From contig JANYHM010000033.1 in the NCBI GenBank assembly GCA_025359065.1, positions 1 through 42,651 on the forward strand: a DNA stretch of 42,651 bases. The letters run 5' to 3'. The position numbers were made by a program, and so were the translations under genes. This DNA comes from Synechococcales cyanobacterium GL140_1_metabinner_5_sub. Its GTDB lineage: Bacteria > Cyanobacteriota > Cyanobacteriia > Cyanobacteriales > Chamaesiphonaceae. The notes under the pieces are model-generated. The model was not told the DNA's origin. It searched no databases and saw only the letters and a program-made list of their open reading frames with translations. Of the stretch, positions 1-42,651 are shown piece after piece. Each line of letters opens with the position of its first letter. The first letter of the stretch is position 1.

Positions 1-65
1 GTGGCGGTGTTACTATCGAACAAGTTAGGAAATATGTCGAAAACCAGAGCGAGATTGCAGATTAA
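1..65 (+). CDS. tnpA: IS200/IS605-type transposase TnpA, 3' end only
   Basis: Read in frame from base 3, the first bases encode GGVTIEQVRKYVENQSEIAD and then TAA at 63-65. This resembles the C-terminal end of Y1-type HUH transposases, where a loop is followed by a helix ending in a 'YVENQ'-like motif. TnpA proteins cut and join single-stranded DNA at hairpins in the element ends. Only about 20 residues are inside the window, so the catalytic Tyr and HUH motifs are not visible. The family call rests on this tail plus the hairpin-rich non-coding segment that follows it, which is how the right ends of these elements look. Confidence 0.6.
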   Translation, partial: GGVTIEQVRKYVENQSEIAD

Positions 66-191
66 CTGGCGATTCGTCACCCACCCCACTCACTCTTTGA
101 GCAGTGGTCAAAATTGTTCGGGGGTGGGATTCCTCAACGCCAACCGCTAAGAGCGGTCTGGCGGGAGTACCACGCAGTTTAGATGGCTCAA
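66..191 (+). mobile_element. Probable right end of the IS200/IS605 element
   Basis: Two inverted repeats follow the transposase stop. CCCACCCC (80-87) pairs with GGGGTGGG (121-128). CGCCA+ACCGCT (138-148) pairs with AGCGGT, a bulged C, and TGGCG (152-163), giving an 11-bp stem with one bulge and a 3-nt loop. Bulged subterminal hairpins are what Y1 transposases recognise. A TCAA tetranucleotide at 188-191 sits about 25 nt after the second stem and could be the cleavage site, but the exact end is a guess. Confidence 0.45.
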
Positions 192-384
192 GCTGGAGGT
201 TTTGGCCAGCAGCTCGAAAGGCTTCAAGTTGAAGATTAAGGGAGTCGCGGTCGGACATAGTTCACTGTTGGCTAAGAGCTGCTGAGAGTTTTGATTCGAT
301 TAAACTTCGTTCAAAATGAGCTGCGTCAATTTGACGTTCCAATTCTCGCTTGGTTAATTTTTCGGCAATAGTCAACTTTCTCAT
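192..384 (-). pseudogene. DUF1016 (YhcG-like nuclease) remnant cut by the IS element
   Basis: An ATG at 384 opens a 40-codon frame (stop TGA at 264-262) containing KLTKRELERQIDAAHFERSL. This resembles the 'RELERQID..FER' motif at the end of the DUF1016 N-terminal domain found in YhcG-type PD-(D/E)XK nucleases. The same frame continues past the stop for about 30 more codons and then runs into the IS right end. Intact family members are roughly 330-370 residues, so this is a fragment without the nuclease domain. Its ATG overlaps the stop of the upstream Uma2 gene (ATGA), so it could still be translated as a 40-residue peptide. The family match rests on one short motif. Confidence 0.4.
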
Positions 385-1133
385 TCATCAAGGTCTAGAC
401 CCAATTCTAACAGCCGCTGTCTGAGGCGAGTATTTTCTTGCTCGGCAGTGGTAGCTCGGGTATCGGCGGCAGTGGCTCGTTCGATCGGTGTGGGGTAGCG
501 ATCGCCCTCTGCGGTGTACCAAAACAGCCATTCCCGCTCTAGGGAACCGTAGGGACGACGATCAGCCCCAATGGCCAAGCCCACTTCTGGCATCCAGTAA
601 GGCTGCTGGCCGTCACTCTCTAACACGTAACGACCTTCGACCAGTTTATAGAGCTGAAATTTGGCTTTGCGCTTGCGCAGAGGGGCATAGATTAAGTAGT
701 ACAAGATGCCCATGGATTCTAAAACACCCATCTTAGTAGTGCGTTCGCCCCCAGCGGTTTTGGAGACAATTTCGAGGGCAAAGATGGGTAGAACTTTTTC
801 TTGCCAAAGCACATAACTTGAGCGGAGGTTTTCGGTGGCTGGGGGTTGAACACCTAGACATAGCATTCCGTCGGGAGCAATGGCTGGCTTGTTGGGGTCG
901 TAGTAAAAACCCATGTCCACGGCAAACAGCCAGTTGTTGGGCTGATCGCGCCAGATATCAATCAAAATGGCCTTCAACAAGCCCGGAATGAGTTCTTGAA
1001 GTTCGTTGTCCACAGGTTTGTCGTCAGAGCAGGGCAAATCATCAGCCGTCGGCAACCCCTCAGGAAACCGAAAGTCGTCAATGATAGAATTGCGTTTTAT
1101 GGTGGGGAGGGCTGTCCCAGGAGATAGGGTCAT
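381..1133 (-). CDS. Uma2 family endonuclease (DUF820)
   Basis: This is a Uma2/DUF820 protein of about 250 residues with a PD-(D/E)XK nuclease fold, a family that has expanded strongly in cyanobacteria and whose targets are unknown. Visible family marks are 'IAPDGMLCLG' with the catalytic-type Asp, 'FALEIVSK' with the Glu-x-Lys-like second half of the active site, and 'LYYLIYAP', the usual 'Y.I..P' strand. The C-terminal 30 residues form a short coiled coil rich in Arg, Glu and Leu, also common in the family. I chose ATG at 1133; a GTG four codons upstream (1145) is possible, and neither has a clear ribosome site. The stop overlaps the ATG of the DUF1016 remnant by 4 nt. Confidence 0.85.
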   Translation of the reverse strand: MTLSPGTALPTIKRNSIIDDFRFPEGLPTADDLPCSDDKPVDNELQELIPGLLKAILIDIWRDQPNNWLFAVDMGFYYDPNKPAIAPDGMLCLGVQPPATENLRSSYVLWQEKVLPIFALEIVSKTAGGERTTKMGVLESMGILYYLIYAPLRKRKAKFQLYKLVEGRYVLESDGQQPYWMPEVGLAIGADRRPYGSLEREWLFWYTAEGDRYPTPIERATAADTRATTAEQENTRLRQRLLELGLDLDE

Positions 1134-1341
1134 AGCTATTAACACTATGGAGAACTTAAATTATACGTGCTGTTTAAGATTTTCGTCAGAGAACGTTAGC
1201 ACAATTTTACTGTTTACCATGAGCGGCCTGTTTCTGACCATGCCTAATGAACTTCTATCTCAAAATTGTCGGTGCCTGTTCCTGTACTGCGGCAGGGACA
1301 TCTATACTACTCAGTAAATTGTATTTAAGCTACCGCAAACC

Positions 1342-2556
1342 ATGTTAGATCTCAACAAAGTTGCTAAACAATTACCCACCGTCGGTGCCCACTTAACCAA
1401 AGAAGCTCAGGCAGGAAGCTTACGAATGCAGCTCGCCACTCGCCATTTTCAAACCGCGATCGAGCAACAAACCGCACTGCAACAACAGCAAGAACAATGG
1501 CGGCAGCGATTGCGCTTTGGGGCGGCACACCCGATCGAAGACCTCGATACCTGCATTGATATCAGCACACCACCAGCTCAACATACCGTTTTGGCCACCG
1601 ATGGCTCCCAAATTGCCCCTAGCCATCATGAGATTGCTTACTGCTATTTAATCAACGTGGGTAGAGTGATGATTCACTATGGCCAGAGCTTACAGCCATT
1701 ATTAGATAGCATTCCAGAAGTTTTTTATCTGGCAGCAGATTTATATGAGTCACGCAAATGGGGCATTAATACCGAAGAATGGATGGGCAACAAGCGCACC
1801 GTAGCTGAGGCGGTGGTGCTGGCAGATTTGGGCTATGACTGGGTGAATCCGCCGTTTGACCCTGAGAATGTGACTCCCCGCGCTGCTCAAGTGCCCATGC
1901 TGGCGATGGTGGATGGGTCTTTGGTGTATCGCTTTTTAGAAGAGCTGCCGGTGGATGCGCGGGATTCTTTGCTGGATCCGATGATGGCGGCTTGGGAAAA
2001 GCTGCGATCGATCAAAATTCCGATGGTGAGCTATCTGAGCGCTTCGCGGAGTATTGATACTTTAAATTTATTGAGACTTTTGAGCTGCACTTTTCCAGAG
2101 CCGGACTGCATGAGTCACTGTGGCAGCTTCGATAAACCGCCTTGTCAAGTCTTTGATGGTCTGCGGGATACTACCTTGTGGCTCGATCGACTAGAGCCGG
2201 GACAGCGAAGCTGTATTTGGCAGAGTAAGGTGAGGGTGATGGATTTTTACCCAGAAGAACAGCGGATTCATTTTTGCTATTTGCATGTGGGCACCGAGAT
2301 TGCTCGGGTAGAGATGCCCCAATGGGTGGCGGCTGATAGCGAAATGCTCGATCGGGCTTTGGGGATTGTGCTTTCTCAGGTACAAAAAGGCCAGGGGTAT
2401 CCGGTGGCCATTGCCGAAGCTCATAATTATGCGGTGGTGCGCGGAGCCGATCGAACCAGCTTTTTCTCGCTCCTAGAGAGAGAAATGCTTAAGGCTGGGT
2501 TGAAGAATGTGGGGGTTTCTTACAAAGAGCGTCGCAAGCGGACGAGTATTGCCTAG
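1342..2556 (+). CDS. NurA domain nuclease
   Basis: This 404-residue protein carries a NurA domain, a 5'-3' exonuclease fold known from archaeal double-strand-break end resection, where NurA works with the HerA helicase. Motif I is 'LATDGSQIAPSHH' with Asp87 as predicted metal ligand, motif II is 'AMVDGSLVYRF' with Asp191, and the C-terminal motif is 'EAHNYAVVRGADR' with His361 and Asp370. The N-terminal 60 residues are helical and Gln-rich, probably a coiled coil. Four cysteines lie close together (C249, C256, C260, C268), suggesting a bound metal or Fe-S cluster. No HerA-like ATPase lies next to it. Cyanobacterial NurA-like proteins are widespread but little studied, so the in vivo role is inferred. 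Confidence 0.82.
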   Translation: MLDLNKVAKQLPTVGAHLTKEAQAGSLRMQLATRHFQTAIEQQTALQQQQEQWRQRLRFGAAHPIEDLDTCIDISTPPAQHTVLATDGSQIAPSHHEIAYCYLINVGRVMIHYGQSLQPLLDSIPEVFYLAADLYESRKWGINTEEWMGNKRTVAEAVVLADLGYDWVNPPFDPENVTPRAAQVPMLAMVDGSLVYRFLEELPVDARDSLLDPMMAAWEKLRSIKIPMVSYLSASRSIDTLNLLRLLSCTFPEPDCMSHCGSFDKPPCQVFDGLRDTTLWLDRLEPGQRSCIWQSKVRVMDFYPEEQRIHFCYLHVGTEIARVEMPQWVAADSEMLDRALGIVLSQVQKGQGYPVAIAEAHNYAVVRGADRTSFFSLLEREMLKAGLKNVGVSYKERRKRTSIA

Positions 2557-2606
2557 ATATAGGCTGGCGCGATGCTAGAATTCTCGCAGTATGGATTTTA
2601 GGTGCC

Positions 2607-3215
2607 ATGAATCAACGAATTACGACCCTGCCGCGCTTCTATCAACTGATTTGGGTGGTGACTGGGGTATCGATCGCCATCTTTGCCAATTTTGTTTCGG
2701 CTTACACTACCAGTCCTCCTTGGCTGTGGTTGCAGCATGGAATTGAGGTGGTGCCTCTAAATGTGAGCTGCCAAATTGCAGCGGTGCTGTTGGTTGCTAG
2801 CGTGGGTGGTCGAGTGCCAGGAACTTTGGTGCAGGCTATTTATCTATTTTTAGGAATTACTGGTCTTTTTAAGGTGTTTCATGATGGCGGTGGCTGGGGC
2901 TATTGGCAAAATCCTAGCTTTGGTTATTTGTTGGGCTTTTTGCCTGCTAGTTGGCTTTGTGGTTCTTTGGCTTTTCGGCTGCGTCCTACCCTCGAAAATC
3001 TCAGCATGAGCTGTGTGAGTGGTTTGGCTGTTATCCATATCTGCGGATTATTTTATTTGTTCTGTCTGCAAATTATGAATTGGGTGCAAGGAATGCCTTT
3101 TGGTTTTCAAGTTTATGCGACGCAATATTCTTTGAATCCTTTGCCCAGTCAATTGATGTTGGCTTGTGGCGCGGCAGTGGTGGCTTATATTTTGCGGAAG
3201 CTGTTGCTGTATTAA
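2607..3215 (+). CDS. bioY: Biotin transporter BioY
   Basis: This is an integral membrane protein of 202 residues with about six hydrophobic segments. It matches BioY, the substrate-binding S component of energy-coupling-factor biotin transporters. The family's glycine-rich central motif is visible as 'FHDGGGWGYWQNPSFGYLLGF' (residues ~90-110), and the N-terminal part holds 'GGRVPGTLVQAIYLFLGITG', typical of BioY helices 2-3. No BioM or BioN energising partners are nearby, so it would use shared ECF modules or act alone. The stop is 3 nt before the lspA start, so the two genes are almost certainly co-transcribed. No biotin-ligase operator can be recognised upstream. Confidence 0.88.
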   Translation: MNQRITTLPRFYQLIWVVTGVSIAIFANFVSAYTTSPPWLWLQHGIEVVPLNVSCQIAAVLLVASVGGRVPGTLVQAIYLFLGITGLFKVFHDGGGWGYWQNPSFGYLLGFLPASWLCGSLAFRLRPTLENLSMSCVSGLAVIHICGLFYLFCLQIMNWVQGMPFGFQVYATQYSLNPLPSQLMLACGAAVVAYILRKLLLY

Positions 3216-3218
3216 GTT

Positions 3219-3683
3219 ATGAAATTTATTAAAAATCCTTGGTTTTGGTTGATGGCGATCGGGAGTTTACTCCTAGATGTTTTTACTAAATATTTAACCA
3301 TCCAAAATCTGCAAATTAGTCAATCTCATCCTTTGTGGCCGGGAGTATTTCATTTTACCCATGCCATTAATAAGGGAGCTGCTTTTAGTATGTTTCAGGG
3401 TGAGGGCTGGCTGCGCTGGTTATCTTTGGCGGTGAGTTTGGCGCTGATTGCTCTGGCAATCTTTGGCCCTCGGTTACAAGAACTAGAGCAGGTGGGCTAT
3501 GGTGCCGTGCTGGCAGGGGCTTTGGGGAATGGCATTGAGCGTTTTAGTCAGGGCTATGTGACCGATTTTATTGATGTTAGGTTGATTAATTTTGCGATTT
3601 TTAATTGGGCAGATGTTTCGATTAATATTGGGATTAGTGCTTACTTGTTACATACCTTATCGATGAGTAGGTCTAAGATGTAA
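3219..3683 (+). CDS. lspA: Lipoprotein signal peptidase (signal peptidase II)
   Basis: LspA removes signal peptides from diacylglyceryl-modified prolipoproteins in the cytoplasmic membrane. The protein has 154 residues, the normal family length, and four membrane helices. Diagnostic blocks are 'LLLDVFTKY' (18-25), 'NKGAAFSM' (51-58), 'GALGNGIERF' (100-109), 'GYVTDFIDV' (112-120) and 'FNWADVSINIG' (128-138). The catalytic aspartate pair lies in the last two blocks: one Asp of TDFID, and Asp132. It directly follows bioY with a 3-nt gap. No promoter is visible between them, so translation probably follows from the bioY transcript. Confidence 0.95.
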   Translation: MKFIKNPWFWLMAIGSLLLDVFTKYLTIQNLQISQSHPLWPGVFHFTHAINKGAAFSMFQGEGWLRWLSLAVSLALIALAIFGPRLQELEQVGYGAVLAGALGNGIERFSQGYVTDFIDVRLINFAIFNWADVSINIGISAYLLHTLSMSRSKM

Positions 3684-3761
3684 TTTTTTTGATTCTGGGG
3701 CTATCAGAGATTTGTGTAAAAATCTATCTTGCCACTGCCCGAGAGGGTGGTTTCCGGGTAA

Positions 3762-3935
3762 ATAACGGCTTTTGGCGAAATTGCCAGAGATTTCGGATCA
3801 TCAACCCAAGCCCTCAATGTCCATGGTGATTTGTGGGGCGGCAATGCAGGCTTTACTCTGGCGTTAGTTACGAGAGTCAGGCTAACGGAGCGATCGAGCA
3901 AATCCTCAGGTTATAAAAACTTGTATTTTTGTTAA
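3762..3935 (+). pseudogene. Fructosamine-kinase-like relic
   Basis: The 386-nt gap between lspA and the NDH-2 gene holds a 57-codon open stretch without a plausible start. It reads ...ALN followed by VHGDLWGGNAGFT (3819-3857). 'HGDLW.GN' is the catalytic-loop signature of fructosamine-3-kinase/ketosamine kinases, which phosphorylate sugar adducts on proteins so that they fall off. The rest of the kinase domain (normally ~290 residues) is missing on both sides, and the frame is closed just upstream by TAA at 3759. I read this as a decayed gene fragment. The evidence is one strong motif, so chance resemblance cannot be excluded. Confidence 0.4.
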
Positions 3936-4069
3936 GATATCCTATGATAAGCATAAATACTTGTCCCATCCGCTTTGCTCTCATTAATTTGGTTGTACTC
4001 TCGGGAAAACTGTGATTTGAAGAAAGCATTTAGCCACTACGTAGAATTTACCTAAGGAAAAATAGAATT

Positions 4070-5434
4070 ATGACCAATGAAGCTGCAAAAAAATCGCCCC
4101 ATCACGTCGTTATTGTAGGCGGGGGGTTTGGCGGACTTCATGCGGCAATGTCTTTAGGAAATATTGACGGTGTGCGAGTTACATTGATCGACAAACGTAA
4201 TTTCCACCTCTTTCAGCCCCTTCTATACCAGGTGGCAACAGGCGGCTTGTCCCCAGCAGATATTTCTTCACCACTGCGATCGATACTCAATAAGCAACAG
4301 AACGTGAAAGTGTTGATGGGTCAAGTCAAAGACATTGATCCAGTGCAAAAGAAAATTGCACTGAGCAAAAGCGAAATCAGTTATGACAGCCTCATCGTAG
4401 CCACCGGAGTCAGCCATCACTATTTTGGCAACGACCAGTGGGCAGAAACTGCTCCGGGTTTAAAGACTGTAGAGGATGCCTTAGAAATGCGGCGGCGGAT
4501 TTTTATGGCTTTTGAAGCTGCTGAAAAAGAAGATGATATTGAGAAGCGGCGGGCTTGGTTGACCTTTGTGGTTGTAGGTGGCGGACCGACTGGGGTGGAG
4601 TTGGCTGGGGCGATCGCTGAGCTGGCTTACAGCACGCTCAAGAAAGATTTTCGCAGCATTGATACTGCCGAGGCCAAGATTGTGTTGGTAGAAGGACTCG
4701 ATCGGGTACTGCCTCCTTACTCACCAGATCTATCGGCGAAGGCAGAGGAATCTCTGGTGAAATTGGGTGTGCAGGTACAGACCAAAGCCCTGGTTACTAA
4801 CATTGCTGATAATGTTGTGACCATTCGCCAAGGTGAGCAGATCGAAACCTTGCCAGCTCGGACTATTTTGTGGGCAGCAGGGGTGAAGGCTTCGCCCGTA
4901 GGTAAAATTTTGGCTGACCATACTGGGGTAGAACTCGATCGGGTGGGTAGAGTGATGGTCGAGTCGGATCTGAGCATTAAAGATTACCCTGATATTTTTG
5001 TGATTGGCGACTTGGCCAATTTTCGTAAGCCTGATGGTGCTTCTTTGGCTGGCGTAGCACCAGTTGCTACTCAAGAGGGTAAATATGTGGCGGATCTGAT
5101 TAGCAAGAGGTTAGTTGGTGGAAGTTTGCCAGCTTTTGAATACAATGACGCGGGCAGTTTGTCGGTAATTGGTCGTCATTCGGCAGTGGCAGATATTGGC
5201 AAGGTGAAATTATCTGGTTTTTTTGCCTGGTTGATTTGGGTCTTTGTGCATATTTATTATTTGATTGAATTCGATAATAAGTTGGTGGTGTTCATTCAGT
5301 GGACTTGGAGCTACTTCACCCGTAAGCGCGGTGCAAGGTTGATTACTGGGGATGAATCTCTGGGACAAATCGGGGTGGACGATCGGGGTGATTATTTTGT
5401 AGTCCCCAGAAGTAAAGTGAAAACACCAGCTTAA
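4070..5434 (+). CDS. Type II NAD(P)H dehydrogenase (NDH-2)
   Basis: This 454-residue single-subunit flavoprotein is predicted to move electrons from NAD(P)H to quinone at the membrane surface without pumping protons. The FAD-binding Rossmann motif is 'VVIVGGGFGGLHAA' (13-26). The family block 'FQPLLYQVATGGLSPADIS' (48-66) and the NADH-binding motif 'VVVGGGPTGVELAG' (167-180) follow, then 'VIGDLAN' (311-317) and the quinone-site motif 'VATQEG' (332-337). The C-terminal 100 residues contain hydrophobic and amphipathic stretches around 'FFAWLIWVFVHIYYLIEF' that would anchor it to the thylakoid or plasma membrane. An AAGGA element about 12 nt before the ATG is the likely ribosome site. Cyanobacteria carry several paralogues (NdbA, NdbB, NdbC), one of which reduces a phylloquinone precursor. 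I cannot tell which this is. Confidence 0.9.
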   Translation: MTNEAAKKSPHHVVIVGGGFGGLHAAMSLGNIDGVRVTLIDKRNFHLFQPLLYQVATGGLSPADISSPLRSILNKQQNVKVLMGQVKDIDPVQKKIALSKSEISYDSLIVATGVSHHYFGNDQWAETAPGLKTVEDALEMRRRIFMAFEAAEKEDDIEKRRAWLTFVVVGGGPTGVELAGAIAELAYSTLKKDFRSIDTAEAKIVLVEGLDRVLPPYSPDLSAKAEESLVKLGVQVQTKALVTNIADNVVTIRQGEQIETLPARTILWAAGVKASPVGKILADHTGVELDRVGRVMVESDLSIKDYPDIFVIGDLANFRKPDGASLAGVAPVATQEGKYVADLISKRLVGGSLPAFEYNDAGSLSVIGRHSAVADIGKVKLSGFFAWLIWVFVHIYYLIEFDNKLVVFIQWTWSYFTRKRGARLITGDESLGQIGVDDRGDYFVVPRSKVKTPA

Positions 5435-5496
5435 GTTGATTTTTCTGTCAATTTAGGTCAACCTCTATAATCAATAGAACCACATTAGCCAAAATC

Positions 5497-6843
5497 ATGC
5501 TCCCCACCCGTCGCTACCACATCACCACCTTCGGCTGCCAAATGAACAAAGCCGACTCCGAGCGCATGGGTGGCATCTTAGAATCTATGGGCTTTGATTG
5601 GTGTGATGATCCTTTAACTTCCGATTTGATTGTTTACAACACCTGTACGATTAGAGATAGCGCCGAGCAAAAAGTCTATTCCTATCTAGGCCGGCAAGTC
5701 GAGCGCAAACGCCAAGACCCTAACCTGACCCTAATTGTCTCTGGTTGCCTAGCCCAACAAGAAGGCGAAGCCCTGCTGCGGCGAGTGCCAGAAATCGACC
5801 TCGTAATGGGGCCACAGCACGCCAACCGCATTGAAGAATTGCTTCAGCAAGTTTTTAACGGTCAACAAGTGGTCGCCACCGAACAAATCGAGATCTTAGA
5901 AGATATCACCAAGCCCCGTCGAGATAGTACGGTGAGCGCCTGGGTGAATGTAATTTACGGCTGCAACGAACGCTGTACCTACTGTGTTGTACCAGGAGTG
6001 CGAGGCGTGGAGCAATCCCGGACTCCTGATGCCATTCGATCGGAGATCACAGAACTCGGACAACAGGGCTACAAAGAAGTCACTTTGCTCGGTCAAAATA
6101 TTGATGCTTATGGCCGCGATTTACCCGGCACCAAGGCCAATGGTCAAAATCTACATACCCTCACCGATTTGCTTTACCACATCCATGATGTTGAGGGGGT
6201 CGATCGATTCCGTTTTGCTACTAGTCATCCCCGCTACTTTACCGATCGATTAATTACGGCTTGTGCAGAACTGCCGAAGGTCTGTGAGCATTTTCATATC
6301 CCTTTTCAATCGGGCAATAACGATATTCTCAAAGCTATGGCACGGGGTTATAGTCACGAAAAATATCGGCGAATTATTGATACTATTCGTCACCAGCTAC
6401 CCGATGCCACTTTGGGCACCGACGTAATAGTTGCTTTTCCTGGTGAGACTGATGCCCAGTTCCGAGATACTTTGAAACTAATCGAAGATGTGGGCTTTGA
6501 TCTGGTGAACACAGCAGCTTACTCGCCCCGCCCCGGCACTCCGGCGGCAACTTGGCCAGATCAGCTCAGCGAAGAGGTGAAGGTAGATCGCCTGCGGGAA
6601 GTGAATGAGCTGGGTAGAGCCATTGCTGAACAGCGATCGCAGCGTTATTTAAACCGGTTAGAAGAAATCTTGGTAGAAGCACAAAACCCCAAGAACCCCA
6701 GCCAGGTGCTGGGCAGAACTCGGGGTAATCGGTTAACGTTCTTTGCCGGAGAAATCAGTGAGTTGCAGGGACAGACTGTGCCGGTGCGGATTACTCAAGT
6801 CCGTCCCTATAGTCTTACTGGTCAACAGGAGCCTGGGGCTTAG
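5497..6843 (+). CDS. miaB: tRNA-2-methylthio-N6-dimethylallyladenosine synthase MiaB
   Basis: MiaB is a radical-SAM methylthiotransferase that adds a methylthio group to i6A37 of tRNAs reading UNN codons. The N-terminal UPF0004 domain has cysteines C14 ('[12 protein letters not shown]'), C50 ('[11 protein letters not shown]') and C84 ('VSGCLAQQ') for the auxiliary [4Fe-4S] cluster. The radical-SAM motif is '[13 protein letters not shown]' with C156, C160 and C163. 'HIPFQSGN' and the C-terminal TRAM domain ('[12 protein letters not shown]', ~405-440) complete the normal architecture at 448 residues. The last 29 nt overlap the 3' end of the convergent DUF3352 gene, so no terminator separates the two. 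Confidence 0.96.
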
Positions 6844-8491
6844 TGTCAACTGGTGGTTTGTCATCAGGGGATGGTGGCTTAATGTCAGCCTGGGGCTTTT
6901 TATCAGCATTAATATCAGCAGGCTGTGAGCTAGTAGGGGTAAGCATTAAGACTCCTTCCGTGCGGTAAGTATCTCCTTCTAACTTACTGCTGACAGCCAT
7001 GCCTTCGATCGACCTTAGCAAGCTGAGATATTCTGGTGGCATATTAGCCGTGTATTGTTTCAGAGCTTCACCTTGCAAAACATTGGCTAATTGCCGAAAG
7101 TTGATGTAGGTTAATCCTTGGTCGCTGGCTGGTAATGTACCAACTACTTTTTGAAAATCGGCACCTTTGCTAAGCGGCTCGGTGATTGTAGAGTTTTTGG
7201 TGGATAAGAAGACTATTTTGTCATCGATCGATCCATAGCTCAAAAGACTTCCTGTTCCTAAGGGGCTGGCAATATCATTAATAGTTTTGCCGTCGGCAGA
7301 TTGCCGGGGCTTGATAAGCACTTTGCCTGCACTCAAGCCTTTGACCATCGAATCTAAAGATTTTTCGTTAGTTTCGCTGCCTTCTACTACGGCGGTGATT
7401 CCTAAGCCGGTGAAGCTGCCCAGCAAGCCTTCTTTTTGCGGGAAGATGCCGATCGCGTATTCGCCGCCCATCCAGCCAAAGACATCTTTGTCTAGATCAA
7501 GTTGGGTTTGAGCGCGGAAAGATTTGCGAAGGTCTTCGATCGCCGCCATGGTTTTGGGTTCACTGGCTGATTGTTTGACTGTTTCATCCCAGATGTTTTT
7601 GATGCCAGAGCCGTTCAAAACCAGCAGGCTATCTGCGGGGAAGTTGGCGAGAACTTTGCCGTTGGTGGCGGGGAGTTTGAAGCTGTTGTCGTTCATTTGG
7701 GTCAGAGCCTTGGCGCGGAGTCCCTGGTCATCTATGCCCATGCCTGCTACGAAAGACTGTGCTTTGACTAGCTTGGTAATTTGAGTGCTGTCTAGTTTGT
7801 TGTTGCCTTTGTTGACTGCGGCTGCCATGCGCGGGAAGTCAATATAAACTGAGGCGATCGGGTTGGGTAAGTTGAGGCGACCGCTGGCGAAGAATTGGTT
7901 GCCATTTTTTTGGCTAAAAGAGGCTGCGCCTTTGAGGGTGTCGATCGATTTTTCTACGGTTGCTCGATCGGCTGAACCCACTAACCAGTCGTCGGAGTAG
8001 GCTACATGAAAGGGGTCTTTGCCGGTGGCTGACCAAATTTTGGCTCCTTTGTATTCGCTTTCGGTGGCAGGGTTTTTGCTTTTGAGCTTGTTTAAAAAGT
8101 TGAAGGCGCTGAGTTTGTCTTTGACTTTGCTGACGACTAAGACTGTGGGCTTATCTGTAGGTTTTTCGCTGGCGAAGGAAGCGATCATAACGTTGCCCAG
8201 CCAGGGCTGTACGTCTTTGGCAAGGTCGATATTACCGACGGTTTCTTTTTGAATTTGTTGGATCGATCGATCAATAACCTGTTTGGTGAGGGGGTTGCCG
8301 AAGCGATCGAGTTTGTTCCAAACTTTGGGGTCGGTGGCAATGTAGCCGACGGCGTAGGCTTGTTCTGGGACTGCTTGGGCTAATTGCTCTGGTCGATCGC
8401 CGGGATCTTTGGTTTGTAAATAATAATATCCACCTGCACCCGCTGCTGCTGTGGTTAGTAATGCTGCTGCTATTGCGATACTTTTTGCCAT
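6815..8491 (-). CDS. DUF3352 domain-containing protein, membrane-anchored
   Basis: This is a protein of about 558 residues with one N-terminal hydrophobic segment (roughly residues 3-25, rich in Ala and Gly) followed by a large soluble part, so it is probably anchored with the bulk outside the cytoplasm. The body matches the DUF3352 type common in cyanobacteria: '[20 protein letters not shown]' near the start, '[10 protein letters not shown]', repeated '[13 protein letters not shown]' and '[14 protein letters not shown]' blocks. The C-terminal 35 residues are a low-complexity Pro/Lys/Asp tail with repeats of 'KPP' and 'DTKP'. Function is unknown. I chose ATG at 8491 because GAGAGAGGATT directly precedes it; an in-frame ATG at 8524 has no ribosome site. 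The tail overlaps miaB by 29 nt. Confidence 0.82.
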
Positions 8492-8828
8492 AATCCTCTC
8501 TCTCCCACCGATGTACCATCCCATGTTATCGCAGGGTTTGGTGGATTGTGGGACTTGGTGGGTTTCAAATTTAACAATATTTTAAACCAGACCAACTTAT
8601 TAGTTATTAAATATAAATTTTGACGCATTTGTTCTGATAAAAGTAAAGTGCAAAACACACCAAAAGGTATAAAGAAATTTCGACAAACCACAATGTGATG
8701 GAATAACTGTACTTGCAATTATTGTATTATTCTAATCTCTAAGATGATTACTACTTTTTGTATTTTTTTAAGTATTACTTATCTGTCAATAAGAGATAAA
8801 ATGAAGTTATTGTTAAAATTTGAAATCT
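8492..8828. other. Intergenic region between divergent DUF3352 and DUF1003 genes
   Basis: This AT-rich stretch of 337 nt has no coding frame that I believe. Near the DUF3352 start there is a direct repeat TTGGTGG at 8538-8544 and 8555-8561 (17-nt period), which could be an operator. Towards DUF1003, TTACTT (8775-8780) and TAAAAT (8797-8802) are spaced 16 nt and form a weak candidate sigma-70 promoter about 20 nt before the ATG. Neither is supported beyond sequence pattern. Confidence 0.35.
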
Positions 8829-9383
8829 ATGGGTTTTACCCCTAACGACCCCCTGTCTCGGCTCACTCGTAATGACTTAGAACGTCTTTTTGAATTGCGA
8901 TCAAAACAGCCCGCTCGCTCTGCTACTGCCATTCGTCCTACTCGGGGTGAACGAGTTGCCGACTTGGTAACAGAAACTGTTGGCTCTTGGCGTTTTATTT
9001 TGATCCAAAGCTGTCTATTAGCTGTTTGGATTATATTGAATGTTGTTGCCTGGATTACTCATTGGGATCCATACCCATTTATTTTACTGAACTTGGCTTT
9101 GAGCTTTCAAGCTGCTTATGCTACTCCTTTTATTTTGATGAGTCAAAATCGTCAATCGACAATTGATCGAGATAAAGCTCAGCAAGATCTAGATTGTGAT
9201 GTTAAGGCAGAAATTGAAATTGAGCTACTCCATGAAAAATTAGATTCTCTTCGTGAACAAGAAATTGCCGAACTAAGGAAAGCTGTAGATCGGCAATATG
9301 AAATCATTCAAAGGTTGGAAAGTCTATTAGCTCAAGAGATATCAGCGAATCACCCGAATTATGATCAGCTAGATCTAAAATGA
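8829..9383 (+). CDS. DUF1003 domain-containing membrane protein
   Basis: This small protein of 184 residues has two membrane helices ('FILIQSCLLAVWIILNVVAW' and the 'PFILLNLALSFQAAYATPFIL' block). The second is the DUF1003 signature, followed by 'MSQNRQSTIDRDKAQQD', the conserved cytoplasmic loop. The C-terminal 60 residues ('EIEIELLHEKLDSL...QRLESLLAQ') are heptad-like and likely form a coiled coil, also usual in the family. Function is unknown; the family is widespread in bacteria. The ATG at 8829 fits the family better than the in-frame TTG nine bases upstream. It converges on the DUF1816 gene with about 80 nt between the stops. Confidence 0.85.
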   Translation: MGFTPNDPLSRLTRNDLERLFELRSKQPARSATAIRPTRGERVADLVTETVGSWRFILIQSCLLAVWIILNVVAWITHWDPYPFILLNLALSFQAAYATPFILMSQNRQSTIDRDKAQQDLDCDVKAEIEIELLHEKLDSLREQEIAELRKAVDRQYEIIQRLESLLAQEISANHPNYDQLDLK

Positions 9384-9461
9384 TTTAGAATTTTTGTCCT
9401 ATAGAACTCATTTCGTCAATATCTAGCATAACTATTCACCTGTTGTTTTTATTCAAAAATA

Positions 9462-9812
9462 TTAATGGCCAGTCATCTTGAGCACATAAGCTAATTTTTG
9501 GTCATGCTGTCCATTTTCTCCTTCGATCGTGAGTCTATCGGGTTTACAGCGCCTAATCTTAGTTTTTATCCCCTGAGCAGATTCACTCTCTAAATCTTCA
9601 ACATAGCCCGCCATAAGTCTTTCTGCTTCCTGGCTATTAGCGAATGGTCCAAAATAATAAAGGCAACTAGGTTGATTGGTAGAAATCTCAATCCACCAAG
9701 CTTTTCCCCAAAAGTGCAGAGCATTAGCCCAGTATTCGGAAATTCTTACTGGTATTTCTTCGTTTTGGAAAGCTTGATACTTGGAGCTGAAAAAATTGGT
9801 GATAGATTTCAT
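9462..9812 (-). CDS. DUF1816 domain-containing protein
   Basis: This soluble protein of about 116 residues belongs to a cyanobacterial family of unknown function. Characteristic blocks are 'WWIEISTNQPSCLYYFGPF' (~39-57) followed by 'GYVEDLESESAQGIKT' and 'CKPDRLTIEGE'. The fold is predicted small alpha/beta, with a surface resembling linker-type modules. The ATG at 9812 has AAGG about 9 nt upstream; an in-frame ATG at 9821 abuts the same AAGG and is less likely to be used. The start lies 17 nt downstream of the ftsH stop, so the gene may be the tail of an ftsH transcript. Confidence 0.8.
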   Translation of the reverse strand: MKSITNFFSSKYQAFQNEEIPVRISEYWANALHFWGKAWWIEISTNQPSCLYYFGPFANSQEAERLMAGYVEDLESESAQGIKTKIRRCKPDRLTIEGENGQHDQKLAYVLKMTGH

Positions 9813-9829
9813 GGCTTTCATCCTTTATT

Positions 9830-11794
9830 TTATGAGTATGAATATTCATAGCTAGACTGATTATGACTGTTACTTGTCCTTGGAAGCTGAGCATTGATGG
9901 AGTAATTCACCTCCAGCTCGCCTGTTTGTAACCACTTATCTAGCAGCGGAGGTTTTTGGACTTGTTGGAGATAAGCATGTAACTCTTGACCTTCCAGAAT
10001 TTCTTGCTCTTGTAAGATGCTAGCCATTTGCCGCAACAATGGTTCGTTGTGAGCCAGAATTTCTTGAGCTGCGTGGTGAGCATGATCAATCAGGTTTTTA
10101 ATGCCCCGATCAATTGTCGCTTCTACCTGAGGACTCAAAGGACGACGCGGACTATAACCACCCAGAAATTGGTTAGCAGAGCGGTCAAAGGCCATTGGCC
10201 CAAGCTGTTTACTCATGCCATAGATCGAAACATAGCGATCAGCTAAATCGGTGGCTTTTTGGATATCATCACTAGCACCAGTAGAGACTTTGCCCATAAT
10301 TAATTCCTCTGCCGATCGACCACCTAAAAGTATGGCGATTTGCCCCCGCAGCTCGTCTTCCACCATCAAAAACCGATCTTCTTGGGGCAGTTGCAAAGTA
10401 TAACCCAAGGCTGCTACTCCCCGAGGTACAATCGAGATTTTTTCGATTGTACCTGCTCCCGGCATTAAGGATCCCACGATCGCATGGCCGACTTCGTGGT
10501 AGGCCACAGTTTCTTTTTCGAGTTCGTTTAAGACCCGTGATTTTTTCTCTAGTCCGGCTAAGAGGCGCTCGATTGCTTCTCCAAAGTCCGCCATAGTGAC
10601 AGATTCTTGATTATGACGAGCGGCTAGAAGCGCAGCCTCATTGATTAAATTGGCCAAGTCAGCTCCAGCAAAACCGGGAGTCTGAGCAGCGATTTTTAAC
10701 AAATCTACATCGGCAGCTAGTTGTACCTGACGCACATGGACTAATAGAATTGAATGTCGTCCAATTTTATCAGGGCGATCCACTACAATTTGCCGATCGA
10801 AGCGACCAGGACGCAACAATGCTGGGTCTAATACCTCGGGGCGGTTAGTAGCCGAGAGCAAAATTACGCCGGTATTAGCGGCGAAACCATCCATTTCTGA
10901 TAATAACTGATTCAAAGTCTGTTCTCGTTCATCGTTGCCACCGATCGAATTGGCTGCTCTAGATTTACCCAAAGCATCTAATTCATCGATGAATACGATA
11001 CAGGGAGCTTGCTGTTTTGCTTGTTCAAATAATCCTCGTACCCGAGCGGCACCTACTCCCACAAACATCTCAATAAATTCTGAGCCAGAAATGCTAAAAA
11101 ACGGTACACCGGCTTCACCAGCGATCGCTCTGGCTAACAGGGTTTTACCGGTGCCTGGAGGGCCAACTAATAATACGCCTTTGGGAATTTTGGCTCCCAA
11201 CTTGACATATTTTTCGGCATGTTTGAGGAAATCTACAATTTCCTGGAGTTCGGCTTTGGCTTCATCGATACCGGCAACATCGTTAAAGGTTACGCCGGTA
11301 TCCCCGGCACTGTAAGCTTTGGCATGACTATCACCAATACCAAGCATTCCTAAGCCACTAGCTTGATTGCCGGTGAATTTTGACCAAAGTACTAAAAATA
11401 GTAAGGGTATACCCACCCAACTTAAGACTGTCCACAAACCATTAAACGGACTTGGTACTGTGGCTGAATGCTCGACCCGATTAGTGCGAAGAATTTGCGC
11501 GAGTTCAGGATCTTCGGGTAAGCGTCTGGTGATTAGAATATTTTTAGCTGAAGAATCTTTGCGTGTGGCTAGAGTGCCGGGAGCTGTTCTTAGTTCGTAG
11601 CGAATTTCCTGGTCATCAATTGTAGCTTTCGCTACATCTCCGGCTTCTACTTGCTGAATAAATTCACTATAAGGCTTACGGGTATAGTGTTCACTTGGCC
11701 AAGCTACCATCAATACTACCCAGGTAATAAAAATTAATCCAGTGGGGATCAATAAGTGTGATTTATCAGATTTACGGTTGTTGATGATCGGCAT
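9830..11794 (-). CDS. ftsH: ATP-dependent zinc metalloprotease FtsH
   Basis: FtsH is a membrane AAA+ protease, working as a hexamer, that degrades damaged or misfolded membrane proteins. In cyanobacteria some paralogues remove photodamaged photosystem II subunits. At 654 residues it has two membrane helices (~15-31 and ~117-137) around a small periplasmic or lumenal domain. The Walker A motif is GPPGTGKT (211-218) and Walker B is 'CIVFIDELDALG' (265-276). The second region of homology spans ~311-334 ('SATNRPEVLDPALLRPGRFD') and the zinc site is HEVGH (433-437), with the third ligand region at 'STGASDDIQKATDLA'. Cyanobacteria usually encode four FtsH proteins. The unusually divergent N-terminal domain and Tyr/Ser-rich tail do not let me assign which. 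Divergent from it there is only a short unconvincing frame. Confidence 0.95.
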   Translation of the reverse strand: MPIINNRKSDKSHLLIPTGLIFITWVVLMVAWPSEHYTRKPYSEFIQQVEAGDVAKATIDDQEIRYELRTAPGTLATRKDSSAKNILITRRLPEDPELAQILRTNRVEHSATVPSPFNGLWTVLSWVGIPLLFLVLWSKFTGNQASGLGMLGIGDSHAKAYSAGDTGVTFNDVAGIDEAKAELQEIVDFLKHAEKYVKLGAKIPKGVLLVGPPGTGKTLLARAIAGEAGVPFFSISGSEFIEMFVGVGAARVRGLFEQAKQQAPCIVFIDELDALGKSRAANSIGGNDEREQTLNQLLSEMDGFAANTGVILLSATNRPEVLDPALLRPGRFDRQIVVDRPDKIGRHSILLVHVRQVQLAADVDLLKIAAQTPGFAGADLANLINEAALLAARHNQESVTMADFGEAIERLLAGLEKKSRVLNELEKETVAYHEVGHAIVGSLMPGAGTIEKISIVPRGVAALGYTLQLPQEDRFLMVEDELRGQIAILLGGRSAEELIMGKVSTGASDDIQKATDLADRYVSIYGMSKQLGPMAFDRSANQFLGGYSPRRPLSPQVEATIDRGIKNLIDHAHHAAQEILAHNEPLLRQMASILQEQEILEGQELHAYLQQVQKPPLLDKWLQTGELEVNYSINAQLPRTSNSHNQSSYEYSYS

Positions 11795-12065
11795 ATGGCG
11801 ACCTTAGATGCTGTGGGCTACAAATGTCAATATACTACAGTAAATCCAAGGAACTTGTGAGGAAATTAGATCGAATTATCAGATTGGATAATTTTGATCA
11901 GCAACCACAGCCCCAGAATACTGGCAATGCTAAAAAATATCGGAGAGATCGCGGTTTAATTGTTGACGCAAAATTATTTCGATCTCTGACCAATTCACTG
12001 GTGGCACATCAGATTGCAGGGTACCGAGCCAAATCGACCTTGCTGATGTACTAATTAATACTAAT

Positions 12066-14039
12066 TCAATTATCTTTCAGCAACAATTTTTGTAATTGAT
12101 TAACTTGCTCATAGGCTTCTTGCAGCATTTCCAGGCTGGCTTGATCTTGGATAATTGCTTGGTCTTGTAAGGAGTGCAGGGAATGATTGATCGCTGCTAA
12201 AGCCATCTGGACCTGATCCTGAATCGTGGATTTTGCATGGTTATCATTGCGGCGCTGCCTTTCAGCGGCTTTTAATCTCTGTACCTGCTGGCGCTCCATT
12301 AAATTGGTAATCCGCGAAATAATTTCTGGCCCTGCTACCGGCTTATTCACAAAATCGTTAGCCCCGATTGCAAACACTTGTCGAATTAAGTTTGCTTCTA
12401 AATAGGCAGTCAAAAAAATAATAGGGAGAGCAGACCAATCTGAATGGTTGCGAATAGCTTTACATAAATCTAGCCCGCTCATGATCGGCATTTCGATATC
12501 CAAAATCAATAAATCTGGTTTGGCTACCGGCAATATTTCCCAGATTTTTTGCGGATCAGATAATGTAGTGACCTTCAAACCCCAAGGTGTAAGCAGCGCT
12601 TGCAAAATAGCTAAGACTTTTAGATCGTCATCGACCACTAATACATGGGTTTGGCTAGATTCGGCCACCTCGATCGCCCCAAATATCTCCTCTATAATAT
12701 CGGTGGTACTAGTGGAGGTAATAACAGTATAAGATCCTAGCTGAGTCATCGCTTGGTCTAAAACGTCAAAATCAGCTAACGCAATCACCGGTACCGGGGG
12801 GACGTGTTTGTTTACCTCTACCAATAATTTTAAAGTTTCCTCTGAGTTAGCTACTGCCGCCAACAAAATACTGCGAGTGCGATAATTTTGTAGTCGTGAT
12901 CTGGCTACAACGATCGTAGGTACAATTTGTACCGACCAATTACGCTCACTGGCCATTGATTGAATTGCTGAATTGAAATTGACATCTGCTGATATTAAAA
13001 GAATATCAATTGTGATATGTGGCTCAAAACTGTGTGAATCGCTAGTAGTCATTGGTTTATCTAGCTCTTCACGCAAAGCTGTGACTAGGGAAAAAAGCCA
13101 TTGCCTCTGTTGAGCAGTCAAGTTTTGATAACCAGTCAACAGCGTTTCAATTTGGCGTGCCAATTCAGAACTAAGCGAAAAGCCAAATGTCCCTAAAGAG
13201 CCAGCCAAAGAATGGGCAATATTTTGACCGATTGCTTGCTGATCGGATTGGAGATCTTGGCTCAAAAATCCTATGGCAAGTTGCTCTAATACTTCAACTT
13301 GCTCATACACTTGCCCCTTAAATTTTTCCCAGGTATCAGTTAGCAGTAGCGCTGTAGTTGCTGGAATCACCGGTTTTAGTCGATAGCCAATGCCATAAAC
13401 CGTCTCAATAAAATCTGCGGCGGCTCCGACTTTTTTGAGCTTTTGACGCAAGCCCTTGATGTGGGTACGGATCGCTTCTTCTCCTGGTGTGCCATCGTAA
13501 GACCAGAGATGGTCTAAAATTGCACTACAGCTAAAAACCCGTTTGCTGTTGCGCAGCAGCAACTCTAGCAAAGCATATTCTTTGGGGGTGACTGGCACTA
13601 CCAAATCAGCAAATGTTACAGTGGTGCTCACCGGATCAAGTTGCAAATTTCCCCAGGCTAAAATTGGTGTTGAAGAAGTATTACTGCGCCGCAGCAATGA
13701 CCGAATCCGAGCTATTAGCTCCTCTGGATCAAATGGCTTACCCAAATAATCATCGGCCCCAGCATTTAGACCTCTGGTGCGATCGGCAGGAGAATCTAAA
13801 GCAGTAAGCAATAAAATTGGCACAGTATTGCCTCTAGCTCGAATCTCCTGACACACACTCACACCGTCTTTTTTGGGCAAGGTAACATCCATTAGGATCA
13901 TGTCATACTCGTAGGCATCACTCAAATCCAAGCCCACTTGCCCATTGCTTGCTAAGTCCACAGCGTATCTGTGGGTTTCCAGAATGGTCTCGATGAGTGA
14001 AGAAATAGTCGGATCATCCTCAACCACCAGAATTCTCAT
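12066..14039 (-). CDS. OmpR-type response regulator with HPt, pseudo-receiver and second receiver
   Basis: This multidomain regulator has 657 residues. REC1 (1-118) has phospho-acceptor Asp51 ('MILMDVTLPKKDG') and Lys101. The winged-helix DNA-binding domain spans ~128-222 ('PVTPKEYALLELLL', 'AIRTHIKGLRQKLKK'). An HPt domain lies at ~235-325 with His276 in 'NIAHSLAGSLGTFGF'. Residues ~343-458 resemble a receiver but have no acceptor Asp. The last receiver (465-585) has Asp514 ('LLILDIEMPIMSG') and Lys566. The C-terminal 70 residues are helical and Gln-rich, a likely coiled coil. It is divergent from the hybrid kinase gene, 109 nt between starts. I infer that the HPt takes phosphate from the kinase's receiver and passes it to REC1 to control DNA binding. 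The target genes are unknown; self-regulation of the shared intergenic region is plausible. Confidence 0.9.
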   Translation of the reverse strand: MRILVVEDDPTISSLIETILETHRYAVDLASNGQVGLDLSDAYEYDMILMDVTLPKKDGVSVCQEIRARGNTVPILLLTALDSPADRTRGLNAGADDYLGKPFDPEELIARIRSLLRRSNTSSTPILAWGNLQLDPVSTTVTFADLVVPVTPKEYALLELLLRNSKRVFSCSAILDHLWSYDGTPGEEAIRTHIKGLRQKLKKVGAAADFIETVYGIGYRLKPVIPATTALLLTDTWEKFKGQVYEQVEVLEQLAIGFLSQDLQSDQQAIGQNIAHSLAGSLGTFGFSLSSELARQIETLLTGYQNLTAQQRQWLFSLVTALREELDKPMTTSDSHSFEPHITIDILLISADVNFNSAIQSMASERNWSVQIVPTIVVARSRLQNYRTRSILLAAVANSEETLKLLVEVNKHVPPVPVIALADFDVLDQAMTQLGSYTVITSTSTTDIIEEIFGAIEVAESSQTHVLVVDDDLKVLAILQALLTPWGLKVTTLSDPQKIWEILPVAKPDLLILDIEMPIMSGLDLCKAIRNHSDWSALPIIFLTAYLEANLIRQVFAIGANDFVNKPVAGPEIISRITNLMERQQVQRLKAAERQRRNDNHAKSTIQDQVQMALAAINHSLHSLQDQAIIQDQASLEMLQEAYEQVNQLQKLLLKDN

Positions 14040-14148
14040 AGACTAATTCACCATAAACTGCATATTGATCGGTTAAAGGGGAAGAATAGCATCTGACCCC
14101 TCCTGACATTAATATTAATGATAGAAGAAATTTTGATCCTGTGCTTTT

Positions 14149-17100
14149 ATGTCTTCTCCTAGCCTACTCCAGAATTTACCCAAATTGGCCTCGATTATTG
14201 ATCGGCAGCCATTGATAGTAGATCCTGACATGTTACTAGTAGAAGTGATTACTTTGATGAGTCAGGTCAAAGGACGTAAATGTCTGTTGCCTGATGTCGT
14301 CAATGATGAAAATATCTCTGTAAAATCACCAGAAATATTGATCAACAGACCGTATAGTTCGGTTTTGATTTTAGCTGCTGAAAAATTGGTGGGTACTTTA
14401 ACTGAGCGAGATTTAGTCAGAATCATTGCTTGTCAACAAAATCTGGAAGAGATAAAAGTATCAGAAGTAATGACTACAGCACCATTGATTTTGGTGCTAT
14501 CAAATCATCATACCGTGATGAATGCTCTAAGCATTTTCCAACAACACCATATTAGACTGCTGCCGATTTTGGATAAACAGGAGCAGCTTATTGGGATCGT
14601 TACTCCAGAGCATATTCGTCAAATTTTGCAGCCAGTAAATCTTTTGAAATTCAGAACTGTTGCAGAAGGTATGACCACTGAGCTGATATGGGCTACTCCG
14701 ACTACCTCAATTTTGCGCATAGCACAAATTATGACGGAGCACAGTATCAGTTCGATCGTCATTGTAGACGAGCAACAGCTACCAGTTGGCATGGTCACAG
14801 AGCAAGATATTGTGCAGTTTCAAGTGTTAGAGCTAGATCTAAAGCATTTACTGGCACAATTGGTGATGAGTAGCCCAGTGTTTTGTTTACAACCTGACGA
14901 TTCTTTATGGTCGGCTCAACAGATTATGCAGGCCGAAAATATTCGGCGATTGGTAGTTACCAATGAACAAGGTGAATTGCAGGGGATTTTAACCCAGTCT
15001 GATTTGTTGCAATTACTTGATCCGTTAGAAATGCTTTATTTAGTAGAAAAGCTCCAAACTGAAATGACGCAGCGAACGGCAGAACTGGAGCAGAGCAACC
15101 AAGAGTTACGGTTAGAAATGATCAGGCGACAACAAATCGAAGATGACTTAGAACTGCGGGTAGCAGGGAGAACTATCGAGCTAGCTGTGCGCACCCAAGA
15201 ACTACAAGCTGAAGTAGATAAATATCAATTTCAAAAATATGCTTTAGATCGATCAACTATCGTCGCAGTTACCGACCATCGCGGTGTGATCACTTATGTG
15301 AATAAACAGTTTCGCCAGATTTCTCAGTATTCTACTGATGAGCTGATTGGGAAAACCCACCGCTTAATCAACTCCGGGCACCACCCACCAGAATTTTTCC
15401 AGCAACTCTGGTCAGATATTTCTAATGGCCAAGTGTGGCGTGGTGAAATTAAAAATAGAGCTAAAGATGGTAGCTATTACTGGGTTGCTACTACTATTGT
15501 GCCATTTTTGGACGATCATAGTAAGCCAACTCAGTACTTATCGGTTCGTTTCGACATTACTGATCGTAAGCAAGCCGAAGAATCACTTAAACAGAGTGAA
15601 CAAAAATTTAGAGCAATCTTCGACGGCACCTTCCAGTTTATTGGCCTACTAGATACCAAAGGAATCCTTCTGGAAGCGAATCGTACAGCATTGGCGGCTA
15701 TCGGAGCTAAACCTGCCGATGTGATTGGTCAACCATTTTGGTCAACTCTTTGGTGGAATCACTCACCTGATTTACAAATTCAACTACAACAAGGAATTGT
15801 AGCGGCTGCTCAAGGCCAACTGATCAGATTTGAGGCCAAACATTTTTTGACTGACGGTTCTTTTATTACTGTAGATTTTTCGCTTAGCCCCATTACTGAT
15901 GAAACTGGCAAGGTTATAATGCTGATTCCAGAAGGGCGAGATATCAGTGATCGCAAAGCCGCAGAGCAAAAAATTCAGGAACAAGCTACGCTGCTAGATA
16001 TTGCCACAGATGCGATCATCGTGCGAGATTTACAACATCATATTCAATTTTGGAACAAAGGCGCAGAATCTATTTATGGATGGTCAGCAGCAGAAGCGAT
16101 CGGTCAATCCACAAGTCAGTTTTTCTGTCCAGAAGCTTCATTACAACCAGCCATGACAGAGGCTTTAACCACAGTGGTCGCCACAGGATCATGGCAAGGT
16201 GAGCTACATAAGATTACTAAAGCTGGCAAAAAAATAGTAATTCAAAGTCGCTGGACTCTAGTGCGTGACGAGGCTGGTCATCCTCAATCGATTCTTAGTG
16301 TTGATACTGATGTAACGGAAAAACAAATGTTAGAGCAGCAGTTTTTGCGCGCTCAAAGGCTAGAAAGCTTGGGCACTTTGGCTAGTGGCATTGCCCATGA
16401 TCTAAACAATGTCCTTACGCCCATTATGGGCGCAGCTCAGCTTTTACCCCGCACTCTCAAAAATTTAGATGAGCGCAATCAAAGACTATTAAACATGTTA
16501 GTCGATAGCTCTAAGCGCGGGAGTAATTTAGTTAAGCAAATTCTGACTTTTGCCAGAGGTGTAGATGGTGAACGCACAGTTCTCCAAGTGCGGCATATTG
16601 TGACTGAAATTATTAGTGTCGCTCGACAAACGTTTCCGCGATCAATCGATATTAGCTTGGATGCGCCTAGTCGAGAACTATGGTTAGTCAGTGCCGATGC
16701 CACCCAAATTCATCAGGTATTAATGAATTTGTTTGTGAATGCCCGAGATGCCATGCCTGACAGTGGACAAATTTTGGTTAAGATCGAAAATATTGTAATC
16801 AACGAAACTTATGCCAAACTGCATCTACAACCAGTGATCGGGTCTTATGTGGTAATTACCATTGGTGATACAGGAGTAGGCATGAATAGTGAAATGCTCG
16901 ATCAAATTTTCGATCCATTCTTCACTACAAAAGAAACTGGCACAGGATTAGGTCTATCCACCGTAGTTGGAATCCTGAAAGCTCATGGCGGAGCAATTAA
17001 TGTTTATAGTGAAGTAGGACGAGGTAGCTGCTTTAAAATATATTTACCGGCTGTAGATAGCCCGGAAGCCGAAGCTCAGCAATCAGTCAGCGAATTATAT

Positions 17101-17469
17101 GACGGCCAGAACAAAATAGTATTGGTCGTAGACGATGAAATATCTGTCCGCTCCATTACCAAAGAATCTTTACTAGCCTATAATTACAATGTGATCGAAG
17201 CCTGTGATGGAGTCGAGGCGATCGCCCTCTATGCCAGAAACCACAAAGAGATTGATGTGGTGCTAATCGATATGATGATGCCTAATTTAGATACTCCCTC
17301 AACTATTCGGGCTTTGCGTCGCATTGATCCACAGGTAAAAGTAGTGGCCATGAGTGGTTTGGCGACTAATCAAGAAGTAGTCAAAAAATCCGGAGTCAGT
17401 GATTTTCTAACTAAGCCATTTACAACTGAAGATATGTTACAAACATTAAAAAATACCCTCCAAGAATGA
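14149..17469 (+). CDS. Soluble hybrid histidine kinase: CBS pairs, PAS domains, kinase, receiver
   Basis: This 1106-residue protein has no membrane segment. Four CBS motifs form two pairs (~16-160 and ~170-290), with typical ends 'VGTLTERDLV', 'IGIVTPEHI', 'VGMVTEQDIV' and 'QGILTQSDLL'. CBS pairs usually bind adenine nucleotides. A coiled coil (~296-362) leads to three PAS/PAC units (~362-478, ~484-605, ~612-728). The kinase core has H-box His750 ('SGIAHDLNNVLTPIMG'), N-box ('LFVNARDAM', ~861-869), 'GDTGVGM' (906-912), 'FDPFFTTK' and 'GTGLGLSTV'. The C-terminal receiver (988-1106) has Asp1041 and Lys1089. 'AHDLNN' marks the H-box type common in hybrid kinases. The divergent regulator next door supplies the HPt and output, so the pair likely forms one relay sensing energy state or redox through CBS and PAS. 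The signal is inferred. Confidence 0.92.
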   Translation: MSSPSLLQNLPKLASIIDRQPLIVDPDMLLVEVITLMSQVKGRKCLLPDVVNDENISVKSPEILINRPYSSVLILAAEKLVGTLTERDLVRIIACQQNLEEIKVSEVMTTAPLILVLSNHHTVMNALSIFQQHHIRLLPILDKQEQLIGIVTPEHIRQILQPVNLLKFRTVAEGMTTELIWATPTTSILRIAQIMTEHSISSIVIVDEQQLPVGMVTEQDIVQFQVLELDLKHLLAQLVMSSPVFCLQPDDSLWSAQQIMQAENIRRLVVTNEQGELQGILTQSDLLQLLDPLEMLYLVEKLQTEMTQRTAELEQSNQELRLEMIRRQQIEDDLELRVAGRTIELAVRTQELQAEVDKYQFQKYALDRSTIVAVTDHRGVITYVNKQFRQISQYSTDELIGKTHRLINSGHHPPEFFQQLWSDISNGQVWRGEIKNRAKDGSYYWVATTIVPFLDDHSKPTQYLSVRFDITDRKQAEESLKQSEQKFRAIFDGTFQFIGLLDTKGILLEANRTALAAIGAKPADVIGQPFWSTLWWNHSPDLQIQLQQGIVAAAQGQLIRFEAKHFLTDGSFITVDFSLSPITDETGKVIMLIPEGRDISDRKAAEQKIQEQATLLDIATDAIIVRDLQHHIQFWNKGAESIYGWSAAEAIGQSTSQFFCPEASLQPAMTEALTTVVATGSWQGELHKITKAGKKIVIQSRWTLVRDEAGHPQSILSVDTDVTEKQMLEQQFLRAQRLESLGTLASGIAHDLNNVLTPIMGAAQLLPRTLKNLDERNQRLLNMLVDSSKRGSNLVKQILTFARGVDGERTVLQVRHIVTEIISVARQTFPRSIDISLDAPSRELWLVSADATQIHQVLMNLFVNARDAMPDSGQILVKIENIVINETYAKLHLQPVIGSYVVITIGDTGVGMNSEMLDQIFDPFFTTKETGTGLGLSTVVGILKAHGGAINVYSEVGRGSCFKIYLPAVDSPEAEAQQSVSELYDGQNKIVLVVDDEISVRSITKESLLAYNYNVIEACDGVEAIALYARNHKEIDVVLIDMMMPNLDTPSTIRALRRIDPQVKVVAMSGLATNQEVVKKSGVSDFLTKPFTTEDMLQTLKNTLQE

Positions 17470-17600
17470 CTTGATATCCATTGATCAGAAGTCCGAATTC
17501 TTATCAATGTGGCTTCAGGAGAATCAAAACTTTGTTGCATGAGTATGTCCATTTTAAGGTACTTTAGCTGTTATAGAGTGAATCATAGGGACAGCATAAT

Positions 17601-19121
17601 ATGCCGATCGAACAAGATTTCAACTGGAACAAGCTACAAAACGGTTCGGATATTCGTGGTATTGCCATTGATGGTGTGCCAAATGAGCCTGTCAATCTCA
17701 CCCCCGAAATCGCCAGAATTCTCGGCCTAGCCTTGGTTAGCTGGCTATCCCAAAAGATCAATAAACCCAACAATCAACTGACAATTGGCGTAGGGCGTGA
17801 TAGTCGCCTGTCTGGCCCAGCAATTATGCAGGCGGTGATTGATGGAATTACGGCTAGCGGCAGTAACGTCTATGATTTTGGGATGGCTTCAACTCCGGCA
17901 ATGTTTATGAGTACCATTACCACCGGATTTGAATGTGATGGCGCAATTATGCTCACGGCTAGTCACCTACCCTTTAATCGTAATGGATTGAAATTTTTTA
18001 CTGCTAAAGGCGGTTTAGAAAAGCAGGACATTTCGGCTATTTTAGCGTTCGCTCAAGCAAACGCTTTTGAAATCTCAACAATAGCTGGTAAGGTCACTTC
18101 TCATGATTTTATGTCAGTATATGCCAATCAATTTGTCGATAAAATCCGCTTATCTGTCAATCATCCTACCAACTTTGAACAGCCTTTAGCTGGTCTCAAA
18201 ATAGTTGTTGATGCTGGCAATGGAGCCGGGGGCTTTTATGCCGATCGAGTTTTACAGCCATTAGGTGCCGATACAACTGGCAGTCAGTTCTTAGAACCCG
18301 ATGGTACTTTCCCAAATCATGTGCCGAATCCGGAGGATCCAGATGCAATGGCTGCAATTTGTCGAGCTGTAGTCGATAACCGAGCTGATTTCGGGATAAT
18401 TTTTGATACGGACGTTGATAGATCAGCCGCCGTAGACGGTACGGGTAAAGAACTCAATCGCAATCGATTGATTGGATTAATTAGCGCGATCGTTTTACAA
18501 GAGCATCCCAATTCTACCGTAGTTACAGATTCGATTACTTCTGATGGATTGACTCAATTTATTCAGGAAGATTTGGGTGGTACTCACCATCGCTTCAAAC
18601 GCGGCTACAAAAATGTGATCAATGAATCATTGCGACTAAATGAATCTGGCCAAGAGTCTTGGCTGGCGATCGAGACTTCTGGACATGCAGCAATGAAGGA
18701 AAATCATTTTTTGGATGACGGTGCCTACTTGGTAAGTAAACTACTGATCGAATTAGCTAAATCTCGACTAGCAGGTAAAACTCTTACAGATTTAATCGCT
18801 AATTTACAAGAGCCGATCGAAAGTAAAGAGCTGCGAATTAAAATCACTAGTGATGATTTTCAAGCCGTTGGTGGTCGAGTAATTGAGCAAATGCGAGCTT
18901 TGGCATTGAGTCATTCAGATTGGAATATAGTACCTAATAATCATGAAGGGGTGCGGGTTTCTTGTGCTAATGCCAATGAAGATGGTTGGTTTTTGTTACG
19001 GCTGTCTTTGCATGACCCAGTAATTCCGGTAAATATTGAGTCCAATGTAGCTGGTGGTGTCGATCGAATTGAGCAGCAGCTCGTATCTTTCTTGAAAACT
19101 CAGGAATTTTTGGTCATCTAA
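17601..19121 (+). CDS. Phosphomannomutase/phosphoglucomutase family protein
   Basis: This is a 506-residue alpha-D-phosphohexomutase, which interconverts hexose 1- and 6-phosphates by a phosphoserine intermediate. The active-site loop is 'LTASHLPFNRNGLKFF', with the catalytic Ser121. The metal loop is 'FDTDVDRSA' with Asp269, Asp271 and Asp273, and the sugar-binding loop is 'ETSGHAAMKENHFLDDG'. The C-terminal phosphate-binding region ends near 'NNHEGVRVSCANANEDGW', a good match to the 'EGVRV' motif. Glucose versus mannose preference cannot be read from sequence. An AGGGA element lies about 9 nt before the ATG. Length and motif order indicate an intact gene. Confidence 0.9.
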   Translation: MPIEQDFNWNKLQNGSDIRGIAIDGVPNEPVNLTPEIARILGLALVSWLSQKINKPNNQLTIGVGRDSRLSGPAIMQAVIDGITASGSNVYDFGMASTPAMFMSTITTGFECDGAIMLTASHLPFNRNGLKFFTAKGGLEKQDISAILAFAQANAFEISTIAGKVTSHDFMSVYANQFVDKIRLSVNHPTNFEQPLAGLKIVVDAGNGAGGFYADRVLQPLGADTTGSQFLEPDGTFPNHVPNPEDPDAMAAICRAVVDNRADFGIIFDTDVDRSAAVDGTGKELNRNRLIGLISAIVLQEHPNSTVVTDSITSDGLTQFIQEDLGGTHHRFKRGYKNVINESLRLNESGQESWLAIETSGHAAMKENHFLDDGAYLVSKLLIELAKSRLAGKTLTDLIANLQEPIESKELRIKITSDDFQAVGGRVIEQMRALALSHSDWNIVPNNHEGVRVSCANANEDGWFLLRLSLHDPVIPVNIESNVAGGVDRIEQQLVSFLKTQEFLVI

Positions 19122-19157
19122 AGACTACTCCAGCCAAAACCCCAAAAATCAAAACTT

Positions 19158-19604
19158 ATGGAAACCGAAAATCTTTTAGAAATGCTGTTTGGGCAAATGA
19201 ACGAGCAACAGCAACTCCGTTTTAAACAAGCAATTGTGGCACAAACAGTTTTTTATGTTTCTCAACGCTTACCGATAGCCGATTTAGACAACGGAGAACG
19301 CAGCTTCATTGAGTTGGCGAATAAATGGATTGCAGAACCCACCGCGAAAAATGCTGAGCAGGCTGCACTAGCAGCAGTTCTTGACCAAGTAGATGGCGAA
19401 GTCAGGCATCTTGAGATGGGAGAATATTTTTTGACTCCCGCCAAAGCTGCGGGTACAGAGAATGGTTTTGATGCCGTTCAATACGCGCTGAAGGCTGGTG
19501 GCGATTTTCAGGTTACGGAGGCCAAACAATGGCAAATGGCCACCGCCTGGGATATTTTGTCCGATCGAACGCCCCCATCGGTGGAATCATTATCAGATTA
19601 TTAG
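19158..19604 (+). CDS. Hypothetical protein overlapping a truncated cyanase
   Basis: I do not recognise this 148-residue protein with confidence. It is soluble, acidic and mostly helical, with no signal peptide or membrane segment. The middle part ('[20 protein letters not shown]') looks like a short helical repeat of the kind seen in some immunity proteins, but that similarity is weak. It starts 36 nt after the phosphohexomutase stop and might be co-transcribed. Its last 25 codons overlap, in another frame, the beginning of the cyanase remnant. The C-terminus may therefore be partly a by-product of the deletion that removed the start of the cyanase gene. Confidence 0.6.
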
Positions 19605-19915
19605 GCTTAGATGTTGCTATTGCTAATGAGTTGATCCAGTTCCCAGTCAAAGGGTCAAATATGCTAGTGCCGATCGATCCCCTGATTTATCGCTTCTATG
19701 AAATCATGCAGGTCTATGGCATGGCGCTAAAAGAAGTGATTCAAGAAAAATTCGGTGATGGCATTATGAGCGCGATCGACTTCACCATGGATGTGGAGAA
19801 AGAAGAAGATCCTAAAGGTGATCGGGTAAAAATAGTGATGTCTGGTAAATTCCTTTCCTACAAAAAATGGATTCTATATTTTGAACATGGTACGAATGTC
19901 GCAAGACAAAAATAG
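19529..19915 (+). pseudogene. cynS: Cyanate hydratase missing its N-terminal domain
   Basis: Cyanase turns cyanate and bicarbonate into ammonia and carbon dioxide. Intact enzymes are about 150 residues: an N-terminal helix-turn-helix-like domain and a C-terminal catalytic domain. Here only the latter is present. From '[20 protein letters not shown]' (residue ~23 of this frame) onward the match is close, including '[15 protein letters not shown]' and '[13 protein letters not shown]'. The three catalytic residues are kept (Arg55, Glu58, Ser81). The usual end '...YKKW' (114) is followed by 14 extra residues because the normal stop is missing. About 55 N-terminal residues are absent, and upstream bases belong to the frame of the preceding gene. 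The complete enzyme is a decamer built partly through the lost domain, so activity is doubtful. Confidence 0.75.
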
Positions 19916-20084
19916 ACAGAGTTTCTTGTGAAAAACATATTTTAAAAAGCACAGTGTTGATTACCGTCAATATTATAAATGTGAGCTTTTATACTCAATT
20001 TTTACTTAGTTTTGTAGAACTCCCCGCTTTTTTTGAAAGTACGTTATGTTGTAGGAGCTTCAAAAAATAAACCAGGTAAATAAC

Positions 20085-20486
20085 ATGGCTGATATCATTG
20101 ACACCGCTGTAGCGGCTGGTTCTTTTACCACCCTCGCAGCAGCATTAACCGCTGCTGGACTCATTGAAACCTTAAAAGGCGCTGGCCCTTTTACTGTTTT
20201 TGCACCCACCGATGAAGCATTCGCTAAACTGCCTGCTGGCACCGTTGATGCTTTATTAAAAGACATTCCTAAGCTCAAAAAGATTCTGACTTACCACGTT
20301 GTTGCAGGCAAAGTAATGGCTGCTGATGTAGTTAAACTGAAGTCCGCCAAAACTGTCGAAGGATCTGAAGTTAAAATCGATGCTTCTAGTGGCGTGAAAA
20401 TTAATGACTCTACTGTAGTAACTCCTGACGTTGCTGCTGACAATGGTGTTATCCACATTATTGATAGCGTATTGATGCCCGCGTAA
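20085..20486 (+). CDS. Fasciclin (FAS1) domain protein
   Basis: The whole 133-residue protein is one FAS1 domain, a fold involved in adhesion and also found as single-domain proteins in cyanobacteria. The H1 block is '[17 protein letters not shown]' (~33-49), the 'YHV' motif appears as '[11 protein letters not shown]' (~67-77), and the H2 block is '[17 protein letters not shown]' (~116-132). There is no signal peptide, so unlike most secreted FAS1 proteins it is probably cytoplasmic unless exported in another way. The gene stands alone with about 170 nt of non-coding sequence before it. An AGG element 9 nt before the ATG is the likely ribosome site. A palindrome follows at 20529. Confidence 0.92.
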
Positions 20487-20528
20487 ACTAGCGCGCGAAT
20501 CATAAATCCCAATAAAAAATCGTGAGGT

Positions 20529-20548
20529 AGTAGTTATTAATAACTGCT
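20529..20548. terminator. 10-bp palindrome downstream of the fasciclin gene
   Basis: The palindrome AGTAGTTATT/AATAACTGCT has one T-G pair and almost no loop. It is followed by a pyrimidine-rich TTCTTTCT. It lies 43 nt after the stop, a place where a transcript end is expected. The stem is AT-rich and the T-run is interrupted, so termination would be weak. Confidence 0.3.
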
Positions 20549-20700
20549 GCTTCTTTCTGTACCCATTATTTTGCTCTGCACCTTTATCAAGGCAATCCCC
20601 AACAAATTTAAACTCGGCTATTTCTCTGGAAACATCGCTAATACCTAATTTAATTGTGATCAGCGAATCCCAGATTGTCCAGTGATCAACCCCAAGTGCC

Positions 20701-20741
20701 CATGGTAGAATCGTCCCAAAATCTTCTGAACTTCTACCATG
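20701..20741 (+). promoter_or_regulatory. Inverted repeat enclosing the NUDIX start codon
   Basis: CATGGTAGAA (20701-20710) and TTCTACCATG (20732-20741) are perfect 10-bp complements separated by 21 nt. The second arm contains the annotated ATG of the NUDIX gene. In RNA the hairpin would bury that start codon, which has no clear Shine-Dalgarno element. It could equally be a dyad operator in DNA. Confidence 0.45.
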
Positions 20742-21179
20742 CCCCAACCCAACCCTGTAGCTATTTGCCTTTTATATCGTGAAGGTAAACTCTTGATGCA
20801 GCTCCGCGACAACATTCCTACCATTCTATATCCCGGACTCTGGGGCTTATTTGGCGGCCACATCGAAGCCGGAGAAACTCCCGAAATCGCCGTAGTCCGC
20901 GAAATTGCCGAAGAAATCACCTACAGTTTGCCCTCAGACTTCCAGAAATTCGGCATCTACGGAGACGACATAGTTCACCGCCATATCTTCCATGCGCCTT
21001 TGACTGTCCCGATCGAAGAACTCAACCTTCAAGAAGGCTGGGATTTCGGTCTCCTCACCCCCGCCCAAATCGCCAGCGGCTTTCATTATTCCGACATAGC
21101 AAAAGAGTCTCGTCCGATCGGCCAAGCCCACCAAAAGATTTTATTAGAATTCGCTGAAAAACACCCCCAATTTTTTTAG
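20739..21179 (+). CDS. NUDIX hydrolase
   Basis: This 146-residue NUDIX protein hydrolyses a nucleoside-diphosphate-linked substrate with a divalent metal. The Nudix box is visible as 'GHIEAGETPEIAVVREIAEE' (~39-58), giving the G-x5-E-x7-RE-x2-EE core. The usual following Gly is replaced ('EEITY'). 'PGLWGLFGGHIE' just before it is typical of MutT-like and related proteins. The C-terminal part ('EGWDFGLLTPAQIASG') resembles ADP-ribose-type NUDIX proteins, but the substrate cannot be named. The start codon lies inside an inverted repeat and has no obvious ribosome site, so translation may be controlled. Confidence 0.85.
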   Translation: MPQPNPVAICLLYREGKLLMQLRDNIPTILYPGLWGLFGGHIEAGETPEIAVVREIAEEITYSLPSDFQKFGIYGDDIVHRHIFHAPLTVPIEELNLQEGWDFGLLTPAQIASGFHYSDIAKESRPIGQAHQKILLEFAEKHPQFF

Positions 21180-21281
21180 CCCACCAGCAAAAATCCACCA
21201 ATGTTTAAGCAATCCTAAGCAAAATTGTCGTTTTCACCCAGTTTTGCCATAATCAAAGCGAGTCTCTTCAATCAAAAAAAC

Positions 21282-21404
21282 ATGGATATCAAAACAATCT
21301 TGCCTGCCCTCGCGGTTATTTTCATCTCATGCTGCCTATTTTTTGGCACCAAAAACGGCTTTTACGACTCCGACGACTACCACGGCAATGGTTCCGCCCA
21401 TTAG
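21282..21404 (+). CDS. Small single-helix membrane protein, 40 residues
   Basis: MDIKTILPALAVIFISCCLF begins this 40-codon frame. It continues with the polar tail FGTKNGFYDSDDYHGNGSAH and a TAG stop. One hydrophobic helix (~6-21) is followed by a short tail rich in Gly, Asp, Tyr and His that would lie on the other side of the membrane. I believe small cyanobacterial proteins with a very similar 'NGFYD..DYHGNGSAH' ending exist, but cannot check that here. The stop is only 3 nt before the start of the metallo-beta-lactamase gene, so the two are likely co-transcribed. Function is unknown. Confidence 0.65.
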   Translation: MDIKTILPALAVIFISCCLFFGTKNGFYDSDDYHGNGSAH

Positions 21405-21407
21405 ATT

Positions 21408-22946
21408 ATGATTGCCAGCAACGCAGATCTATCTTGCTTGGCCTTGGCAACCGGCCAAGGTGACGAAGGCGTTTGCTTGCTGGCACAAATCGGAGCCTAC
21501 CGCATCTTGCTAGACTGTGGCATCACCGATATTAGTAACTTACTAGAGCTAGAAATAGACGGCGTATGGTGCAGTCATGCCCACCGACACCACAGCCAAG
21601 GTTTAATCGCTTTACATACTGCCCGGCCCCAGCTCCCCCTATATGGTAGCTCCGCCACCACCATCTTATTAGGGCTAGATAATTTCATCATCCTGCCCTG
21701 GCAGAATTCTCTTGCTGAAGGATCACCCCTTGGCACCGAACTATATCCCGGACTCTATGCCCGCATCTTTCCGGCAGGCCACCTCCCCGGAGCCGCCGCA
21801 ATTTTATTTACATATCAAGGCTCCGATCGTAGTTATACTTTGCTCTACACTGGAGATTTCTTCATCTCCAATACCCGGCTCACCGAAGGATTATCGCTAA
21901 ATGATTTGCGTGGTTGTCGTCCAGATGTGCTGATTGTAGAAGGTAGCTATGGCACCGCCCGCTATGCCCATCGTCGTCAACAAGAAAACGGTCTAGTCCA
22001 ACAGATTAATGCCTTGCTCACCGAAAAAAATACTATCTACTTACTAGCCCCAGAGCTAGGACAAGCTCAAGAAATTCTGATGCTGTTGCGCGGTCAGATG
22101 GCTGGGCAACGCATTGAGATTTGGGTAGATGAAAGTATTCAAAATACCTGTGATCGATTTATTCAATGCTTGCCCGAATTGCCTAATAATATTCAGAATT
22201 TTTCCCGCGATCGATCATTATTTTGGGATGATCGAGGTTGGCCAAGGGTAAATCCTTGGCCACAAACTCCAAAATCTGGGATATTTTTGATTACTGATCT
22301 GATAGCATTAGAACACCTGCAATCTCTAGAATCAGTTTTGCTATTGGTTCCGCCTCAATATTTAGAATCCTCTACAAACTTGGGTTTAAAAACCCAAAAA
22401 TATTTTCTTAGCGAACATTCTGATGGTGCCGGAACGGCTCAACTTATTCACAATATCCGTCCTCAGCACGTGATATTTGTTCATGGCTCTGCTACTTATC
22501 TGGCAGATCTGACTGGCTTGGAAGAACTACATAGTCGCTATCAATTACATTTGCCTTCCGCTGGTAGCTTAGTGGAGTTACCGATCGGTGATACTTTTCT
22601 ACATGCCCCACCCCCCACCGAATCTACTTACGAAGGTGAGTTAGCAGCAGGCAGTCAGCTTATTCACATTTCTCTCCCCGCCACCGTCGCCGATGATCCG
22701 CGCTGGCAAAATTTTGCCGACACGGGCTTAGTGGAAGCCCGCTGGCAGGGAGGAGAGCTGATCTTGCGAGGGGTTTCGGCTCGGCAGTTGCTCAACTACC
22801 CCGAAAAAGTCGCTGAGAACTTGCATTGCTGTGGCAACTGTCGCTATCTGCGCGGTCAGCGTTGTTTTAACGAAGAGTCACCCCTGCATGGGTTTAAGGT
22901 GACAGCTACAGGGGTTTGTCGATCGTTTGCCACTAACCTTCTATAA
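21408..22946 (+). CDS. Metallo-beta-lactamase-fold protein with variant metal site and C-terminal Cys cluster
   Basis: This 512-residue protein has the MBL fold followed by a beta-CASP-like insertion and C-terminal extension. MBL landmarks are 'LLDCGI' (34-39), the 'SHAHRHH' motif (56-62), '[12 protein letters not shown]' with His125, and 'LLYTGDFF' with Asp150. The canonical HxHxDH motif is here H57-A-H59-R-H61-H62, so the Asp normally binding zinc 2 is His. 'VEGSYG' and 'VIFVHGSA' fit beta-CASP motifs, and relatives of this type are RNA nucleases. The C-terminus has C475-x2-C478-x7-C486-x17-C504 ('[14 protein letters not shown]', 'GVCRSF'), which may bind a metal or Fe-S cluster. It follows the 40-residue gene by 3 nt and overlaps the convergent RidA gene by 14 nt. 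RNase activity is inferred, and the altered site makes it uncertain. Confidence 0.82.
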
Positions 22947-23319
22947 TTATTGCATCTGCTTCGATTTCGATCAGCATTTTAGGATCAATGAGCCGACTAA
23001 CTTCTACCATTGTGGTGGCTGGGCGGATTTCGCTAAAAAATTCACCATGGGCTTTGCCTGCTTGCTCCCATTCGCTGATGTTGGCCATATACATACGAGT
23101 ACGCACAACATCTTTCATACTGGCTCCAGCTTTAGCCAAAGCAGCTTCAATATTTTGCAGGGTCTGGCGAGTTTGCTCATACACGTTATCAGCCAGTTTG
23201 CCATCGGCATCGCTGCCGGTGGTGCCAGATACCGAAATTTGGTTGCCGATTTTAACGGCGCGCGAATAGCCAATAATTGGTTCCCATTTGGAGCCAGTAG
23301 CAAAATTTTCTCTTTTCAT
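22933..23319 (-). CDS. RidA family protein (first copy)
   Basis: RidA proteins are trimeric imine/enamine deaminases that clear reactive intermediates of amino-acid metabolism. This 128-residue member has the family blocks '[13 protein letters not shown]', '[20 protein letters not shown]' and '[20 protein letters not shown]', with the Arg of 'IRPATT' in the position that binds the substrate carboxylate. The beginning ('[20 protein letters not shown]') and 'TTGSDADG' differ from canonical RidA, suggesting a separate subgroup (YjgF-like Rid). It lies downstream of the glycosyltransferase gene on the same strand, and its stop overlaps the MBL gene. Confidence 0.88.
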
Positions 23320-23433
23320 GAGGTTAGATAAATTTTAATGTGGATCTTAATTTTACCGTTTTTGGTGATCTCAATGATGCTAAAAACTCAATAAAACTAA
23401 CTATAGAAGATCTTGACTGAAGACGTTGCACCA

Positions 23434-24372
23434 TCAGACATCCTCAGATTGCTTGATCTCAGATACCGTATACAATGGTCGCCCTTTAACTTCCTCATAA
23501 ATTCGCCCAATATATTCACCCAAAATACCAATGCTAAATAGCTGTACTGCACCCAAAAAAAATATGGCGATCGCAATGGTAGCCGTACCGTTTAGGGGCG
23601 ATCGAGGAGTCACTAACCGCCAGTACAGAACTAATCCAGCCATCCCGATCGACAACGCCGCCGAGAACAACCCCAAATAAATTGACAACCGCAGCGGCAC
23701 CTGTGAAAAAGAAGCCAAACCATTTAGCGCCAGCGCCAAAGATTTAGCAAAAGTATACTTTACATCCCCAGCAAACCGAGGCTCTCGATCGAACAACAAA
23801 GCAGTCTGCCGAAAACCTACCCACGATCTCAGCCCTCGCAAATAGCGATTTCTTTCGGGCATGGCATTTAATAAATCCACCACCTGCCGATCCATCAAAC
23901 AAAAATCCCCGGTGTCAGTCGGAATATCTACGTCGGCCAAAATCTTCAGCAATCGATAAAAAGCAAAAGCAAAAAGTCTTTTTAACCATCTCTCTTTTTG
24001 ACGACGAGTACGTTGGGCATACACCACCTGAAAACCCTCTCGCCACAATCTCAACATCTCAGGAATCAACTCTGGCGGATCTTGAAGGTCGGCATCTAAA
24101 ACAATCACCGCCTTTCCTCTAGCCTGCTGTAATCCAGCCGTCACAGCGATTTGATGACCAAAATTACGGGCAAGACTCACATAGCCCACCCGCCGATCCT
24201 GTTGATGTAGCTCCCGCAGTAAATCAACGGTGCGATCGCTACTGCCATCATTCACCAAAATCAATTCCCCTGGCACATCTAACTGATCCATCACCGCACT
24301 CAACCGCCGATACAGCTCAGGTATGTTGGCGGTTTCGTTAAAGACCGGAATGACCAGTGAATACTCAGGCAT
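23434..24372 (-). CDS. Glycosyltransferase family 2, polyprenyl-phosphate type with two membrane helices
   Basis: This 312-residue GT2 enzyme likely transfers a sugar from a nucleotide donor to a polyprenyl phosphate on the cytoplasmic membrane face. The N-terminal GT-A domain has '[14 protein letters not shown]' (4-17), '[10 protein letters not shown]' (37-46) and '[15 protein letters not shown]' with the DXD-like Asp pair. Two C-terminal membrane helices ('[22 protein letters not shown]' region and '[20 protein letters not shown]') and the ending '[17 protein letters not shown]' match GtrB/ArnC-type enzymes. The donor sugar and acceptor pathway are unknown. The start lies 8 nt inside the upstream RidA gene, so the two are probably coupled. 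Confidence 0.9.
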
Positions 24373-24763
24373 GGGGAATTACTGCAATACAATCAATTTC
24401 TACCAAGACATCTTTGGGCAACCGAGCCACTTCCACGCAGGCTCTAGCCGGTGCAGTATCTGTATTGAAATATTTACCATAGACCTCGTTCATGGCCGCA
24501 AAATTATTCATGTCTTTTAAAAACACCCCAGTTTTAACCACATCATTCCAAGAAGCACCGGCCTGCTTCAGAATCGCCGCCAAATTGGCCATCACCAACT
24601 CTGTCTGCTTTACCACGTCGCCAGTGTGGACTAATTGATTGGTGCTAGGATCGATCGCAATTTGCCCAGAAACAAACAACATTTTACCGCTGGCGGCGAT
24701 CGCCTGGTTGTAAGGCCCAACAGGAGCCGGAGCTTGGCTGGTAGTAATAATTTCTCTGGTCAT
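24365..24763 (-). CDS. ridA: RidA family reactive imine deaminase (second copy)
   Basis: This 132-residue protein is closer to canonical RidA than the copy at 22933. It reads '[16 protein letters not shown]', then '[16 protein letters not shown]', '[19 protein letters not shown]' and '[20 protein letters not shown]'. The Arg in 'PARACVEV' binds the substrate carboxylate, and 'GPYNQA' and 'VSGQ' frame the active cleft. It deaminates 2-aminoacrylate-like intermediates released by pyridoxal enzymes. The gene is first in a minus-strand group with the glycosyltransferase and the other RidA. Confidence 0.94.
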
Positions 24764-24864
24764 AATGGTTTACTCAAACTAAATTAGTCCGATCAAATTT
24801 TAGCTGCAATTGCCCCTCGCACAAAATTCCTCACCAAAAATTAGCCAAATTCACCAAAACTTGT

Positions 24865-24870
24865 TATACT
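24865..24870 (+). promoter_or_regulatory. Candidate -10 box of tRNA-Cys
   Basis: TATACT lies 11 nt before the mature tRNA 5' end, the distance expected if transcription starts at or just before the tRNA. No convincing -35 box is visible 17 nt upstream, where the sequence is TTAGCC-like. Confidence 0.35.
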
Positions 24871-24881
24871 TAGTCCTCGGC

Positions 24882-24952
<71 letters not shown>

Positions 24953-24977
24953 TTGTTTAAATTTGGGACAACTTTTT

Positions 24978-26072
24978 GTGAGCGACCTTCCCCTAGATCA
25001 AGAGATGATGCAGCGCTGTATCGCTCTAGCTCGACGCGGCGAAGGTCGCACTGCGCCCAACCCTATGGTGGGTGCGGTAGTAGTCAAAGATGGGGCGATC
25101 GTGGGGGAAGGTTTTCATCCTGGTGCTGGTCAACCCCACGCAGAAGTTTTTGCTTTGCGTCAAGCTGGTGATCTGGCCAAGGGTGCAGCTATTTATGTAA
25201 GCTTAGAACCCTGTAACCACTATGGTCGAACTCCGCCCTGTAGTGATGCAGTAATTGCGGCTGGTATTCAACGAGTGGTAGTGGGTATGGTAGACCCCAA
25301 TCCATTGGTGGCTGGTAGTGGTTTAGAGAAGTTACGACAGGCAGGAATTGAAGTGGTCACTGGCGTTGAATCTGTGGCCTGTGAGGAATTAAATGAAGCT
25401 TTTGCCTATCGAATGCTTCAGCAAAAGCCCTTGGGTATTTTAAAATATGCTATGACTTTGGATGGCAAAATTGCTACTGATACTGGTCATAGTGCTTGGG
25501 TAAGCAGTGCCGAATCTCGTGAATACGTGCATTATTTACGATCGACCTGTGATGCGATTGTGACCGGCGGCAACACTCTCCGTCGAGATAATCCGTTTTT
25601 AACTAGTCATCAGGCCGATCGGCCAAATCCATTGAGGGTAGTACTTAGCCCTAGCTTTAATTTGCCTGCTGTGGCGAATCTTTGGGACACTACGGTAGCG
25701 AAAACTTTGGTAGTGACGGGTTTACAAGCTGATCAGGAGCTACAGGAAAAACTCCGATTACAAGGCGTAGATGTTCTGCTTACAGAGGATCCTAGTCCTG
25801 CTGTAGTGATGAAAGAATTGTTCGATCAGGGTTGTCTTTCGGTGCTATGGGAATGCGGTGGCACTTTGGCCGCAGCAGCAATTCAGCAGGGAGCAGTGCA
25901 AAAAGTCTTGGCTTTTGTGGCACCAAAGATAGTCGGTGGTATCCACGCTCCTCAGCCAGTAGGAGATCTAGGGATTCAACAAATGACTGAGGCTTTGGAT
26001 TTGGAGCGAGTGAGCTTTAGATCGATCGGTAAGGATCTTTTGGTGCAGGGATATCTTTCATCAGATAATTGA
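24978..26072 (+). CDS. ribD: Bifunctional riboflavin deaminase/reductase RibD
   Basis: RibD carries out the second and third steps of riboflavin synthesis, deaminating then reducing the pyrimidine intermediate. The N-terminal deaminase domain has 'RTAPNPMVGAVVVKDG', the zinc ligand motif 'PHAEVFAL' and 'LEPCNHYGRTPPCSDAV' with the two zinc cysteines. The C-terminal reductase domain begins at 'LKYAMTLDGKIATDTGHS' and includes 'VTGGNTLRRDNP'. The total is about 364 residues, the normal size. The start is uncertain: I chose GTG at 24978; a TTG at 24963 is just 10 nt after the tRNA, and ATGs at the 'MM' pair are also possible. It probably shares a transcript with tRNA-Cys. Confidence 0.93.
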   Translation: MSDLPLDQEMMQRCIALARRGEGRTAPNPMVGAVVVKDGAIVGEGFHPGAGQPHAEVFALRQAGDLAKGAAIYVSLEPCNHYGRTPPCSDAVIAAGIQRVVVGMVDPNPLVAGSGLEKLRQAGIEVVTGVESVACEELNEAFAYRMLQQKPLGILKYAMTLDGKIATDTGHSAWVSSAESREYVHYLRSTCDAIVTGGNTLRRDNPFLTSHQADRPNPLRVVLSPSFNLPAVANLWDTTVAKTLVVTGLQADQELQEKLRLQGVDVLLTEDPSPAVVMKELFDQGCLSVLWECGGTLAAAAIQQGAVQKVLAFVAPKIVGGIHAPQPVGDLGIQQMTEALDLERVSFRSIGKDLLVQGYLSSDN

Positions 26073-26121
26073 TTCTCGTAAAAAATACTGATATTTTAAG
26101 TACATAAAAACCGAGGTGTTT

Positions 26122-26694
26122 ATGACTGTTACAACATCCAGGATGACCTTAGCCGACTTCTTGGCTTATGATGATGGCTCTGACCAGCGCTATGAACTCG
26201 AAAATGGAGAACTAATTTTTATGCCTGCCGAGAGTGACATAAATCAGCGCATTTCTTCATTTTTGTTTGTACTGTTTTTGGGATTGGGTATTCCTAGTTA
26301 TCGACTGCGAATTGGTTTAGAAGTTGCCGTAAATAGTACGCGCGTCGGAGTAAGGTTGCCAGATTTATCAGTGCTTTCTGAGGAAGGTGCTGAAGAACTT
26401 ACTGGGGCAACGAGATCGATGGTTTTGATGGATATGTCAGCGCCTTTACTACTAGTAGAAGTAGTAAGCAAAGGACAAGAAAAAAGAGATTATCGCTATA
26501 AACGATCGGAATATGCGGCCAGAGGAGTCGCCGAATATTGGATCGTTGATCCTTTAGCCGCTCGGGTTACAATTTTAGAATTGATAGATGGATTTTACGA
26601 AGAACAAGAATTTAAAGATGCTGATCGTTTGATATCGACTGTCTTTCCAGAGCTAAATTTAACGGCATTACAAACACTACAAGCTGTGGTTTAG
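26122..26694 (+). CDS. Uma2 family endonuclease (DUF820), second copy
   Basis: This compact Uma2 protein of 190 residues is built like the standard family member. It starts with 'MTLADFLAYDDGSDQRYELENGE', where the 'RYEL.NGEL' strand is typical. It then has 'VRLPDLSVLSEEGA', 'LLLVEVVSKGQEKRDYRYKR', 'EYAARGVAEYWIVDP' and 'FPELNLTALQTL'. The Asp of 'RLPDLSV' and the Glu of 'LVEVVSKG' make the PD-(D/E)XK active site. Its partner or target is unknown. ATG at 26122 has GAGG about 6 nt upstream; a GTG at 26116 overlaps that site. It ends 4 nt inside the 3' end of the convergent metallopeptidase gene. Confidence 0.9.
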   Translation: MTVTTSRMTLADFLAYDDGSDQRYELENGELIFMPAESDINQRISSFLFVLFLGLGIPSYRLRIGLEVAVNSTRVGVRLPDLSVLSEEGAEELTGATRSMVLMDMSAPLLLVEVVSKGQEKRDYRYKRSEYAARGVAEYWIVDPLAARVTILELIDGFYEEQEFKDADRLISTVFPELNLTALQTLQAVV

Positions 26695-27359
26695 GTCTTA
26701 ATCACCAGCTTTGCCGCGATTGATCGAGCCTCTTTTTCCAGCGGATTTTTGGCATACTGCTGTCCAGCCTCATAGTAAGACCTAAAATACTTATAGCCAA
26801 ACTTATTTGCACCGCCCAACCGCTCGCACTGAGCAGAATGCACTAACTCATGAGCCAACAGAAAGAGCTGACCTCGGTTAGTTGGCTGGTAAGCATCTTT
26901 CACGTATATCCGATCGCAATAAGTTTGTGCTGCTGAATCTACGTCGCCCACATGCACCTCCTGCTCACCGTTCGACCAGCGATCCATCAACAGAGAATTG
27001 TAGTTAACCTGCACCCGATCGACCAATTTTCCAAACAATGGCCGCAAAGACTTTTTCTGAGCCACCGTCAAAGTTTGACCTGGCAGATTGCGGGTAGCCG
27101 ACAACTGAACACCCACGTTAAACATCACAATGCCACTATTGCCCCAGACCTCCTCAGGCTCCGAAGATTTCAACAGATCTTGAATTGTCGCCGAAGACTG
27201 GGTTGAATTACGCACGTTAGCAACAGTGGTCTCAATTTGTGATTGACAGTCATTGCTACAAAACGGCTTAAAAGCAGTAGTGCCAAACAGTACCGTCGCA
27301 CTAGCTGCAATAACAACTCCTACGATCGCCAACAGCAGAAAATTAATAATGAATTTCAT
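26691..27359 (-). CDS. Membrane-anchored putative zinc metallopeptidase (DUF4157-like)
   Basis: The 222-residue protein has an N-terminal membrane segment (~4-25) followed by a soluble domain outside the membrane. The zinc site is 'HELVH' (170-174) inside '[19 protein letters not shown]', and '[11 protein letters not shown]' (205-215) supplies the third ligand, as in DUF4157. '[14 protein letters not shown]' before it is also typical. There are 4 cysteines, two close to the membrane (C34, C38), which may form a disulfide. ATG at 27359 overlaps the TGA of mnmE (ATGA), so it is probably translated by coupling to mnmE. Some similar domains occur in toxins and secreted peptidases. The role here is unknown. 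Confidence 0.8.
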
Positions 27360-28738
27360 TTTCCAATACAAAAACGGCTAAAGATTCTATCTAAAACAGA
27401 TTCAACTAACTCTTCTCCGGTAACTTCCCCTAAAGATTTGATGGCCTCTCGTAAATCGATCGTCCAAAAATCCCAGGGCAAATCGCTAGCAATGGTTTCC
27501 TGTACTCGTTCCAGCGCCGAGGTCGCCTGGGTCAACGCCGCCGCTTGCCGCTGATTGATCGCCAAGTCTAAGTTAGCAGCGCCAATCGTCCCTGCCTGAG
27601 CAATTTCTACAATCTTAGCTTCTAGCCGATCAATTCCCTCCTGACTGAGCGCCGATAGCGCCACCACTGGCTGCTGCAAATCTGCTGGCAGCTTTGGTAA
27701 CTCTGTAATCAAGTCCATTTTATTGACCACTAAAATCAGCGATTTTTCTTGCACCTGTGCGTAAATTTCCATTTCGGCATCTGTCCAACCCCGCTGTCCA
27801 TCGATCGTCAAAATCACCAAGTCAGCTTGCTGAGCTGCAGTCTTTGATCGAGCCACCCCAATTTGTTCTACCCGATCTACTGTCTCTCGGATGCCAGCGG
27901 TGTCTAGCACCTGAATCGGGATTCCCCCAATCACTAAGTTAGACTCCACCACATCCCGCGTAGTGCCCGGAAGGTCGGTGACAATCGCCCGATCGGTGCG
28001 ACTCAAAGCATTCAGCAAGCTCGATTTACCCACATTGGGATGACCCACAATGGCAATCTTTAGCCCGGTACGCAGCAGCTCACCTCGATCGGCAGTGGCT
28101 AAAATGGTTATCAGAGTCTGACTCAGCTCATCAATTTGCTCGCAGATTCCTGGCACGTCCATAGGCGGTAAATCATCAGCAAAATCGATCTGAGCTTCGA
28201 TTTCTGCCAAAATATCTAAGGCTCGATCACGCACTTGCTGGATGGGTTTGCGCAGTTTACCCTGCAATCCAGCCAAAGCCGCTGAAGCTGCGGCGGTGGA
28301 ACGGGCACCTACTAACTCGCTGATGCTTTCGGCTTGGGTCAGGTCAATCCGACCATTTAGAAAAGCGCGCAGGGTAAAATCACCCGGTTGAGCCAGGTTG
28401 GCTCCGGCTGTAAGACAGAGCTGTAAAACTTGCTGCACGCAGATAGTGCCGCCGTGACAATGAAATTCCACCACATCTTCGCGGGTGTAAGAACGGGGTG
28501 CCAGCATCATTAACAGCAAGGCTTCATCCACAACCACGTCTGTTTGGGGATGGCGAATGTGGCCATAGAGCACTCGATGGCTTTCCCAAATCTGTTTGCC
28601 AGCAGCCACAAAGAGCTGCTTGGCAATATCGATCGCTGTTGCTCCCGATAACCGCACAATACCAACGCTACCTTGCTGAGAAACCATCGCAGTGGCGATA
28701 GCGGCGATGGTGGGCTGCTGGATTGGTGCTGATTTCAT
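27356..28738 (-). CDS. mnmE: tRNA modification GTPase MnmE
   Basis: MnmE, with MnmG, makes 5-carboxymethylaminomethyluridine at the wobble position of certain tRNAs. The 460-residue protein has the N-terminal tetrahydrofolate-binding domain ('[19 protein letters not shown]', '[14 protein letters not shown]'), helical domains, and a G domain with '[16 protein letters not shown]', '[10 protein letters not shown]', '[13 protein letters not shown]' and 'VVNKMDLI'. The C-terminal 'SRFCIGK' ends in the conserved Cys-x-Gly-Lys. Its ATG overlaps the pth stop by 4 nt and its stop overlaps the metallopeptidase ATG by 4 nt, so it is the centre of a three-gene coupled operon. mnmG is not in the window. 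Confidence 0.97.
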
Positions 28739-29400
28739 TCTGATCTATTGCCGTCTTTAATAGATTGAACTAGCTTCTCTTTTGGCAATGGATCTGCTTC
28801 TACTAAGACCGATCGGTTGTTGTACTTGTTCATGGCCTTCTCTACTCCAGATCCCAAAGATAGCTCCACGGCATCGGCAGATAATTGCAGAACATCGGTA
28901 ACAATCGAAGACTCTGCTGCTGAGAATTTACCCAAAACGTGAGAAATTGTTTCATCTTGGCTTTTACCAATGCCCATCCGCAATCGAGGAAATGTCGGCG
29001 TGCCCAAATGACTAATAATCGACTTCATGCCATTGTGACCGCCAGCCGAACCCGTTAACCGAATGCGCAGTTTACCCAAGGGCAAATCTAAGTCATCATA
29101 AAGCACCAAAACCTCGGTGGGTTCTAATTTGTACCAATCCAACACCGATCGCACCGATTGACCAGAAAGGTTCATAAAAGTCTGGGGCTTCAGCAGCACA
29201 ATTTTTTGACGAGTGACCCAGCCTTCCCCCACAATGCCTTGAAATCTTTTTTGGTCAGAAACCGGAATTTGCCAGCGTTTTGCTAATTGATCAATTAAAT
29301 CAAAACCAATGTTGTGCCGAGTTCGATCGTACTTTGCCCCTGGATTTCCCAAACCCACGATCAGTCTGGGAAATACCTCCAATACCTCAGATTCAGCCAT
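28735..29400 (-). CDS. pth: Peptidyl-tRNA hydrolase
   Basis: Pth frees tRNA from peptidyl-tRNAs released early from the ribosome. The N-terminal motif is '[20 protein letters not shown]' (13-32) with the conserved Asn19 and catalytic His29. '[13 protein letters not shown]', '[16 protein letters not shown]' and '[18 protein letters not shown]' follow in the family order. At 221 residues it is slightly longer than E. coli Pth (194) because of a tail after '[17 protein letters not shown]'. The stop overlaps the ATG of mnmE (ATGA), so two tRNA-handling enzymes are coupled. Confidence 0.96.
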
Positions 29401-29445
29401 AACTCAGTAACTTCTTGTAATCTAATGAGTAATATTGTACCATCT

Positions 29446-30579
29446 CTAGAAATCTACACCTCGGCGGAGATTAACTCCGCTATTGGCATAGTGCTTGTGG
29501 CAAACCATCTCGGAATGGATGCTGGCCAGGTCAAAATATTTGGGTGTATTGAAACAGCGACCAGTGATAATTACCTGAGTTTCTGGTGGCTTATCTAACA
29601 GAGCTTCCACAATGATATCTACTGGTAGCAGCTCTAAATCCACCGTTGGATTCAGCTCATCCATAATAATGGTCTTGTACAGCCCCGAAGCCAAAGCGCT
29701 ACTGGCAATCTCCCAGCCCCGCTCGGCTTCAATAAAATCAATTTCTTGCTGCTTACCGCGCCATACTATTGAGTCACCACCACAGCGTTGATGATCTACT
29801 AGCTGGGGATAACTTTTTTTCAGCGCCGCGATCGCCGCATCTTCGGTATAGCCGTCGCCTCCTTTTAGCCACTGCATAATCAGCACTCGATGAGTCCGAT
29901 CTTGGCTGATGCCCCGCCCGATCGCCTGCAAAGCTTTACCTAAAGCACTGGTGGACTTGCCCTTGCCGTCGCCGGTATAAATTTCAATGCCCTCAATCCC
30001 CTGAGCCTTAGCTTCAGGATGTAGATGTGGCTTCATTTCGGAATGTAGATCAGCCACAGCCACCAGCTCAGCAGGAGCATCACGGCCAGTAATAATAATC
30101 TCTAGGTGATGAGCTTTGCGGCCAATGGTCGTAACAATATCGGCCACATTGAGTAACCCCAGATCAATCACCGGACTCAGTTCATCTAAAACAATAACGG
30201 TGTAAAGGTCCGAAGCGATCGCCCCCTTCGCTACATCCCAGCCCCGTTGGGCTTCAGCCCGATCAAAATCAGTGATGCCATCTCGATCAAAAAACTCGGC
30301 TCTGCCGCTGCGTACTTGGTCAATTAAATGAGGAAATGCCTGCCGCAAAGCAGAAATCGCCGCATCTTCATCGTATTCCCGCTCTGCTCCTTTGAGGAAC
30401 TGTAACAAAAGAACCCGATGGTCGGTCTTGCTTTCAATACCTAGCCCGATCGACCTTAAAACCACGCCTAACGCAGCTTGAGACTTCCCTTTGCCTGCGC
30501 CATCATACACATGGATCTGTCCAGCAGCGCGCTCTTGTTTGGCGCTGGCGGTGCGAATGCCAATTCCTACTCTGCTCAT
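29446..30579 (-). CDS. Tandem CobO/BtuR-like P-loop protein
   Basis: Two copies of the CobO (cob(I)alamin adenosyltransferase) fold are fused in 377 residues. Repeat 1 has the P-loop 'VYDGAGKGKSQAALG' (~25-39), 'VIVLDELSPVID' and 'ITGRDAPAELVAVADLHSEM'. Repeat 2 has 'IYTGDGKGKSTSALGKALQA' (~200-219), 'IIMDELNPTVD' and 'ITGRCFNTPKYFDLASIHSE'. In CobO the P-loop is 'GDGKGKTTAA', so repeat 2 is closer to canonical. The junction 'GIEGIEIYTGDGKGKS' shows repeat 1 ending where repeat 2 starts. Whether it adenosylates corrinoids is not clear, since the second P-loop has Ser-Thr for Thr-Thr. ATG at 30579 is preferred over a TTG immediately upstream. It is 45 nt from the pth start on the same strand. 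Confidence 0.85.
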   Translation of the reverse strand: MSRVGIGIRTASAKQERAAGQIHVYDGAGKGKSQAALGVVLRSIGLGIESKTDHRVLLLQFLKGAEREYDEDAAISALRQAFPHLIDQVRSGRAEFFDRDGITDFDRAEAQRGWDVAKGAIASDLYTVIVLDELSPVIDLGLLNVADIVTTIGRKAHHLEIIITGRDAPAELVAVADLHSEMKPHLHPEAKAQGIEGIEIYTGDGKGKSTSALGKALQAIGRGISQDRTHRVLIMQWLKGGDGYTEDAAIAALKKSYPQLVDHQRCGGDSIVWRGKQQEIDFIEAERGWEIASSALASGLYKTIIMDELNPTVDLELLPVDIIVEALLDKPPETQVIITGRCFNTPKYFDLASIHSEMVCHKHYANSGVNLRRGVDF

Positions 30580-30800
30580 CAAAAATTACCACGAAGTTAG
30601 ATATGTTCGATCGACGCGATTGCGCCGAGATATATAGATTACCTTGGGATTGCTGATTTGGTTCAGTAATCTACCAAATACAGCTTTTTAGACGAAAGCA
30701 ATGGGTTTTACTGACCTGCTCTCACCGGTGCAGCCAATTGGCAATATCAAGATAGTTTCGGTGCAAAGCTCCGCAATTGAATCGGCAACGCCCTGCTTGA

Positions 30801-32633
30801 TTATTGATATCCAGCGGCCTGCAACGAAAAAAGGTGCGCATAGCGTCCTTTGTTTGCCAATAATTGCTCATGGCTACCCTGCTCAATAATTTGCCCCCCA
30901 GCCATCACCACAATTTTATCCGCCATGCGTACCGTAGAAAAACGATGAGAAATTAACACCACCATTTTGTCTTGAGTCAAAGAACCAAAGTGATTAAAAA
31001 TATTCATTTCTGCCTCTGCATCCATCGCCGCCGTTGGTTCATCTAAGATCAGGATATCTGCATCCGATCGCATAAAAGCCCGAGACAAAGCAATCTTTTG
31101 CCACTGACCACCAGATAATTCCTGACCATCCTTAAACCACTTCCCCAACTGGGTATCAAACCCCTGAGGCAAAGCATCAATAAAAGGCTTCGCCATCCCC
31201 TTACCTGCCGCAGTCTCCCACTCCAGATGATCATTTAAATGCCCCACATCTCCTACCCCCACATTTTCGCCCGCCGTAAACTGATACTGCACAAAATTTT
31301 GAAAAATCACCCCAATTCTGTGACGCAAGGCATCAATATCCCAATCATTCAAATCCACCCCATCCAACAAAATCCTGCCGCTACTGGGAATATATAGCCT
31401 CGTTAATAGCTTAATTAAGGTAGTTTTCCCTGAGCCATTTTCACCTACAATCGCCAGTTTTTCACCCAAAGGTAAATGTAGAGAAATATTAGCTAGAACA
31501 GATTGCTGACTGCCGGGATAACTAAACGAAACCTGCTCAAACCGAATGCCATCCTGAGATATACCTTGAGTAACTTTTCCTTGAGACTGAGGCATGGGCT
31601 GCTCTAAGAACTCATAAAGATTCGCCAAATATAAATTATCTTCATACATTCCCCCGATCGAAGTCAGTGCCGCAGTAAAAGTGGATTGTCCCTGGCGAAA
31701 TACCACCAGATACATCGTCATTTCGCCCAGAGTAATTGCTCCACGAATCGCCGTAATCACCATCCAAGCATAGGCGGCATAAAATGCTCCGGTACTCAGC
31801 AAACCCAGTAAATATCCCCAAATTCCTTTTTTAATTGTCAGATTTCGGTCTTCATGATAAAGCCGATGAAAAATTTCGCGGTAGCGCTGTAACAGCATAT
31901 CTCCGAGCTGATAGAGCTGCACTTCTTTGGCGTAGTCTTCCCTTGCCAGCAAGGTTTCTAAATAATGCTGCTGACGAGTTTCTGGCGATCGCCACCTAAA
32001 CAATCTAAAAGCATGTGCCGAAAACCGGGTTTCGGCAATAAATGAAGGAATGGCAGCAGCAATTAAGACCAGCACTGCCCAACCCGAAAATTGCCAAAGC
32101 AACCCACTAAAGGTCAAGAGAGTCAGAGCCGATTGACCCAAGCCAAATGTACGATTAATTAAAGACAACGGACGACTAGAAGCCTGAGATCGAGCTTGAC
32201 TCATTTTGTCGTAAAATTCCGAGTCTTCAAAGTGGGCTAAGTCTAAGGTCAAGGCTTTTTCTAAAATCAACTCATTTACTCGCTGGGCAAGCAAGACTCG
32301 CAGCAGTGATTGACAGACCACTAAACCTTTTTGGGTGGCCGCCAATAAAATAATTTGAACCGCTTCTAAGGTCACAAAACCTAGGGCTTGTTGTTGATTA
32401 TGGTATAAGCCACTATGGTTAGCTAGTACTACACTGTCAACAATTAATTTGCCAATGTAGGCGATCGATCCTGGTAACAATCCACCGCTTAAAGCCAAAA
32501 AAGCCAGGGCTATAGTTAATCTCTGGCTAGTAGTCCAAACTAAGCTTAAAGCTTTGCTACCGTATCGAAATACCGATAGAGATTGATTGATTACTCTGGA
32601 TCTTGGCCAGATGTTTTTTTTCTTACTTGTCAT
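30801..32633 (-). CDS. ABC transporter, fused permease and ATPase
   Basis: This half-transporter of 610 residues has an N-terminal type-I exporter membrane domain of about six helices (~40-340). It is followed by an ATP-binding domain with Walker A 'IVGENGSGKTTLIKLL', Q-loop 'VIFQNFVQYQFT', signature 'ELSGGQWQKIALSRAFMRS', Walker B 'ILILDEPTAAMD' and H-loop 'LISHRFSTVRMAD'. It would act as a homodimer or with a partner half and move a lipid, peptide or drug across the membrane. No accessory or precursor-peptide gene is adjacent, so the substrate is unknown. The upstream region is shared with the divergent alpha/beta hydrolase. Confidence 0.92.
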   Translation of the reverse strand: MTSKKKNIWPRSRVINQSLSVFRYGSKALSLVWTTSQRLTIALAFLALSGGLLPGSIAYIGKLIVDSVVLANHSGLYHNQQQALGFVTLEAVQIILLAATQKGLVVCQSLLRVLLAQRVNELILEKALTLDLAHFEDSEFYDKMSQARSQASSRPLSLINRTFGLGQSALTLLTFSGLLWQFSGWAVLVLIAAAIPSFIAETRFSAHAFRLFRWRSPETRQQHYLETLLAREDYAKEVQLYQLGDMLLQRYREIFHRLYHEDRNLTIKKGIWGYLLGLLSTGAFYAAYAWMVITAIRGAITLGEMTMYLVVFRQGQSTFTAALTSIGGMYEDNLYLANLYEFLEQPMPQSQGKVTQGISQDGIRFEQVSFSYPGSQQSVLANISLHLPLGEKLAIVGENGSGKTTLIKLLTRLYIPSSGRILLDGVDLNDWDIDALRHRIGVIFQNFVQYQFTAGENVGVGDVGHLNDHLEWETAAGKGMAKPFIDALPQGFDTQLGKWFKDGQELSGGQWQKIALSRAFMRSDADILILDEPTAAMDAEAEMNIFNHFGSLTQDKMVVLISHRFSTVRMADKIVVMAGGQIIEQGSHEQLLANKGRYAHLFSLQAAGYQ

Positions 32634-32750
32634 TTTTTGATATGATGCGCTGGGATGAACGCACTTTGATTATCGTAGATAATAGCGTGAAAATAAAGTG
32701 GCTCTATCCAGAATCTTGGCTTTTCATCCCTCTCCTCATTTCTCACGGTC

Positions 32751-33740
32751 ATGAATCTATCACCTTTACAGATCGCTGAACTAATGACTCTCACGATCAC
32801 CAGTTTATTTCAGGTAATCGCCAGCCATCAAGAAAATCGCCAACCAAGTCCTGGTAACATAACCAGCACTGAACAAGCAAAAATCCACTGGTATACCCAG
32901 GGCAGTGGTGCAGTCACTATCATTATTGACCACAGCTTAGGTGGCGTAGAAGGCTACCTTTTAACTGATCGATTAGCAACTATCGGACGAGTGATCATCT
33001 TCGATCGACCGGGCTATGGCTGGAGCAAACCAAACTGGCAACCCCGCACCAGCCAACAAATTAATCTTGAACTACAAAGCCTCCTGCAAACAGCCCAGAT
33101 TCAGCCTCCATATATTTTAGTTGGGGATTCTTTTGGCAGCTACAACATGCGGCTGTTTGCCCATAACTATCCGGCACAAGTCAGCGGCTTAATTATGACC
33201 GATGGTTTACACGAAGATCAAATGCTGTCATTACCATGGCGTTTAAAGTTCCTCAAAATATTTTTTGCGCTCTCTTTTATTTTCGTCAGCGCTGGGGCAG
33301 CACTGGGGATTGTGAGAGTTTTGGGCATGATCGGACTGTTTGAAATCATTAAACCAGAGCTAAAATGCTGTGACCCGATCAGGTTAAAACAAATCAAAAG
33401 ATCCTTTTATCGCGCTGGTCACTGGTTAACCATGTCCAGAGAAATGATCGGCTTAGATACCAGCGGTAGGCAGCTACGATTTGCCAATAACTTAGGTGCT
33501 TTGCCCGTAATCAACATCAAAGCCTCCACTTTTTTGCGCATTCCGCTGCCCACTATATTCTGGGGCTGGTTGATGAATCCTGCCGATCGAGCTAGAGATC
33601 AAATCCATTTGGCTTTAGCCAAAGTTTCTACCAATACCCAGCAGTTGTTAGCACCCCAGAGCAGCCACTTTGTCTGGGTCGATCAACCAACAGTGATAGT
33701 GGATGCAGTACAGAAAATGATTGATCTAAATTCAGAGTAG
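32751..33740 (+). CDS. Alpha/beta hydrolase
   Basis: This 329-residue alpha/beta hydrolase has the nucleophile elbow 'LVGDSFGSYNMRLFA' with Ser127 and a 'DHSLGG' oxyanion region near residue 60. 'RVIIFDRPGYGWSKP' (80-93) is the usual strand-turn before the elbow. His of 'SSHFVWVDQPTVIVDAV' near the C-terminus is the likely catalytic histidine. A hydrophobic stretch (~170-200, 'FLKIFFALSFIFVSAGAALG') in the cap region suggests membrane association. Substrate is unknown. It converges on the dGTPase gene with a 9-nt overlap. Confidence 0.87.
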   Translation: MNLSPLQIAELMTLTITSLFQVIASHQENRQPSPGNITSTEQAKIHWYTQGSGAVTIIIDHSLGGVEGYLLTDRLATIGRVIIFDRPGYGWSKPNWQPRTSQQINLELQSLLQTAQIQPPYILVGDSFGSYNMRLFAHNYPAQVSGLIMTDGLHEDQMLSLPWRLKFLKIFFALSFIFVSAGAALGIVRVLGMIGLFEIIKPELKCCDPIRLKQIKRSFYRAGHWLTMSREMIGLDTSGRQLRFANNLGALPVINIKASTFLRIPLPTIFWGWLMNPADRARDQIHLALAKVSTNTQQLLAPQSSHFVWVDQPTVIVDAVQKMIDLNSE

Positions 33741-35018
33741 CGAAATCCCCGAAAATTGCTGAAATAGCCTAGTGGCATAAGAGTCAGTCATCCCAGAAAT
33801 AAAATCTGTGACCCGCAATAATTGCTGATAGCTATCCTCATCAGCCTGGGGACGATAAGCGATCGGCAACATCTGCAACACCAACTGACTTTTAGAATTC
33901 TCTGGCTGATGCAGCGCCGTGGCAAATTCCACAAACAGCTTACCCAACACTTCATATCCGGCAATTTGTACTCCCACCACGTGCGGATGCTGAAAAATTG
34001 ATCGTCTCGCCTTCTCGTTAATAGTCGCCAACGCCCGCCGATAGCTGCTTAGTGATAGCAAATCTCCCTCAAACTCACCTCGCAGCATTTCTGCCTCATG
34101 AGCCAGAAAATTATCGGCTGCTTCTTTTACTAAGATATCGATCGACTTCGCCCGCAAATGCGTCACCTGCTCTGCCTCAGCCCCCGGCTCCAGGGAAATA
34201 TCTAAGCAAGCAATTTCATTCAACAATTCCACCACCTCCCCGAAACTCAAATAGCCCATCTGATAACCATCTTCAATATCAATAATTAAATAGCAAATAT
34301 CATCTGCCGCCTCCACCAAAAAAGTCAGCGGATGCCGACACCAAGCCCCATCACCCATGGGCAACAAACCTACCGTCTCAGCAACCGTTGCAAACAGCTC
34401 TTGATCGGCTTGAAAGAACCCATATTTGGCATTAGAACCGGGCTGAGATTGGCGGGGATACTTGGCAAAAGCTGCAATAGTAGGACAAGTAAGCTGCAAA
34501 CTCCCTGATCGATGGGGAATCTCTAACCGCGCCAAAATCCGAAACCCTTGGGCATTACCTTCAAAGTTATCTAAATCGGCTTGCTGAACCGCCGATAAAT
34601 CTAAAGCGGGCTGTAATTTCTGCCAATTCTGGAAACCCGATCGAATGGCATTTTCCCCAGAGTGACCAAAGGGCGGATTGCCGATATCGTGGGCAATACA
34701 AGCAGCAGCCACAATATCACCAATATCTGCTGCCGTAATATGCTCGGCAACAATTTTTTCACCTACTACTCTACCCAGCGATCGACCGACACTGGCCACT
34801 TCTAGACTATGGATTAGCCTGGTGCGCACGTAATCATTTTGGCTCAGGGAAAAAACCTGAGTTTTGTCTTTCAGTCGCCGGAAAGCCGCAGAGAAAATTA
34901 ATCGATCGAAGTCTCGCTGAAAAGGAGTCCGGGCAACGCTAAGATCTTCGGCTCGGGTGCGGCCTAAGCGTTGGGGGTATAGCAGTTGCGGCCACTGCAT
35001 TAATTTGGGGGTAGCCAT
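33732..35018 (-). CDS. dgt: Deoxyguanosinetriphosphate triphosphohydrolase-like protein
   Basis: This HD-domain dNTPase, 428 residues, cleaves dNTPs into deoxynucleoside and tripolyphosphate. The signature region is 'RTPFQRDFDRLIFSAAFRRL' (30-49), 'NDYVRTRLIHSLEVASVGRS' (61-80), and the HD motif 'IAHDIGNPPFGHSGENA', with metal ligands His70, His110, Asp111 and a downstream Asp. Length and domain order fit the type-2 subfamily. Besides nucleotide balance, dGTPases in some bacteria limit phage growth by dNTP depletion; nothing nearby points to that here. Confidence 0.93.
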   Translation of the reverse strand: MATPKLMQWPQLLYPQRLGRTRAEDLSVARTPFQRDFDRLIFSAAFRRLKDKTQVFSLSQNDYVRTRLIHSLEVASVGRSLGRVVGEKIVAEHITAADIGDIVAAACIAHDIGNPPFGHSGENAIRSGFQNWQKLQPALDLSAVQQADLDNFEGNAQGFRILARLEIPHRSGSLQLTCPTIAAFAKYPRQSQPGSNAKYGFFQADQELFATVAETVGLLPMGDGAWCRHPLTFLVEAADDICYLIIDIEDGYQMGYLSFGEVVELLNEIACLDISLEPGAEAEQVTHLRAKSIDILVKEAADNFLAHEAEMLRGEFEGDLLSLSSYRRALATINEKARRSIFQHPHVVGVQIAGYEVLGKLFVEFATALHQPENSKSQLVLQMLPIAYRPQADEDSYQQLLRVTDFISGMTDSYATRLFQQFSGISLL

Positions 35019-35087
35019 TTCCTAATAAGTTTTGGTGATGATGATACTGAGATCACCTTATTTGTTCACTGGAAAAAACAGCCAAAA

Positions 35088-35645
35088 TTAAATTTGTCGT
35101 GAAGGTAAAGGCAATGATAAATCTTGAGAGATATCGGCCTTTTCGATTTGATCCCGGATGCTGTTGAGATCGATGTAGCGATCGGTTACATTTCGTAACT
35201 CTCGGGCAATCATACCTTCAGTGGAAACTACGGTGATGTGGGTGTTTTTAGAACGAAGGAGTTCGATCGCCCGCTCAAAATCACCGTCTCCACTGAACAG
35301 AATTACTCGGTTGTATTGTTCTACCGTATTAAACATATCTACTACAATTTCAATATCTAAATTAGCTTTTTGAGAATAGCGACCAGAATTATCGTCATAG
35401 TATTCTTTGAGAATTTTAGTCCTTACCGTGTAGCCCAAGCCAATTAAAGCATCCCGAAAACCACGCTGATCTTGGGGATCTTTAAGACCGGTGTACCAAA
35501 AGGCATTGACTAAGTTGACATCGGGTTCGTTAGTAAAATACTCCAGAACGCGCTTGGGATCGAAGAACCACCCATTTTTCTGCTGAGCATAAAACATATT
35601 GTTTCCATCCACAAAAATGGATAGATGCTTGATAAGCGTTAGCAT
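35088..35645 (-). CDS. NYN domain protein (LabA/DUF88 family)
   Basis: This 185-residue NYN domain protein has a PIN-like nuclease fold. Acidic residues in the family positions are Asp13 ('IFVDGNNMFYA'), Asp97 and Asp103 ('ANLDIEIVVDMFNT'), and Asp120 and Asp122 ('ILFSGDGDFERAI'). 'VVSTEGMIARELRNVTDRYIDL' gives the family ending. In cyanobacteria a relative, LabA, affects circadian output, but NYN proteins are many and I do not assign that role. The gene is followed (upstream on the map) by the dGTPase start, about 70 nt away. Confidence 0.9.
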   Translation of the reverse strand: MLTLIKHLSIFVDGNNMFYAQQKNGWFFDPKRVLEYFTNEPDVNLVNAFWYTGLKDPQDQRGFRDALIGLGYTVRTKILKEYYDDNSGRYSQKANLDIEIVVDMFNTVEQYNRVILFSGDGDFERAIELLRSKNTHITVVSTEGMIARELRNVTDRYIDLNSIRDQIEKADISQDLSLPLPSRQI

Positions 35646-36182
35646 ATTAGAGTTAAATATAATTGTTTTGACGGGCAGTCAATATAAGCTATTTCAAAGA
35701 GTAATCAGAGCCGTAAAACCAAGATTGACCGTAAAAACAGCGGCCAAAATCAGATGGATTTGCCAATTAAGCAACCAAGGCTCAATAAACAAGAGAGCTT
35801 TTCGATCTAAATAAATGAAGATAGAATTCGGAAAGAACCAAGTTTTAAATCATCCGAACTAGAATATTGAGTGTTAAGTTTAGCTAATGAAATATATAAG
35901 TAAACATATGTGCATTCAAGTCCACAGTAGGCTGTAGCCCTTGATACAAGATGGATTTAGACATTTCTAAATCGTCTGGCAGCCTCGACAAAAATCATAG
36001 ATTTTCATGATGAATTTAAGAATAAGAATTAGAATATTAATCCTAATATTAGCAAGAATTGGTACCTTGATCGCAAAAAGTTTAAATGTATATGTATAAG
36101 TCACTTCAGCATCTAACAGCAGCATCACCAGATCTCACCTGCTATAATAGAGAATGTTTTGACCGTTAGCCTTAATTACTAT
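35646..36182. other. 537-nt gene-free region upstream of the CPA2 antiporter
   Basis: No credible protein gene is seen here; a 50-codon frame on the minus strand around 35690-35840 lacks a start and could be a relic. A TATAAT box (36143-36148) lies 35 nt before the antiporter ATG with no good -35. Further upstream, several nested inverted repeats occur within 80 nt (see the structured-RNA entry), and the region is AT-rich. Either a long 5' untranslated region or a small RNA gene would explain it. Confidence 0.4.
35929..35985 (+). ncRNA. Candidate structured RNA (three-way junction)
   Basis: AGGCTG (35929-35934) pairs with CAGCCT (35980-35985) as an outer stem. Inside it are CTTG-ATA-CAAG (35940-35950) and a perfect 8-bp hairpin GATTTAGA-CATT-TCTAAATC (35954-35973). 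The three helices fit a three-way junction of 57 nt, followed by a further hairpin AAAATC-ATA-GATTTT (35991-36005). It lies about 200 nt upstream of the antiporter start. No known riboswitch consensus is recognised, and AT-rich DNA can give such stems by chance. Confidence 0.3.
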
Positions 36183-38351
36183 ATGAGTACAGTCTCTCTG
36201 GTATTGCTAGAAATACTGATAGTCATTGGATTCTCTCGCCTCGTGGGCCTGTTGTTCCGTGCCATCAAACAGCCCTTGGTAATTGGGGAAATCGTGGCTG
36301 GCATCATGTTAGGGCCATCTTTGTTTGGCAAGATTTTTCCAGTTACTCAAGCATGGCTGTTTCCAGCCAGCACTGCTCCAATTTTAGAGGTACTGGCACA
36401 GATTGGCCTAATCTTTTTCATGTTTTTGATCGGATTAGAGCTTGATCCCAAGTATCTGAAGGGCAAAGTCCGTATTGCTGTGTTTACCTCAGCAGCCGGA
36501 ATCATTTTGCCATTTTTGTTGGCTGGTGGTTTAGCACTCTGGCTGTACCCGCTCGGTCAAGGCAGCCAAACATCCTTGCTGGCCTTTAGTCTCTTTTTCG
36601 GATCTGCTCTCTCCATTACGGCCTTCCCTGTCTTAGCCAGAATTATTAGCGAAAGCAATTTGCAAAACACCCCGATCGGCTCCCTGGCTCTCACCTGCGC
36701 TGCCGTCGATGATGTAGCCGCCTGGTGTTTGCTAGCTTTGGCGATCGCCGTAGCCAGAACCAACAATATCTACACCGCCTTGCCACACATCGGTTTGTCT
36801 TTGGTCTATATCGTGTTTATGCTCACGGTGGGACGCTGGCTATTGCAAGGCATGGCGGCTCATTACAGCCGGTCAAACCGGGTTAGCCAAATTTTGCTGG
36901 CAGCAGTTTATATGTCGGTGGTTACGTCTGCACTGATTGCAGAGGCGATCGGCATTCACTTTATTTTTGGGGCATTTTTAATCGGCGCAGCCATGCCTAA
37001 AAATGAGGGCATGGTGAGAGAAATCGCCCAAAAAACTGAAGATTTTGTCTTGATTTTCTTGCTGCCGGTATTTTTTGTGTACAGCGGTCTCAAAACCAAA
37101 ATCGGCCTAATTGATAGCCCTTACCTGTGGCTGGTCTGTGGGGTCATTTTAGCCATGGCGATTATTGGTAAGTATGCAGGAGTTTATCTGACTGCCAAAA
37201 GTTTTGGACTGCCTAAGAGAGAAGCATCTGTATTGGGTTGGTTGATGAATACCCGAGGCTTAACTGAGCTGATTGTATTGAATATTGGTCTTCAGCTTGG
37301 TGTGATCAATGACCTGCTGTTTGCCATGCTGGTCATTATGGCGTTGACTACCACCTTTATGACCTCGCCGCTGGTGGAGTGGACGTACCCGAAAAAGCTG
37401 TTACGCCAACAGCATTTAGATGCCATGGCTCCAGTAATTACTCCGGCGACCGACTATCGAATTCTGGTGCCAGTAGCCAATCCTAAAACCCAAAAAGGTT
37501 TGATTGAATTGGCGGTAGAAATCGCTCATAACCCCGAAGAAATGTCGATCGTCCATCCGTTGAGTTTGTTGGAATTAGAAGAAGATTATCTATATCAAAG
37601 TTCTCCGGCGGAGGTAGAAAGATTGATAGCCAATCGCCGCCAAGAGTTGCAGGCTTTGGTGGGGATGATCGATCCCCTGTCAATTCACAATAAAATTCAG
37701 CCAATTGTTCAAGTCGGTTTCGACGTGGCCAAAAAAACTGCCGATTTGATAGTGCTAGATAGACCAGATTTGGTTTTATTGGGTTGGCATCGATCGGCTT
37801 TTAGCCGCGATCGGTTAGGTGGCCGAGTACGGCAGATTTTGGCCACTGCGGCGACTGATGTGGCGGTATTAGTGGATGCCAATCCACCCAGCGAAGTCAC
37901 AGAGGGCGTGGAGCGCCAATATCAAAAAATCTTGGTGCCTTATACCGCCAATACCCATGATGATCTGGCTTTAGAATTGGCTCTTCGTCTGTTATTTAGT
38001 GACGATCAGCGATCTTTACACGTTTTACAGCTCTTGCCGTTGTCTTTGACTGTGAGTGAGCTGAGCTATGAAATGAATCAATCGATCGCCGACTTACCCA
38101 GCGACGTGCGGGGACGGATTCATTTGGAGACGATCGCCAATGAAAGCTTGATGGGTACTGTGATAACTGAGTCTCGTACTGCCGACCTGACAATTGCCGG
38201 AACTAGCCGCAACTGGGGGGTGCAACGAAATACCTTGGGGCGCTATACCGATGAGTTAGCGCTGCACTGTAACTCACCCTTACTGATTACTCGTCGCCAT
38301 AGTCAGCTCACTTCTCATTTGAGCTTTTTACGCCACAAGGCTCTGGCTTAA
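36183..38351 (+). CDS. CPA2-type cation:proton antiporter with C-terminal USP-like domains
   Basis: This protein of 722 residues starts with about 12 membrane helices (~1-395) of the Na+/H+ exchanger fold: 'KQPLVIGEIVAGIMLGPSLFG', 'LIFFMFLIGLELDPK', 'CAAVDDVAAWCLLALAIAVA', 'IHFIFGAFLIGAAMP' and 'NTRGLTELIVLNIG'. The Asp pair in 'AAVDDVAAW' is in the ion-binding position of CPA2 exchangers. The soluble C-terminal 300 residues hold two regions resembling universal stress proteins ('DYRILVPVANPKTQKGLIELA', 'YQKILVPYTANTHDDLALELA'), which may bind nucleotides to regulate transport. ATG at 36183 is preferred to the TTG at 36159, which would sit almost at the predicted transcription start. Ion specificity (Na+ or K+) is unknown. 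Confidence 0.9.
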   Translation: MSTVSLVLLEILIVIGFSRLVGLLFRAIKQPLVIGEIVAGIMLGPSLFGKIFPVTQAWLFPASTAPILEVLAQIGLIFFMFLIGLELDPKYLKGKVRIAVFTSAAGIILPFLLAGGLALWLYPLGQGSQTSLLAFSLFFGSALSITAFPVLARIISESNLQNTPIGSLALTCAAVDDVAAWCLLALAIAVARTNNIYTALPHIGLSLVYIVFMLTVGRWLLQGMAAHYSRSNRVSQILLAAVYMSVVTSALIAEAIGIHFIFGAFLIGAAMPKNEGMVREIAQKTEDFVLIFLLPVFFVYSGLKTKIGLIDSPYLWLVCGVILAMAIIGKYAGVYLTAKSFGLPKREASVLGWLMNTRGLTELIVLNIGLQLGVINDLLFAMLVIMALTTTFMTSPLVEWTYPKKLLRQQHLDAMAPVITPATDYRILVPVANPKTQKGLIELAVEIAHNPEEMSIVHPLSLLELEEDYLYQSSPAEVERLIANRRQELQALVGMIDPLSIHNKIQPIVQVGFDVAKKTADLIVLDRPDLVLLGWHRSAFSRDRLGGRVRQILATAATDVAVLVDANPPSEVTEGVERQYQKILVPYTANTHDDLALELALRLLFSDDQRSLHVLQLLPLSLTVSELSYEMNQSIADLPSDVRGRIHLETIANESLMGTVITESRTADLTIAGTSRNWGVQRNTLGRYTDELALHCNSPLLITRRHSQLTSHLSFLRHKALA

Positions 38352-38457
38352 GCAACTTGGCGGAGTGGATAACCACTGCGCGATCCCCGTACTCTTCCCT
38401 TCCTGAAAAAATAGGTGTAACATCATTTACATATATAAAAATTCTTAAAAATACATC

Positions 38458-38805
38458 ATGCAGCAATTTGTAGAGGAAAGGAACTTTACTGAAATGGTTT
38501 TGCTCGCTTCACACCAACACCTGGTGCTGTTGAATTTTGGTGCTCCTTGGTGTGGCTTATGCAAAATCTTACAGCCTTTAATTGATCGGGCGATCCCCAC
38601 TTGGGAAGACCAAATACAGGTCTTAAATATCGATGCTGACGATAACTTAAGGCTGGCTAGCACCTATCGCATTCGCACTCTGCCGACACTTTTGCTGTTT
38701 GCCGATGGTGAAGTGGTGCAAAGGTTCGATCGATTCAACAGTCGGGATGATTTGCAGCATAGCCTAGATAACATCATGGTTTCCCACAGTTGGATCTCGG
38801 CTTGA
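38458..38805 (+). CDS. Thioredoxin family protein with a CGLC active site
   Basis: A single thioredoxin domain makes up the 115-residue protein. The active site is 'FGAPWCGLCKILQP' with Cys32 and Cys35. The middle residues are Gly-Leu instead of the usual Gly-Pro, which shifts redox potential. The cis-proline loop is 'RIRTLPTLLLF' (Pro76), and 'VLNIDADDN' precedes it as in other thioredoxins. A short helical C-terminus is normal. Cyanobacteria have several thioredoxin types and this variant suggests a specialised one. It stands alone, 106 nt after the antiporter gene. Confidence 0.9.
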   Translation: MQQFVEERNFTEMVLLASHQHLVLLNFGAPWCGLCKILQPLIDRAIPTWEDQIQVLNIDADDNLRLASTYRIRTLPTLLLFADGEVVQRFDRFNSRDDLQHSLDNIMVSHSWISA

Positions 38806-38929
38806 GAATATTCTCTGCCTAAAGATTTGCAAATTAAAGTATTCGATCTCCCCCGCTGACTCAGAGCTTGATTATGATAGTGTGGATGCTGCGCTAAGCA
38901 GCGTCACCTGAATTTTCATAAGCGAGCCG

Positions 38930-40963
38930 ATGGAAGCACTCTACACATATGCCTGGTTAATTCCAGTTCTGCCGCTCTTAGGAGCCATGCTGGTCGGTCT
39001 GGGGCTGATCTCTTTCAATAAATTTACCAATGGCCTCCGCCAGGTCAATGCTGTGGTGATCATCTCTTCGATCGGCGCAGCGATGTTGATGTCTATTGGA
39101 TTATTTTGGAGCCAATTCCAAGGTCATCCTACTTATTTGTATTCGATCGATTGGGCGGCGGCGGGTAGTTTCCATCTGAAGATGGGCTACACGATCGACC
39201 ACCTCACTGCGCTAATGCTAGTAATTGTTACTACTGTGGCGCTGTTGGTGATGATTTACACCGATGGTTATATGGCGCACGACAAAAGCTATGTGCGCTT
39301 TTATGCCTATTTGAGCTTGTTTAGCTCTTCGATGCTGGGGTTGGTAATCAGCCCCAATTTGGTGCAGGTGTATATTTTCTGGGAGTTGGTGGGGATGTGT
39401 TCCTATCTGCTGATCGGTTTTTGGTTCGATCGGCCCTCGGCGGCTGATGCCTGCCAAAAAGCTTTTGTTACCAACCGGGTTGGTGACTTTGGTTTGCTGT
39501 TAGGAATGCTCGGTCTGTATTGGGCAACAGGTACTTTTGAGTTTGGTTTGATGGGCGATCGGCTAGAGCAACTAGTGAGTTCTGGCGCAATTAGCAGCAC
39601 CTTGGCGGTAATTTTTGCCATTTTGGTGTTTATGGGGCCAGTGGCTAAATCGGCTCAGGCTCCCCTGCACGTGTGGCTTCCTGATGCGATGGAAGGCCCT
39701 ACTCCGATTTCGGCTTTGATTCATGCGGCAACCATGGTGGCGGCTGGGGTGTTTTTGATTGCCCGGATGTATCCGGTGTTTGAACATGTGCCAGCGGCGA
39801 TGAATGTAATTGCTTGGACGGGGGCAGCGACGGCCTTTATTGGAGCGACAACTGCAATTACCCAAAATGATATTAAAAAGGGTTTAGCCTATTCCACCAT
39901 GTCTCAGTTGGGATATATGGTGATGGCGATGGGTGTGGGTGCTTACGGAGCTGGTTTGTTCCATTTGATGACTCATGCTTACTTCAAGGCGATGTTGTTC
40001 TTGGGTTCTGGCTCGGTAATTCACGGTATGGAAGATGTGGTGGGTCATAACCCAGCATTAGCGCAAGATATGCGTTTGATGGGTGGTCTGCGCAAGTATA
40101 TGCCGGTGACTTCTTTTACTTTTTTGTTAGGAACTTTGGCAATTTGTGGAATTCCACCTTTTGCTGGTTTTTGGTCGAAGGATGAGATTTTGAGTGAGGC
40201 TTTTGCTTCTAACCCAGCTTTGTGGTTGGTGGGCTATTTGACTGCTGGGATGACTGCGTTCTATATGTTTAGGATGTATTTCAGTACCTTTGAAGGTAAG
40301 TTTCGGGGTACTGATGAGGTTATTAAAAATCAGTTACTGGGTCGTGCCAATTTTGGCCCTGGTGCCATGAATGTTGCGGAGCTGGCTCATGATGATCACA
40401 ATCACCACGAGGAGCATCACGCTAGTGAACCCCATGAATCGCCTTGGACGATGACTTTACCCTTGGTGATGTTGGCGATTCCTTCGGCTTTGATTGGGTT
40501 GGTGGGTACGCCTTTCCACAATTACTTTGGAGAATTTATTCATGCTCCTGGGGCGGCAGAAGCTGCCCATGAGTTTGACATGACGGAGTTTTTGGTGATG
40601 GGTGGTAGTTCGGTGGGGATTGTGTTGATTGGGATTACTTTGGCGGCAATGATGTATCTGCAAGGTAAGGTTTCTCCGCAGTCGATCGCCGCTAAAATTC
40701 CTACTCTCTACAATTTCTCCTTGAATAAATGGTACTTCGATAATGTCTATAACCAGGTGTTTGTAATCGGTTTACGCCGGGTTGCTCGCCAGGTAATGGA
40801 AATAGATTATCGAGTTGTAGATGGTGCTGTGAATCTTACTGGTTTAGCAACGTTGCTGGGTGGTGAGGGGCTGAAGTACTTCGAGAATGGTCGCGCTCAG
40901 TTCTATGCCCTAATCTTCCTTGGTGCTGTACTGGGTATGGTCGTCGTATTCGGTGTAACTTAA
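38930..40963 (+). CDS. ndhF: NAD(P)H-quinone oxidoreductase subunit 5 (NdhF)
   Basis: NdhF is one of the proton-pumping antiporter-like membrane subunits of the thylakoid NDH-1 complex, used in respiration and cyclic electron flow around photosystem I. The 677-residue protein has about 16 membrane helices. Family blocks include 'YTDGYMAHDKSYVRFYAYLS', 'FWELVGMCSYLLIGFWFDRP', 'GPVAKSAQAPLHVWLPDAME', 'GPTPISALIHAATMVAAGVF' and 'HLMTHAYFKAMLFLGSGSVI'. The conserved Glu of 'FWELVG' and Lys of 'GPVAKSAQ' belong to the ion channel. Many cyanobacteria have ndhD next to ndhF, but none follows here. A palindromic terminator comes 17 nt after the stop. Confidence 0.96.
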   Translation: MEALYTYAWLIPVLPLLGAMLVGLGLISFNKFTNGLRQVNAVVIISSIGAAMLMSIGLFWSQFQGHPTYLYSIDWAAAGSFHLKMGYTIDHLTALMLVIVTTVALLVMIYTDGYMAHDKSYVRFYAYLSLFSSSMLGLVISPNLVQVYIFWELVGMCSYLLIGFWFDRPSAADACQKAFVTNRVGDFGLLLGMLGLYWATGTFEFGLMGDRLEQLVSSGAISSTLAVIFAILVFMGPVAKSAQAPLHVWLPDAMEGPTPISALIHAATMVAAGVFLIARMYPVFEHVPAAMNVIAWTGAATAFIGATTAITQNDIKKGLAYSTMSQLGYMVMAMGVGAYGAGLFHLMTHAYFKAMLFLGSGSVIHGMEDVVGHNPALAQDMRLMGGLRKYMPVTSFTFLLGTLAICGIPPFAGFWSKDEILSEAFASNPALWLVGYLTAGMTAFYMFRMYFSTFEGKFRGTDEVIKNQLLGRANFGPGAMNVAELAHDDHNHHEEHHASEPHESPWTMTLPLVMLAIPSALIGLVGTPFHNYFGEFIHAPGAAEAAHEFDMTEFLVMGGSSVGIVLIGITLAAMMYLQGKVSPQSIAAKIPTLYNFSLNKWYFDNVYNQVFVIGLRRVARQVMEIDYRVVDGAVNLTGLATLLGGEGLKYFENGRAQFYALIFLGAVLGMVVVFGVT

Positions 40964-40980
40964 GACGCTAAAACTCTAAT

Positions 40981-41005
40981 GGAGGGTGGGCAGTGCCCAC
41001 CCTCC
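40981..41005. terminator. Perfect 12-bp palindrome between ndhF and the GDT1 gene
   Basis: GGAGGGTGGGCA and TGCCCACCCTCC are perfect complements around a single G. It lies 17 nt after the ndhF stop and 35 nt after the GDT1 stop on the other strand, so it could end both convergent transcripts. There is no pure T-run, only the AT-rich AAGATTTAATTATTT on one side. The core resembles a GTGGGCAGTGCCCAC type repeat that I recall from intergenic regions of other cyanobacteria. Confidence 0.6.
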
Positions 41006-41040
41006 AAGATTTAATTATTTCATCTGCTGATATTTCGGCT

Positions 41041-41388
41041 TCAATTAGAGTTTGTAAAAACTTCGATCGACAGCATCATCGCGATTCCAACCATTAAAGT
41101 CGCGGCCAACAAATCCAAAGTTTTCGGCGACACTAACTTAGAGATCCAGCGCCCCAACAGCACTCCGACTAAACTGGTCGCAATCAAAGCTGTTCCAGCT
41201 CCTAACAAAACACTGAGGGGCGATCGAGACTGGGCAGCCATCAGCATGGTGGCTAATTGGGTTTTGTCACCCATTTCGGCCAAAAAAATTGTAATAAATG
41301 TAGACAGCAAAACCCCCCATGCGCCGTTTTGAGTGGGACTGGGGGGCGTTGTTGGCTCGGGGGGATTTACAGGGATAGAATCGGACAC
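41041..41388 (-). CDS. TMEM165/GDT1 family protein, half-size
   Basis: This 115-residue member of the GDT1 (UPF0016) family is a predicted Mn2+/Ca2+ transporter. The signature E-x-G-D-K-T is present once: 'LAEMGDKTQLATMLMAAQS' (Glu38 and Asp41 line the ion path). Three membrane helices follow the Pro-rich N-terminal segment (~1-22). Full-length GDT1 proteins have two such halves, about 200 residues. Known cyanobacterial relatives export manganese. The half-size form should pair with another half, but no second half is in this window. The start is GTG at 41388 (annotated as Met). Confidence 0.88.
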   Translation of the reverse strand: MSDSIPVNPPEPTTPPSPTQNGAWGVLLSTFITIFLAEMGDKTQLATMLMAAQSRSPLSVLLGAGTALIATSLVGVLLGRWISKLVSPKTLDLLAATLMVGIAMMLSIEVFTNSN

Positions 41389-41463
41389 GATACTTTTCTC
41401 ATATTTTGCTCACTTTTCAGTATCGCATTGATTCCCCTGACATTTCCACTTGGGTATTCCAAC

Positions 41464-41781
41464 CTACTTTTCTAGTTCGCTTTTCATCCGATCGAGGGTC
41501 ATGGTCATGCCATCAAACATTTGCTGTGGGGTCATGCCAAACTGGCCAAGTTGTGTGTTCATCTGCTCTACGGTCATCTTAGCCATAAAGTCATCCGAAA
41601 GCTCGAAGCGCTTCATAAAAATCTTGTACCGCTCCATCAACTCTTCCATTTGGTCGATGTACATTTTTTTGCCATCTCGATCAAACTTGCCGTAGTTGCT
41701 GCCTAAACCAACCAAGTTCTGGTAGTCTGTGAACAACTGCTTCGCTTCGCTTTGGACGATTTCGGAGTCAAAAAATCCCAT
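41464..41781 (-). CDS. DUF1825 family protein
   Basis: This 105-residue soluble protein belongs to a cyanobacterial family (DUF1825) of unknown function. It starts 'MGFFDSEIVQSEAKQLF' and continues with 'YGKFDRDGKKMYIDQMEELM', 'ERYKIFMKRFELSDDFMAKM' and 'QLGQFGMTPQQMFDGM', the usual conserved blocks. It is all helical by prediction and has no membrane segment. The gene is on the minus strand upstream of GDT1 with about 75 nt between them, but it probably has its own promoter. Confidence 0.9.
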   Translation of the reverse strand: MGFFDSEIVQSEAKQLFTDYQNLVGLGSNYGKFDRDGKKMYIDQMEELMERYKIFMKRFELSDDFMAKMTVEQMNTQLGQFGMTPQQMFDGMTMTLDRMKSELEK

Positions 41782-41859
41782 GGCTTTCAGTAAGTAAAAT
41801 AGTGTTGACGGGGTTCTTCCCGGCTTTCCTCATTGTAATCTAGCCCCAATCCATTATAC

Positions 41860-42255
41860 ATGCGGTTTCCCTCACTTCTTTCTACTTCTCTATCTCAGTT
41901 TCAGCCGCGACACGTGGCCATTGTTTTGGCTTTTGCGAGTGTTGTGCTGCCGGTATCTGGGCTGCATAAGTTTTATCTGGGTCAGCATCGCTGGGGCTTA
42001 GTTTATTTGATGCTTTCTTGGACTCCGATTCCTCATATGGCAGCGGCGATCGAGGCAGTTTGGTATTTGACGCAGCCTGATGGGTTTGCAGGTATGAACT
42101 CGGTAACTAGTAATATGGCTGCTCTGAGTTCGCCTAACTTACTAGTACCACAGCTTACCGATGGTATTCGTCAACTGGAACAGTTGCGAGTAGATGGTCT
42201 AATTACGGAGTATGAGTTTGAGCAAAAGCGGCGGCAGTTTCTCGATCGGATGTAA
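41860..42255 (+). CDS. TM2 domain protein with SHOCT-like tail
   Basis: This 131-residue protein starts with a TM2 unit of two helices joined by a short loop (~17-70). The motif 'GLHKFYLGQHRWGLVYLM' (34-51) is the TM2 signature. The C-terminal part 'DGIRQLEQLRVDGLITEYEF' resembles the SHOCT motif, a small helical module often found at the C-terminus of membrane proteins. Function is unknown. The start lies about 78 nt from the divergent DUF1825 start. Confidence 0.88.
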   Translation: MRFPSLLSTSLSQFQPRHVAIVLAFASVVLPVSGLHKFYLGQHRWGLVYLMLSWTPIPHMAAAIEAVWYLTQPDGFAGMNSVTSNMAALSSPNLLVPQLTDGIRQLEQLRVDGLITEYEFEQKRRQFLDRM

Positions 42256-42334
42256 TTGACACGCCGTAAAAGCGTTGGCTTCCCTAATCCCAACAAGCAC
42301 CCCGTCTTTGTCATGACAGTTTTTCAGACCACCA

Positions 42335-42520
42335 TTAGTCTGTTTTATATTTTTCCGGGATATTTTCTTGATCTGGCTCAAGTCCCAATGCTCTGATTTC
42401 CGTAAACCATTGGTCACGGAAACTGTCGGGAGTTTTTTCCCCGCACCATGGACAAAACTTTATTTCTTGGAAAGATGTGCCACCATCTGAATATAAAATC
42501 CCATACTCTCGAACCCACAT
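42335..42520 (-). pseudogene. DUF6980 protein, truncated at both ends
   Basis: 'REYGILYSDGGTSFQEIKFC' is followed by 'PWCGEKTPDSFRDQWFTEIR' and 'ALGLEPDQENIPEKYKTD'. These match the C-terminal two thirds of DUF6980 proteins: a 'CPWCG' zinc site, 'RD.WF' and 'IPE.Y.TD.WW'. The usual N-terminal part with its first cysteine pair is missing because the frame runs into the IS element upstream. At the 3' end TAA at 42337-42335 stops it just before two Trp codons (TGG TGG, 42334-42329), which are the conserved 'WW' of the family. One base change, GAA to TAA, would explain that. I give the ATG at 42520 with GGGAG before it. Confidence 0.65.
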
Positions 42521-42587
42521 TCCGCTCCCTTTTGTGGTCATTAAGGAATTAAAATAAAACCAGACTAATCTCAAAACGGAGGAGAAA

Positions 42588-42651
42588 GTGAGCAATCCAG
42601 AAATAACAGTCCACAATCTAGACCATCTAGGAATCGTGGCCGGTATAGTAG
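42588..42651 (+). CDS. IS1634-type (DUF4277) transposase, 5' end only
   Basis: GTG at 42588 has a strong GGAGGAG ribosome site a few bases upstream. The 21 complete codons encode VSNPEITVHNLDHLGIVAGI and one Val. 'NLDHLGIVAGI' is the start of DUF4277, the N-terminal domain of IS1634/IS4-type transposases. The rest lies beyond the window. The left end of the element must be shortly upstream, at about 42535-42560, where the broken DUF6980 gene ends. I did not find the terminal inverted repeat by eye. Confidence 0.65.
   Translation, partial: MSNPEITVHNLDHLGIVAGIV

What the first reader, a model, noticed from the sequence alone, without database searches (positions are those of the whole stretch)
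12066..17469. Divergent gene pair encoding a complete phosphorelay
The kinase has H750 and D1041. The regulator has HPt H276, REC1 D51 with an OmpR winged helix, and a further REC D514. Together they hold the full His-Asp-His-Asp chain, with HPt and output on one protein and the kinase free of membrane segments. Fusion of HPt into an OmpR-type regulator, with CBS pairs on the sensor, makes this an unusual candidate system for sensing energy charge.
Basis: partly seen in the sequence, partly recalled or inferred. Interest (0 to 1): 0.6.

Follow-up and report, generated by a model that had tools for sequence, protein, structure and literature searches.

The report
RcaC-type phosphorelay with flavin-sensor kinase
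Two back-to-back cyanobacterial genes encode a sensor kinase and a DNA-binding regulator that together hold every part of a four-step phosphate relay; the regulator is of a kind already known from light-colour control (RcaC), while the kinase carries what looks like a flavin redox sensor, so it probably reads the redox state of the cell rather than light colour.

Summary
The HPt/OmpR fusion is not unusual: it is the RcaC architecture, tested on two rcaE-rcaF-rcaC loci recognised through the solved RcaE structure; I collected 58 such regulators. On a tree the window protein is a separate subfamily, not an RcaC orthologue. Kinase and regulator co-occur in 7 of 11 family genomes (in one, only a kinase remnant), kinase alone in 1, neither in 3; close linkage is seen in four. 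The divergent adjacent layout is limited to the genus: 2 of 36 regulators with a nearby or fused kinase. Energy-charge sensing by CBS is untested. Redox has better support: PAS1's best solved relatives are the FAD sensors MmoS, Aer and NifL, with matching flavin-contact residues. The kinase's own receiver probably replaces RcaF. New variant of a known kind.

The parts
12066..14039 (-). RcaC-type regulator, 657 aa: REC1 - OmpR winged helix - HPt - Asp-less receiver - REC2 - helical tail
13701..14033 (-). REC1 (residues 3-113), phospho-acceptor D51 at 13887-13889
   Evidence: Pfam Response_reg; D51 in 57 of 57 rows
13377..13598 (-). OmpR-type winged-helix DNA-binding domain (residues 148-221)
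   Evidence: Pfam Trans_reg_C 5e-22
13059..13331 (-). HPt domain (residues 237-327), H276 at 13212-13214
   Evidence: Pfam Hpt 1.4e-7; H276 in 57 of 57 rows; four helices in the model
   Evidence: alternating strand/helix receiver topology in the model; Asp position is Ala here, Asp in 29 of 57 rows
12291..12647 (-). REC2 (about residues 465-583), D514 at 12498-12500
   Evidence: second Pfam Response_reg stretch; D514 in 55 of 57 rows
14040..14148 (.). 109-bp divergent intergenic region
14149..17469 (+). hybrid histidine kinase, 1106 aa: 4 CBS - long helix - 3 PAS - HisKA - HATPase - REC, no clear membrane segment
14200..14628 (+). first CBS pair (about residues 18-160)
   Evidence: Pfam CBS; motif positions 82 and 149
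14650..15024 (+). second CBS pair (about residues 168-292)
   Evidence: Pfam CBS; motif positions 214 and 279
15259..15606 (+). PAS1 (residues 371-486), FAD type as in MmoS/Aer/NifL; H404, W421, N436, R467 kept
15619..15957 (+). PAS2 (about residues 491-603)
15985..16326 (+). PAS3 (about residues 613-726)
16369..16560 (+). HisKA with H750 (16396-16398)
16696..17052 (+). HATPase_c ATP-binding domain
17119..17448 (+). kinase receiver with D1041 (17269-17271), proposed to stand in for the separate RcaF
   Evidence: domain and residue; the role is inferred

Best explanation
A soluble four-step phosphorelay of the RcaC kind in which the separate RcaF receiver has been replaced by a receiver fused to the kinase. 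Proposed steps (all inferred, none assayed): (1) PAS1 binds FAD and reads cytosolic redox state, with the CBS pairs as a second, probably nucleotide-type input; (2) H750 autophosphorylates; (3) phosphate passes to D1041 on the same protein; (4) to H276 in the regulator's HPt; (5) to D51 of REC1, which switches the OmpR winged helix on DNA. The Asp-less middle receiver is structural, and REC2 (D514) is a second phosphate site that gates or drains H276. Targets are probably stress and proteostasis genes (ftsH next door in the genus; hsp20 or flavoprotein genes beside the regulator in the sister genus).
For: Domains and residues; invariance of D51 and H276. Same architecture in two rcaE-rcaF-rcaC loci whose kinases match solved RcaE (7ckv). 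Kinase and regulator co-occur in 7 of 11 family genomes, kinase only 1, neither 3 (Fisher p 0.024, uncorrected for relatedness); they are linked, in three different arrangements, in G000/G001, G002 and G003. RcaC-type regulators lie within 250 bp of, or are fused to, a histidine kinase in 23 of 58 cases, and two are regulator and kinase in one chain (L099, L101). 34 of 58 have a lone receiver nearby (corrected by one); the window and G001 have none, but their kinases carry a receiver. PAS1: best solved relatives MmoS 5.5e-42, Aer, NifL; the Aer flavin contacts H53, W70, N85, R115 (PMC9668731, passages) all have counterparts by alignment.
Against: No phosphotransfer, FAD or DNA-binding datum was found for these proteins. 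Intact, adjacent copies of both genes are seen only in G000 and G001: in G003 the linked copies are both interrupted (uninterrupted copies of each lie elsewhere, unlinked), in G002 the kinase is split over two contigs, and in G006 only a kinase remnant from residue 809 is found, with unrelated sequence before it; counting G006 as lacking the kinase gives p 0.088. In G004 the regulator is followed by a different CBS-PAS kinase whose catalytic core is 26% identical, so partners can be exchanged. The two trees do not mirror each other fully. REC2 could serve the HPt by itself, making D1041 dispensable. Aer's Arg57 contact is Asn here, as in MmoS. One kinase of the clade (L188, second copy in G010) shows neither the CBS match nor the flavin-type motif. 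The kinase model is poor (mean pLDDT 53).
Confidence: 0.55

Rival explanations
1. The relay runs inside the regulator: H750 phosphorylates REC2 (D514), which passes phosphate to H276 and then D51; the kinase receiver only tunes kinase or phosphatase activity.
For: D514 is kept in 55 of 57 rows, including regulators with a separate lone receiver nearby, so it has a role of its own next to the HPt.
Against: 34 of 58 regulators have a lone receiver gene nearby (corrected by one), which would be needless if REC2 did the job; in RcaE/F/C the published order is RcaE to RcaF to RcaC (PMC8256508, passages).
Confidence: 0.2
2. Simple two-component system: H750 phosphorylates D51 directly and the HPt/REC2 part serves another pathway or acts as a phosphate sink.
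For: Many HDLNN-type kinases act on single receivers (recalled); G004 shows the regulator beside another kinase.
Against: A fused receiver on the kinase and an invariant HPt on the regulator are unnecessary for this.
Confidence: 0.12
3. One reading: the CBS pairs sense adenylate energy charge (AMP/ATP or SAM).
For: Thr-x-x-Asp motif in three of four CBS units; CBS-bearing kinases stand near 7 of 58 RcaC-type regulators, in several lineages.
Against: The motif (recalled as a ribose-binding signature) does not name the ligand; the fourth unit's Asp is Asn in all four sister-genus rows and in the order-level row of the 7-row alignment; no binding datum.
Confidence: 0.2
4. The neighbours are not partners; the kinase acts on a remote regulator.
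For: Divergent layout is rare (2 of 36); the genome holds many kinase-like places (84 unconfirmed first-look candidates); linkage is lost or partners exchanged in G004.
Against: Co-occurrence and retained linkage in part of the family.
Confidence: 0.15

Closest known systems
RcaC of the RcaE-RcaF-RcaC system (type III chromatic acclimation)
   Same: REC(D)-winged helix-HPt(H)-degenerate receiver-REC(D) in the same order and similar length (628-629 aa against 657); phosphorelay with a neighbouring kinase
   Different: 38-39% identity to the two RcaC proteins used, separate subfamily on the tree; kinase has CBS and FAD-type PAS and no GAF domain; receiver fused to the kinase instead of a separate RcaF; divergent genes
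RfpB of far-red acclimation (RfpA-RfpB-RfpC)
   Same: DNA-binding regulator with more than one receiver, working with a kinase and a CheY-like receiver (PMC4390838, passages)
   Different: described there with two receivers flanking the DNA-binding domain; phytochrome partner
MmoS / NifL / Aer FAD-type PAS sensors
   Same: PAS1 sequence and FAD-contact residues
   Different: here in a cyanobacterial CBS-PAS hybrid kinase; flavin not shown
CckA-ChpT-CtrA phosphorelay
   Same: hybrid kinase with one receiver (second-best NCBIfam hit is a CckA model), HPt step, OmpR-type output (recalled)
   Different: 312.5 bits against a cut-off of 1000; the HPt step is fused to the output regulator instead of a separate ChpT (recalled)
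CdgK-CdgS of Anabaena
   Same: cyanobacterial four-step relay between two linked genes (PMC9927289, passages)
   Different: HPt on the kinase; output is a diguanylate cyclase

Membership tests
RcaC-type hybrid OmpR regulator (architecture class) | REC with Asp, OmpR winged helix, HPt with His, C-terminal REC with Asp, in this order | tested here: met
RcaC-type hybrid OmpR regulator (architecture class) | degenerate middle receiver as in the two RcaC proteins used (Lys at the Asp position there, Ala here) | tested here: met
   not shared by the whole class (Asp kept in 29 of 57 rows)
RcaC proper (orthologue of the chromatic-acclimation regulator) | groups with RcaC from rcaE-rcaF-rcaC loci on a tree | tested here: not met
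   window in a 7-row family clade (100/100); L113/L117 RcaC elsewhere
RcaC proper (orthologue of the chromatic-acclimation regulator) | neighbouring RcaE-like bilin GAF kinase and lone RcaF receiver | tested here: not met
   neighbour is the CBS-PAS kinase, no lone receiver within 6.5 kb; no GAF family listed for the kinase
RcaC proper (orthologue of the chromatic-acclimation regulator) | binding to the L box of pigment genes | not testable with these tools
   needs DNA-binding assays
FAD-type (MmoS/Aer/NifL) PAS domain | conserved Trp in helix F (main determinant, PMC10468136, passages) plus His and Asn | tested here: met
   W421, H404, N436, also R467
FAD-type (MmoS/Aer/NifL) PAS domain | bound, redox-active flavin | not testable with these tools
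   needs purified protein
CckA | NCBIfam equivalog score above cut-off | tested here: not met
   312.5 bits against 1000
Adenylate-sensing CBS proteins | nucleotide binding by the CBS pairs | not testable with these tools
   motif present in 3 of 4 units; ligand unknown

The most novel reading that the evidence does not exclude
A lineage-specific cytosolic redox phosphorelay of cyanobacteria: a low-potential FAD PAS domain and two CBS pairs jointly gate one hybrid kinase, which drives an RcaC-type regulator that was recruited away from light-colour control to control protein quality (FtsH, Hsp20) and redox enzymes, the RcaF shuttle having been absorbed into the kinase.
Probability: 0.25. Interest if true: 0.65.

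Novelty: new variant of a known kind. Interest (0 to 1): 0.38.

Why it matters
RcaC-type regulators are numerous (58 collected here), but the ones I know to have been studied in depth belong to light-colour control (recalled). This pair offers one whose input can be guessed from sequence (flavin redox) and tested with single domains. A 2026 review of redox signalling in cyanobacteria has no match for FAD, flavin, phosphorelay or RcaC in its main text (PMC13421787, word search only), so a flavin-gated phosphorelay would be an addition to that field. It would also show how a three-protein relay can be shortened to two by moving the shuttle receiver onto the kinase.

Tried and rejected
Of its 80 loci I examined the open frames of 18 (L107-L122, L172, L178); from L123 on the table suggests mostly ordinary two-domain regulators. 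Two of the 18 proved to be rca loci, but absence from that list means nothing.

CckA membership was considered from the top NCBIfam hits and rejected on score.

A conserved DNA element upstream of the regulator was found in five relatives and considered as an operator; it is absent from the window's own genome (0 exact matches) and the loose matches in the window do not clearly exceed chance (5 found, 2.33 expected, 8 of 100 shuffles with at least 5), so it is not part of the explanation.

Kinase structure: the model is too poor (mean pLDDT 53) and I did not search with it. The fold search of the regulator model listed OmpR-type proteins, PleD-like proteins and single receivers (50 rows shown); none of these is described as an HPt protein, so the HPt rests on Pfam, invariance and the predicted helices.

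Counts: the interrupted regulator L072 and contig-edge loci were kept in the 58; L072 is left out of the tree and of the 57-row counts. The script's figure of 35 regulators with a lone receiver includes one false case (in L072 it is the broken regulator's own first piece), so I give 34. A first version of the count picked short duplicate loci and was discarded. Seven of the 58 have no BLAST match to the window's HPt but the His column is His in all 57 rows. The Fisher tests ignore relatedness. The chance rate of kinase adjacency uses an assumed gene number (about 3700) and unconfirmed candidates, so I do not use its p-value.

G006's kinase turned out to be a remnant beginning about 90 bases from a contig end with unrelated sequence before it, not merely a gene cut by the contig end as I had thought; I lowered the main confidence from 0.60 to 0.55 and raised the non-partner rival from 0.12 to 0.15 for this.

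Papers: PMC2580696 and PMC179199 are not held; the in vivo work on RcaC's Asp and His residues (Li and Kehoe 2005) and the four-step phosphorelay paper (Kehoe and Grossman 1997) were seen only as entries in reference lists. That RcaC carries an HPt I tested on L113 and L117. PMC12540587, PMC5784247, PMC8739951, PMC9953108 and PMC12632262 were word-searched only.
Full report
What is there. The window is contig C75 of a 3.92-Mb genome. The gene at 12066-14039 (-) encodes a 657-aa regulator, the gene at 14149-17469 (+) a 1106-aa hybrid kinase, with 109 bp between them. Pfam finds two receivers, an OmpR-type winged helix and an HPt domain in the regulator, and CBS, PAS, HisKA, HATPase and one receiver in the kinase. 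I add two features. First, regulator residues 346-461 fold in the model as a third receiver, whose acceptor Asp is Ala. Second, four CBS units (motif positions 82, 149, 214, 279) are followed by three PAS domains, of which the first is of the flavin type.

The regulator is of a known kind. In a search of 60 related genomes all 60 have some match (often only a plain OmpR-type regulator), and at least 24 have a match running from the start of the window protein to residue 578 or beyond (rows, a capped list). I aligned 57 regulators, window included: D51 57 of 57, H276 57 of 57, D514 55 of 57, middle-receiver Asp in only 29 of 57. The architecture recalls RcaC. To test this I looked for real rca loci: in Pleurocapsa sp. 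CCALA 161 (L113) and Mastigocoleus testarum (L117) a kinase, a lone receiver and such a regulator stand in a row on one strand, and both kinases match the solved RcaE GAF domain (7ckv, E 8e-63 and 4e-63). Their regulators carry Response_reg, Trans_reg_C and Hpt, align with the window protein at 38 and 39% identity and also have a degenerate middle receiver, with Lys at the Asp position. A paper passage describes RcaC with three receivers and a winged helix (PMC4390838). A published census counts 312 RR-HPt, 130 RR-RR-HPt and 72 RR-RR-RR-HPt proteins (PMC4558063, passages).

It is not RcaC itself. On the 57-row tree the window protein sits in a 7-row clade of its own family (100/100), grouped with a second regulator type of the same family (together 12 rows, 99/97); L113 and L117 lie elsewhere. 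Of the five second-type regulators that I put in the tree, four (G002, G007, G008, G010) have a lone receiver next to them, as RcaC works with RcaF; the fifth (G009, L200) starts at a contig end. G003 and G004 have further such regulators that I did not fetch.

Are the two genes partners? In 11 genomes of the family, regulators of the clade occur in G000, G001, G002, G003 (two, one interrupted), G004, G006 and G010, and kinases of the matching 10-row clade in the same seven plus G007; G005, G008 and G009 have neither, G008 being only 77% complete. Fisher p is 0.024; it is 0.088 if G006 is counted as lacking the kinase, because there only a remnant from residue 809 on is found, with unrelated sequence before it near a contig end. 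In G007 the kinase stands after a flavoprotein gene that is cut by the contig end, the side where the regulator would be expected. Linkage: adjacent and divergent in G000 and G001; in G003 divergent, with genes for Hsp20, two FAD oxidoreductases and an NmrA-like protein between them, and with both regulator and kinase interrupted by inserted reading frames; in G002 the kinase start lies 1.6 kb downstream of the regulator on the same strand, the kinase being split over two contigs. In G010 regulator and kinase are on different contigs, each near an end. G004 is a counter-example: its regulator is followed by a different CBS-PAS kinase with 26% identity in the catalytic part, its kinase of the right clade being on another contig. 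G003's second regulator (L071) and second kinase (L193) each group with G004's only ones (L073, L192), which suggests joint inheritance, but the trees disagree elsewhere: G002's regulator groups with L071/L073, its kinase with those of G003 (the linked, interrupted copy), G006 and G007.

Across all 58 RcaC-type regulators collected (interrupted and contig-edge ones included), 36 have a histidine kinase within 6.5 kb or fused, 34 a lone receiver (35 by the script, one false), 7 a CBS-bearing kinase; the nearest kinase is on the same strand in 32, opposite in 2 (window and G001), fused in 2. In 23 of 58 the kinase is within 250 bp or fused (counted). The fusions L099 (1080 aa) and L101 (1770 aa) hold regulator, PAS domains and kinase in one chain. 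This general habit supports a functional link between such regulators and their neighbours.

What does the kinase sense? The best solved relatives of PAS1 (371-486) are MmoS (3ewk, 5.5e-42), Aer (8dik, 3e-21, and a second Aer entry) and NifL (2gj3, 7e-16). The Aer paper names H53, N85, R115 and W70 as flavin contacts and gives the MmoS counterparts H132, N164 and R195 (PMC9668731, passages); a PAS survey names the Trp as the main determinant of FAD binding (PMC10468136, passages). The window has H404, W421, N436, R467 at these places (positions; matched by me on the alignments, counting Aer residues from recall of its numbering). A strict motif for the His, Trp and Asn part, run over the open frames of 137 of the sources held, matched only kinases of this clade, from six genomes: G000, G001, G003, G004, G007, G010. 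The Arg is seen in the four aligned rows that have this PAS. Within the clade, L188 (second G010 kinase) lacks the motif and the CBS match, and three members are truncated or interrupted. So redox is the best-supported input. For the CBS pairs, Thr-x-x-Asp is present in units 1, 3 and 4 and His replaces Asp in unit 2; unit 4 has Asn in the four sister-genus rows and the order-level row. That motif as a ribose-binding signature is recalled. The ligand is open.

How it probably works. Inferred order: H750 to D1041 to H276 to D51, then DNA binding. The kinase's own receiver would do the work of RcaF, since the window and G001 lack a lone receiver near the pair. The roles of REC2 and of the Asp-less receiver are not shown. 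Targets: ftsH follows the regulator on the same strand, 271 bp away, and in the same order in G001; in the sister genus hsp20 lies next to the regulator in G002, G003 and G010, a flavoprotein gene in G006, neither in G004. Stress and proteostasis is a guess from these neighbours.

Verdict. New variant of a known kind; interest moderate. My literature searches listed no paper that I recognised as being on this pair; most subscription journals are not in that library.

Noticed in passing
L102:8961-11342, L077:8059-10350 and others: 12 of 57 RcaC-type regulators carry an intact GG[DE]EF motif in the C-terminal part (Pfam GGDEF found in L102 and also in L077, which is not among the 12): a DNA-binding regulator with HPt and a diguanylate cyclase domain in one chain. 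The window lineage has a helical tail there instead.
   Followed up: partly
L099:6571-9813 and L101:4811-10123: Single-chain fusions of an RcaC-type regulator with PAS domains and a histidine kinase (1080 and 1770 aa), each followed by a lone receiver gene.
   Followed up: partly
upstream of the regulator in L068 (G001), L069 (G002), L072 (G003), L074 (G006), L011 (G010): A 12-base element lies 26-29 bases before the regulator's start in five relatives: 5 of the 10 exact matches in the six genomes searched are at the regulator, none in the window's genome. Possible operator or 5' UTR element.
   Followed up: partly
L072:4238-18027: In G003 the regulator and the kinase linked to it are both interrupted by inserted reading frames, while another copy of each is uninterrupted elsewhere in that genome. 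The inserts look like transposase genes (not tested).
   Followed up: partly
L072:7916-12398, L069:9971-13894: Cluster in the sister genus beside the regulator: hsp20, CrtI-like and amine-oxidase-like flavoproteins, in G003 also an NmrA-like protein. The window's genome has a relative of the CrtI-like gene elsewhere (C28, 80% identity) and one short hsp20 match (57-aa frame).
   Followed up: partly
window 9830-11794 (-): FtsH protease gene on the same strand just downstream of the regulator; same order in G001; ftsH genes also lie within the fetched stretches around the regulators of L088 and L101.
   Followed up: no
L116, L205, L088, L091, L073: CBS-bearing PAS kinases with other catalytic parts also stand near RcaC-type regulators, so CBS input to this kind of relay may have arisen more than once.
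   Followed up: partly
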